From a virus: 47,979 nt of DNA. This document shows positions 1-47,979 of this stretch, in pieces. Within the stretch, counting starts at the first letter, position 1, and each line of letters opens with the position of its first letter. The position numbers and the translations under genes are program-made. The notes beneath the pieces are model-generated. The model was not told the DNA's origin. It made no database searches and was given only the letters and a program-made list of their open reading frames with translations. Location: positions 1 through 47,979 of the IMG/VR virus record IMGVR_UViG_3300010354_000141; one strand, written 5' to 3'.

Positions 1-564
1 ATACGCATTGCCACTTATGGCAACAGCATGAGCTTTGACAGTAAATGCCCGCATTGCGGCGAATCAAACACACACGAAGTTGATCTTGGAAGTACTTTGT
101 CTAAATTGGAGACACCCGACTATGGTCAGATACTTAATTACAAAGATCTAAAAATTAAACTCAAACCGCAACATTACTTTAAAGCCAATCAAACTAATAT
201 GATGGAGTTTGAGGAACAAAAGTTAATTACTTTGATTAACAGCAGTGACCTAGATGCAGATGCTAAAGCTCAACAGATCACTGCCGGCGTAGAAAAGATG
301 CTTAAATTAGGAATTCAAAGTTGTGCACACAGCACAGAGTACGTTGAATTAGCCGACGGTACCCGTGTTACTGACAGCGATTTTATTGACGAGTTTTATC
401 AAAATTCCGAAAGCTCAGTAATTAAATTACTACGCGAAAAAGTTGCTGAATTTGTTGAAGTTGCCAAACCCAAAGGATTAACTTTAATTTGTCAAGGCTG
501 TGCTAGTAGCTATCCTGTCGACTTAACCTTTGATTACTCAAATTTTTTCGGCAGCGGCTTTTAA
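1..564 (+). CDS. 26: gp26/gp51-type baseplate hub or tail-assembly protein, 5' partial
   Basis: The reading frame is open from base 1, so this is the C-terminal 187 residues of a longer protein; the first ATG (28) is internal. It has a CPHC motif near the visible N terminus and a CQGC motif near the end, a likely zinc-binding pair. The order and residue pattern match the T4 gp26/gp51 family (T4 baseplate protein family, PF12322) as I know it from cyanophage-like genomes. In T4 these proteins act in building the central hub and are not typical structural parts. The stop comes five codons after an A AAT TTT heptamer at 540-546, where a -1 shift would lead into the next frame. Family call from recognition, not alignment. 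Confidence 0.75.
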   Translation: MRIATYGNSMSFDSKCPHCGESNTHEVDLGSTLSKLETPDYGQILNYKDLKIKLKPQHYFKANQTNMMEFEEQKLITLINSSDLDADAKAQQITAGVEKMLKLGIQSCAHSTEYVELADGTRVTDSDFIDEFYQNSESSVIKLLREKVAEFVEVAKPKGLTLICQGCASSYPVDLTFDYSNFFGSGF

Positions 565-782
565 CCTTAAACACTGACGCAGAGGTCATAGCCTTCCTTG
601 AAGGGCTAGATCGAGAGGTAAAAGCCATTAAAGATGAACTACTGCGTATGTGTTGGTATATGCGTGGTGGTATCACTTACGGAGAGATATTATACACCAC
701 GGTCAAAGAACGTGAGATAATTGGTGATATTATTAAAAGTAACTTAGAAATCACTAAGGAATCACGTATGCCATTCTTTTAA
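534..782 (+). CDS. Overlapping -1-frame extension of gp26 (conserved small hub/chaperone-like ORF)
   Basis: This frame is open from 534 (after TGA at 531-533) to TAA at 780-782. It encodes a conserved-looking sequence with a CWYMRGGITYGE core and a RMPFF end, which I recognise from small proteins following gp26 in cyanophage-like genomes. There is no ATG, GTG or TTG until the internal ATG in the middle of the CWYMRGG motif, so ordinary initiation would destroy the conserved part. The frame is -1 relative to gp26 and overlaps its last codons, including the slippery heptamer A AAT TTT. The simplest reading is that it is made as a gp26-extension fusion, adding 78 residues, like the G/GT tail chaperones of other phages. 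A rare start codon is the alternative. Confidence 0.7.
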   Translation, partial: LLKFFRQRLLTLNTDAEVIAFLEGLDREVKAIKDELLRMCWYMRGGITYGEILYTTVKEREIIGDIIKSNLEITKESRMPFF

Positions 783-831
783 GACTAACTTCGTTAGTCT
801 GTTACTTCGCTTGCGCTCGTAACCTTTTTTT
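782..831 (+). terminator. Tandem hairpins with T-run ending the gp26 transcript
   Basis: An 8-bp perfect stem (AGACTAAC/GTTAGTCT, loop TTC) spans 782-800 and starts inside the stop codon of the preceding frame. A second stem (GTTAC/GTAAC) spans 801-823 and is followed by CTTTTTTTA. This is the form of a rho-independent terminator for the + strand. Confidence 0.75.
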
Positions 832-1214
832 ATCTTACTGTTTAGTACTCTGTTTGAACTGTTTGTTTTTGCGATATTATCTAGATGTAGATCACAATTC
901 GGCCCAACAGGCCGAAAAGTGAAAAAGAGGGTGCATTATCTGAGTGCTTTCCTCACACTAGCCAAAAGAGATTGCCTTACAGCACGGAAGCGGTCGCCCT
1001 GTACTCCCTACTCTAGATTCGATTGCGACGGTACACAAAATAAACCCTGGACTAGCAGATTTATTTGCGCATGGGTTGTATCTGTTCTACAGAGCCCAAA
1101 TCGTTTAACACCTGACGTTAGTGTCTACCGTACAGTCCCAAGTTCTGCGGGTGTTCTTTCACACACACTCAATGGAAGTCGAGCTACCTCGACCAAACAA
1201 CACTGTAATTATTA
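832..1214. other. 383-bp intergenic region with no convincing gene; possible structured RNA
   Basis: This lies between converging transcripts. A + strand GTG-started frame crosses it (919-1281), but its predicted protein has no recognisable order and runs into the antisense of the next gene. Several inverted repeats are visible: TTCGGCC/GGCCGAA around 898-916 (loop CAACA), AAATAAA/TTTATTT near 1039-1067, and GTCGAG/CTCGAC at about 1178-1193. I looked for a tRNA T-arm and found none with a paired stem. Confidence 0.4.
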
Positions 1215-1733
1215 TTATGCCTTAGTGGCTAATTGTTCTATTGCGGATTTATTATTTGACCAGAACGATTCAAAGTCTTGAATGATCCATGTGCCATGAG
1301 AGGGGGAGAGATAAGTGAGGTAGTTTGAGTTAAGGGCGAGACTGGGTGTCGGTTGAGTGGCTATAAAGCTGCCTTTGCGATTAAATTTCATAAACAACAC
1401 ATTGAAATCACCAGGTTCGGCTACTTCAAGTAATTGTCCTAACCATTTTTCTAACATAGGCACTGAGCCTTGATAAAGTTGGTGAAATGGAAAATCTGCG
1501 TAATTTTTTGCTTCGGCGTTAAAATGAATCCATGTTTCGGGCGGAATAATATCGCCCTTAAAGCCTTTGATTTGACTGCTGTCAAGTTGAGCTTTACGAT
1601 ATACATTAGTGCCACCAATGTAGGCACCACTGTGCGGAACACGAATAAAGGACGCAGAATGTTGTTCGGACAGATATTTTGCTACTGTACGTTCCCAACT
1701 GTTTCCTTTTTTCTTGCTTTTTGATCCGCTCAT
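1215..1733 (-). CDS. PD-(D/E)XK nuclease, Hjc-like Holliday-junction resolvase
   Basis: A 172-residue protein. The N terminus has a basic KSKKKGNSWERTVAKYL segment carrying the helix-1 Glu, followed by RVPHSGAYIGG, KGFKGDI with the metal-binding Asp, and an EAK motif (the ExK). This order of E, D and ExK is that of archaeal Hjc and RecB-like PD-(D/E)XK nucleases. It probably cuts branched DNA during packaging or recombination, the job of T4 endonuclease VII. It sits downstream of gp46 and gp47 on the same strand, separated by a large inverted repeat and an AT-rich region that could hold its own promoter. The exact substrate is inferred. Confidence 0.75.
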   Translation of the reverse strand: MSGSKSKKKGNSWERTVAKYLSEQHSASFIRVPHSGAYIGGTNVYRKAQLDSSQIKGFKGDIIPPETWIHFNAEAKNYADFPFHQLYQGSVPMLEKWLGQLLEVAEPGDFNVLFMKFNRKGSFIATQPTPSLALNSNYLTYLSPSHGTWIIQDFESFWSNNKSAIEQLATKA

Positions 1734-1785
1734 TGATTACCTTGCGTTTTACTTAGTGTGTTTGTCTGTGTCATTAAAAATATTT

Positions 1786-1867
1786 AAATCCGAACAGGGT
1801 GGGTGGCCACCGTGATATTTTATTTTAATATACTTTATTATTATAATGTTCATCCCTGTTCGAATTT
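1786..1867. repeat. 14-bp inverted repeat around a palindrome, between gp46 and the nuclease gene
   Basis: Left arm AAATCCGAACAGGG (1786-1799) and right arm CCCTGTTCGAATTT (1854-1867) are inverted copies with one mismatch. The 54-nt interval holds a 10-bp palindrome GGTGGCCACC (1802-1811) and an AT-rich stretch. On the - strand this stretch has a TATAAT-like element. The right arm overlaps the first two bases of the gp46 stop codon. It could be a terminator-like structure, an operator or a small palindromic insertion. Confidence 0.6.
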
Positions 1868-3671
1868 AATCTTTACTATTTGCAACGGCCAACGATGAAA
1901 GATCTTCTTGTAGCTCGTCGCCTTCGTATCTGGTATAACCGTTTTCTTTGACTACTTTTAGAATATTATCTACACGGCCTACCAGTTCATCTCTATGACT
2001 AATCAAGAAAATACTTTTCTTAGCATTACGAGATGTATGTTTAAGCACTGATAATACATTCTCTACACCGTAGGCGTCGAGGCCGTTGTCCAACAATTCG
2101 TCAATTAAGAACAAATTAATCTTGTTGTACAAACTTTCCCAGATATCTCTAAACGAAAGATTTAGTGCAATAATCACTCGAGTTCTTTCGCCACGGCTTA
2201 GATTGTCAAAGTCTAAATCTCTACCAAGCTCAGTTATACTTACCGATAAGTCGTTCAAAAAGGCCACTTGATGCGGTAATCCAATTTTTTCCAGATAATA
2301 ACTAAGTCTGGTGTTTAGATAACTTAAATTCTGATCAATAATCTTTTTACGAATAAAACTGTCTTTGTTGGTCAACAACTTTAACAAAAATTCTTCGTGC
2401 TCTTTGATGTTAGTCAGGCGATTAATTTCGTCATAGCTAATTTCTTCAAGAGCTGTTTTAGTCATGTCTTCGATCTGTTCAGCATAAGGATCAACTTCGG
2501 CTAGTTTGGACTGCAAAGAATTATGCAAGTTAGCTAAAGTTGCACGATGTTCTACTGCATCGCTTTCTTTGTCGTAGAATACCTGTGGACATGTGCCTAG
2601 TTCGCCGAGATCTTGTAATTGTTGATCTAGTTCTGCACGTTGTTTTGCTAGCTCGACAGATTGATTTTGTGTGTCAGCCAAGTTCTTTTTGGCTGCGGTT
2701 AACAATTTTTCTTGTTTATCGTTGTGAAACGCTTGTCCACAACTATGACAAGTATGATTTTCCAAAGCTGTAATTTCTTTGGCAAACTGCTCAACTTCCT
2801 TTTGATTCCTGCGTTGATCTAATTCGCATTGTCTAATCAACCGATTAACTTCGTTGATTGCTTTTTGTTTGGTGTTGTACACATCAAGTGCACGGTGCGC
2901 AGCGATTTCTGCTTCAATGTCAATTTGATTTAATTGATCGTAGGCCAAACTTAGATTATCACATTCTTCCTTGTGCTTGTTAATCCATAAGGTTTGTCTT
3001 CGTTTAAGAGCTGCAATTTGTTCTTCAATGCGTTTATTGGCATCAATGGCAGCCTTAATACGAAATTCTTCCTGCTGTATGCTATCTTTACTGGCTCGTA
3101 CACGTTCTTTAAGTGATTCGGCCTTTTCGCTGAGTAAAGTAATACCCAATAATTGTTCAATGATTTCTCGTTGTTCGTTGGCCTTAAGGCTTAAAAAAGG
3201 TTCGGTATAAGTGTTAAGAGCCACAATATGCTTGAACATGTCGTGGCTCATACCAGCTATTTTTGTAATTTCTGCTTGAGTTTCTCTGCTGTCGCCTTGG
3301 CTTTCATCTTCGACTTGCTGTTCAACGGAACCAACAAAAAACTTCATAATGTTAGGCTTGCGACCGCGTTCAATTCTGTAATCTATGCCATCCTTTTCGA
3401 AATCAATGGTTACTAACATATTTTTACCGTTAGTACGATTGATTAAGTTGTCTTTCTTGATATTGGTCAGTGCTTGACCATACATGCCGTAACTGATAAT
3501 ATTCAGCAGTGCACTTTTACCCGTACCATTACGAGCACCCGAATCGTCGCCGCCCAGGTCGAGATTTTCACCGAGTATTAAGGTGAGATCTGAGCGATCT
3601 AGATTTACACTTTGCGTTACATTACCAATGGATAAGAAATTTTTAGCAGTTACTGATTTGATACGAATCAT
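1866..3671 (-). CDS. 46: gp46 recombination endonuclease subunit (Rad50/SbcC-like ATPase)
   Basis: A 601-residue ABC-class ATPase. Walker A is GARNGTGKS (residues 45-53), the hinge zinc hook CHSC is at 308-311 in the middle of two coiled-coil arms, the ABC signature LSRGE is at 491-495 and Walker B LFLIDELLD is at 520-528. This is the layout of Rad50/SbcC and T4 gp46. With gp47 it resects DNA ends to give 3' single strands for UvsX-driven recombination and replication. The start ATG overlaps the TAA of gp47 by one base (TAATG), so the two are likely translationally coupled. The length is close to T4 gp46 (560 residues). Confidence 0.96.
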   Translation of the reverse strand: MIRIKSVTAKNFLSIGNVTQSVNLDRSDLTLILGENLDLGGDDSGARNGTGKSALLNIISYGMYGQALTNIKKDNLINRTNGKNMLVTIDFEKDGIDYRIERGRKPNIMKFFVGSVEQQVEDESQGDSRETQAEITKIAGMSHDMFKHIVALNTYTEPFLSLKANEQREIIEQLLGITLLSEKAESLKERVRASKDSIQQEEFRIKAAIDANKRIEEQIAALKRRQTLWINKHKEECDNLSLAYDQLNQIDIEAEIAAHRALDVYNTKQKAINEVNRLIRQCELDQRRNQKEVEQFAKEITALENHTCHSCGQAFHNDKQEKLLTAAKKNLADTQNQSVELAKQRAELDQQLQDLGELGTCPQVFYDKESDAVEHRATLANLHNSLQSKLAEVDPYAEQIEDMTKTALEEISYDEINRLTNIKEHEEFLLKLLTNKDSFIRKKIIDQNLSYLNTRLSYYLEKIGLPHQVAFLNDLSVSITELGRDLDFDNLSRGERTRVIIALNLSFRDIWESLYNKINLFLIDELLDNGLDAYGVENVLSVLKHTSRNAKKSIFLISHRDELVGRVDNILKVVKENGYTRYEGDELQEDLSSLAVANSKD

Positions 3672-4687
3672 TATAAGTTTTGATAAATTTCTAACAGCAG
3701 TCGATTATTATAGTGCTCGCTACTGATTGCAGTCAACTGACCCGACACGATTTGATCAACACTTTGAAAAGCAATGTTGCCTTGCGCAACCAAATTTTCA
3801 AATTCGGTATTGTGTTGGGGAATCAGCTTGATTTCTCTTAGTCCGTGTGAAGCCATAAATGTTTCTTTGATAAAACCTGCTTCTTCGTAACTGATGTCAA
3901 TGTCTAAGTCAATGCGAGCATGCATGCCAGGTTTGAGCAGTTCGTCGGGTTTCTCTAACACAGCACTGAGCATATAAGTGCGATATCTAGGCTGATCCGG
4001 CCAAGTATGATACACAGGTTCTTTACCCCATTCGAGTATCATTAAGCCGCGCTCGTCGTCGCCAGCATCGGCATAATTGTGCGGAAAGCAGTTACCGATG
4101 TATGTAATATTTTTTTTGGTTTGTCGTTTGTGAAAATGTCCTGTGAATACGTGATCAAAGTTAACAAAGTCTTCGCGACGTATTTCGCCGTGGTCGGGCA
4201 TTTCCACCATGGCATTCATCATGTAACCGGGCAGTTCAAAATGCCCAAACATGTACTTGCCTTTTAACTTAGCAACCTTTTTATGGTCGTCGCCCACAAG
4301 CCAAGGGGCAATAACCACATTACCACTGCTAAACCAATCGTTAACGATTTGGACTCGTCCGAGATGTCTTGCCCAATCCACGCTTTGTATATCGCGTTTG
4401 TCACGGTAATACAAATCGTGGTTGCCAGGAATGAAATAAACAACATCAAAATTGTCATTGAGGTACTCCAGAGCTCTGAGACTGTAATTTAAGGTTACAA
4501 TATTTATTGAAGCTCTATTGTTGTGCCAATCGCCCAAAAACAACGCGGTTTCGCATCCTTGTTGCCGGGCCAGATCAGTGGCCCAGCGTACAAAGTTCAA
4601 ACAGTCTTCGTTGTGTTGTTGGCTGTTGGATTTAAGACCAAAGTGTATATCAGTGAACACCGCGGCTTTTTTAAACAGATTGCTCAT
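3671..4687 (-). CDS. 47: gp47 recombination endonuclease subunit (Mre11/SbcD-like)
   Basis: A calcineurin-like phosphoesterase of 338 residues. The metal ligands are visible: FTDIHFG (D13, H15), LGDWHN (D53), GNHD (88-91), FGHFELPG and TGHFHKR. It is the nuclease of the gp46/47 complex. The codon just before the ATG at 4687 is TTG, so the frame could start one residue earlier. No strong Shine-Dalgarno is seen. A weak TTGACT/TAAACT-like pair with a 19-bp spacer lies in the 37-bp gap behind gp55, so it may have its own promoter or be read through from gp55. Confidence 0.95.
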   Translation of the reverse strand: MSNLFKKAAVFTDIHFGLKSNSQQHNEDCLNFVRWATDLARQQGCETALFLGDWHNNRASINIVTLNYSLRALEYLNDNFDVVYFIPGNHDLYYRDKRDIQSVDWARHLGRVQIVNDWFSSGNVVIAPWLVGDDHKKVAKLKGKYMFGHFELPGYMMNAMVEMPDHGEIRREDFVNFDHVFTGHFHKRQTKKNITYIGNCFPHNYADAGDDERGLMILEWGKEPVYHTWPDQPRYRTYMLSAVLEKPDELLKPGMHARIDLDIDISYEEAGFIKETFMASHGLREIKLIPQHNTEFENLVAQGNIAFQSVDQIVSGQLTAISSEHYNNRLLLEIYQNL

Positions 4688-4724
4688 CAAACTAGTTTAG
4701 CAAACTTCTAGGTACAAAGTCAAG

Positions 4725-5603
4725 TTAATCGTGGTGATCGCCATCACCATAATGCCCGCCACCCATAAGCCCTTGCCTGGTATAGCTCGGGTTAAAGTTG
4801 TTCATTTCTAAAATATCATCACGCAAATTTTGATTGCGTTTTTCAATATTTAGAACACGAGTAAAGCTGTTGGTAATTGCGGCGGTATAGTATGCGAATG
4901 GGTTTTGCGACTTCGACTCGTCAAATTGCAGTCCGATTTGACTGAGCTGTAGCAAGGCCTGACTGCGCATTTCGTCGTTATATGTGTAACCTCTCCAATT
5001 ACTACGAGTAGCATAACGTTCACAGAGTTTCATAAACATGGTAGCTAAAGTTCTAGTCATAGATCCATGATCTCTAGACCAGTGCCCGTTATCTAAATCG
5101 CCTTTCCAATGACTTTTGCCTACACAGTTTAATTGATTATTGCTATCAAATTTATAGTGTTGAAATGGAGGAAAGTTGCATTTAACATATTTGACTGTGG
5201 CCACAGGAGGTTTGATAGCTTCAACATCGTCGTCGTATTCGGTGTGTACTTCCTCTTCTTCCTCTTCGGCTATTTTTTTAGCATGAGCATCATCAACAGG
5301 AACGTGGTCCCATGTCATAATTCGAAAAACTAAATCGGTGTTGGGGATAGATTCGGGTTCAACAGAAAACTCGTCGACCTTGCGTTTTTCTCCATTAGCC
5401 GCTGCCAGATCAACAGCAGCCTTGGCCAATCTTTCAGCACGATTTACTTTGGCCTGCTTTATTGATTCATTATTGACTTGATTGATATCGTGCAAAATCA
5501 TATCGTAATCGGCAAACTCAGGCTTCAAATACGAGCAGTAGGTATTTTTACTGCGATGTATTTCTTTTAGTATGTCTTTGTTATTAAGATAATTGTGTTT
5601 AAT
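4725..5603 (-). CDS. 55: gp55 late-transcription sigma factor, probable ATT start
   Basis: A 292-residue protein if begun at the ATT at 5603. The sigma-like core is near the C terminus: RSNWRGYTYNDEMR, then QNPFAYYTAAITNSFTRVL and IEKRNQNLRDD, as in T4 gp55 and cyanophage gp55. It replaces sigma70 on host RNA polymerase and reads late promoters. An ATG-type start would be the TTG at 5528, but that removes a well-formed N terminus (NNKDILKEIHRSKNTYCSYL) that resembles other gp55 proteins and leaves no ribosome-binding site. A stop at 5616-5618 limits the choice. A long acidic run (EEEEEE) separates the N-terminal part from the core. The C terminus is Gly/His/Asp-rich and lacks an obvious T4-type hydrophobic clamp-binding tail. 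Confidence 0.92.
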   Translation of the reverse strand: MKHNYLNNKDILKEIHRSKNTYCSYLKPEFADYDMILHDINQVNNESIKQAKVNRAERLAKAAVDLAAANGEKRKVDEFSVEPESIPNTDLVFRIMTWDHVPVDDAHAKKIAEEEEEEVHTEYDDDVEAIKPPVATVKYVKCNFPPFQHYKFDSNNQLNCVGKSHWKGDLDNGHWSRDHGSMTRTLATMFMKLCERYATRSNWRGYTYNDEMRSQALLQLSQIGLQFDESKSQNPFAYYTAAITNSFTRVLNIEKRNQNLRDDILEMNNFNPSYTRQGLMGGGHYGDGDHHD

Positions 5604-5617
5604 TTTTGTTCTCCCTT
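5601..5617 (-). promoter_or_regulatory. Strong Shine-Dalgarno in front of an ATT start codon of gp55
   Basis: Read on the - strand, AAGGGAG is followed by AACAAAA and then ATT, a 7-base spacing. No ATG, GTG or TTG is in frame near it. The stop TAA at 5616-5618 overlaps the upstream edge. This decides the start of gp55. AUU starts are known for infC and pcnB in E. coli, where initiation factor IF3 represses them. Confidence 0.75.
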
Positions 5618-5691
5618 AAAGGACTTGCGGTAATGTAACACAAAGTCTACCACAAATGCAACCTTTTATAAACTAAGCACTTTATGATTGC

Positions 5692-5699
5692 GATAAATA
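5692..5699 (+). promoter_or_regulatory. Late-promoter motif GATAAATA before gp48
   Basis: GATAAATA is 19 bases before the ATG of the first + strand tail gene and differs from the T4 late -10 box TATAAATA only in the first base. It is in the short divergent gap between gp55 and gp48, so gp55 would control the operon starting here. Confidence 0.6.
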
Positions 5700-5718
5700 T
5701 TCTAAAAGCGAGTAAATT

Positions 5719-6654
5719 ATGGCCAGTTGGTTTAATGAAATTGTTGCGGCAAGCAAAGACTTTGTAGTTGACAAGGTTGGCAAAACTGCTTTGGATGTTG
5801 CTAGTTTGGTGAATCCTAAATTAGCACGACTGGCCGGTTCTGGACTGAAAACAGGCGGTGGCCGTCCTACTCCATCACGTATTGAAAAAGCCAGTGTTAA
5901 CTATGCTAGCTCGATTAATAAAAACTTAGCTGACGATTGGAGAGTTCGAATTAGCACATCTCCTAAAGTTCAACTCTACGGGTCTAATTCAAATATAACT
6001 TCTCCTTTGACTAAAACTAATGGAGTAGTATTTCCTTATACTCCGCAGATTACTGTGGTACATCAAGCTAATTACTCACCACAAAAATTTACTCACAGTA
6101 ACTATCCATTTTATACCTATGAAAACAGTGAAGTGCAGGCAATACAGATAACTGCTGATTTCACTGTACAAAATCAGGACGAGGCTAGATATCTATTAGC
6201 TTGTATTTATTTTTTCAGAGCTGCCACTAAAATGTATTTCGGACAAAGCCCAAATCCGGGTAATCCGCCTCCGATGGTATTCCTTGACGGATATGGAACT
6301 CATTACTTTCCGCATGTGCCTTGTGTAATCACGCAGTTTTCTCATACTATGCCATCGGATGTTGACTATGTTGAAACTAATGTTGAATTTGCACAAGAAG
6401 GTTCTAATACCGGTATAAATTCGCGGGGAGTTGCTCCTATTGTGTTTAGAGCAAGTGAGAATTTAAAAAAACCAAGACGTCTAAATGAATTTGGTGACGA
6501 GTACGATGCTACAAACCAGTCTACCAGAGTCCCTACATCAAGCCAACTAACCGTAGTGTTGCAACCAGTTTACAGTAAAAAGATCATCGGAGATAATTTT
6601 AACTTACAAGATTTTTCTCAAGGTAAACTTGTTGATCGTGGAGGATTCATTTAA
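5719..6654 (+). CDS. 48: gp48-like baseplate tail-tube cap protein
   Basis: A 311-residue structural protein. The central region (FPYTPQITVVHQANY, THSNYPFYTYENSEVQ, then a GNPPP segment and GYGTHYF) and the C-terminal LVDRGGFI match cyanophage-like proteins annotated as gp48. In T4, gp48 caps the baseplate hub and with gp54 starts the tail tube. The assignment to gp48 rather than gp54 rests on motif recognition. Its TAA overlaps the ATG of gp53 by one base. Confidence 0.78.
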   Translation: MASWFNEIVAASKDFVVDKVGKTALDVASLVNPKLARLAGSGLKTGGGRPTPSRIEKASVNYASSINKNLADDWRVRISTSPKVQLYGSNSNITSPLTKTNGVVFPYTPQITVVHQANYSPQKFTHSNYPFYTYENSEVQAIQITADFTVQNQDEARYLLACIYFFRAATKMYFGQSPNPGNPPPMVFLDGYGTHYFPHVPCVITQFSHTMPSDVDYVETNVEFAQEGSNTGINSRGVAPIVFRASENLKKPRRLNEFGDEYDATNQSTRVPTSSQLTVVLQPVYSKKIIGDNFNLQDFSQGKLVDRGGFI

Positions 6655-6956
6655 TGGCTGCCGAATATTCTAAATATAGTCCCTATTACGGTACCAAGTT
6701 ATTTGGTACATTTCTTGACGTTATGCAAAATCGTAGTATACCCAAGGATTCATTGGATGTTGAATATACCATCGACAGTATATACCAGTACCGACCAGAC
6801 ATTTTAGCTGGAGACCTTTATGGTAACAGTAATCTCTGGTGGGTATTTGCTGCTCGCAATCCTGACATTCTCAAAGATCCTATATTTGATTTTTATCCTG
6901 GGCAACGAATCTATATACCTACTAGAGAAGCTTTGAACACAGCACTAGGAATTTAA
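6654..6956 (+). CDS. 53: gp53 baseplate wedge protein
   Basis: A 100-residue protein with the gp53 core: YRPDILAGDLYGNSNLWWVF, then RNPDILKDP and FYPGQRIYIP. The last part resembles a LysM-like fold, as in T4 gp53 (196 residues), which clamps wedges together around the hub. The shorter length is usual for marine T4 relatives. Confidence 0.9.
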   Translation: MAAEYSKYSPYYGTKLFGTFLDVMQNRSIPKDSLDVEYTIDSIYQYRPDILAGDLYGNSNLWWVFAARNPDILKDPIFDFYPGQRIYIPTREALNTALGI

Positions 6957-6971
6957 TCAATAAAAAGTTTT

Positions 6972-9734
6972 ATGGCATATTCAATTTCTAGGAATGCAGT
7001 TTCCGGTCTGTGGGAAGTTGTTCAAGACGGTAAAATTATTGGCCGGGGATCTGCCCCTATTGATGCTGTTCGGGCGACAGTTGAAGTTAGTGATATGTCC
7101 GTTGACCCGTCTATTAGATCAGATTTGTTAACTTCTGCCCGAGTTCAACAAGAGCAACTCGAACGCGAGTTGACAATACAAAGGGAAGCAGCAACGGCTG
7201 CTGGCACAAAAACAAATGACGACCCAAAAGTTAAAAAAGCCACCGAGACGTCTGCCGGCAATACTACACTCAGTCCTGCTGAAGTAGCAAGACTTGCAGC
7301 CGGCGGCGGCAGAGGAACTGGAGAAGGGTTGCCTGTAGCAATACCCGGAGAAGGTATAGCAGTTGCCACTGGTCAAGGTGTTCTTGGTACAACTACTGTT
7401 AGTTCGTCAACTGACCAGGCTTTGTCTAAGCAAAAATCTACCGCAGGCAGACCCAACCCCTTAGACGCATATACTAATTATATCTACGGTATTAGTCTAC
7501 ATGTAATACCAAGAAACACTTATAACACCCTAGTTGGTGGGGAACAAATTAACTATGTTCCCAAAGGTACAGTTTTAATTGCCAGTGGCGGCAGAGCCAG
7601 CGAAAATTTTTCTTTTTTAGAATATTTTAACAAGGCCGATTTTTATTTTGAAAACTTGAAATTTGACACAGTCATAGGAATGAATTCTCAATCACGTGGC
7701 ACAAATGTGGTAAGTTTGTCATTTACTATTGTTGAACCAATTGGCATGACTTTGTTAAATCGATTATTGCTTACCGCTAAAAAGTTCGGATTTTACAATT
7801 GGGGACAAATGCCTTTTATGTTGCAACTTGATTTTTTTGGTAATACCGACAGTGGCGAACCAGTAAAGATTGAGGCACAAACCAAGTACATTCCAATTAA
7901 ATTAATTGACTGTAAGATTAAAGTATCCACTCGCGGTGCAGAATATCAGTGCACTGCGGTGCCTTTTTCCCATCAGGCTTTTACAGAAATGGCTGCATCG
8001 TCGCCGGCATCTTTTGAGGTACACGCCGACACAGTAGAAAACTTTTTTGGTCAATTAGGGGAAGGACAAGGTAACGGTACCTGGGATAAAAGATTACAGA
8101 TTCAACAAACCCTCGAAGACAATGCTCGTAGTGCGCAGGAAGCACTTGAGAGAGATCGTCAAGTCAATGGTCGTGATGCAAATTTAGCAAAACAGGCTAT
8201 TAAAAAGGCATCCGACGACGCAAACGCAGTGGGTAATACCGTTTGGCGAGTAAACAGTTTTGCTGCTGCTTTGAATAGCAATCAAAAACAATTGGTTGAA
8301 AGAAAATATCAAAACGTTGACGATGAATATCATTTTGTGATCAATGAAAAAATAGCCAAATCAAAATTAGTCTTGCCTCAGAAAAATCCTACTAGACAAT
8401 CGTCAATGAAAAAAGTTGATGAGGTTGAGGCTCGTCGTGCAACTCTTGGTAAAAGTAATGCCACCATTGAAACTAAAGAGCAGGCCATAACAATAAATGC
8501 GGGTACATCAATAATTGATATTATAAATTTAGTAGTAAGACACAGCGAGTATATAACCAATCAAATAAAATCTGATAAACCAAACTCGGTAGAAGCTAAC
8601 AAATATATCGATTGGTTTAAAATTACCTGCAAGATTGAATTGAAAGATTTTGATGTTAAACGTCAAATTCAAGCAAAAAAAATTACTTACTTTATTGACC
8701 CTTACAAATATTACAATACTAAATTTCCTGAAGCTGCTAAGGGTTATCCTACTACTTGGGAAAAGAATTACGAATATAGTTATACAGGAAAAAATCAGTC
8801 AGTGATTGATTTTAATTTAGATTTTAATGTCATGTTCTTTACAGCAATGACTGCCATGCGTGAATCATCGCAGGCATTGGAAAGAGGACCCGACGATAAT
8901 CAGAAAAACATCGAAGAATCCGAAGCTAAAGCAGCTGGAGATCGAGGTCAGGGCACGGTGGCTCCAAATCAAATTCGAATTTTAAACAATAACAATAGTG
9001 TGTCTTTGGCTGCAGGAAAAGCTGATAAAGCCAATGCCGCAGCTAACGATTTACACAACTCAATCATGACTACGTCTCGCGGTGATATGATTAATGTAAG
9101 ATTAAAGATTGCCGGCGACCCTGAAATGATTAAGCAAGATGATGTGTATTTTAATTCGTCGGCTCCGCCAACCTCTATTCAAAACAATAATGGCAGTTTA
9201 ATTATGGATGTCTCGGAAATTTTTGCCAATCTGCTATTTAAAATTCCCACTGATATTGATCAAGAAACAGGGTTGGTAACATTTGACACAATTAATGCCC
9301 AGGGGCAAATACTTGGTGATAATGTGTTTAATGGTGTATACAAAATTATTAGGGTTGAAAATAATTTTGATCGCGGAATGTTTACTCAAAATTTAGATTT
9401 AATTAGATTATTTGGGCAAGACAGTGGAATTAATCGTGCTAGAGCTAACGATCTTTCTCAAGACCAGAGAGAACAAACGTCTGATGCTCAAGAACAAGAA
9501 TTAGAACTTCTCAGTGGTTCTGAAAATCCTTATTCTGCATCAGAGTCTACTTTGGAATCACCACCGGTAACAAATGAAAACTCGGCGACTGCACCTGGCG
9601 CCGAATCTGTTGTGGCTTCGTCTGTTCAGCAATCTGTTGACGAATTAAGACGTGTATTTGAAAATGCCGGTGAAGCATCGATTGACACTCAAAATAATGG
9701 ACAACCATGGGTGTTTGATGGATATCGAGGATAA
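6972..9734 (+). CDS. Baseplate hub-like virion structural protein (gp27 position)
   Basis: A 920-residue protein between gp53 and gp5. An Ala/Glu/Gln-rich, probably helical N-terminal part (1-150) is followed by a beta-rich part (NPLDAYTNYIYGISLHVIP; VVSLSFTIVEPIGMTLLNRL; FMLQLDFFG), a charged coiled-coil-like part (about 370-500) and a C-terminal hub-like segment (VYKIIRVENNFDRGMFTQNL). The last 80 residues are low-complexity Ser/Glu/Thr. Position and late segment suggest it forms the hub with gp5, the role of gp27 in T4. No enzyme motif is seen. The hub role is inferred from position and fold-like pattern. Confidence 0.6.
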   Translation: MAYSISRNAVSGLWEVVQDGKIIGRGSAPIDAVRATVEVSDMSVDPSIRSDLLTSARVQQEQLERELTIQREAATAAGTKTNDDPKVKKATETSAGNTTLSPAEVARLAAGGGRGTGEGLPVAIPGEGIAVATGQGVLGTTTVSSSTDQALSKQKSTAGRPNPLDAYTNYIYGISLHVIPRNTYNTLVGGEQINYVPKGTVLIASGGRASENFSFLEYFNKADFYFENLKFDTVIGMNSQSRGTNVVSLSFTIVEPIGMTLLNRLLLTAKKFGFYNWGQMPFMLQLDFFGNTDSGEPVKIEAQTKYIPIKLIDCKIKVSTRGAEYQCTAVPFSHQAFTEMAASSPASFEVHADTVENFFGQLGEGQGNGTWDKRLQIQQTLEDNARSAQEALERDRQVNGRDANLAKQAIKKASDDANAVGNTVWRVNSFAAALNSNQKQLVERKYQNVDDEYHFVINEKIAKSKLVLPQKNPTRQSSMKKVDEVEARRATLGKSNATIETKEQAITINAGTSIIDIINLVVRHSEYITNQIKSDKPNSVEANKYIDWFKITCKIELKDFDVKRQIQAKKITYFIDPYKYYNTKFPEAAKGYPTTWEKNYEYSYTGKNQSVIDFNLDFNVMFFTAMTAMRESSQALERGPDDNQKNIEESEAKAAGDRGQGTVAPNQIRILNNNNSVSLAAGKADKANAAANDLHNSIMTTSRGDMINVRLKIAGDPEMIKQDDVYFNSSAPPTSIQNNNGSLIMDVSEIFANLLFKIPTDIDQETGLVTFDTINAQGQILGDNVFNGVYKIIRVENNFDRGMFTQNLDLIRLFGQDSGINRARANDLSQDQREQTSDAQEQELELLSGSENPYSASESTLESPPVTNENSATAPGAESVVASSVQQSVDELRRVFENAGEASIDTQNNGQPWVFDGYRG

Positions 9735-9740
9735 TTTAAT

Positions 9741-12032
9741 ATGGCAAGTGCAAATGATAGACGATTAGGTAGAAAAGTTCCTGACATTTTTGTCAGAGAA
9801 TCTATGCACGGAACTCGACTAGATTCAGGGCCGTACATTGGCAAAATTAAAAATAACTTTGATCCTGCTCGTCTTGGCAGATTGCAAGTCTGGATTCCGG
9901 GAATAAGTGGCGACGAAGACAATTCGAGCAACTGGAGAACAGTCAGCTACGCTAGCCCTTTCTTTGGTAGCACAACTGTAGACGAAAACAATACCAACAA
10001 TGATTTTAACTCTGTTGCACATTCTTATGGTATGTGGTTTACGGTACCAGACATTGGAAATTTTGTAATTTGTACATTTATCGCCGGCGACCCTAGCATG
10101 GGTTTTTGGTTCGCCTGTATACCAAATCAAGTTGGGCAGCAAATGGTACCTGCTCTCGGCGGAACAAAAAATCTCGACTCTAAGACTATCAAAGATGCCA
10201 CAGTTAAAAAAGGATTTAAAAATCAGCAATTACCAGCTGTGGAATTTAATGAAAACGCTCAGAATGTAAATTGGAAAGATTATATACAATCAAATAAAAG
10301 ACCCGTCCACGAAGAACAGGCAAAAGTTTTGTACGAACAAGGCTTGGACAGAGATAATGTTCGTGGTTCGATAGGTAGTAACAGTCAACGAGAAAGTCCC
10401 AGTGGTGTATTTGGATTTAGCACCCCTGGACGAGATGCCGAAGAAAAAGCTAAGAGTGCTAGTTTTCAAAAAAAATTAAACGATAAAAAAATAGACCCAG
10501 CAAAAGATTTAGCTGTAAAAGCTCGCAAGGGTGGACATACATTTGTACTTGACGATGGTGATTATCAAGGCAATGATCAACTAGTTCGGCTTAGAACTGC
10601 CGGTGGCCATCAAATTTTAATGCACGACACAGAAAAACTTTTATACATTAGTAACAGTAACGGTAGTGCCTGGATTGAAATGACCGGCAGTGGACACGTT
10701 AACATTTATGCGGCTAATAGTGTGAGCATTAGAACGCAGGCAGATTTTAATTTTCATGCTGATAAAGACATCAACATGTATGCCGGAGGAAAAATTAATT
10801 TAGCAGCTAAATCGTCGTTTTCCGTTGAAGGTGAAAGCATTTCTTTAAATGCAGAAAAGAAAACTACAATTTTCGGCGGCGATGTTGGAATAGGCAGTTC
10901 GGGGCGAGTAGATTTATCAGCTAAATCTTCAGGTAGTTTTAGCGCCACCGGGCCATTGATGATAACTGGTAAACCAGTAGGATTAAATTCCGGTGCGGGC
11001 AAACCGGTTAATAAACCGACTGCCATTGGCAAATTAAAACTTGATGATACCTCTAAAAAATCTGTAGTCTGGGAAGTAGACAAAGACAAAATACGAAGTA
11101 TAGTTAAAATTGCTCCAACGCACGAACCTTGGTCGAGAAAAACAGGTAAACCCGATGCAGGAAGTTCTAGTGCCGCCGGTACAGCCAACAGTAACACAGC
11201 GTCTGAATCCTCGTGTGCGGCCATTGCCGATTCGGTTAATTTGGCAGGAGCCAGGGCAGATGGCCAAATAGTCAGCAATGAGGTTCCTGATCCAGCTGGA
11301 TCCACAGTAGGAGGTACAACTCCAAGTTATCCAACAACTAAAATAATACCTGCAGGTGTTGTCTCCACTGGCAGTGGAGGTGTGTTAGTAGACAGCGAAG
11401 GGCGACCGATCATCTCGGGAAGTGCCGATCCAGGAATACAAGAAGCATTGGGTGCAGCAGTTACTAAAAAAGTTCCATCGTCGTATTTGTCGAGGTCAGA
11501 TAATCCTACTCCAAGTAAAGGAGTGGGCACATTAAATGCAGTCGAAACCAAAGCTATGCTTACACAATTGGCTTATACTGAAAGCAATTTTGATTATGGT
11601 ATACAGGGAGGGTCTGGAAACAAATATCTTGGAAAATATCAATTTGGTGCAGCAGCACTAGTTGATGTTGGATTAATTAAACCTGAAGCATACAAGACCT
11701 ACGGTGCAGCCGCTATTGAATATCCAGGAAGTTGGACAGGTGGTATAACCTCAAAGGAAGAATTTTTAACCAACGCCTCGATTCAAGAGAATAGCATGCT
11801 AAAGTTGGCTCAACAAAACTATAACACTTTAGTTAGCAAAGGCGCAATTAAACCCGACGACGATTCTGGTACTGTAGCAGGCATGCTATCAACTGCGCAC
11901 CTATTAGGACCAGGTGGCGCAAGCCGCTGGCGCTTGACAGGTGAAGGTGCGGATGCATTTGGAACCACCGGAACTCAATATTTTAACCGAGGACGTTATG
12001 CGGTTAACGAGTTGGCTGGCGGAAAGGATTAA
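9741..12032 (+). CDS. 5: gp5 baseplate central spike with C-terminal peptidoglycan hydrolase domain
   Basis: A 763-residue spike. The OB-fold at 30-130 (PYIGKIKNNFDPARLGRLQV, then WIPG) is followed by a beta-helix stalk (about 270-400) with repeats such as GHVNIYAANSVSIRT. A Ser/Thr/Pro-rich linker leads to a hydrolase-like domain (590-763) with LAYTESNFDYG (putative catalytic Glu near 613), KYLGKYQFG and a long STAHLLGPGGASRW segment, the pattern of lytic transglycosylase-type domains. In T4 gp5 the lysozyme domain lies between the OB-fold and the helix. Here it is at the tip end. It would open the peptidoglycan during injection. Confidence 0.88.
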   Translation: MASANDRRLGRKVPDIFVRESMHGTRLDSGPYIGKIKNNFDPARLGRLQVWIPGISGDEDNSSNWRTVSYASPFFGSTTVDENNTNNDFNSVAHSYGMWFTVPDIGNFVICTFIAGDPSMGFWFACIPNQVGQQMVPALGGTKNLDSKTIKDATVKKGFKNQQLPAVEFNENAQNVNWKDYIQSNKRPVHEEQAKVLYEQGLDRDNVRGSIGSNSQRESPSGVFGFSTPGRDAEEKAKSASFQKKLNDKKIDPAKDLAVKARKGGHTFVLDDGDYQGNDQLVRLRTAGGHQILMHDTEKLLYISNSNGSAWIEMTGSGHVNIYAANSVSIRTQADFNFHADKDINMYAGGKINLAAKSSFSVEGESISLNAEKKTTIFGGDVGIGSSGRVDLSAKSSGSFSATGPLMITGKPVGLNSGAGKPVNKPTAIGKLKLDDTSKKSVVWEVDKDKIRSIVKIAPTHEPWSRKTGKPDAGSSSAAGTANSNTASESSCAAIADSVNLAGARADGQIVSNEVPDPAGSTVGGTTPSYPTTKIIPAGVVSTGSGGVLVDSEGRPIISGSADPGIQEALGAAVTKKVPSSYLSRSDNPTPSKGVGTLNAVETKAMLTQLAYTESNFDYGIQGGSGNKYLGKYQFGAAALVDVGLIKPEAYKTYGAAAIEYPGSWTGGITSKEEFLTNASIQENSMLKLAQQNYNTLVSKGAIKPDDDSGTVAGMLSTAHLLGPGGASRWRLTGEGADAFGTTGTQYFNRGRYAVNELAGGKD

Positions 12033-12042
12033 ATAATAAATT

Positions 12043-12417
12043 ATGGCTACTTACAAAGGTTTTAGTACATACAATCGTTATCGTAAGTTTACGCTAACCG
12101 ACTTTGATCTGGTCAGACAAGACTTGTTTAATCACTTTTCTATACGCAAAGGTGAAAAATTAATGAATCCAAATTTTGGGACAATAATTTGGAATTTGTT
12201 GTTTGAGCCATTCACCGAAGAAATTAGAAATCTTATCGTAGACGACATCAAGGCAGTGGTTAATTATGATCCTAGGATTTCAGTTGAAAACATTGTGGTC
12301 ACAGAGTACGACCACGGAATACAAATTGAACTTGAATTGACTTATATCTTGAATAATCAAACCGGAATGTTGTCTATGCAATTTGATAGAGATTCAAGGG
12401 TATTAGCAGTTAGCTAA
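12043..12417 (+). CDS. 25: gp25 baseplate wedge (sheath initiator)
   Basis: A 124-residue protein with the gp25-like core: DLFNHFSIRKGEKLMNPNFG, then TIIWNLLFEPFTEEIR, the EPF motif family also found in T6SS TssE. It ties the wedges to the first sheath ring. It is 10 bases after gp5 and of standard length (T4 132). Confidence 0.95.
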   Translation: MATYKGFSTYNRYRKFTLTDFDLVRQDLFNHFSIRKGEKLMNPNFGTIIWNLLFEPFTEEIRNLIVDDIKAVVNYDPRISVENIVVTEYDHGIQIELELTYILNNQTGMLSMQFDRDSRVLAVS

Positions 12418-12438
12418 AAACTGCTCATATTATTACAA

Positions 12439-12446
12439 AATAAATA
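12439..12446 (+). promoter_or_regulatory. Late-promoter motif AATAAATA before gp6
   Basis: AATAAATA lies 19 bases before the ATG of gp6 in the only gap of more than 40 bases between gp48 and gp6. It resembles the T4 late box TATAAATA and the one before gp48, with the same distance to the start codon. Confidence 0.5.
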
Positions 12447-12465
12447 CATAAACTGAGTTTTAATC

Positions 12466-15400
12466 ATGGCAATTATTTCGCGTCAAACAGGCTTACTGGC
12501 AGTTGAAAACTGGACTAAGATTTATCAGACTTTCCGTGAAGCTGATTTTACTTCTTACGACTTTGAAACTCTGCGTAAGAGTATGATTGATTACATCAAA
12601 CTTTACTATCCTGAAAATTTCAACGATTTTACAGAAAGCAGCGAATTCATTGCTCTTATCGATCTTATTGCATTCTTAGGACAAAGTCTGGCTTTCAGAA
12701 CAGACTTAAATGCTCGAGAAAACTTTTTAGATACTGCTGAACGTCGTGATAGTATACTCAAACTAGCTAAACTTATCAGCTATAATCCTAAACGCAGTAT
12801 ACCTGCCAGTGGATATTTGAAAGTAGACAGTGTTAGTACCACAGAAAACATCTTAGACTCAAACGGAATTAATCTCAGCAATTTAACAATTAATTGGGAC
12901 GACCCTGCCAACGATAACTGGTTAGAGCAATTTACCTCAGTGATTAATGCAGGATTGATTGAAAGTCAAATAGTTGGACGCCCAGGAAATAGTCAGACAT
13001 TGAACGATATTGTCACAGAAGAATATAGTATTAATTTAATTCCAAATATTATTCCTGTTTTTAGATACGAAGCGTCAATCGAAGGCAAAAGAGTTCCATT
13101 TGAAGTAACCAGTGCTACTAGCATTGGCCAATCTTATGTTTATGAATCTGCGCCAGACTTTAACCGTGTGTTTAATTTACTGTACCGCAACGATAACAAT
13201 GGGAATGGCAGCAACAATACAGGCTACTTTTTCTATTTTAAGCAAGGCGAACTGGCCAGTATAGATTTTGAAATTACCGAGGCAGTGCCAAACAAAGTGG
13301 TTAACATTGATGTTAACAACATTAACAATTCTGACGTTTGGTTGTATAGTTTGAATGCTTCGGGTAGCACTAAAGATCTTTGGAAACAAGTTCCTAGCAC
13401 TGCTGGTATTAATGTCATTTATAACAAAGAGTCGGAACGTAATCTTTTTCAAGTTAATACTCGTGCAGCCGATCAGATTAGTTTAGTGTTCGGTGACGGA
13501 TCATTTGCCAACATTCCGCAAGGAAATTTTAGATTATTTTATAGAACCGGCAACGGTGCAAGCTATAAGATTGCTCCCGAAGAAATGCGCTCAGTTGGTG
13601 TTTCCTTTAATTACATTAGCCGATCTAATAGAATCGAAACTATAACTTTTAGAACCAGTTTAAAATATACTGTTTCAAATGCCACAGTGCGTGAAACGTC
13701 TGACAATATTAGACAAAAAGCTCCTCAACAATATTACACACAAAATCGTATGATCACTGGTGAAGATTATAATATTCTTCCTTATACCAGTTTTAGTAAA
13801 ATTGTCAAAGCCAAAGCAATTAATAGAACCAGTGCCGGTTTAAGTCGTTATCTAGACATGCTTGACACCACCGGCAAATATTCAAGCACAAACACCTTTG
13901 GACAAGACGGTGTTATCTATGCTAACAATTATACAAAAACTTTTAATTTTGGATTTGTAAACGCCAAGGAAATTCAAAAAATTATTTACAATGATATAAT
14001 TGGTAATATTATAGCTGGCAAAGAAATGATGCATCATTATTATGCTCAAGCTTCTACAGTCAATGCAATATCGAGTTTAGTAGCACCTTCTAATTTTGTA
14101 ATAGGACGTACCTATCTAATTCGTTCTTTAGGTGCTAGTCCTTTGTTTACTCAGGCTGGTAGTCAAAAAAACGAAGTAGGTTTTAATTTTGTTGCTACAA
14201 ATCAAGGCTCAGGAACTGGCTCAGTTTCCGAGGCAGTAGAATGGAATTTAAGTACTACGGGAAATAATAGTTGTACCGGTTATTTTTCTCGTACACTGAG
14301 AGATACTGTACCACCAATTTCTGAACCTACAGTTACTCCATATGGTGTATCAACCACAGCAGCTACCAATGGAAAATATTTACGATCGGGTGCTGTTATT
14401 AAATTTGTAGCACCGGCCGGATTTTATTTTAATCCAGCTAACACATTGGTTCCGGGTCAGCCCACTGGGCCCGAAGATAAAGTTGAATTCTTTGCTGGAG
14501 TCACTGAAGTAATTGGTGATGGAACTAACAATGGTGTTGGAAATTTCACCAACGGAGTAGGTCCTGTAACATTAAATTCTAAAGTTCCAACAGGAGCCCT
14601 CATTGATTCAATTATTCCAGTTTATAAAAATAATTTTAGTGCCGGTTTAGTAGCAACAATCACTGACTTGATTTCTAATTATAGAAATTTTGGCTTAACT
14701 TATTCAAGTTCTACTCAGTCTTGGAGAGTTCTGTCTGCGGCAGAGCTAACAACAGATACGTCTTGGTATCTAAAGTTGGAGTTTAATTCAGTAACTAAAT
14801 TGTATAATGTCACTTATAAAGGCATTGAATACATTTTTCATAGTCCAGTGGAAACGTCATTCTACTATGACGAACGGTTAAAAGTCTATGACAGTAAGAC
14901 TGCCACAGTGATCAAAGACAATGTTAAGGTTCTAAAGACTAATAGCCTACCAGACTCATTTGAATCATTGAAAAAAGATTGTATCTGGGAAGTATATAAA
15001 ACCGCCACCGATGTTGACGGTTATACCGATAGTTCAAGAATTTATGTAACGTTTTCTGACACTGACAATGACGGGGTTCCTGATGATCCTAGAATATTTG
15101 AATTTTTAGTAGCACCGCTAACTAATACTAACTTTAAGAACATTTATTTTAGAACAGTATTGGGCGGAAACTTTGATCGATACGTTGAATTAGTATTGGT
15201 TAATCAAGGCGATGTTGTCAGCAATTATGCTTCTAAATCAGCCATTGAAACAAATATTTCTCAATTTGAAGTGGGACAATTATTTTACGCAACCGGCGAA
15301 AATGCTTTTTATACAATAGTATCAACTCTAGCTGGAAATGCGGTCAACGGTCCTTTGAATAATTATGTTGCATATAAAGGTCGTCAAAATCTATATTATC

Positions 15401-16020
15401 AGTATAGGCACAATAGTCCTAACACACGTCGTGTAGATCCTAGTATTAGCAACATTATTGATTTATATGTATTAACCTCAACATACAATGCTGAATATAG
15501 ACAGTGGATACAAGACACTTCGGGTACAATTAGTTTACCGGTCGCACCAACTAATACAGAATTGTCAGTTGAATTTTCAGAATTAAATAATTTAAAAGCA
15601 ATCAGCGATACGGTAATATTTCAGAACGCAGTTTTTAAACCTATTTTTGGAAATAAAGCCGAAAATAACTTACAGGCAACATTCAAAGTAGTCAAAAATC
15701 CAAACTTAAATATAAGTGATGCCGACATTAAAACTTCAGTAATTAATGCTGTTAACACTTATTTTGATGTAGACAATTGGGATTTTGGCGAAACATTTTA
15801 TTTCAGTGAACTAGCTGCTTACCTGCATCGTGTTCTCAGCCCTAACATTGCTAGTATTGTTATCGTGCCTAAGGATTCAACAATTAAATTTGGAAGTTTA
15901 CATCAAATTAATGCCGAAGCCAACGAAATTATTATTAGTGCAGCCACAGTAAATGACATTGAAATTATTAGTGCTGTTACAGCGATTCAATTAAATCAAG
16001 GTATTGCCTTGATTGGTTAA
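12466..16020 (+). CDS. 6: gp6 baseplate wedge protein, enlarged
   Basis: A 1184-residue wedge protein. The N terminus matches gp6 (KSMIDYIKLYYPENFNDFTE, then LDLIA-like LIDLIAFLGQSLAFRTDLNA and RENFLDTAERRDS). The conserved gp6 end is at about 1050-1184 (DADIKTSVINAVNTYFDVDNW). T4 gp6 is 660 residues, so about 500 residues are extra, mostly at 480-1000. One insert is a 45-residue module at 14092-14229 (NFVIGRTYLIRSLG ... GSGTG) that recurs in the next gene. gp6 forms the ring that drives baseplate dome-to-star switching. Confidence 0.93.
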   Translation: MAIISRQTGLLAVENWTKIYQTFREADFTSYDFETLRKSMIDYIKLYYPENFNDFTESSEFIALIDLIAFLGQSLAFRTDLNARENFLDTAERRDSILKLAKLISYNPKRSIPASGYLKVDSVSTTENILDSNGINLSNLTINWDDPANDNWLEQFTSVINAGLIESQIVGRPGNSQTLNDIVTEEYSINLIPNIIPVFRYEASIEGKRVPFEVTSATSIGQSYVYESAPDFNRVFNLLYRNDNNGNGSNNTGYFFYFKQGELASIDFEITEAVPNKVVNIDVNNINNSDVWLYSLNASGSTKDLWKQVPSTAGINVIYNKESERNLFQVNTRAADQISLVFGDGSFANIPQGNFRLFYRTGNGASYKIAPEEMRSVGVSFNYISRSNRIETITFRTSLKYTVSNATVRETSDNIRQKAPQQYYTQNRMITGEDYNILPYTSFSKIVKAKAINRTSAGLSRYLDMLDTTGKYSSTNTFGQDGVIYANNYTKTFNFGFVNAKEIQKIIYNDIIGNIIAGKEMMHHYYAQASTVNAISSLVAPSNFVIGRTYLIRSLGASPLFTQAGSQKNEVGFNFVATNQGSGTGSVSEAVEWNLSTTGNNSCTGYFSRTLRDTVPPISEPTVTPYGVSTTAATNGKYLRSGAVIKFVAPAGFYFNPANTLVPGQPTGPEDKVEFFAGVTEVIGDGTNNGVGNFTNGVGPVTLNSKVPTGALIDSIIPVYKNNFSAGLVATITDLISNYRNFGLTYSSSTQSWRVLSAAELTTDTSWYLKLEFNSVTKLYNVTYKGIEYIFHSPVETSFYYDERLKVYDSKTATVIKDNVKVLKTNSLPDSFESLKKDCIWEVYKTATDVDGYTDSSRIYVTFSDTDNDGVPDDPRIFEFLVAPLTNTNFKNIYFRTVLGGNFDRYVELVLVNQGDVVSNYASKSAIETNISQFEVGQLFYATGENAFYTIVSTLAGNAVNGPLNNYVAYKGRQNLYYQYRHNSPNTRRVDPSISNIIDLYVLTSTYNAEYRQWIQDTSGTISLPVAPTNTELSVEFSELNNLKAISDTVIFQNAVFKPIFGNKAENNLQATFKVVKNPNLNISDADIKTSVINAVNTYFDVDNWDFGETFYFSELAAYLHRVLSPNIASIVIVPKDSTIKFGSLHQINAEANEIIISAATVNDIEIISAVTAIQLNQGIALIG
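14092..14229 (+). repeat. First copy of a 45-residue VG..Y.I..GTT-type module (in gp6)
   Basis: This copy reads NFVIGRTYLIRSLG, then QAGSQKNEVGFNFVATNQGS and GTG. It matches the two copies in the giant protein in order and length, but is the most diverged. Confidence 0.6.
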
Positions 16021-16037
16021 ACAAAAATAGGTAAACA

Positions 16038-19000
16038 ATGGTTACAAGACAAACAATTGATTTTCTTCCTGGTGCGTTTAAATCAGAAACAAATAAAAAA
16101 TTTCTAAACGCAACTCTAGATCAATTAATGAGCGAACCCGAGTTGACCAAAGTCAACGGATTCGTTGGAAGAAAATTTTCTCCTTCTTTTTTACCAAGTA
16201 AAAATTATGTTGCTGAGGCTATTGATAGCCGACAAAATTATCAATTTGAACCCGCAGTAGTAGTAAAAAACGCAAGTAACCGTTTAGACTTATACAGTGA
16301 TTACCAAGACTTAATTGATAAAATTTCTTACTACGGCGGTGTAGTTAACGATCATAATCGTTTGTTTGCCAGCGAATATTATCGTTATGATCCTCATATT
16401 GATCTTGATAAGTTTGTTAATTATAACCAGTATTACTGGTTGCCAGATGGGCCACTACCAGTTACAGTATCTGCTGGTACTTTGGGAACTCCCAAAACTT
16501 TTTCAATGGCTAGAGGCACAGGATCTTATACTAGTGATCAAACTGGAAATATTACTAATCCTGAAATTACTTTAGTTCGTGGAGTTACATATCAGTTTAA
16601 TGTAAATCAAACAGGTAATAAATTTTGGATACAAACAGAACCTGGTATTGACGGTTTAAGAGATTATAATTTAAATGTTACTACTCGATCAATTCAAGGT
16701 GTTAGCAATAATGGTGCCGAGACTGGAACAATTACATTTACTGTACCAAGTAAGAATTCTCAAGATTATTATTTTAAATTGCCCTTAATTGATTATGTTG
16801 ACTATGCAATTACAAATACATTTTCTTCTATTGACGGTGCAATTTGGAGAAGCAATGTTGCGCCAACCGGCTCTTTAACCGCATTAGACAACGAAGGTCG
16901 TTTTCCTAATAACTTTCATATTGTCTTTTTATCAACTAGTACTAATAACAATGACTGGATTGATAATACTGGTGTTGCGGTTCCTGCAAGTCGACGTCAA
17001 GGATTATGGCGTGTTACTATTGATCCAGTAACTAGTCGGGTTCGGTTACTGTATGTTAGAGATATTCCAATTGGTTATCGTATTAGAGTTAAGTATGGCG
17101 ATATCAACGCGGGCTACGAATTCTTTAAAAATTCATCAGGTTTATGGGCACAATCGCCGCCAATTACTGCACCATTAAGTACTCTTTACTATCAGGATGG
17201 AACAACTGCCGGCGCCTATGGAAAAATTAATATTGTTGACTTGCCTGGTAATTCAGTTAATGTTGATGCAGATATAGTTGGAAAATCTAGTTACACTAGC
17301 CCCAATGGCATAGTGTTTTCTAATGGCCTACGAGTTGCTTTTGATTCTTCTACCACTCCCTTAACATATCACAATAAAACATTTATAGTTGAAGGAGTTG
17401 GAACCGGAATCAAACTTGTTGACTTTGACAAATTAGTTCCTGTTGAGGCAGAAAAATCTGAATCATACCTTCCATTTGATACATTTAATTTTGATGTTGA
17501 TAAGTTTGATCAAACAGTACTAGGTGCGGCCGAACCGGACTATATTGTTTCTAATAGATCAAGTCAAGATTTAAATTCCTGGGCACGAACTAATCGTTGG
17601 TTCCATGCCGACGTAATTTTAAAGACTGCTGAATATCTCGGAGTTCCAGCTGGCCTTAATCAATCGGCACGAGCACAACGACCAATTATCGAATTCGAAG
17701 CCGATTTACAATTATATAATTATGGTCGTATTGGACTTGCAACAGTTGATCGTATAGATTCAGTGCTCACTGCGTTTGTGGCTGGCAATGATTTTCCTAT
17801 CACTGATGCTTTTGCACAGATTGAAAATAAAAAAGTTTCCGATGCATCGATTGATTTAATGAATTACATTAAGGGACAAACAACAATTTTCCCTAATGAT
17901 GTTGATATAAACATTAGATCAAAAATATTTAGAATTGATTTTAAAAATCAACTTACTGCCAATGTTTTTGATGGAGTGGTCACTGGCTTCGTAAAAGTAC
18001 AATCGGGTAGTGATCAGATTATTGATGCTACCGCGCCTACCCAACAACCTAAAACATCTTTTGATTCAGAGTTAGAACCCGGCACTGTTCTTTATACTAC
18101 GGCTGGAGTTTATGTAGGGACAGTAAAAGTAGTAGTTGGAAATAGTCGTTTAATTCTTGAAAGCCCGGCTACAGTAAATCTTAATTTTACACAACTAAAA
18201 TACAATAGTCCAAGAATAGAATTAACACCAATTACTACTGCAAATACATTTGATAGTGTAGTTGCTATAACTGGATCTAACGCTAAAAAATCTTATTACT
18301 TTAATGGAACGAATTGGGTTGCTGCGCAACAAAAGATAAAAAACAATCAAGCTCCGTTGTTTGATGTTGTTAATCAGTCTGGCACAAGTTTTTCTCAAGC
18401 CTATTCAAATTCAGCATTTATTGGCACCAAGTTATTTTCTTACAAACCGGGGTCTAGCACCAACGATGCAATTTTAGGATTTCCTTTAAGTTATAGCAGT
18501 ATTGGAAATTCTATTAGCGATATTAATTTCGATAATAATTTTGAAGTTGAAACATTTGTTTACGGACCGTTAAATTCTAGATCTAACGAAAAAGTAATCT
18601 CAGGTTATTTAAGAAAAAATTTAAATCGAACTGAATTCTCTCCTTTAACAGTTTGGTCTCGTGTAGCTGAACCTAGCAAACAGTATCAACATATTTCGGC
18701 TGAGTTTGATGGACAAACAAATTATTTTGAAATTGACATTTTACCGGCCGCAGAAAATAAAGAACCAAACATTAAAGTTTATGTTAACAACAAACTTATT
18801 AACAGTACTGAGTACACAATTCAAACCGTTGGAGTCAGAAAAGCAGTAAGTGTTAATCGTGCACTGATTCTTGGCGATGCCATTGATATACTAATTTATT
18901 CTAATCAGATTAGTAAACTTGGTTATTACCAAATACCTAAGAATTTAGATTTTAATCCAAAGAACGCACAAATAACATCTTTGACTCTTGGTCAAATACG

Positions 19001-22000
19001 CGGACATTGGTACGAAATTGGTCAAAACACTCGTGATGTAGTAGGAGAAATTCTTGCTAGTAATAATTTAAGAGATTTAGATACACAGCGCCAAGGCGGA
19101 ACGATCCTCCAGCACAGTGCTCCTACAATTTATAGTTCTTTATTTTTAATCGATTCTCACACTAATTTTATTGAAGGCATCGATTATGCACGTCGGGAAT
19201 ATACAAAATTTAAAAATAAGTTTTTAGAGCTTTGTGTTAGTATGACTGACTTAGATCCAGTTGATCCAACCAATGGTGTAGACAGGATCTTAAAAGTTAT
19301 TAATCAAGTTAAAACTTCTAAGTTTCCTTGGTTTTATTCAGACATGGTACCGTACGGAGACAATTATGTTGTCGACCTGCATAAGATAACTAACATTTCG
19401 GTGAAAACATATGCAATGCCGAATGTTTATTCTGCGTTAGGTAATAACATTTACCCTGGCCGTGGCCCGCATAATCAGGCAATTTCTGTATACTTCAATG
19501 ACACCCAGTTGATCTACGGACAAGACTACACTATTGGCAGTAATACACCTACGATTGTGCTAGCCGATAGTTTGACCATAGCCTTAGATGATATTGTTAG
19601 CATTAGAGGATATTTAAATACCGATGGTAATTTTGTTCCAGAAACACCAACTAAATTAGGATTATTTCCTAAGTTTATTCCTCAACAATATACTGATAAT
19701 ACTTACAGACAGTCTATTACAGTCATACAGGGTCACGATGGAAGCATTACCCCAACGTTTGGTGATCTTCGTGATGCGTATCTGATTGAATTAGAAAAAA
19801 GAATTTATAACAATATTAAGATTGAATATAACTCGGCATTGTTTAATTTAATTTCAGTTTTGCCGGGTAAATTTAGAAATAGTCCTTACACTTTAACTGA
19901 ATTTAATCGTATTATTACTACAGAATTTTTAAAATGGGTTGGATCTAATCAACTTGATTACAGCTCCAATGAAACATACAATCCTAACGATCAATTTACC
20001 TGGAATTACAACCAGACTGACGATCAGACCGGAGAAAAATTAACAGGTTACTGGAGAGGAATATACAAGTATTATTATGATACTGATAGACCTCATACAC
20101 ATCCCTGGGAGATGTTAGGTTACACAATTAAACCAACTTGGTGGAATACTCATTACGGTAGTGGCCCTTATACTTCTTCTTCTACACAAATGTGGACAGA
20201 TTTAGAAAATGGTTACAGTAGGGGTACAGGAACCACAAATAGTTTATATTCTCGAGCCGGATTAAAAAAATATATACCAGTTGATAATCTTGGCAGCTTA
20301 TTGCCTCCACAGGCCAAATTGGTTAGAAATTTTGACGGGACTAAGTTTGATCAAAGTTTTGCCATCGGTGATCATGGCCCGGTAGAAAGTGGTTGGAGAA
20401 GAACCAGCGAATATCCGTATGCACTACAACGTGCTATGGCCTTAATGAGACCTGCTCAATATTTCGGTCTATTATTTGACACTTCGCGATATCATAAGAA
20501 TACCAGTTTAACTGAGTATTTGATTAAAAACATCAATCGTCGTGTATCTCCTGAACAAATTGTAATCAATGGGGAGACTGTTAACGGATCAATTACTAGG
20601 TCTGGTAGCTATATTAATTGGATACACGGTTATCTAACTAGTCTAGGGATTGATGCAAATAATTCAATTCGTTTGAGATTGTCTAATCTTGATGTTCGTT
20701 TAGGATATAAAGTTTCAGGTTATACTGATAAGAAATATATTACTGCATTAGTTGAACAATTTAGTCCGACTAGCACCAATGAATCAGTTATTATTCCCGA
20801 CGAAAACTATTTGATACACCTGAATAAAAGTGTTCCTGTGCGTAGAGCAGTTTATAGTGCAGTCATAATTGAAAAAACAAACACTGGGTACAGCATCAGT
20901 GGTTATAATTTAAAGTATCCATACTTTACTGTTATTCCGAGCGAATTTAACAACAACAATTATGCCATTGAGGTGTTAGGCTCAAGAGCCTTAGTTTTCC
21001 AAGATTATAAATCACAAAAAATTAATATTCCTTATGGCTATGAATTTTCAAATAGTCAACAGGTGGTAGATTTTTTAGTCGGTTATCAAAGATTTTTACT
21101 TTCTCAAGGATTTATTTTTGATTTCTATGACACTGAATTAAAAAGTGTAAGAGACTGGATATTAAGTGCTAAAGAATTTTTAACTTGGAGTCAACAGGGC
21201 TGGAAGCCAGGGAATGTGCTTGTGCTAAGTCCAATACTTAACAGCCTTTCAATATTTGACACTGAAGCAGTGCTGGATCAAATTACTAATCAAACCAATG
21301 AACGCAGAGTACTAGACGCTAATTTTAATGCAATTAAACTTGAAGAACTAAGTGTTTTACGTCAACCTAATATTAGCACAATTACAACTATACTGGGCAA
21401 AACAATTGCGTTTGTTGATTTAAATCTTGTCCAATATGAGCATGCTTTGGTGTTTGATAATGTAACAGTATTTGATGATATTGTTTACAAGCCAGAGCTT
21501 GGTAGCCGCCAACATCGCATGCGTTTAATTGGCAGTAAAACATCCAACTGGAACGGCGCAATGAATCCACCGGGATTCATTTACAAATTTGGTCAAGTTG
21601 ACGAATGGTTACAAAATACCGACTATAAAAAAGCCGATATCATCAAATATAAAAATCAAATTTACACAGCGGCGCAAAATGTTCCGGGATCTACTACCTT
21701 TGATTTTAATTATTGGACATTATTAGATACTAGTCTTGAACCAGAGATAGTTCCAAATTTTGCTCATAATTCTGTTAAGTCTGTGGATTTTTACGATATA
21801 GATCGTGCCAGCATTGACGAATCTTTTGATCAGTTTAGTATGGGCTTGATTGGTTATCGTAGTCGTCCTTACCTAGAAAATCTAGGCATGGATCAAATTA
21901 CCCAAAGTAAATTTTATCAAGGCTTTATCAAAGAAAAAGGCACTAAGAATTCTATTGTGGCATTGTTCGGCGGTCAGTTTGATGATTTAGTTACCGATTT

Positions 22001-25000
22001 GTCATTACATGAAGAATGGGCATTGCGTGTAGGTGAATATGGTGCTCTAAGATCAAATCAAAGTATTGAATTAATTTTAGATGAAGAAAAGTTTAAAGGC
22101 AATCCTATAGCGTTTAAACTTTTAAATTCTGCTCAACCGTCGGAAGATTTATTTTTAACTGTTAGATCAAACGACTTAATTTCTAAACCGTTGAATTTTT
22201 CTTCGCCTATTTTCTTAAATAGACCACTGAGCGAAGAACTTGAAACTGATATTAAAACTGCTGGTTATGTTCATCTAGACGACGTTGACGGTAGATTATT
22301 TAATATCAATGATTATTCGTCATTGACTGCATCTATATTAGCTGGCATTGAAACTGGTTATCGCTTATGGGTGGCCAAAGATTTTGATGAAGATTGGCAA
22401 GTATATCTGATTTCAGAAGCTGCTAATTCTGTAGTGGCAATTGAGTATGCGCTCGACGATAAAATTCAAATAACAACATTCTACGAACACGGTTTACAAA
22501 CCAATGATGTAATTGCAGTAAGAAGTTTTAACGACAGTCGATTTGATGGATTTTATAAAGTATTAACTGCAAATTCACCAACACAATTTATTGTTACTAT
22601 TAATGAAGATTTAATTCAATATGTTATTGGTGGTATCATTGAAGGATCTGGTGAATTATTTACTTTACAGAAATCTAGATACAGAACACTTACTGCAAGA
22701 GATAATGATATTGTTAAAACTTCGTGGGAAGCAGGTAATCGTGTTTGGGTTGATAACAACGGAAATAATACCTGGGCTGTTTATGATTTTGTTTCTAGCG
22801 TTAAAGGTAATTATTCTGGAACCCAACATTCTTGGGGTATTGAAAACGGAACAATAGCTTTACGATCTAGCGGTCTGCCATACCATACCAGCGGTTTAAT
22901 TATAACCGTTGGAAACGTGGCTACTACATATACTCCGGCAGTAAAAAATTATCATCGTATTTGGCCTTTAAGAGCCGGATCGAATGTAGCTGCGACAGTA
23001 AGTCAAACAATTTATTCTGAACAAATTGGATTTGCAATTAACGGAGTTCCGTTTGCTAGTCCTAATGCCGGTGAGTTTATTCCTCCTAATTACGAAGAAG
23101 TCACTGGATACAATTACAATTACATGTTTAGTAATGCTAATGTAATATACAGTCGTGATGCTGCCGGTGGACTTGTAACAGACGACGATTCTTATTACTA
23201 TCAAGGTTATACGTTTGCTAATTCGTGGGTGTCTGGATCGGGAGGTATTTCAGGTGCTGGTGCCGCAGATGTGCAATCTAGTATATATCTTGGCGGAAGT
23301 TTAACTCATGCCAATGGTCATAGTAAGATCTTAGGTTTCGCCAATGACGGATATCCGATTTATGGTCCTTATGGTTACAGTCAAGCTAACAATAGTTCGA
23401 GTGCTGTCCAAAGAATGGTATCGGGATATACATTAAGAAATAGTTCGTTTAGAGATTTTTATACCTCTGATTTAACTGTTTATCCGTTGGGTATTTTTGT
23501 GCAGGATTATGAATTTACCAGTGCTGGTAACCTCGATCGTCACAACGGAAGATATTGTGTTACTCCGGAATATCCAAACGGTACTTATGCTTACTTTATG
23601 ACTATAGATGCTCAAGGCAAGCCGGCGTACCCTTATGTCATCGGTGATAGCTACTATGGATCTGTTCCAGAAGTTTCTAATCCGTTAGTAGGCGGAACCG
23701 GTATTGCACCTATTGGATTTACAGGTATTTCTAGTATTGAATGGATTAAAGTTAACGAGCAAAAGCCAGTCATCGATATTAACAGCGTAGGCGGAATATA
23801 TGTTTATAACGATACAAGTAAATCTATTCAAGCTCGATTAGATCTTTATGATCCTGTTAAAGGTAAAATTCTTGGAATCGCACAAGCAGATATTGACTTT
23901 GTTTCCACTTATGATCCAGCAAAATATAATCAAGGTACATTCGAAGAATTGCCCATAGAACAAGATTTTCATTGGGGAAATCAACAGATTGGAAAAATTT
24001 GGTGGGATCTAGACAATGCCAGATTTATGGACTATGAGCAAGGCACTCGTGACTATCGATTAGAACACTGGGGTAAATTGTTTCCAGGAAGTTCAGTGGA
24101 AGTTTACGAGTGGGTAGAAACAGATGTTTTACCCAGTGGTTATGTCGAGGCCGGTCTCGAGGGCATACCTAAATATGCCGACGACAGCGCATATTCAATG
24201 ATGTCTTTTGTTGACAGTATAACTGGTATTATTCAGACTAGATATTATTATTGGGTACGCAATAGATCAACAGTTGCTAATTCTAAAACTCATAGTGTGT
24301 CGGGGATCGCAAATATTATTGCACAACCAGAATTACAAAATATTCCTTATGCAATATGTCTAAGTAATGATACCATTGGGTTGTATAATATCGGTGGATA
24401 TATAACTGCAAAAAATGCAATATTGCATATTGATTATCGTGTTAAACTTAATCAGGATGTTATTCACAGTGAATTTGATTTGTTCCAAGAAGGCAATCAA
24501 TACAGTGTGATGCATCCTAGGATTGAAAATAAAATTATTGACAGTCTGGTCGGTCAAGATGTGTACGGTAATTTAGTTCCACAGCCTGGTTTAATTCGCG
24601 GAAATAAAATTGGATTATCTATTAAACCTAGACAAACATTGATCGAGAATAGATATGTAGCTGCCGAAAATATTATCAAATATATCAATAGTGTTTTAAT
24701 TAAACACGCAATTACCAGTCGCATTATTAATAAAGAACTTGTTTACTCAGATAATTTCTACGCCGATACACCAATTCCAGAACACGACTATGCCGTAGAC
24801 ACTGACGCTCAGTTTAGCTATGTTCCAAAAATTAATGCTGGATCTTTCGAAGTAGGTAAGAAATACATTATTACTGATGTTGGAACTACAAATTTCATGG
24901 CCATTGGAGCAAGTTCGAATACGGTAGGAACTGTATTCATGGCCTATGGCATAGGCAGTGGCACAGGTAAGGCGTTCCCAAGTAGAATCTTAGTAAGAAA

Positions 25001-27140
25001 AGATGCTAGGTATTTGAATCGATGGAGTTTGTTTCTAAAAAATTTCGACGGTACCGGAACTTTAAATAAATTCCAGTCATTGAAAATTACTGATTTTTGG
25101 TATACCGTTGATTGGTATGCCGATGGATATTCTAGTAAAACAACAGTTAACTATTCTGTAGATCGATTTGCAGATGTTTATAAGTTAACTTTAATTAACA
25201 ACGATATTATTAAAGTAATTAATAACGGAGCCAATAGATTTGAGATTTACAAATACGAAAATAATCAATTTAATTTAATTGGCCTTGAAGATGGCACCAT
25301 TCAAATTAAAGACGATTTATACAAGCCAATTGGTTTTGATTATGCTAACTTTAGTGTAGACAATTATGATTATAATCATGCCACTGAATTTAGATTTATT
25401 CTTAAGGGAATTAAAGAAGACATCTTTGTTAGAGAATTAGCACCATTGTGGAATAAATTGTTGTTCTTCATTATTGAATATATTTTAAGTGAGCAAAAAT
25501 ATATCGACTGGGCCTTTAAGACTAGTTTTGTATCAGTTACACACAAGGTTGAGGGACTAACTCAAACTCCTGCTTATATTAAAGATCGTCAACTCTATTA
25601 CAAACAATATGTTGACGAAGTTAAACCCTATCGTACGAAGATAAGAGAATATTCTTTAGCATACAATTACGTCGAGACAACAAATCGTGCTACGGTAACT
25701 GATTTTGATCTTCCTGCTTATTTCGATAAGGAGCTTGAAATATTCCGCAGTCCAAGCGGCGAAGCTCCGAATATTGATAATAATCTTTTGTCTACCAAAC
25801 CCGAATATCAAGATTGGAAGAATCATCACAAGTATAATTTAGACAGTATTGTCATAGCTGAAAAAGGTCGGGGCTTTTTATCAGCACCTGATATAACTGT
25901 GGTATCAAACGATACAACAGGAACAGGAGCCAACGCCAAGGTTATCATTGACGTTTCTGATGGAAGTTTATATAGAATTAATGTTACTCAAACAGGAAAA
26001 GATTACACTCAAACACCAATATTGACACTGTCAGGAACTGGTACCAATCCTATGAGTTTGCGTCAATCAGCAAACTTTTTGCCAGCTAAGATTTCAGCTA
26101 GAATTTCTAATACTACTATTAGAAAAATTAAAACTACAATGAAGTTTGATAGAGTTACCTACACAACTTCTGTGGTTGACTGGCAACCAGGGGTATCTTA
26201 TCCAGTCGGAACTCTTGTTAGCTATCGAGGTCAAGGCTATGTAGCTAGTGCATCGGTTCCAGCTGGCGACACGTTTAATCAAACATTGTTTACTACAATT
26301 AATTCGGGTAGCTTTAATAATGCCAACGACAGAATAATGGCGTTTTACGCACCCACCGCTGACATGCCACCTAAGTTATTTTATCGCTTAATGTCAGGTT
26401 TTAGAGATTATCCTGAAGCAAATGCTACTCCAGTTGCAACCAGTGACAGTCTTATCAGTGGTGGCGGGTTTTCGGGATCTGCTATTAGTGCTGGATCATT
26501 TGTTGTTGGACAAAGATACATTATTACATCAGTAGGAACTACTAATTTTACCGCAATCGGTGCTTCGGCTAATAGAGTTGGTGTAATATTTGTAGCTACC
26601 GGGGTTGGATTAGGAACAGGTAAAGCAGTTATTGCCATTAGTTCAAATGTTGCTCTGGGCAATGTAGCTGGTATAAGTTCTGAAGAAATTGTAGTACAAG
26701 GTGGCGCATTTGTGTCTGAGCTTTTTGCTCACGGTCCAGAAGAAATATTGCCAGGCAGAATGTTTGATTCAGTAAGCATAATGGTCAAAACCAATGGCAC
26801 CGGCGGCAATGTTGGATATCGTAGAACTGTAGACATGAATGCCAATAGAGTTACCACAGTGATTAATTTATCGACAAATACAACACTAGCTCAAGTATTA
26901 AAAGTAACCGACACAGTGATCCAGGTAGCCGATGGTGCAGTTCTTGCAACTCCTGATCCTGTGGCGTTGTTACCGGGCAAGATTGTAATTAACGGCGAAA
27001 CAATCCATTACTATGTAAAAAATGGAAATCAACTAAGTCAGTTACGTCGGGGAGTAGGCGGAACTGGAACGCCGAGCGAACATCGCTTGGGTAGTATTGT
27101 GGAAAGCGCCAATGATATTGTAGTACAGCCGTATGTTTAA
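16038..27140 (+). CDS. Giant baseplate-wedge-region structural protein (3700 residues) with YHYH and carbohydrate-binding-like modules
   Basis: A single 11.1-kb frame directly after gp6, the place of T4 gene 7 (1032 residues). The first 150 residues (TIDFLPGAFKSETNKKFLNA; LDKFVNYNQYYWLPDG) match large structural proteins of marine T4-like phages. Later modules can be picked out: a CBM5/12-like domain at about 1855-1898 (DYKKADIIKYKNQIYTA), a YHYH domain at about 2270-2545 (LGFANDGYPIYGPYGY; LDRHNGRYCVTPEYPNGTYA), two 45-residue repeat modules at about 2934 and 3485, a small glycine-rich beta module at about 3275-3335 and a second CBM5/12-like domain at about 3378-3422. There is no signal peptide, coiled coil or transmembrane segment. 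The wedge role is inferred from place and N terminus. Confidence 0.85.
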   Translation: MVTRQTIDFLPGAFKSETNKKFLNATLDQLMSEPELTKVNGFVGRKFSPSFLPSKNYVAEAIDSRQNYQFEPAVVVKNASNRLDLYSDYQDLIDKISYYGGVVNDHNRLFASEYYRYDPHIDLDKFVNYNQYYWLPDGPLPVTVSAGTLGTPKTFSMARGTGSYTSDQTGNITNPEITLVRGVTYQFNVNQTGNKFWIQTEPGIDGLRDYNLNVTTRSIQGVSNNGAETGTITFTVPSKNSQDYYFKLPLIDYVDYAITNTFSSIDGAIWRSNVAPTGSLTALDNEGRFPNNFHIVFLSTSTNNNDWIDNTGVAVPASRRQGLWRVTIDPVTSRVRLLYVRDIPIGYRIRVKYGDINAGYEFFKNSSGLWAQSPPITAPLSTLYYQDGTTAGAYGKINIVDLPGNSVNVDADIVGKSSYTSPNGIVFSNGLRVAFDSSTTPLTYHNKTFIVEGVGTGIKLVDFDKLVPVEAEKSESYLPFDTFNFDVDKFDQTVLGAAEPDYIVSNRSSQDLNSWARTNRWFHADVILKTAEYLGVPAGLNQSARAQRPIIEFEADLQLYNYGRIGLATVDRIDSVLTAFVAGNDFPITDAFAQIENKKVSDASIDLMNYIKGQTTIFPNDVDINIRSKIFRIDFKNQLTANVFDGVVTGFVKVQSGSDQIIDATAPTQQPKTSFDSELEPGTVLYTTAGVYVGTVKVVVGNSRLILESPATVNLNFTQLKYNSPRIELTPITTANTFDSVVAITGSNAKKSYYFNGTNWVAAQQKIKNNQAPLFDVVNQSGTSFSQAYSNSAFIGTKLFSYKPGSSTNDAILGFPLSYSSIGNSISDINFDNNFEVETFVYGPLNSRSNEKVISGYLRKNLNRTEFSPLTVWSRVAEPSKQYQHISAEFDGQTNYFEIDILPAAENKEPNIKVYVNNKLINSTEYTIQTVGVRKAVSVNRALILGDAIDILIYSNQISKLGYYQIPKNLDFNPKNAQITSLTLGQIRGHWYEIGQNTRDVVGEILASNNLRDLDTQRQGGTILQHSAPTIYSSLFLIDSHTNFIEGIDYARREYTKFKNKFLELCVSMTDLDPVDPTNGVDRILKVINQVKTSKFPWFYSDMVPYGDNYVVDLHKITNISVKTYAMPNVYSALGNNIYPGRGPHNQAISVYFNDTQLIYGQDYTIGSNTPTIVLADSLTIALDDIVSIRGYLNTDGNFVPETPTKLGLFPKFIPQQYTDNTYRQSITVIQGHDGSITPTFGDLRDAYLIELEKRIYNNIKIEYNSALFNLISVLPGKFRNSPYTLTEFNRIITTEFLKWVGSNQLDYSSNETYNPNDQFTWNYNQTDDQTGEKLTGYWRGIYKYYYDTDRPHTHPWEMLGYTIKPTWWNTHYGSGPYTSSSTQMWTDLENGYSRGTGTTNSLYSRAGLKKYIPVDNLGSLLPPQAKLVRNFDGTKFDQSFAIGDHGPVESGWRRTSEYPYALQRAMALMRPAQYFGLLFDTSRYHKNTSLTEYLIKNINRRVSPEQIVINGETVNGSITRSGSYINWIHGYLTSLGIDANNSIRLRLSNLDVRLGYKVSGYTDKKYITALVEQFSPTSTNESVIIPDENYLIHLNKSVPVRRAVYSAVIIEKTNTGYSISGYNLKYPYFTVIPSEFNNNNYAIEVLGSRALVFQDYKSQKINIPYGYEFSNSQQVVDFLVGYQRFLLSQGFIFDFYDTELKSVRDWILSAKEFLTWSQQGWKPGNVLVLSPILNSLSIFDTEAVLDQITNQTNERRVLDANFNAIKLEELSVLRQPNISTITTILGKTIAFVDLNLVQYEHALVFDNVTVFDDIVYKPELGSRQHRMRLIGSKTSNWNGAMNPPGFIYKFGQVDEWLQNTDYKKADIIKYKNQIYTAAQNVPGSTTFDFNYWTLLDTSLEPEIVPNFAHNSVKSVDFYDIDRASIDESFDQFSMGLIGYRSRPYLENLGMDQITQSKFYQGFIKEKGTKNSIVALFGGQFDDLVTDLSLHEEWALRVGEYGALRSNQSIELILDEEKFKGNPIAFKLLNSAQPSEDLFLTVRSNDLISKPLNFSSPIFLNRPLSEELETDIKTAGYVHLDDVDGRLFNINDYSSLTASILAGIETGYRLWVAKDFDEDWQVYLISEAANSVVAIEYALDDKIQITTFYEHGLQTNDVIAVRSFNDSRFDGFYKVLTANSPTQFIVTINEDLIQYVIGGIIEGSGELFTLQKSRYRTLTARDNDIVKTSWEAGNRVWVDNNGNNTWAVYDFVSSVKGNYSGTQHSWGIENGTIALRSSGLPYHTSGLIITVGNVATTYTPAVKNYHRIWPLRAGSNVAATVSQTIYSEQIGFAINGVPFASPNAGEFIPPNYEEVTGYNYNYMFSNANVIYSRDAAGGLVTDDDSYYYQGYTFANSWVSGSGGISGAGAADVQSSIYLGGSLTHANGHSKILGFANDGYPIYGPYGYSQANNSSSAVQRMVSGYTLRNSSFRDFYTSDLTVYPLGIFVQDYEFTSAGNLDRHNGRYCVTPEYPNGTYAYFMTIDAQGKPAYPYVIGDSYYGSVPEVSNPLVGGTGIAPIGFTGISSIEWIKVNEQKPVIDINSVGGIYVYNDTSKSIQARLDLYDPVKGKILGIAQADIDFVSTYDPAKYNQGTFEELPIEQDFHWGNQQIGKIWWDLDNARFMDYEQGTRDYRLEHWGKLFPGSSVEVYEWVETDVLPSGYVEAGLEGIPKYADDSAYSMMSFVDSITGIIQTRYYYWVRNRSTVANSKTHSVSGIANIIAQPELQNIPYAICLSNDTIGLYNIGGYITAKNAILHIDYRVKLNQDVIHSEFDLFQEGNQYSVMHPRIENKIIDSLVGQDVYGNLVPQPGLIRGNKIGLSIKPRQTLIENRYVAAENIIKYINSVLIKHAITSRIINKELVYSDNFYADTPIPEHDYAVDTDAQFSYVPKINAGSFEVGKKYIITDVGTTNFMAIGASSNTVGTVFMAYGIGSGTGKAFPSRILVRKDARYLNRWSLFLKNFDGTGTLNKFQSLKITDFWYTVDWYADGYSSKTTVNYSVDRFADVYKLTLINNDIIKVINNGANRFEIYKYENNQFNLIGLEDGTIQIKDDLYKPIGFDYANFSVDNYDYNHATEFRFILKGIKEDIFVRELAPLWNKLLFFIIEYILSEQKYIDWAFKTSFVSVTHKVEGLTQTPAYIKDRQLYYKQYVDEVKPYRTKIREYSLAYNYVETTNRATVTDFDLPAYFDKELEIFRSPSGEAPNIDNNLLSTKPEYQDWKNHHKYNLDSIVIAEKGRGFLSAPDITVVSNDTTGTGANAKVIIDVSDGSLYRINVTQTGKDYTQTPILTLSGTGTNPMSLRQSANFLPAKISARISNTTIRKIKTTMKFDRVTYTTSVVDWQPGVSYPVGTLVSYRGQGYVASASVPAGDTFNQTLFTTINSGSFNNANDRIMAFYAPTADMPPKLFYRLMSGFRDYPEANATPVATSDSLISGGGFSGSAISAGSFVVGQRYIITSVGTTNFTAIGASANRVGVIFVATGVGLGTGKAVIAISSNVALGNVAGISSEEIVVQGGAFVSELFAHGPEEILPGRMFDSVSIMVKTNGTGGNVGYRRTVDMNANRVTTVINLSTNTTLAQVLKVTDTVIQVADGAVLATPDPVALLPGKIVINGETIHYYVKNGNQLSQLRRGVGGTGTPSEHRLGSIVESANDIVVQPYV
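24840..24978 (+). repeat. Second copy of the GTT-type 45-residue module (in the giant gene)
   Basis: This copy reads GSFEVGKKYIITDVGTTNFM, then AIGASSNTVGTVFMAYGIGS. It is clearly homologous to the copy at 26493-26628. The pattern is known to me as a recurring unit in marine phage structural proteins. Confidence 0.75.
26493..26628 (+). repeat. Third copy of the GTT-type 45-residue module (in the giant gene)
   Basis: This copy reads GSFVVGQRYIITSVGTTNFT, then AIGASANRVGVIFVATGVGL. It shares GTTNF, AIGAS and the VG spacing with the copy at 24840-24978, about 550 residues earlier. Confidence 0.75.
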
Positions 27141-27164
27141 TAAATGAAAAACTAGGAAAAAATT

Positions 27165-27323
27165 ATGATAAATAATGATAAGGCTGAATTAGAACAATCA
27201 GAAAACGAAAAAAATACCGAAAATACAACAATGCCCGACGAGGATTCGGGAATTATTGTACAAGGATTTTTAAAAATTTTTGATCCTGAATCTAAAGAAG
27301 TTTTAATTCAGAGTAGAGTTTAA
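27165..27323 (+). CDS. Small 52-residue protein, like the N terminus of the next gene
   Basis: A short gene with an acidic, Asn/Glu-rich first half and the end GIIVQGFLKIFDPESKEVLI, then QSRV. The second half parallels the start of the next protein (PSIQGFIKISDV ... VVLVEKRN). A purine-rich stretch (AGGAAAAA) precedes the ATG. It could be a small wedge-associated protein or what is left of a duplication. Confidence 0.65.
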   Translation: MINNDKAELEQSENEKNTENTTMPDEDSGIIVQGFLKIFDPESKEVLIQSRV

Positions 27324-27333
27324 AAGGGCAGAA

Positions 27334-27960
27334 ATGCAAACAACTGAAAAATTACAACCAAGTATACAGGGTTTTATTAAAATAAGTGACGTCACCGATG
27401 TTACTAATCCCGTTGTACTAGTAGAAAAACGCAATGCCATTCACTATGAAAACATGAGCGAAGCATTGGCTTACAGTCTTGGCAACAAAAAGACTAACTA
27501 TATCTATGAAATGCATTTTGGTAATGGTGGAACCAGTGTAGACCCGGTTGGAATCGTAAACTATTTGCCTGCTAATGTTAATACTCAAAATGCTGATTTG
27601 TATAATCCAACATTTTACAAGATTGTCGATGATACCAGCGAATTAAATACCGATCCGTTGCGTAACAAAATAGAAGTTAGACACATTCCTGGAACTTTTT
27701 ATACTGATCTTTTAGTAACTTGTTTGTTAGATTACGGCGAACCCGGTGGACAATTGGCATTTGATAATACAGCTTATAATGAAAACACCTATGTGTTTGA
27801 TGAACTAGGGTTAAAGGCTTGGAGTCCGTCAGGCGCAGCTACCGGTAAATTACTAACTCATGTGGTTTTTCATCCGGTACAAAAAAGTTTGAATAGATTA
27901 ATTCAAATTGAGTATACAGTTAGAATTCAGAGCTTGACTAACCTAACAGGCTTAACATAA
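27334..27960 (+). CDS. Conserved baseplate/tail structural protein
   Basis: A 208-residue protein with SIQGFIKISDV, then VLVEKRNAIHYENMSEALAYSL and YIYEMHFGNGGTSVDPVGIV. I recognise the KRNAIHYENM / MHFGNGG pattern from cyanophage-like baseplate-region proteins of unknown detail. It follows the giant gene and precedes the fibres, where T4 has gp8 to gp11, so it may be a wedge or fibre-attachment protein. No enzyme motif is seen. Confidence 0.7.
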   Translation: MQTTEKLQPSIQGFIKISDVTDVTNPVVLVEKRNAIHYENMSEALAYSLGNKKTNYIYEMHFGNGGTSVDPVGIVNYLPANVNTQNADLYNPTFYKIVDDTSELNTDPLRNKIEVRHIPGTFYTDLLVTCLLDYGEPGGQLAFDNTAYNENTYVFDELGLKAWSPSGAATGKLLTHVVFHPVQKSLNRLIQIEYTVRIQSLTNLTGLT

Positions 27961-27997
27961 ACATTTGATTAAATACTTTATTCGGAGTTAAAGTTTC

Positions 27998-29182
27998 ATG
28001 CCATATAATATAAATCTAACAAACGGCAATTTATTGAGCATTGTAGAAGACGGAACCATTGACGTCAGTTCTACTAGTGTGGTGCTCGTTGGAAAGAATT
28101 TTCCGGGGTACGGCGAATACCTCAATGAGAATTTTGTACGGTTACTTGAGAATTTTTCCAATGGTGAAGCACCAGAGGGAGCATTACTTGGACAACTTTG
28201 GTATGATTCTCTTAATTCAGAATTAAAGATATGGAAAGGTTCTAGTTGGATTTCAACCAGTCGCCCCACAATAGTCAATGATACAACATCTTCTGGTGCA
28301 CAGTTTTTAACTTTCGTTAGTGCAAGTTCTGGAACACCTGACTTAAAAGTGTCGGCATCCAGCGGTATTGTTTATACACCTAGCTCTGGAAATCTCGGAT
28401 TAGGCGTAACTGGTGCAGCATCTAAGTTGGTAATCAATGCTAACACTACTACCGCTGTGGCAGCCGCAGCACCTCTGACTGATGTTGTAGTTCATGTCCA
28501 CGGAGCCACCGGCAAAGCACCTAAGACTCTATTAGATTCATATGGCGGAACTACAGGTGCAGGAAATTATTCCATTGATAATGGATCGCAATTAGTTTTA
28601 CGCCGTAGCAATGGTACTAATCTTGTACCCGAAGCTGTTAAGGTCAACGACGTAATCGGAATTCTGTCAGGACAAGGATTTAACGGTAGTGCTTTTTCTA
28701 CCGGTCGAGCTGGTGTAAATTTTATAGCCACAGAGAATTGGAATTTAGCATCCAACGGCACTAGAGTGGTCATTCAAGCTACTAACAATGGATCGAGCAC
28801 ACCTTCTAACGTAGCAACATTCAGTGGTGATGGCTCTCTGACAGTACTTGGTGCGTTGAGAGCTGGTGGCGACATTACTGCATTCCACACTTCCGACATG
28901 CGTCTAAAAACTAATGTTGAACGAATCCCTGACGCACTGAATAAGGTTTTAACTTTAGACGGAGTAACATTTAACTGGAATCATCTTGCAACAGATAAAG
29001 ACACAACTGCTCGTGAACCAGGCGTATTGGCCCATCAAATTAAAGATGTACTGCCCGAAGCAGTCACTACAAGAGTTGACGGCTTTATGGCAGTGCGTTA
29101 CGAAAAACTTATTCCTTTACTAATTGAAGCTATTAAGGATCTTAAGGCTGAAATCGACCAACTTAAACAATCATCTACCTGA
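27998..29182 (+). CDS. Tail fibre with peptidase S74 intramolecular chaperone
   Basis: A 394-residue fibre. The N terminus (MPYNINLTNGNLLSIVEDGT; then LLGQLWYDS) is a module of marine T4-like fibres. The middle is a low-complexity beta region. The C terminus from about 298 is a peptidase S74 domain: SDMRLKTNVERIPDALNKV, VTFNWNH, REPGVLAHQIKDVLPEAV and a final coiled coil LIEAIKDLKAEIDQL. S74 domains trimerise the fibre and then cut themselves off at a Ser, here the Ser of SDMRLK. A GGAG is 12 bases before the ATG and a weak late-like ATTAAATA is near 27968. Confidence 0.88.
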   Translation: MPYNINLTNGNLLSIVEDGTIDVSSTSVVLVGKNFPGYGEYLNENFVRLLENFSNGEAPEGALLGQLWYDSLNSELKIWKGSSWISTSRPTIVNDTTSSGAQFLTFVSASSGTPDLKVSASSGIVYTPSSGNLGLGVTGAASKLVINANTTTAVAAAAPLTDVVVHVHGATGKAPKTLLDSYGGTTGAGNYSIDNGSQLVLRRSNGTNLVPEAVKVNDVIGILSGQGFNGSAFSTGRAGVNFIATENWNLASNGTRVVIQATNNGSSTPSNVATFSGDGSLTVLGALRAGGDITAFHTSDMRLKTNVERIPDALNKVLTLDGVTFNWNHLATDKDTTAREPGVLAHQIKDVLPEAVTTRVDGFMAVRYEKLIPLLIEAIKDLKAEIDQLKQSST

Positions 29183-29197
29183 TAAAGAAAGAATACT

Positions 29198-32100
29198 GTG
29201 ACTTTACCAGTTTGGACAACAAATCCCCTTACATCGTTGTCGTTGGGCAACGTTCAAACAGAATTCGGCGGTGTTGCACCGATTAATTTTAGTGAATATT
29301 ATGCCGGAGCTGCAACTAATTATGTAGCACCGGGTACCATTGGATATCCTAATGGTATAGCAGTTACTATTCCAAGTCTTGGTAGTCCAATTTCACTGAG
29401 TAACTTTTATGGCGCCAGTGCTGTTTTGTATTCGATATATACCTCTGGCAATGTAATGACCTATAACGAAGGTGATACAATTAACTTTGTTATCACTGCA
29501 CCCGATCCTGATAATACACAGCTTTACTGGACATTTGAAGATATATCCGTTGCTATTAATATTAATCCTCCTGCGTTGCCCAATGGAACTCAGAACGTTG
29601 TTTATAGTCAAACCCTGACAGCGTCCGGTGGCACAGCACCTTATACATTCTCGTTAGCAACCGGGGCACTACCTGCCAATGTTTCTTTAAGTTCTTCTGG
29701 CACTATTTCAGGGCAACCCACAAGCTCTGGAACAAGCACCTTTAACGTTAATGCAACCGATTCTGGTGGAAACGTTGGCTCAAAAACTTATTTTATTACT
29801 GTTACTGGTGTAACAATCACCGTGGCTCCTACAACTGCAAATGCTGCTACGGTGAATATTCCTTATTCTATAACCTATACTGCCACTGGTGGAACAGCAC
29901 CTTATACATTTAGTATTCAGTCTGGATCTATACCACCTGGATTGGCATTGAATGCCAATACCGGAGTACTGTCAGGAAGCCCAACCACACAAGGTACCAG
30001 CAATTTTACTATTCGTGCAACTGATGTTAACGGAAACTTTGGTTCTAGAACTTATTCAATAACAGTTAATTCTGTTCTGATTACACTATCACCGTCGTCT
30101 TTACCTAACTCTATTGTCGGCACCGCCTACAGTCAAACCCTGACAGCGTCTGGTGGCACAGCCCCATATTTGTTTACCGTAACATCGGGTACTTTACCCA
30201 CAGGATTATCTTTGTCTGGTAGTGGAGTTATTTCGGGAACCCCAACTGGCAACGGCGGAACATTTAATTTTACTGTAACTGCGGCCGATTCAAATAACAA
30301 TTCAGGAAATAGAAGTTATAGTATTGTATCTTTAACAAACACCTGGACAGTTACACTAAGAAATAGAGGAAACGCACCTCAAACTGTCAACGAGGGTGAC
30401 AATTTATATTTTGATATTACTGCCCCTGGAACAGCACCTGCTGATGCAACTGTTTATTTAGGCACAGGTGTGCCAAAATCTCCAGGAGCCGACGCCAACG
30501 ATTTAACAGTTGCGTCTGACCCTCAGGCAATAGTGCTTACCAATCGAACAGGTGCCGGTAATATCTTGGTAAAAGCCGACGGTTTAACCGAAGGCGAAGA
30601 ATTTTTTACTGTATTCGTTGACTATCCCAGCGGTACACGAGTTGTAACCTACGGCAATGTAATAGTAAACGACACGTCGACTCCATCTGGTTCTTGGTCT
30701 ATTAGTCTAAATGGTTATGAAGGGATTTCTCAACCGGAAGTCAACGAAGGACAAAATCTATTCTTTACAATAACTGCGCCCAGCGATGTTCCAATTGGTA
30801 CAACAGTGTTTCTCGGAACCGGAGTACCGGCTACTGCTGGCTCATCAGACCTTGCCATTGTTCAAGATCCAAATCCAGTCATTCTTGGTTCAAATCGCCA
30901 AGGCATTGGTAATGTATTGGTTGTTGCCGATAATCTGCTTGAAGGCAGCGAATATTTTACTGCATTTGTGGATTATCCTAGCGGAACTCGAAAGGCTACT
31001 TTTGGTCGAATTAACATTGCTGATACGTCATTCCCACAACCGGTGACAATAACTATAACAACTACTTCACCATTAACCGGCGGAACAGAAGGTGTTGTGT
31101 ATACACGGACTCTACAATCAACTGGTGGATCGGGTACCTACAGTTATACAATTACTGCTGGTTCTTTGCCGACAGGTTTAACTTTAAGTAGTTCAGGGAC
31201 TATTTCAGGTACACCAGCTGCTGGAACAGTTGGAACTTATACATTTGTAGTCAGCGTTCAAGGATCAATTAGCGGCACAGGTCAAAAATCTTTTAACTTA
31301 ACCGTCGATGTTGCAGCTCCAGTTATTCTTACAATAGGACCAGCCTCGTTATTAGATGGTACAGTTAACACAGCTTACTCGCAGTCGTTTACAGCCAGTG
31401 GCGGAACAGGACCATACACATTCTCTGTAACAAGTGGATCTTTACCAGCCGGGTTAAGTTTGAACAGTAACGGATCGCTGTCAGGTACACCGACTGCATC
31501 GGGTACTTCAACATTTACTGTTTCAGCAGTTGGCGCAGTCGGATCAGGATCCAAACAATATAGCTTAACAGTGATTGCACCCACAGTATCATATTTGATT
31601 TCTCCTGCGCAATTTAATAACGGTATCTATATTGCCACTGCTGAAAACTCAACTCCGTCGGTGACAATGACTATTAATTTTAATAATTGGTCAGTTACCG
31701 GCGTTGGCGATACGATACCAAATCAAAATGGATTAATACACGACGCAGGTAATCTAAAAACATTTGATATTAAGGTTGTATCCATAGACATCCTTTCAAC
31801 TACCGGTGGTATTAGTCATAGTCCGTCGACTATCGATTCGAACTTTAGCACTCTAGGAACTCGCACATTTACTGTGTCTAATTCAGCAACAGGCAATGTC
31901 ACAGTACAATTTGGCGTTCAAATTCGTTCGACAGATCAAACTGAAGGACCAATTACTGCTTCCTTTAAGTTATCTGCACTAAAATCTGAAACAGTTGTGT
32001 TACCTAACCCAACAGTTACTCTAACAACAACTCCATCGGGTACCCCAGTGGTTATTAACGAAACAACATCAAGAATTGTGCAGTTTAATTATTCGATTGC

Positions 32101-33541
32101 AAATCGTGCCGGTCGTACACTATATTGGGAAATAATTGGATTACAGCCATATCCTGCAACTGCCGGTGTAATAACCTCAGATTACCAATCAGGATCTTTG
32201 GCTTCGTCAATTACCAATGACAGCGGAAGTTTTAGTTTAACTATTAAAGATGACACACTGACTGAAGGTCAAGTATCAACTTATCTTTCAAGTTTTACAC
32301 CTAGCACAATTCCTTTGACTGCTATCACAGGAACTAGTTTATTAACTTGTGCTAGCAGCACACCAACGGATTTAGGGCCCAATGCATTTCCAATTTCTTC
32401 AACTGGTGGCACCATTGGTTCTGATGCACCTTTTGCAAATACCTACAGTGTAGGATTTAATGGTCCTAGTGAATACTGGTCGGTAGGAACCCCGGGTCAA
32501 TTGCCATTTAGATTTGGGGAAGGTGATTTTTCAATTGAAGCATGGATTTATATTAATAACGATAGTCCAGTTGATAGTTCAGGCGTTAGAAATGCAGCTA
32601 TCATTTCGTCTTTGGGCGAACCTCGTGGCTGGGCGTTTTACATCAAAGGTAGCGGAAGTACCACAGGCACTGGTCTAGTGTTTAGATCAATTAACTCTGG
32701 TACTGAAACTAATGCAAGTATTAATTATACTTTTGCTAAAAATACTTGGTATCATGTTGCGTTTTCTAAAGGGTTCGGCTCTGTACGAATCTTTGTAAAT
32801 GGCCAAAGACAAACTTTAACTTCAAATTTAGGAGCAGATATTACAACCACTAATACGGTGTATATTGCTTCAAATGGTCCAGCATTTATCACAGACCGCC
32901 AAAATTTCTTAGGTCGTATAAGTAATCTTCGAGTATTAAAAGATACTGTAGAATCGTTTACTATACAATTCGGACTTGATGGCTTTAGCTCATCGCCACC
33001 CTATTCGTTAGTAAGTTCTTTCTGGAATTGGGACAATCGCGTTGAAATCCAGGATACTTCGAAAGCTTCTCCAGGTCCCATTTATTTAATAACCACTGGT
33101 GGAGTTGTTAACATTACAGAAGGACAATCGTTGGGGATCTCGGTTAGCACAGAAAATGTAGCCGACGGCACAGTCTTATATTGGGACATTGTGCCATCAG
33201 GGTCACCTGGTACTTCTTCTGCCGATTTTGATGTGTTGTCTGGCTCAGTAACCATGCAGGCATTTGGAACCATTATCAGTGGACCTACCAATATATGTGT
33301 TGGATTCATATCTATTACTCCAACAGCCGACGGAGTTGTAGATGTTCCTGAGTCATTTAAAGTGAATTTAAGAACTGGTTCGACGTCTGGCACAATTGTT
33401 GCAACTTCTGAAACTATAACCATTAATGTTGATGCTGGCACCAGTGGTGGTGGCGGTGACGGTGGAGGTGGCGACGGTGGAGGTGGTGGTGGCGGAGGCG
33501 GCGGAGGCGGCGGTTCAGAAGAAGAACAGAGCCTTCAATAA
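29198..33541 (+). CDS. Large tail adhesin with Ig-like, Calx-beta-like and LamG domains
   Basis: A 1447-residue fibre or adhesin with a GTG start. Its first 75 residues (LSLGNVQTEFGGVAPINFSE, YY; ending ISLSNFYGAS) are a recurring attachment module of marine phage fibres. Putative Ig (He_PIG) domains follow at about 125-385, each with SGGTAPYTFS, LP.GLSLSS.G.ISG.P and TF.V.A, then two Calx-beta-like units (VNEGDNLYFDITAP; VNEGQNLFFTITAP) at about 385-620, two more Ig units, a Concanavalin/LamG domain at about 1081-1250 (FSIEAWIYIN; NTWYHVAFSKG; RIFVNGQRQ) and a Gly tract with SEEEQSLQ at the end. It probably binds cell-surface sugars. Confidence 0.85.
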   Translation: MTLPVWTTNPLTSLSLGNVQTEFGGVAPINFSEYYAGAATNYVAPGTIGYPNGIAVTIPSLGSPISLSNFYGASAVLYSIYTSGNVMTYNEGDTINFVITAPDPDNTQLYWTFEDISVAININPPALPNGTQNVVYSQTLTASGGTAPYTFSLATGALPANVSLSSSGTISGQPTSSGTSTFNVNATDSGGNVGSKTYFITVTGVTITVAPTTANAATVNIPYSITYTATGGTAPYTFSIQSGSIPPGLALNANTGVLSGSPTTQGTSNFTIRATDVNGNFGSRTYSITVNSVLITLSPSSLPNSIVGTAYSQTLTASGGTAPYLFTVTSGTLPTGLSLSGSGVISGTPTGNGGTFNFTVTAADSNNNSGNRSYSIVSLTNTWTVTLRNRGNAPQTVNEGDNLYFDITAPGTAPADATVYLGTGVPKSPGADANDLTVASDPQAIVLTNRTGAGNILVKADGLTEGEEFFTVFVDYPSGTRVVTYGNVIVNDTSTPSGSWSISLNGYEGISQPEVNEGQNLFFTITAPSDVPIGTTVFLGTGVPATAGSSDLAIVQDPNPVILGSNRQGIGNVLVVADNLLEGSEYFTAFVDYPSGTRKATFGRINIADTSFPQPVTITITTTSPLTGGTEGVVYTRTLQSTGGSGTYSYTITAGSLPTGLTLSSSGTISGTPAAGTVGTYTFVVSVQGSISGTGQKSFNLTVDVAAPVILTIGPASLLDGTVNTAYSQSFTASGGTGPYTFSVTSGSLPAGLSLNSNGSLSGTPTASGTSTFTVSAVGAVGSGSKQYSLTVIAPTVSYLISPAQFNNGIYIATAENSTPSVTMTINFNNWSVTGVGDTIPNQNGLIHDAGNLKTFDIKVVSIDILSTTGGISHSPSTIDSNFSTLGTRTFTVSNSATGNVTVQFGVQIRSTDQTEGPITASFKLSALKSETVVLPNPTVTLTTTPSGTPVVINETTSRIVQFNYSIANRAGRTLYWEIIGLQPYPATAGVITSDYQSGSLASSITNDSGSFSLTIKDDTLTEGQVSTYLSSFTPSTIPLTAITGTSLLTCASSTPTDLGPNAFPISSTGGTIGSDAPFANTYSVGFNGPSEYWSVGTPGQLPFRFGEGDFSIEAWIYINNDSPVDSSGVRNAAIISSLGEPRGWAFYIKGSGSTTGTGLVFRSINSGTETNASINYTFAKNTWYHVAFSKGFGSVRIFVNGQRQTLTSNLGADITTTNTVYIASNGPAFITDRQNFLGRISNLRVLKDTVESFTIQFGLDGFSSSPPYSLVSSFWNWDNRVEIQDTSKASPGPIYLITTGGVVNITEGQSLGISVSTENVADGTVLYWDIVPSGSPGTSSADFDVLSGSVTMQAFGTIISGPTNICVGFISITPTADGVVDVPESFKVNLRTGSTSGTIVATSETITINVDAGTSGGGGDGGGGDGGGGGGGGGGGGGSEEEQSLQ
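29606..29637 (+). repeat. DNA repeat in Ig-like domain 1 of the adhesin
   Basis: This 32-base block, beginning AGTCAAACCCTGACAGCGTC, recurs at 30131-30162 with one difference. It encodes SQTLTASGGTA of a domain. Confidence 0.8.
30131..30162 (+). repeat. DNA repeat in Ig-like domain 3 of the adhesin
   Basis: The second copy of the 32-base block, 525 bases after the first, differs at one base. Nucleotide identity between domains whose other parts differ points to recent duplication or conversion. Confidence 0.8.
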
Positions 33542-33572
33542 CAGAATATTATGAAGTGAGTTAAATAACACT

Positions 33573-36131
33573 ATGCCGTTAATTGACAATGATTTTAATC
33601 CGTCGGGTCTTGCCGGTAACTTAACAGTTACTAGTCGTGCCGGTACCTTTAGTCGTCAACTTGTACAAGATACCACAACTGAAGGCACAGAAAAGTTTCG
33701 AGCACACTTGCGCACAGGTAGCGTTGCAGGCAATATTGTAGCTAGCACCGGTATAATTACCATTAACGATACTAGTCAGCAAGTATCTGCTTCTTTTGGA
33801 CTCACCGCTAATCAAACGTCAATTAATGAAGGATCCAGTGTAACTATTACCTTGACCACTACCAATGTTCCTGCTGGCACTTTAGTGCCATATACAATTA
33901 CTGGAGTATCATCTGCAGATATTGGTGGAGCATCACTGACCGGAAATTTTACTGTAAATAATTTTGGTACTGCTACAGCAACAATTACTTTAACTTCTAC
34001 AGCAGATACAACAACCGAAGGCGAAGAAACCTTAACCGTAACGTTAGATGGACGAGCAATTTCCGTATCAGTTATTATCAATGATACATCAGTAACTCCA
34101 GGCCCGACTTATGCTCTTTCGGCTAACCCATTGACTATTAACGAAGGTCAATCGACTACATTTACATTAAGTACGACTAACTTGGCCACTGGAAGTCCAG
34201 TCCCTTACACTATTACAGGTATTGCTTCTGGTGATGTTACATCAGCATTAACTGGAAGTTTTACAGTCGGTAGCGATGGTAATGCAACAGTGACTATTAC
34301 AACTATTGCTGATGTGACCACCGAGGGCGCCGAAACAATGACCATGACGCTCAATGGGATAACACCTACTGTTAGTCGATCTGTTACTATAAATGATACT
34401 TCATTAACCGCTGGTTATTCTTTGTCGGCTAATGTAAGCTCTTTAAACGAAGGAGTATCAGTAAGAGTAACTTTAACCACTCAAAACGTTGCCAATGGTA
34501 CAACTATCCCCTTTACGTTATCAGGAACCAATATTAACAATGCCGATCTAACATCTGCTGGATTAACTTGGGATTCTGTTAATAATCGTTTCACGGGCAC
34601 CTTCACTGTTAATAATAATACGGCATTTGTTGATGTTACCACTGTTACAGATATTACCACAGAAGGAAGTGAAACATTCACAGTTTCTTTAGCGGCAATT
34701 ACACCCGCCGTGAGCACTTCGATTACGATTAATGATACCTCAACTCTTATAACTGGTACTGCAACTTGGTCTCTTGGATCAGGGGTTATAGCTACATTGC
34801 CAACGGATGCAACCTGGTTAGCTTTTAAAATGATTGGAGCTGGCGGAAGTGGCGGCGGCGGCGACCTATACGGTCTAGGAGGCACCGGTGGCCCTGGCAA
34901 TTTTGTGCGTGGAATAGTTAGATTACCTGCAACAGCCCAAGCAAAGGTATTAATGGGGGGAATTGGTCAACCTGGCCGTGGCGGTCAAGGCGGCGGCGAT
35001 CAACCAACGGAACCTGGCGGTGAAGGATATTCGATTCCTTATATCTCGTCTGGTGTTACTCTCATTGAGGCCGATGGTGGCGATGGGGCTCCAGATCGAC
35101 CCAGTGGTCAATCGGGTGGTGGTGGTGCCGGTGGTGGCGCTACCGCTCTATGGTATAAACCATCGTCGGCTTCGACTACTAATGTTGCTATTGCCCAAGC
35201 AGGTGGCGGTGGCGGTGGCGGTGGTGCCAGTAAAAGAACTTATAGTGCTGGCCACGCAAATACAAATAATCCTACTTACGTGCCTGACATTTCTGAAATT
35301 GGAACTTATTTTATAGGCAACGGAACCGACGGCGAATACCTATCATTTGGTGACGGTGGAGGTGGTGGCGGAGGTGGTGGCGGAGGTGGTGTCCGTGGTA
35401 CTGCTGGTAGCGACAATTCTACTCCTGGTCAAGGTGGGCAGGCTGGATATACTGTTCAAAATCGCACAGATCTCACATGGAATAATTTTGTTTCTGTGGC
35501 CTATGCAGCACCATTAGCAACAGTCGGAGGGTCTCCCAACTTACCCACAGGAACATCGAATCCTTATCCGTGGGCAAATTTTGGAAAAGGTGGTGCAGGA
35601 CAAGTAGACGCACCCGGCGGAGAAGGTGGATCACTGGGCGCAATTGCTGTGTACTGGACAAATGCTATTGCACCACCAACCGATTTATCAGTAGTGCCAA
35701 GTTGGGCCGAACCAAATTTTGGAACTGTTACACTACCTTCTGAAAGAAATGTTAACGATCGTATTGGACTACATGCCGACGGTACAATTACTTTAGATAG
35801 TCAAACAGAAAACTGGTTGCCAGGTGCACCTTTGCCAGGTGCAGGCGAATTTTTTGAATTCAGAATAACTAAACAATCGCCAAGTAACGGATCTTCAGCA
35901 GTAGCCGAACTATCTGTCACTGGTTTTAGTTTAAATACCTGGACTCCTTTGATTCCTCGCTACAGGGATGGATATGCAATTGTAGCGTTAAATCCAGGAT
36001 TAAGTTCAAATACTACCTATTATGCAGATGTGCAAGTTGAAATTCGTAGACGTAGCACCGGCACTATTTTGGATACCAAACGATATCGTAATTTATCTGT
36101 GTTTGATCCTGATTTCGGCGGTGGCGGCTAA
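33573..36131 (+). CDS. Calx-beta-like / glycine-rich tail adhesin
   Basis: An 852-residue protein. About four Calx-beta-like units fill 1-390, each ending in TTEG.E.....L....P.VS.SITINDTS. The first lacks its N-terminal half, beginning straight at the strand pattern GNLTVTSRAGTFSRQLVQDT. A glycine-rich region (about 420-690) with runs such as GGGGGGGGG interspersed with aromatic segments looks like the glycine-rich receptor-binding tip of gp38-type adhesins. The last 160 residues are a separate beta domain. It likely completes the adhesin started by the previous gene. No clear Shine-Dalgarno precedes the ATG and a stop lies 7 codons upstream. Confidence 0.75.
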   Translation: MPLIDNDFNPSGLAGNLTVTSRAGTFSRQLVQDTTTEGTEKFRAHLRTGSVAGNIVASTGIITINDTSQQVSASFGLTANQTSINEGSSVTITLTTTNVPAGTLVPYTITGVSSADIGGASLTGNFTVNNFGTATATITLTSTADTTTEGEETLTVTLDGRAISVSVIINDTSVTPGPTYALSANPLTINEGQSTTFTLSTTNLATGSPVPYTITGIASGDVTSALTGSFTVGSDGNATVTITTIADVTTEGAETMTMTLNGITPTVSRSVTINDTSLTAGYSLSANVSSLNEGVSVRVTLTTQNVANGTTIPFTLSGTNINNADLTSAGLTWDSVNNRFTGTFTVNNNTAFVDVTTVTDITTEGSETFTVSLAAITPAVSTSITINDTSTLITGTATWSLGSGVIATLPTDATWLAFKMIGAGGSGGGGDLYGLGGTGGPGNFVRGIVRLPATAQAKVLMGGIGQPGRGGQGGGDQPTEPGGEGYSIPYISSGVTLIEADGGDGAPDRPSGQSGGGGAGGGATALWYKPSSASTTNVAIAQAGGGGGGGGASKRTYSAGHANTNNPTYVPDISEIGTYFIGNGTDGEYLSFGDGGGGGGGGGGGGVRGTAGSDNSTPGQGGQAGYTVQNRTDLTWNNFVSVAYAAPLATVGGSPNLPTGTSNPYPWANFGKGGAGQVDAPGGEGGSLGAIAVYWTNAIAPPTDLSVVPSWAEPNFGTVTLPSERNVNDRIGLHADGTITLDSQTENWLPGAPLPGAGEFFEFRITKQSPSNGSSAVAELSVTGFSLNTWTPLIPRYRDGYAIVALNPGLSSNTTYYADVQVEIRRRSTGTILDTKRYRNLSVFDPDFGGGG

Positions 36132-36132
36132 T

Positions 36133-36405
36133 TTATTTCCAGCGTAAGCAAAAATAGGTGGCGTCGCGGTCTTTTAACCAAGCAGTAATAGCGTACTGAT
36201 AGCGGTATGATGCATAATCCATGTGCTGATGATATTCTGGCTGCTCGGCGGCGTGTTCCATGACAAATTTTCCAGCTTCGGTTTGTTGCCAATCCCATAT
36301 TGGTTGAGCAGCATAAATGTCGGGTTCATCGACATCTCCTAGGCTAAATCGATGAACCACTATTTTTTGACAAACCTGACCGTTAATAATTCGGTGCGTG
36401 TTCAC
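36133..36405 (-). CDS. Conserved phage protein of unknown function (90 residues)
   Basis: The core HRFSLGDVDEPDIYAAQPIW, then DWQQTEAGKFVMEHA and YASYRYQYAITAWL resembles a small protein of many T4-like phages with no known job. The start ATG overlaps the stop of thyX (ATGA at 36402-36405). Its stop faces that of the + strand adhesin with a single base between them. Confidence 0.8.
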   Translation of the reverse strand: MNTHRIINGQVCQKIVVHRFSLGDVDEPDIYAAQPIWDWQQTEAGKFVMEHAAEQPEYHQHMDYASYRYQYAITAWLKDRDATYFCLRWK

Positions 36406-37085
36406 TGTGCAGTCAGATCGGCAGCCATTGGGAATATTTCAGCAATGGCCTGAGCACAAGCTCGAGCTACTTCTTGATGTTCCTTCTGCGTGCCATTGGC
36501 ACTACGCAGTTCAATAAAATGAATCCACGAACGCAAGGTACCATTCATATATAGTCTACTTTCGATTAGACCTTCGGGCAATACAGCCCGAGCTTGTTCT
36601 TTGGCAATACCATTTTTAATGGCCCACTCATATTCTCTCTGTGCGGCAAAGATAACACGTTTTTGTGCTCGCTCCCATTCAATGTCCAACAGGCGTTGTT
36701 CTTCAACATTTTTGTCTATTTCAACGCTATTTTGACGGTTTTTTAGATCCTGAAATCGTGCTTCGCGTGTAACAAAGTTAAGATCCTGTGTAGGGTCTGC
36801 ATAACGCTGACTAAATTCCTGAAAACTAAAACTACGATGGCGCAGTATTTGTCGAGCAATGTCTCGAGTGGTTGTAATTTCAATGCACGCCGAAACCATT
36901 TCCAATGGGCTCCAGTGTGCGTGTTTGATAAGATACCGAATTAGTTTTTCGCTGGTTTCGGTATTAAATTGATTGCTAGGATTGCTAACTCGTGCACAAA
37001 AAGCAATTAACTCTTGTGCATCGTTGATACCCTGTTCGGCAAATTCTTTTGTGGGTTGGCTGTATGATACTAATTTAACTTTCAT
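36402..37085 (-). CDS. thyX: FAD-dependent thymidylate synthase ThyX
   Basis: A 227-residue enzyme that methylates dUMP to dTMP with methylene-THF, NADPH and FAD. The signature RHR-x7-S is RHRSFSFQEFS at 82-92, followed by QRYADP. LPEGLIESRLYMNGTLRSWI carries the substrate-binding end of the family. It supplies thymidine for phage DNA. The start overlaps the next gene upstream by ATGA (37082-37085). Confidence 0.97.
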   Translation of the reverse strand: MKVKLVSYSQPTKEFAEQGINDAQELIAFCARVSNPSNQFNTETSEKLIRYLIKHAHWSPLEMVSACIEITTTRDIARQILRHRSFSFQEFSQRYADPTQDLNFVTREARFQDLKNRQNSVEIDKNVEEQRLLDIEWERAQKRVIFAAQREYEWAIKNGIAKEQARAVLPEGLIESRLYMNGTLRSWIHFIELRSANGTQKEHQEVARACAQAIAEIFPMAADLTAQ

Positions 37086-37423
37086 AGGTCTTTGAGTATA
37101 CGATCTGTAATTGGTTGAACGGTATTGACCACATCGTCAATACTGACGTAGAAATCTACGTCAGCAATTATATCATTTAATGCCTTTAATTTCAAGTCTA
37201 TCATCTCCTCAACTAGTTGAGGATCTTGTCCAGAAGCAAGCAATTCTTTTATGTCTATGTTTACTGTTGTTCCGTCAACTAAATTTACTCCAATGGCTTG
37301 AAGCAAATTAATCGGAACTTCGTTTTTCTCTACATCTTTAAGAATTTTTCGCCACTGACTCTTTGATGAAACATTGATCTTTTTAAGCCTTGACCGGGGA
37401 TTTTTTCTTTGCTGCACGGGCAT
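37082..37423 (-). CDS. Conserved phage protein of unknown function (113 residues)
   Basis: A basic N terminus (RKNPRSRLKK) leads to a helical body (INLLQAIGVNLVDGTTVNID; LVEEMIDLKLKALNDIIADV). I have seen like proteins in cyanophage-type genomes without a function. Its start lies 41 bases inside the end of the preceding gene. A GTG at codon 3 is the only near alternative. Confidence 0.75.
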   Translation of the reverse strand: MPVQQRKNPRSRLKKINVSSKSQWRKILKDVEKNEVPINLLQAIGVNLVDGTTVNIDIKELLASGQDPQLVEEMIDLKLKALNDIIADVDFYVSIDDVVNTVQPITDRILKDL

Positions 37424-38060
37424 TTGTCTTCGTGGCCTTTGGATCTAATTCGGCAGCTTCGGCCAGTAAACGCTCAGCTTCACGCAAGAGTTGTTCGGCG
37501 TTGGCCTTCATAGTGTTGGCTTGTTTAACACGATCTTTGGCTAAATCTGCATCTGATAAAACCGCCGATTGGGCTACGCTAGTCGGTTCGGGCATGGTAG
37601 CAGTTCTGCTGGCATTAGGTACACCTACTTCTCTGCCTTCATTGGCGGTCCTACGCTTACCAGTTATTCCGCGAGATGCATCGAGCTCAGCAAGACGCTT
37701 TACAGCATCTTCACCTTTGGCCATCTCATTTAGAATAGTGTTTAACTCATCAAGTCGAACACTACTATTAACATTAGGAGTGATCAACACTTGATTGGTT
37801 TGTACCTTTTTAATGAAACCTTCTCGGTGTAGTGATTCTAAAGCATTACGACCGTCGGCCATTATTGTGCGGAAGAGTACGTCTGAAAAATCTTTGGATT
37901 GCTGTCCGATTGGACTTTCCAAAGCCTTCATGACCTCGTCGTGAATTAGTCTAGGTAGAAGGTCGCTGTAGACTAATAAACACATATGAGGTTCGTCAGG
38001 AACCTCTCTGAATAAAAGAACAATTTTTTTATTATTGTGTTTGCCAACATGTTTATACAT
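37383..38060 (-). CDS. Conserved phage protein of unknown function (225 residues)
   Basis: The N-terminal half (MYKHVGKHNNKKIVLLFREV; DEPHMCLLVYSDLLPRLIHD; ADGRNALESLHREGFIKKV) is conserved in T4-like marine phages. The second half is a long Ala/Glu/Lys-rich helix (EQLLREAERLLAEAAEL) with a basic tail. A helical tail of this kind often binds nucleic acid or a partner protein. AAGGAA precedes the ATG. Confidence 0.78.
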   Translation of the reverse strand: MYKHVGKHNNKKIVLLFREVPDEPHMCLLVYSDLLPRLIHDEVMKALESPIGQQSKDFSDVLFRTIMADGRNALESLHREGFIKKVQTNQVLITPNVNSSVRLDELNTILNEMAKGEDAVKRLAELDASRGITGKRRTANEGREVGVPNASRTATMPEPTSVAQSAVLSDADLAKDRVKQANTMKANAEQLLREAERLLAEAAELDPKATKTNARAAKKKSPVKA

Positions 38061-38077
38061 TTTCGAATTCCTTTTGA

Positions 38078-38317
38078 TTATTCGGCGCTGTCATCGTCAT
38101 CGTCGGGTTTGGTTTGTACTCCGGCTGAATTTAAGAAGGAAACCAAGCGATCGTACAGAACTCCCACACTTGACAATTCACCTGCCCTCCACGCACCTCT
38201 CTTGGTTCCTACCTGAAGGATTTGAACCATAAGGGCTAGATCTTGTAGTGCCAGTGTTGGTTTAGCTTGCTCAGATTCTGGCGTCGGCTGTTCTTGAGTA
38301 TTAGTGTCTTCGGACAT
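38078..38317 (-). CDS. Conserved acidic phage protein of unknown function (79 residues)
   Basis: The centre (LALQDLALMVQILQVGTKRG, AWRAGELSSVG) is a conserved pattern in T4-like phages. The ends are acidic and low complexity (DDDDDSAE). Its start codon sits in the base of an 11-bp hairpin that places the GGAG ribosome-binding site in the loop. Confidence 0.8.
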   Translation of the reverse strand: MSEDTNTQEQPTPESEQAKPTLALQDLALMVQILQVGTKRGAWRAGELSSVGVLYDRLVSFLNSAGVQTKPDDDDDSAE

Positions 38318-38344
38318 AGTTAGATTCTCCGTTAATCTAACTAT
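38316..38344 (-). promoter_or_regulatory. Hairpin at the start of the 79-residue gene, with ribosome-binding site in the loop
   Basis: On the - strand, ATAGTTAGATT and AATCTAACTAT are perfectly paired over 11 bp around a 7-base loop AACGGAG. The last two bases of the 3' arm are the first two of the ATG. The loop exposes the Shine-Dalgarno while the start is in the stem. ATTAAATA, late-promoter-like, lies just upstream. Confidence 0.75.
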
Positions 38345-38368
38345 ATTTAATGATAGCCTGCGACCAGG

Positions 38369-38659
38369 CTAAAATTTATTAATTTCAGTGAGCACCAGCG
38401 CAAAGTAACTGGCTTCAGAATGAATTTCAAAAGCTGCTCGTTTTTGTAAACTGAAGTTTTTTTCAGACTCTGCAGTCCCAGTATTAACTACATCGCCGAA
38501 ATAAAATCGACCGGATAGATTTTCGTATATCCAGTCAGTGATAATTTTAGGTTTACTTCGCAAATCAAAATCCACCGCATAAAAATGCGGTGGGCAGTTT
38601 TTAACGATACGAAGATTATGAGCGTTAAGAGGATTGGGCCGAAAGTCCATCTTCAACAA
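38369..38659 (-). CDS. Hypothetical protein (96 residues)
   Basis: Not recognised. It has a WIYENLSGRFYFGDV segment with aromatic residues and a helical end (EASYFALVLTEINKF), which gives the look of a small globular protein. It overlaps the gene upstream by 35 bases; a second ATG at codon 4 would shorten the overlap. A 6-bp hairpin AGCCTG/CAGGCT lies at its stop. Confidence 0.65.
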   Translation of the reverse strand: MLKMDFRPNPLNAHNLRIVKNCPPHFYAVDFDLRSKPKIITDWIYENLSGRFYFGDVVNTGTAESEKNFSLQKRAAFEIHSEASYFALVLTEINKF

Positions 38660-38915
38660 TTTGAATTTTTTTCTGATCGAATGTCTGCATACGTTCGCTA
38701 AGTTCGACTAAATCAATACGATCAAGAAGGTAGTGATTAGATGCATCAATAAAAGAACCTAGCAAATGAAACTGATTAGTTACCATGCAAATTTCGGCAC
38801 AACGAGTAATATCGTCGAGCGTTTTTTCGCACTCCATTAGACGATCTTGAAGAAGCTCAATCTTGGCCTGAGCTTGCTCGATATCGGTAAAATCTTTTGG
38901 ATTAACAAAAATCAT
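38625..38915 (-). CDS. Hypothetical helical protein (96 residues)
   Basis: Not recognised. Long heptad-like helices (IEQAQAKIELLQDRLMECEK; LDRIDLVELSERMQTF) suggest a coiled coil. Its ATG overlaps the stop of the 23-residue gene upstream by ATGA (38912-38915). Confidence 0.7.
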   Translation of the reverse strand: MIFVNPKDFTDIEQAQAKIELLQDRLMECEKTLDDITRCAEICMVTNQFHLLGSFIDASNHYLLDRIDLVELSERMQTFDQKKIQIVEDGLSAQSS

Positions 38916-38983
38916 TTGGACCTCTTAAAAAGTTGACGAATACGCCAGATAACATAATAGGGCCATTCTTTAACAGAAATCAT
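38912..38983 (-). CDS. 23-residue peptide gene coupled at both ends
   Basis: The peptide begins MISVKEWPYYVIWRIRQLFK and ends RSK. Its ATG overlaps the stop of the VWA gene (ATGA, 38980-38983) and its stop overlaps the start of the next gene (ATGA, 38912-38915). It is amphipathic, aromatic and basic at the end, so it could lie in a membrane surface. Being coupled at both ends is the main argument that it is real. Confidence 0.65.
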   Translation of the reverse strand: MISVKEWPYYVIWRIRQLFKRSK

Positions 38984-40236
38984 TTCTTTGCGTCCTCATA
39001 GTGAGCCCAGATACCAAACGGGGGTTGTACACCTGGATTGCCTTTGATAATGAATACCGTATCGCAGTAGTTTTCGTCACCCCACGAACCAAACGGCATG
39101 CCGTCAGTGAACATAACAAACTTTTTAGGTTCGATACCTTGCTCCTTCATGAATTCCCAGTTAGCCATAAAGTCGGTACCGCCGCCACCTTGCGGCTCGT
39201 ACTCAAGAATATCCTTCATGTTATCCTGCGTGAACTCTTGAACATTGTAAACAGCAGTATCAAAACTCCACACTTGAATGCGATAGTCGTCATAGCTATC
39301 CATGATGCCTTTGATCTCGCTAAGGAAGATCTTGAGTTCTTCGGTGCCAATACTGCCCGAAGTATCAATGGCCACACACAGGTCTACAGTTTCGCCGGGC
39401 TTCATACCGGGCATGACTGCGTCCATATGCCAACTACGACGGTTGGGACGGGTCCAAGAAAAGTCGCTCTTAACAGTGCTCTGGATTTGTTGCAGTAGCA
39501 GTTCGCGCCAGTCAATAACGCTCTCGGTAAGATCCTTGATTAGACGTTGAACACCGGCAGGCAAATTACTAGCACCGCAGGCCTGAGCCGCTTGCAGAAT
39601 AGCATCCTTGATTTCGTCTCGAAGAGCCTTTTGTTCTTCCTTACTCAAGCGAGGCCGGCCCTTGCCATCCTTGTCACCGTCGCTGTCACCTTCGCCGTCG
39701 CCCTCTCCTTCAAGATGGTCGTCCAGCAATTGCTTGGCCAAGTCATTGACGTTGATCTTTTGAGCATTCTTGTACAGGTCGTCATAGACTTCTTCGTAAC
39801 TCCAGCCACGATACTTGCGATCGTACAGGATAGGAACCGTAGTAATCTTTTGACCAATATTGTGATCAATAAGATCGCTGTTCACGCAATAGTCAGCGGC
39901 AATATTGCTCAGCACAGGATTACGATCTTCACGACGACCCAAGTGGTCATAAACCACATGCAAGACTTCGTGCCCAAACAGGAATTCGCACTCCTTAAGG
40001 CTCAAGCGATTAATGAACTGACTGTTATACCAGAAGGTACGCCCGTCGGTAGCCGCAGTAGGGCACCAGTCGTCGGCGTTGATCAACTTGAGACGAGTAG
40101 CCAGATTACCGAAGAAGCCTGCACGTAGCAGTAGGCCCACTCGAGCAGTAATCAACTTTTCTCGAGCCGCGTTATCAATACGCGGATCAGTAACAGTCTT
40201 AGACTTTTCTTTAGTAGAAAGAGTAGTATCGGTCAT
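38980..40236 (-). CDS. VWA-like putative metallopeptidase, MoxR partner
   Basis: A 418-residue protein. The N-terminal domain has HEVLH (89-93) with DH at 97-98, the zinc pattern of DUF2201-type putative metal-dependent peptidases. An acidic linker (GEGDGEGDSDGDKDGKG) leads to a VWA domain with MIDAS motif DTSGSIG (291-297) and a TDGMPFG near the end. Families of this order occur with MoxR AAA+ proteins in bacteria. Together they probably remodel or insert cofactors into a target. The next gene upstream is just such an ATPase. It has its own promoter-like TTGTTT-17-TATAAT. Confidence 0.88.
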   Translation of the reverse strand: MTDTTLSTKEKSKTVTDPRIDNAAREKLITARVGLLLRAGFFGNLATRLKLINADDWCPTAATDGRTFWYNSQFINRLSLKECEFLFGHEVLHVVYDHLGRREDRNPVLSNIAADYCVNSDLIDHNIGQKITTVPILYDRKYRGWSYEEVYDDLYKNAQKINVNDLAKQLLDDHLEGEGDGEGDSDGDKDGKGRPRLSKEEQKALRDEIKDAILQAAQACGASNLPAGVQRLIKDLTESVIDWRELLLQQIQSTVKSDFSWTRPNRRSWHMDAVMPGMKPGETVDLCVAIDTSGSIGTEELKIFLSEIKGIMDSYDDYRIQVWSFDTAVYNVQEFTQDNMKDILEYEPQGGGGTDFMANWEFMKEQGIEPKKFVMFTDGMPFGSWGDENYCDTVFIIKGNPGVQPPFGIWAHYEDAKK

Positions 40237-40260
40237 GGTGGTCCTTGCTTAGTTTTAGTT

Positions 40261-40289
40261 ATTATACAGTCAATAGCCCGAAAAAACAA
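40261..40289 (-). promoter_or_regulatory. Sigma70-type promoter before the VWA gene
   Basis: TATAAT (40261-40266) with TTGTTT (40284-40289) and a 17-base spacer. The -35 is in the foot of the MoxR terminator. Confidence 0.5.
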
Positions 40290-40308
40290 GAGGCCCTGGG
40301 CCTCTTGT
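40281..40308 (-). terminator. Rho-independent terminator of the MoxR gene
   Basis: On the - strand ACAAGAGGC / GCCTCTTGT form a 9-bp stem (40286-40308) with loop CCAGG, followed by a T-run. It lies just behind the MoxR stop codon. Confidence 0.85.
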
Positions 40309-40310
40309 TG

Positions 40311-41414
40311 TTACTTAGCAACAGCCGCAACCACGTACTTACCAAATCGCTTGTGGAACTCATCAAACGTCTTGAGCTTGCCCGGAACAAACGGAATACC
40401 GTAAGTGGTAATTGCAATACGGCTGGCCATAACTACCAGCTCGGTAGTAAAGTTATCCATGATGAACCGGAAGAAGTTATCCGCCATCTTGTTCCAATCT
40501 TCGGTCTTGCCCTCGGCCTTGTCAAAGGCTTCCTTGAGCTCATAGCACAGGCTAATGGTCAGCGAGTACATGGCACTGACTTCCTTGACCTTGAGCTCGG
40601 ATACCTTGCCCTTGAGCACATCGCTGGGGTCAGGCATCTGGCCTGCAACCTTACGGTGAGCCATGAACTTAACTGCAAGGCCTTCGCCCACTGCACCGGC
40701 AATCAGGTCTACAGTACCTGCATCAAGGCCGTCGTCATCTTCTAGCAGTTCGCTAACAAAGGTCCACGAGCGCGGTGTAGCAAAACTACGGCTGGCACTG
40801 CGCGGATCAAAGTCAAACAGATCCTGCTTGGCAAAGCTCAGGTAACCAACCACATCCTTGTGGATGCGGTTATTCACTGCCCAAGTCTGCCACGAATCAA
40901 AGTCCACCCGCATTTCAAGGTGAACAAATCGATTGGCCAGTGGGCTGGGCATGCGGAAGGTTACACCCTTGTCTGACTCGCGGTTGCCTGCGGCAACCAT
41001 AACTACATTGTCGGGCAGGCGATACTTGCCCACACGGCGATTAAGAATCAGCTGATAAGCCACAGCCTGTACAGCCGGTGGCGCACTGTTCATTTCATCC
41101 AAGAACAGTACAATGATAGGATACTGGCTAGCCATTTCCTCGTCGGGCAGATCAACTGGAGCCGCCCAGTCCATCTTGTTGGACTCTTTGTTATAGAACG
41201 GAATACCACGGATGTCGGTAGGATCCATCTGCGCCAGACGCAGGTCGATCATGTGACCGCCAAGGTCTCGAGCAATGCCGGAAACCAGCTCGCTCTTACC
41301 AATGCCCGGAGGGCCCCAAAGGAAAACAGGGCGTTGACGCTTAAAGCAACGGATGAGACTGCGCCGGGCTTCGGCGGCAGTTACTGTACGATTTTCGGAA
41401 ACGGTGGTAACCAT
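40311..41414 (-). CDS. MoxR-type AAA+ ATPase
   Basis: A 367-residue protein with Walker A GPPGIGKS (34-41), Walker B LFLDEMN (103-109), sensor-1 Asn in VAAGNRESDKG (144) and an Arg finger region ANRF (160-163). LNRRVGKYRLPDNVVMV and FRMPSPLANRFVHLEM are the MoxR forms of these motifs. MoxR ATPases work as chaperones with VWA proteins, as in RavA-ViaA and CoxD-CoxE. Its VWA partner is next on the same strand, though separated by a terminator and a promoter. The C-terminal 200 residues have no known domain that I recognise. Confidence 0.92.
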   Translation of the reverse strand: MVTTVSENRTVTAAEARRSLIRCFKRQRPVFLWGPPGIGKSELVSGIARDLGGHMIDLRLAQMDPTDIRGIPFYNKESNKMDWAAPVDLPDEEMASQYPIIVLFLDEMNSAPPAVQAVAYQLILNRRVGKYRLPDNVVMVAAGNRESDKGVTFRMPSPLANRFVHLEMRVDFDSWQTWAVNNRIHKDVVGYLSFAKQDLFDFDPRSASRSFATPRSWTFVSELLEDDDGLDAGTVDLIAGAVGEGLAVKFMAHRKVAGQMPDPSDVLKGKVSELKVKEVSAMYSLTISLCYELKEAFDKAEGKTEDWNKMADNFFRFIMDNFTTELVVMASRIAITTYGIPFVPGKLKTFDEFHKRFGKYVVAAVAK

Positions 41415-41443
41415 TGTGTGCCTTTCTTGACTATTGAGTGCTA

Positions 41444-41472
41444 ATTATATGCGAATATAGAAACCCGTGCAA
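41444..41472 (-). promoter_or_regulatory. Sigma70-type promoter before the MoxR gene
   Basis: TATAAT (41444-41449) with TTGCAC (41467-41472) and a 17-base spacer, about 30 bases before the ATG. The -35 lies in the terminator hairpin of the previous gene. Confidence 0.65.
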
Positions 41473-41483
41473 GTGACGGGTTT
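41461..41483 (-). terminator. Hairpin behind the 92-residue gene
   Basis: AAACCCGT/ACGGGTTT form a perfect 8-bp stem with a 7-base loop. The 3' side has only a short T-rich run, so termination may be partial. Confidence 0.55.
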
Positions 41484-41495
41484 TGTGTGTGGTTT

Positions 41496-41774
41496 TTAGA
41501 CAACTTCCAGCATGTTGGCCGGAACCTTCCAGCGCATACCGGTGGCGGTCTTGACAGTAACATATTTCAGGGCAATTTTTTCCACAGTGCCTCGCTCACC
41601 CAGAGGGTTCTTAGAGCTGGTCCACTTTACAGTAGAACCCAAACTCATGGCACGAATGTTCTGCTTCTGCAGGCCGCGACGAGCAAACTTAACGGCGTCG
41701 ATAATACTGGACAATTCAACGTCGGTAAAATTGCCAAACATGATAGCAGAGTTAATATCGCGGATGGTAGCCAA
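41496..41774 (-). CDS. Conserved small phage protein with SH3-like end (92 residues), TTG start
   Basis: ATIRDINSAIMFGNFTDVEL, then SSIIDAVKFARRGL and LGSTVKWTSSKNPLGERGTV is a protein found widely in T4-like phages. The second half (GERGTVEKIALKYVTVKT) resembles a KOW/SH3-type barrel. The TTG at 41774 has AGGAG six bases upstream and the longer frame to 41906 runs over the promoter, so this start was chosen. The role is unknown; RNA polymerase or nucleic-acid binding is possible. Confidence 0.82.
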   Translation of the reverse strand: MATIRDINSAIMFGNFTDVELSSIIDAVKFARRGLQKQNIRAMSLGSTVKWTSSKNPLGERGTVEKIALKYVTVKTATGMRWKVPANMLEVV

Positions 41775-41804
41775 TTTTCGCTCCTGTTTGCTTACTGTTT
41801 TCAC

Positions 41805-41833
41805 AGTATAGCAGAAACGGATACCCTGGTCAA
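41805..41833 (-). promoter_or_regulatory. Strong sigma70-type promoter before the 92-residue gene
   Basis: TTGACC (41828-41833), a 17-base spacer and TATACT (41805-41810), about 30 bases before the TTG start. Confidence 0.75.
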
Positions 41834-41886
41834 ATGGCGGGTTTTTGGGTGTTGTTTTTGTGCAACGCAACAAAAATCGTGGGTTT

Positions 41887-41907
41887 TTTGCACGAAAATC
41901 GTGCAAA
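41887..41907. repeat. 9-bp hairpin TTTGCACGA/TCGTGCAAA
   Basis: A perfect 9-bp stem with a 3-base loop lies upstream of the sigma70 promoter. With no T-run on either side it is more likely an operator or processing site than a terminator. Confidence 0.45.
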
Positions 41908-41925
41908 TTTAGGTTGACAACCCAT

Positions 41926-41950
41926 AAAAAAAGGGCCCTTTTTAGGCCCT
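41926..41950 (-). terminator. Terminator of the 92-residue NGYEIRT gene
   Basis: On the - strand AGGGCC / GGCCCT form a 6-bp stem around TAAAAAG and are followed by a run of T (41926-41932). It is 20 bases behind the stop at 41970. Confidence 0.75.
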
Positions 41951-41969
41951 AATTTAGGTAAGCCTACAA

Positions 41970-42248
41970 TTACTTTTTAGAATTGTTGGCACCTGCATTA
42001 ACAAAACTGTACATCTTTTCAGCAGTTTCAAGAACCTTATCTAGTCCAGGAAACTCGGGCATGGCCACGGTGCTGACAATTTGCCCGGTCTTTTCGTCGC
42101 GCTGGGCAGTCATTTCCCAACCTTGGAACTTCACATGGAAGTCCTGGGCAACGAGATCTTTGGCCATGGCCAAGATGTCTGTACGAATTTCGTATCCGTT
42201 CTTGTTGAACTTAACTTCGGGTAGCTTTGGTGTTTCAAAATTTGACAT
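41970..42248 (-). CDS. Conserved phage protein of unknown function (92 residues)
   Basis: KLPEVKFNKNGYEIRTDILA, then MAKDLVAQDFHVKFQGWEM and MPEFPGLDKVLETAEKMYSF are strongly like small proteins of many T4-like phages. The function is not known. An AAGGAG precedes the ATG and TTGACC-17-TAACAT (42282-42310) lies further upstream. Confidence 0.85.
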   Translation of the reverse strand: MSNFETPKLPEVKFNKNGYEIRTDILAMAKDLVAQDFHVKFQGWEMTAQRDEKTGQIVSTVAMPEFPGLDKVLETAEKMYSFVNAGANNSKK

Positions 42249-42281
42249 TTTACTTCTCCTTTGTGTGTATGTCTGTGTACT

Positions 42282-42310
42282 ATGTTAGTACAAATTTATT
42301 TATCGGTCAA
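42282..42310 (-). promoter_or_regulatory. Sigma70-type promoter, overlapping a late-like motif
   Basis: TTGACC (42305-42310), 17 bases, TAACAT (42282-42287). The spacer also contains GATAAATA (42297-42304), so either an early or a late promoter is possible. Confidence 0.5.
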
Positions 42311-42405
42311 TACCAACGGTTAAAAACATTTTTATATTGTCTTTGTCTGTGCTGATTAATTCCGTCGGCCCAGTCAATAAGAAAGTTCCAAAATTTCTTA
42401 ATCAT
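42307..42405 (-). CDS. 32-residue protein, translationally coupled
   Basis: A small frame with MIKKFWNFLIDWADGINQHR, then a basic, aromatic end (VFNRWY). The ATG overlaps the stop of the preceding gene by ATGA (42402-42405). Its end lies in the promoter of the next gene. Trp-rich and with a hydrophobic first half, it might bind a membrane or a partner protein. Confidence 0.6.
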   Translation of the reverse strand: MIKKFWNFLIDWADGINQHRQRQYKNVFNRWY

Positions 42406-42581
42406 GGGTAACCTCTATGACTTTCTCTGTCAAACTGTAGAATGATTTTTTCTACGTCTCCTGGATGCTTGGGATTCTTTGACATAACATAACGGTCTAA
42501 TCTAGATTGGTAATCAGACCCTTTGAACATCTCGGCTAATCGCTCAAGTATGCTCATCATCTTTTCAGATATTGCTTGCAT
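42402..42581 (-). CDS. Small phage protein of unknown function (59 residues)
   Basis: The start at 42581 (MQAISEKMMSILERLAEMFK) is chosen for the GAGAGGAAA a few bases upstream; an earlier ATG at 42617 has no such site and is the other option. The end (SRLDRYVMSKNPKHPGDVEK; FDRESHRGYP) is a pattern I have seen in small phage proteins. Confidence 0.72.
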   Translation of the reverse strand: MQAISEKMMSILERLAEMFKGSDYQSRLDRYVMSKNPKHPGDVEKIILQFDRESHRGYP

Positions 42582-42632
42582 GATGTATTTCCTCTCTGAG
42601 TGTGTGTAAAAACTCATGGTTTTTACTAAATT

Positions 42633-42640
42633 TATTTATC
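42633..42640 (-). promoter_or_regulatory. Late-promoter motif GATAAATA before the 59-residue gene
   Basis: On the - strand GATAAATAAATTT; the same 13 bases are found in front of the gene starting at 42248. Confidence 0.5.
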
Positions 42641-42656
42641 TCAGTGGAAACACTGA

Positions 42657-43028
42657 CTACCTATATTTTTGTACGTGATTTAGATAGCTTTGAAGATCGT
42701 TATTGTACAGAGTTAAAGTTACACTGATAGTATCGCTGAACACATAGATCGATCTAAGGTTGCGTATGTAGTATGGACAATCTAAAAATTTTTCTAATTG
42801 TAAAAGTGTTTTAGGCATTATAGGATTCTCAACTACATGCAGATAGCACTTCAATTTGACTAGATTGATTGCAAATTCAAATCCTGATTTATTTAATCGT
42901 AAACTGGTTTTAGATAAAGAGTTGAACCACCATTGATGGCGCAAATCTGCAATGCTAATTGAACGTTCTTTACCTTGTTCAACAAATTTAAAAAAACTTT
43001 CGGTCCATTCAATCTGAGTCTGCCGCAC
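42657..43028 (-). CDS. Hypothetical phage protein (123 residues), GTG start
   Basis: The order FLxxxL-like WWFNSLSKTSLRLNKSGFEF, then KTLLQLEKFLDCPYYIRNLR and TLTLYNNDLQSYLNHVQKY matches a small family in T4-like phages without known function. The start is GTG at 43028, two bases behind the stop of the preceding gene. Confidence 0.75.
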   Translation of the reverse strand: MRQTQIEWTESFFKFVEQGKERSISIADLRHQWWFNSLSKTSLRLNKSGFEFAINLVKLKCYLHVVENPIMPKTLLQLEKFLDCPYYIRNLRSIYVFSDTISVTLTLYNNDLQSYLNHVQKYR

Positions 43029-43030
43029 AA

Positions 43031-43321
43031 TTATTGCTGAAAAATTGTTTGGCCTTGATTGAGTAAGACCACTGTGAATTTATTAGTTTTAAATTGTGTG
43101 TTTAATTTTTTGGCTAGACTAATGGCATGTCCAGGGTTAGAAAAAGAAACTTTTCGATACTTTGGGCCTGGGTAACTAACTAGAATGTTTTGAGTTTTAA
43201 GATTAACCGGCTTGCCATCATAATACACGGCCCAAATTCCTTCTGATGCCAACACTTGGTCGCATTTGTAGTTGGACTTATTTAGATTTTCTAGAATTAC
43301 AGTAGGTTTAGGTCTGCTCAT
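43031..43321 (-). CDS. Conserved phage protein of unknown function (96 residues)
   Basis: MSRPKPTVILENLNKSNYKC, then GIWAVYYDGKPVNLKTQNIL and YPGPKYRKVSFSNPGHAISL belong to a protein common in T4-like marine phages. Function unknown. An AAAGGA lies before the ATG and CATAAATA (43354-43361) upstream. Confidence 0.85.
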   Translation of the reverse strand: MSRPKPTVILENLNKSNYKCDQVLASEGIWAVYYDGKPVNLKTQNILVSYPGPKYRKVSFSNPGHAISLAKKLNTQFKTNKFTVVLLNQGQTIFQQ

Positions 43322-43353
43322 GGCGATCCTTTGATATATAATACACGTACTTT

Positions 43354-43361
43354 TATTTATG
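43354..43361 (-). promoter_or_regulatory. Late-promoter motif CATAAATA before the 96-residue gene
   Basis: CATAAATA lies 33 bases before the ATG, like the other late-type boxes of this window. Confidence 0.5.
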
Positions 43362-43366
43362 CGCAG

Positions 43367-43828
43367 TTAATTCGCGATTTGGCATAATTTAGCATTTAAT
43401 TGATCTTTTGACGTAAAAGGCCCGTGATATTCGTGGCGTGCAAGAATAATTTTCTTTGGACAGAATACACTTGCCCAAGTAGTTTCAATTTTTACAAGAT
43501 AGTAGCCGGCGCAATAAAAACTTTTGCTTTTTGGCTCTTTGGTGTACAAAGGTAGTCGAGATTTTATGTCGTACACAGGATTATAGACACGCCCCTCACA
43601 AGGATAGTCATAGATGGAATTCATCCGATCGCTTTTATTTTTTGTTGCAGGTGCTAGATGTATATTGTGTTTAGTCCTTAGCAATTTAAGAGTGGGAAAT
43701 TTTTCTCTAGTCTGTCCGTGAACAAAAACAACTCCATCTGGTGCTGCTTGTATAGTACCAACTTGATGTCCATCTTCTTCGACAATCCAGAACTTATTTT
43801 TTATTACTGGTTTTGCTTGTTGAGTCAT
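43367..43828 (-). CDS. Conserved phage protein of unknown function (153 residues)
   Basis: KPVIKNKFWIVEEDGHQVGT, then YNPVYDIKSRLPLYTKEPKS and FYCAGYYLVKIETTWASVFC are the features of a family in cyanophage-like genomes. It has several Cys (FYCAG, FCPKK) but no clear metal motif. The start at 43828 is chosen since it overlaps the preceding stop (ATGA, 43825-43828) and AGGAAA precedes it; a longer frame to 43939 lies over the neighbour. Confidence 0.82.
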   Translation of the reverse strand: MTQQAKPVIKNKFWIVEEDGHQVGTIQAAPDGVVFVHGQTREKFPTLKLLRTKHNIHLAPATKNKSDRMNSIYDYPCEGRVYNPVYDIKSRLPLYTKEPKSKSFYCAGYYLVKIETTWASVFCPKKIILARHEYHGPFTSKDQLNAKLCQIAN

Positions 43829-44055
43829 TCTTTTCCTAATGCTGTTAAAAGATATTCTTGTTCGGTCATGTAAGCCACAGGTCTGAGCCAGCCGCGTTCG
43901 ATACATTCTAAAACAACAGACCTGTAAGAGCTTGGACATTGAGACGAAACTTCAAATCCTGCTCGTTGTGCAGATACTAAAGACCCTTGAATGCGAAACA
44001 ACGGGTCATCAGGTCTCAGTGTGCGAATATTTGTTTTTTCGGTTAAAAAACTCAT
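43825..44055 (-). CDS. Small conserved phage protein of unknown function (76 residues)
   Basis: GFEVSSQCPSSYRSVVLECI, then ERGWLRPVAYMTEQEYLLTAL is the recognisable part of a small protein family next to the 153-residue gene in related phages. ATGA overlaps tie it to both neighbours (44052-44055 and 43825-43828). Confidence 0.78.
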   Translation of the reverse strand: MSFLTEKTNIRTLRPDDPLFRIQGSLVSAQRAGFEVSSQCPSSYRSVVLECIERGWLRPVAYMTEQEYLLTALGKE

Positions 44056-45047
44056 GTTGCAGTATAGTTAGAGCTAAAAATTTCTGCAAAATTTTGCGAC
44101 TGTTCGCTGAGCTTGTTCAATTCATAACGACCGCAAAATTTCAAAAACTGTGCACCAATCATTGGGCGATTTTTAGTTACACTGTTGTTGGCAATAGTCT
44201 CAGCAATTTTAAGTTTGACATCGTCGGGTTGAGCAGTAAGGTCAACTAATACACGATTACGTTCGTAGTCATCTAGAACTCGGTGTTCTTGGCCTTCGTG
44301 GTCGACCCACCGTTGTAACATGAGGTTATTCCAATTGAAGCCGCGGCGCTCGCGGTCAGCAAAAGCTTCTTCTAGCCCTACTTTGTTTTTGGAACCCTTG
44401 GTACGAACACCGGGGTAGGCACTAAAAATGTTATCACTAGGATCACCGCGCATACATTTTTCAAACAGTATCCACTTAGGATCAGGAATACGTTTGGGTT
44501 CTTTGGTCTTTTTATCAATAACTGGCTTGCCCTTTTTATCAAGTATGCCTTCGAGGGTGTGCAATTCGTCTTGAATACCGTTGTACTGGCGTACATTGGT
44601 GGCTAGCAATTGATGAAAGTCGCTGTCGCTACTGATAATAATGTGCTGGTCGTTGGGATGGCTTTGAATCCAGCCAGCAATCAAATCATCTGCTTCGAGC
44701 TCGGGATGATGTAGTACTGTGCAGTTAGTACGTTCGGCCAAAAACAGTTTAAGGTCATCTAGACCCTGCCAGAACATTTGATCTTCTTGTTGCTGGCTTT
44801 CGGTTAGAGCGGCTCGTGCTTCGCTACGATTGGCTTTGTAAGGTTTGTAGTAGTCCTTACGCCAACTGCGACCTTCATTGCAGAATACTACATGATCGGC
44901 ACGTTGATCACGCCAACATTTATTAATGCTGGCTAGTGTTACGTGAATGGCAAATGCTACCTTTTCTTCGGTTGTACTAGCACGATGTGCCGAGTGTCTA
45001 GCTCGAAAATAAGTGTTAGCAAGATCGATAAGAAGATATGTAGTCAT
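44052..45047 (-). CDS. rnh: T4-type RNase H (5'-3' exonuclease, FEN family)
   Basis: A 331-residue FEN-family nuclease that removes RNA primers and 5' flaps from lagging-strand fragments. Metal ligands: LLIDLANTYF (D8), ELEADDLIAGW (E118, D120, D121), SSDSDF (D141, D143) and GDPSDN (D202, D205). It is close in size to T4 RNase H (305). The start is right at the end of a perfect 10-bp hairpin and has no visible Shine-Dalgarno. Confidence 0.93.
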   Translation of the reverse strand: MTTYLLIDLANTYFRARHSAHRASTTEEKVAFAIHVTLASINKCWRDQRADHVVFCNEGRSWRKDYYKPYKANRSEARAALTESQQQEDQMFWQGLDDLKLFLAERTNCTVLHHPELEADDLIAGWIQSHPNDQHIIISSDSDFHQLLATNVRQYNGIQDELHTLEGILDKKGKPVIDKKTKEPKRIPDPKWILFEKCMRGDPSDNIFSAYPGVRTKGSKNKVGLEEAFADRERRGFNWNNLMLQRWVDHEGQEHRVLDDYERNRVLVDLTAQPDDVKLKIAETIANNSVTKNRPMIGAQFLKFCGRYELNKLSEQSQNFAEIFSSNYTAT

Positions 45048-45071
45048 GTCATTATGTTAGCACATAATGAC
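45048..45071 (-). promoter_or_regulatory. 10-bp hairpin immediately before the RNase H start
   Basis: GTCATTATGT / ACATAATGAC form a perfect stem with a 4-base loop and end at the base before the ATG. The only weak site, CAGA, lies on the other side of the stem, so folding would bring it next to the start. Confidence 0.7.
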
Positions 45072-45079
45072 TCTGTATG

Positions 45080-45484
45080 TCAACTAAATTCGGTTCGGCC
45101 CGAACCTAAATTTTTACGACCAGGTTGCCGGAATTCGGGATCGGCTTGTTCTTGTTCGTAATTTTCTAATAGAATATTTCGGCATATTTCTTGGAACCAT
45201 TGATCAACGATTTGTTGATCAGTTTTACCTTGATATCCTGCTCGAACCAAGTTAGCTACAAATTTGTCATTCCAATCTAGCTCAAACGCACCGTTGCCGA
45301 TGTTATCAGGATCAAGTTCGATACTTATAATACTGATGTAGGGCTCACCTTTTTCGGTGGCTAACTCTTTGGCTGTTTTGGGTTTAGATCTAGGCTTTTT
45401 TGCCTTGGCCTCTTTTGGTGCTTCTGTTTGTGCAGGCGTCACATCTGCCTTAGATCCAAATAATTTTTTTAGTTGTTCAATCAT
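45080..45484 (-). CDS. Conserved phage protein of unknown function (134 residues)
   Basis: A basic, low-complexity first third (KEAKAKKPRSKPKTAKELAT) and a conserved domain (EPYISIISIELDPDNIGNGA; FELDWNDKFVANLVRAGYQG; DQQIVDQWFQEICRNILLEN) as in cyanophage-like genomes. The start at 45484 is taken because of the ATGA overlap with the preceding gene; the longer frame is out of place. Confidence 0.83.
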   Translation of the reverse strand: MIEQLKKLFGSKADVTPAQTEAPKEAKAKKPRSKPKTAKELATEKGEPYISIISIELDPDNIGNGAFELDWNDKFVANLVRAGYQGKTDQQIVDQWFQEICRNILLENYEQEQADPEFRQPGRKNLGSGRTEFS

Positions 45485-45699
45485 AGTCGACCTGCTATAC
45501 GTCCAAACAAGAATTCTTCTTTTGATACCCACCGAATTTCTTCAACTGAATCTCCTGGGCCTGTCCACACAGCTATGCCTCGGTATGCGTATTTAAGCCA
45601 AATAGTTTTCTTAGACACGCGACACCGGCGGGGCAACAATGACAATTTTAATTGCCACTGCGCCCGAGACAAAAAAGAAGAATCTGGTTCATAAAACAT
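45481..45699 (-). CDS. Small conserved phage protein (72 residues)
   Basis: LLPRRCRVSKKTIWLKYAYR, then GIAVWTGPGDSVEEIRWVSK is a pattern seen in small proteins of T4-like marine phages. The ATG follows the TAA of queE directly, and its stop overlaps the next gene by ATGA. Confidence 0.8.
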   Translation of the reverse strand: MFYEPDSSFLSRAQWQLKLSLLPRRCRVSKKTIWLKYAYRGIAVWTGPGDSVEEIRWVSKEEFLFGRIAGRL

Positions 45700-46548
45700 T
45701 TAAGTGCCCCATTCGTTCTTAAACAAAGGTACCTGCAATCTATCACTGTAACGCCAACCTTTCTTCATGGCTAGTTCGGCTACACGACGATTGTTTAGTG
45801 TGTAAACGCTTTCTACACCACCAACTGGCATGAGATAAACAGGTCCTGTGAATCCTGCTTTTCTATATTCGTTAACAGCCTGTTCGGCTTCGTCGGCGTC
45901 AGCTTGACTGGCCACTACAAACTTAAGATAGGTATAACCGTACTCGTTGTACTGAGCAACGACCTCGGGCTTGATAGCATCTTCCCAACTTTCGCCCGAT
46001 ACAGATAGCTTAGGCGATACAGAAAAGGTAAATGTAAAATAACCTTTGCTATGATGCCACTCACGGTGAATCCAATTACAAAAATCTTCAGAAAGTTTTT
46101 GTGTTCCGTTAGTTTCAAAAGTTAATTCTTTTAATGACTGCATCAATGGATGCGATAGTAGCTCAGGATATGCACGTTGCCAACCAAGTAAAGGTTCGCC
46201 GCCGGTGATTACCAAGTGCTCGTCTTGCCAATGGCCAGCGGGTAGTAGCTCAACAATGTTTTGTGCTAGACCCGGGACTTCAACCACTGGGCTAAGGTCT
46301 TTGAACCTAGGATCCCAACTAGCGTAAGAATCGCAACCGGTACTAACAAGTGGTAAATCTCTATATTGCTTAAACTCGACAAGACGTTCTGCCACAGCAT
46401 GTCGTTCATTTGATCGTTCTCCTTTAGGCATACCAAAGCCATCACAAGTAAAATTGCAACCAAATGTGCGTAAGAACACACTAGGTACACCCATGTATCT
46501 TCCTTCGCCTTGAATACTATAAAATAATTCGCTTACTTTAATTTTCAT
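45700..46548 (-). CDS. queE: QueE, 7-carboxy-7-deazaguanine synthase (radical SAM)
   Basis: A 282-residue enzyme that converts CPH4 to CDG on the way to preQ0, used in tRNA queuosine and in phage deazaguanine DNA. LFYSIQGEGRYMGVPSVFLR is the family start and TGGEPLL (115-121) the SAM-binding GGE. The cluster cysteines are C31 and C35 (GCNFTCDGFGM), with the third most likely C72 in GCDSYASW. In the usual form the third is two residues after the second, so about 34 residues are inserted. FTFSVSPK is also typical. No other pre-Q0 gene is in this window. Confidence 0.93.
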   Translation of the reverse strand: MKIKVSELFYSIQGEGRYMGVPSVFLRTFGCNFTCDGFGMPKGERSNERHAVAERLVEFKQYRDLPLVSTGCDSYASWDPRFKDLSPVVEVPGLAQNIVELLPAGHWQDEHLVITGGEPLLGWQRAYPELLSHPLMQSLKELTFETNGTQKLSEDFCNWIHREWHHSKGYFTFTFSVSPKLSVSGESWEDAIKPEVVAQYNEYGYTYLKFVVASQADADEAEQAVNEYRKAGFTGPVYLMPVGGVESVYTLNNRRVAELAMKKGWRYSDRLQVPLFKNEWGT

Positions 46549-46551
46549 AAT

Positions 46552-46974
46552 TTATTTTTCACCTTTTAGTTCGCCCATAATGACTTGGCCTTCCCTAGTA
46601 TATACATGTTTACGTAAGAAGTCAACAAATTCTTCATGTGTCATTGATTCGGCTTTGCCTAACATGTTACGGCAAGCCATGTAGTAATATCTTCGTCTGG
46701 CAGCTTTGGTAATTCCCACTTGATTTTCAATATGGAATTGCAAACTCTGTTGAAAAACAACAGCAGCCTGGCTGGGCTTGCCAAACCATTTTACATCACC
46801 TTCGCGGGTAATTACTACTACAGGTTCACCAACTTGGGAATTAAACTGAAAAGAATAAGGTGCCACATTGTTAGTGGCTATACCTGTAATACCTGCATTA
46901 AAAACAGACCATTGAGCCTGCGATGCAGTAATTGGCTGAGCATTAGTTGCCAATTGAAAACTTACAGGATTAAT
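46552..46974 (-). CDS. Conserved phage protein of unknown function (140 residues), probable ATT start
   Basis: FQLATNAQPITASQAQWSVF, then NVAPYSFQFNSQVGEPVVVI and EEFVDFLRKHVYTREGQVIM belong to a protein family known from cyanophage-like genomes, of unknown function. In-frame ATGs lie far upstream inside the HIT gene. The ATT at 46974 overlaps the HIT stop by one base (ATTAA) and gives the expected start next to the conserved part; TTG a few codons further is the alternative. The frame has no visible Shine-Dalgarno, so coupling is likely. Confidence 0.75.
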   Translation of the reverse strand: MNPVSFQLATNAQPITASQAQWSVFNAGITGIATNNVAPYSFQFNSQVGEPVVVITREGDVKWFGKPSQAAVVFQQSLQFHIENQVGITKAARRRYYYMACRNMLGKAESMTHEEFVDFLRKHVYTREGQVIMGELKGEK

Positions 46975-47377
46975 CTTTTTTATAGTCCGGGCTGCGATAG
47001 TTTCCCTTGCCCGGGATCGTATTACGAACACCTCCGACCGGGTCTTGGACATCACCCTTACGCCTAGGGATAAGATGGATATGAGGCCAGAAGATAGTTT
47101 GACCAGCAGCCGCGCCCATGTTAATGCCAATATTATACGCATCGAATTCACCTTCTTGAACTTTACGATTACCATACCTAACAGCATCCTCGAATGCATC
47201 GTTAAGTATATTCATTGAATTGTATTTAGGTACAAATAACAAATGCCCGGGTGTAACAGGATAACGATCTTTGTAGACTATTACATGAAAATCTTCGCTG
47301 AATATATCATCCCAGGGTGCGTTAGATTCTGCAATGGTTTCTGGACCATCAAAAATTTTATCTTGTGAAAATGTCAT
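46970..47377 (-). CDS. HIT-family nucleotide hydrolase/transferase
   Basis: A 135-residue protein. [19 protein letters not shown] is the N-terminal HIT strand pair and [19 protein letters not shown] the catalytic loop. The family motif is H-x-H-x-H; here the first is replaced by Trp (97) with H99 and H101 remaining, H99 being the expected nucleophile. HIT enzymes act on nucleoside phosphoramidates or dinucleotides. It overlaps guaC by 20 bases, in a row of nucleotide genes. Confidence 0.9.
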
Positions 47378-47979
47378 TGAATTGTTTATTCACTTTTATG
47401 AATGTTACACATTTAGAAAAATCTTTTAAACTAACAGCACCACAATAAGTCATTGCACTACGCAACCCACCTAACAAATCTAACACAGTTGTTTTAACTG
47501 GTCCGCGATAAGGAACTTCAACTGTGCGTCCTTCGCTACTACGATATTCAGCAACACCACCATGATGCTTTTCCATGGCAGTATCTGAACTCATGCCGTA
47601 AAATTGCACAAATTGTTTTTTGTAAGCGCAGAAATCATAGGTTCCTGCGTTAGGGTTTGAAATAAACTGTTCTCCCTTTTCATTGAAGTAACGAGTTTTA
47701 ATCTCACCGCCACCTTCATTGTGACCTGCCAGCATGCCGCCCAGCATTACAAAATCTGCGCCAGCTCCGAAGGCTTTAGCGACATCCCCAGGACAAGTAC
47801 AACCGCCATCAGCAATAATGTGTCCACCAAGGCCGTGAGCAGCGTCTGCACATTCGATGATTGCAGAAAGTTGTGGATAGCCAACGCCAGTTTGAACACG
47901 AGTAGTACAAACACTACCAGGGCCAATGCCCACTTTAACAATATCGGCTCCACGAAGAATTAGCTCCTGTGTCATATCA
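47358..47979 (-). CDS. guaC: GMP reductase GuaC, 5' partial
   Basis: [20 protein letters not shown] contains the catalytic Cys of GMP reductase, then [43 protein letters not shown] and [16 protein letters not shown]. The order is that of E. coli GuaC (347 residues), not the CBS-containing IMP dehydrogenases. It turns GMP into IMP with NADPH. The frame is open to the window edge, so some 140 N-terminal residues are outside; the ATG at 47975 is internal. Confidence 0.94.

Follow-up and report, generated by a model that had tools for sequence, protein, structure and literature searches.

A probable programmed -1 frameshift at T TTT TTC in a gp26-like phage gene, with the same signal recurring across most of the T4 superfamily

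The left end of a 47,979-nucleotide viral sequence (IMG/VR record IMGVR_UViG_3300010354_000141; the whole of this stretch is called the window below) raises the question of how a conserved reading frame that overlaps the end of a gp26-like gene is translated. A preliminary description had proposed that a programmed -1 frameshift joins the gp26-like ORF to this downstream ORF. The proposal is strongly supported by a conserved heptamer, purifying selection on the -1 ORF, and a covarying stem at canonical spacing, and on these comparisons of sequence such a frameshift almost certainly operates here. The gp26-like gene is cut by the left edge of the record, so its 5′ end lies outside it; 18 IMG/VR relatives carry full genes of about 280 codons. 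The encoded protein matched phrog_150 (baseplate hub) with an E-value of 2.3e-6 and PF12322 with 1.7e-4, the latter under the curated cut-off because the window copy is truncated, and full-length relatives exceed that cut-off. The -1 frame is open from 534 to 779, across the heptamer as first described, and encodes LLKFFRQRLLTL...CWYMRGGITYGE...PFF before its stop at 780-782. An open -1 frame of at least 71 codons beyond the stop was also present in 7 of the 44 long ORFs of the window, so the open frame alone is insufficient, and its length by itself was dropped as evidence of frameshifting. The features of the junction are collected in Table 1.

Table 1. Position of the features at the gp26-like gene junction in the window
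Feature	Position	Strand	Remarks
gp26-like gene, 3′ part, 0 frame (PF12322 / phrog_150)	1..564	+	short product ends FFGSGF*
Slippery heptamer T TTT TTC (0-frame codons AAT TTT TTC, 541-549)	543..549	+	invariant in relatives
-1 tail, 77 codons after the shift, RQRLLTL...MRGGITY...PFF	549..779	+	stop 780-782; distant counterpart of the gp51 C-terminus
Spacer from heptamer to stem, 6 nt	550..555	+	
Stem, 5′ arm GGCTTTTA	556..563	+	alifold consensus, pair counts, synonymous redraws
0-frame stop TAA, end of short product	562..564	+	12 nt 3′ of heptamer T TTT TTC
Stem, 3′ arm TAAAAGCC	619..626	+	same basis as 5′ arm

The junction was compared in a set of 31 genes, comprising the window, 18 IMG/VR relatives with a readable junction (one further contig, L018, stops short of it), and twelve cultured-phage regions read from 46 matching records. 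T TTT TTC stood in the 0 frame in 31/31 of these window-type genes, 3 to 33 nt 5′ of the 0-frame stop. A profile search added 80 relatives, of which 79/79 readable loci had it in frame, although about five contigs of this wider set overlap with the 31 genes (L147, L173, L187, L221, and L223). It also occurred one codon 5′ of the stop in 80/80 cyanophage-type IMG/VR loci. The element thus found has the 0-frame pattern X XXY YYZ that is expected of programmed -1 frameshifting. The slip site originally suggested, A AAT TTT at 540-546, is present in the gp26 frame five codons before the TAA, but it is kept in just 13 of the 31 genes and was ruled out in favor of T TTT TTC, which overlaps it and does not vary. 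In all 31 genes the preceding codon ends in T, the first Phe codon is TTT, and the second is TTC, whereas codons nearby vary synonymously: the Phe five codons 5′ of the heptamer is TTT in 22 and TTC in 7, Asp is GAT in 19 and GAC in 11, and Tyr is TAC in 11 and TAT in 8. Across the whole window, Phe is encoded by TTT 536 times and by TTC 165 times. The chance of the codon choice in the heptamer is about 1e-17 when 18 lineages less than 70% identical are counted as independent, a figure that is rough because shared ancestry remains among them.

A conserved -1 tail of about 60-79 residues was found in nearly all window-type, wider-set, and cyanophage-type genes, the exceptions in the wider set being a tail with an early stop (L166) and one locus that reaches the contig end. 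Differences in the tail among relatives fall on codon positions 1, 2, and 3 at 0.36, 0.21, and 0.56, respectively, which is the pattern of a coding frame. The conserved -1 product starts at the heptamer itself (FFRxRLL), well 5′ of the CWYMRGG motif. In seven relatives (L009, Munch, L129, L148, L149, L189, and L226) the -1 frame is closed by a stop directly 5′ of the heptamer, and the second frame therefore opens at the heptamer only.

RNAalifold on 14 window-clade sequences yielded a single helix, GGCUUUUA with UAAAAGCC, starting 6 nt 3′ of the heptamer, with 95.5-95.8% of cells paired and three doubly changed pairs. Its covariation score was 0.221 against 0.118 +/- 0.019 for shuffled alignments, which ignore relatedness, and sliding the partner by one base lowered pairing to 52-69%. 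A stem at the equal position was found in Atu_ph07 (GGCTCTTTGT/ACAAAGAGCC) and Phosso (GGCTCTTGTC/GGCAAGAGCC), and the score with both added was 0.269. When 81 sequences were redrawn synonymously with the -1 protein held fixed, the observed stem score was 22.9 against a mean of 11.3 (Z of about 33, again ignoring relatedness), and the stem was individually significant (p <= 0.05) in 85% of them. Taken singly, the stem of the window is marginal (p of about 0.05). Folding of the single sequence just 3′ of the window heptamer gave no significance (z 0.10) because the 3′ arm sits farther off, at 619-626, and it was the alignment that revealed the stem. Stems are weak in L009, L152, and the Mimasvirus group. 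One window-type subclade (L155, L157, L158, L169, L171, L179, L192, and L210) has a nearer 3′ arm, AGCTCTTAAC/GTTAAGAGCT, with a span of 46-48 as opposed to 68-71, and the stem there seems to have arisen anew at a different site, its spacer unchanged. Cyanophage-type loci carry a Shine-Dalgarno (SD)-like GGAGGG, GAGGG, GAAGGG, or GGAAGG 8-9 nt 5′ of the heptamer (80/80), and most of those sampled have an 11-12 bp hairpin after a spacer of 4-5 nt. An upstream SD-like stimulator is also known from E. coli dnaX. Both the window clade, with its stem, and the cyanophages, with SD-like element and hairpin, thus possess a stimulatory element at the distance proper to frameshifting.

Under the proposed mechanism, most ribosomes on the gp26-like gene would terminate at 562-564, yielding the short protein; some would slip back one base at T TTT TTC (543-549), with the stem 6 nt downstream. 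Both tRNA-Phe would re-pair from TTT TTC to TTT TTT, and -1 reading would continue to 780-782. The resulting long protein would consist of the short-form sequence followed by a helical C-terminal domain of 77 residues. The site, the stem, coding selection in the -1 frame, the lack of usable starts, and the deep conservation are all computational results, from which the slippage itself and its ratio are surmised. The short and long forms are likely, we infer, to be counterparts of T4 gp26 and gp51 and to work, as gpG and gpGT do in lambda, as a pair of chaperones in tail (hub or tape-measure) assembly. If the lambda model carries over, the tape measure or hub protein may be coated by the short form, and tube or hub subunits may be recruited by the long one. 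The T4, 44RR, and EC-F2 type of Straboviridae would make the pair from two paralogous genes instead. The explanation as a whole, with slippage at T TTT TTC plus stem, short and long forms as gp26 and gp51 counterparts, and a chaperone pair, is held with high confidence.

The likeness to tail-assembly chaperones drawn in the preliminary description is favored, since what sets T4 gp51 apart from gp26 is a C-terminal extension to which the -1 tail corresponds. The rival account that weighs most, although it is judged unlikely, accepts the frameshift and takes the long form to be part of the hub structure, present in the virion as a minor subunit with an extra domain, rather than an assembly chaperone. 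Many annotations call T4 gp26 a subunit of the baseplate hub, and part of the genetic evidence also locates it there (PMC3004832). Against this, gp26 and gp51 are both listed as hub assembly chaperones, and gp51 is required yet absent from the particle (Leiman et al., PMC3004832). The virion table of phage CBB includes CBB_251 (29 peptides) and does not list CBB_249 or CBB_250, which argues weakly in the same direction. The gene order tail tube - gp26 - tail, with the tail-tube gene directly upstream, occurs in P-SSM2, KVP40, and phiM12, the last also with a tape-measure-like gene downstream, and this order supports the chaperone role in cyanophages, KVP40, and phiM12. No recognized tail tube or tape-measure gene adjoins the gp26-like gene in the window clade or in Rak2-like jumbo phages. 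Next to it in the window clade lie DNA genes and a divergent structural protein of the virion (a weak match to phrog_14121), and gene order cannot serve as an argument there. AlphaFold models of gp51- and gp26-type proteins (pLDDT 81 and 86) had no PDB fold match at E <= 0.001 and gave no link to known tail chaperones, and a PDB sequence search had no match.

A frameshift would be superfluous if the downstream ORF were a separate gene ("gp51" or hypothetical), reached by termination-reinitiation or from its own start. This is how databases annotate it, and many cyanophages and several jumbo phages do have an ATG 3-7 codons past the heptamer, often touching the upstream stop, with TAATG-like overlaps in the Ackermannviridae-type D531 and 207E48.1. 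The possibility is nonetheless very slight. The first ATG, GTG, or TTG of the window's -1 frame is the ATG at 648, codon 35 of the tail, just before CWYMRGG. The conserved part begins at the heptamer, and this ATG falls inside the conserved tail. PA5oct and Desulfovibrio phage 7757 have no ATG, GTG, or TTG anywhere in the -1 ORF, and in L093 none comes before codon 28. ATG codons for the second frame, which had been named as evidence that would speak against the proposal, are present in part of the cyanophages. These phages nevertheless retain the heptamer, the signal, and the FFR codons 5′ of the ATG, conserved in the -1 frame, and close relatives have no such ATG. From the SD-like element it is 8-9 nt to the heptamer and about 25-30 nt to the ATG, distances that fit slippage and not initiation, and T4 gp51 shows the in-frame fusion as a natural product. 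From the aligned frames, the -1 ORF is under purifying selection and has no usable start, a combination that marks a frameshifted second ORF. The comparison of the junction in relatives that had been proposed at the outset thus returned both a conserved heptamer and some -1 ORFs without any start. The groups phrog_634 and phrog_18291 and the annotated "gp51" or hypothetical ORFs of P-SSM2, KVP40, phiM12, 121Q, and CBB appear to be truncated -1 tails with arbitrary starts rather than independent genes.

RNA polymerase slippage on the T run, giving mRNA of mixed frame, has in its favor the homopolymer of six T (seven in HTVC008M, Cr30, and phiM12), although six is short for transcriptional slippage. 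The run sits in codon phase as X XXY YYZ, with C as the next base in nearly all genes, RHph_I1_9 has T TTT TTG, and the covarying stem at 5-8 nt spacing or the SD-like element is a ribosomal signal, which together leave this mechanism hardly any probability. A metagenomic contig in which two ORFs overlap at a homopolymer could suggest a sequencing error, or a pseudogene in decay whose frame was split by mutation. This is refuted: independent contigs numbering well over 150 and the genomes of more than 20 cultured phages share the layout, and selection acts on both frames.

The preferred reading, ribosomal -1 frameshifting, was found to extend further than the preliminary description had supposed, and the candidate signal recurs across most of the T4 superfamily. 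A single PF12322 gene was present in each of 12/12 complete jumbo-phage genomes and in KVP40, S-PM2, P-SSM2, HTVC008M, phiM12, Cr30, and phiW-14, and two were present in T4, 44RR, and EC-F2. In five single-gene phages the gp51-type end of phrog_150 was matched in the -1 frame, overlapping the gene end. The junction reads T TTT TTC in P-SSM2, S-PM2, KVP40, phiW-14, and Desulfovibrio phage 7757, T TTT TTT in HTVC008M, Cr30, and phiM12, and T TTT TTG in Rhizobium phage RHph_I1_9. As a negative control, X XXY YYZ was absent from the last 20 codons of nine complete gp26 genes of T4-type IMG/VR loci. Three Ackermannviridae-type loci, Vibrio D531 (L228), Vibrio 207E48.1 (L229), and Aeromonas phiA8-29 (L230), carry a gp51-type -1 tail with a CTT TTC or CTT TTT junction; a canonical heptamer is absent from the gp26-like gene end in these two Ackermannviridae and the related Vibrio phage D531. 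A TAATG-type overlap is present in D531 and 207E48.1, which may use reinitiation, and phiA8-29 has no start codon nearby; a different slip site or reinitiation is possible for the three. A 318-kb contig (L017) holds tandem gp26-like genes at 1642-2708 and 2722-3791, each with AAT TTT TTC and its own -1 tail, which by its sequence is a duplicated frameshift cassette. In a T4-type IMG/VR contig (L142:2501-3246) the gp51 frame is interrupted about 120 codons in, while the homology goes on, probably through sequencing error or inactivation.

T4 gp26 (208 aa) consists of the PF12322 domain alone, and T4 gp51 (249 aa) of the domain plus about 48 residues, so that the two share a domain and only gp51 has a C-terminal extension matching the -1 tail. 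Cyanophage -1 tails aligned to gp51 C-termini with a probability of 97% and an E-value of 9e-11 (hhalign). Window-type tails aligned weakly (probability 57%, P 1e-4) in the same register, Y..(I/L)..M.P.ER, and in the AlphaFold models the gp51 extension is helical. The T4 pair differs in that each protein has a gene of its own, the two genes diverge in orientation, and a slippery heptamer is absent near the gene end; T4-type gp26 retains FF, often as TTC TTT. An unrooted tree placed Straboviridae gp26 and gp51 together on one side of a 98/96 branch, which fits duplication within that lineage. In T4, gene duplication thus appears to have taken the place of the frameshift, with frameshift to duplication as the presumed direction of change. 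The wider proposal is favored with some reserve: the T TTT TTN frameshift in the gp26 gene would be the ancestral and prevailing way of making a gpG/gpGT-like chaperone pair in the T4 superfamily (cyanophages, pelagiphage, rhizobial and Rak2-like jumbo phages, and KVP40), and T4 genes 26 and 51 would be a derived duplication. Cyanophage and vibriophage gp51 was reported to be short, missing the first ~200 residues (Sullivan et al., PMC3037559). It was described there as truncated, and a frameshift was not proposed. This "short gp51" of cyanophages and KVP40 (phrog_634) appears to be the -1 tail itself, and it would look truncated because the frameshift supplies the missing ~200 residues from gp26.

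Frameshifted tail chaperones are near-universal in long-tailed phages, and G-T frameshifting has been called conserved in them "except T4" (Atkins et al., PMC5009743). No earlier description of a gp26/gp51 frameshift was found in the open-access literature, the scope on which novelty is judged. If the present reading is right, the T4 superfamily, very abundant marine phages included, has the same device, and T4 is a case of gene duplication replacing recoding. Such a duplication, if true, would explain both T4 as the textbook exception and the lack of an assigned function for gp51. A G/GT-type pair made from two paralogous genes without a frameshift has a precedent, in a protein family different from PF12322. 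The closest known systems are lambda G/GT and, alongside it, P2 E/E′, which has the slippery site T TTT TTG. In lambda, likewise, -1 slippage close to the 3′ end of the gene extends a small share of the copies of a tail assembly protein by a C-terminal domain, and a tail-tube gene lies upstream as in cyanophages, KVP40, and phiM12. Lambda G/GT differs in having no detectable sequence relation to the PF12322 system, and unlike lambda G the 0-frame protein here, a PF12322 domain, measures about 230-290 aa and carries two Cys-pair motifs resembling zinc ribbons.
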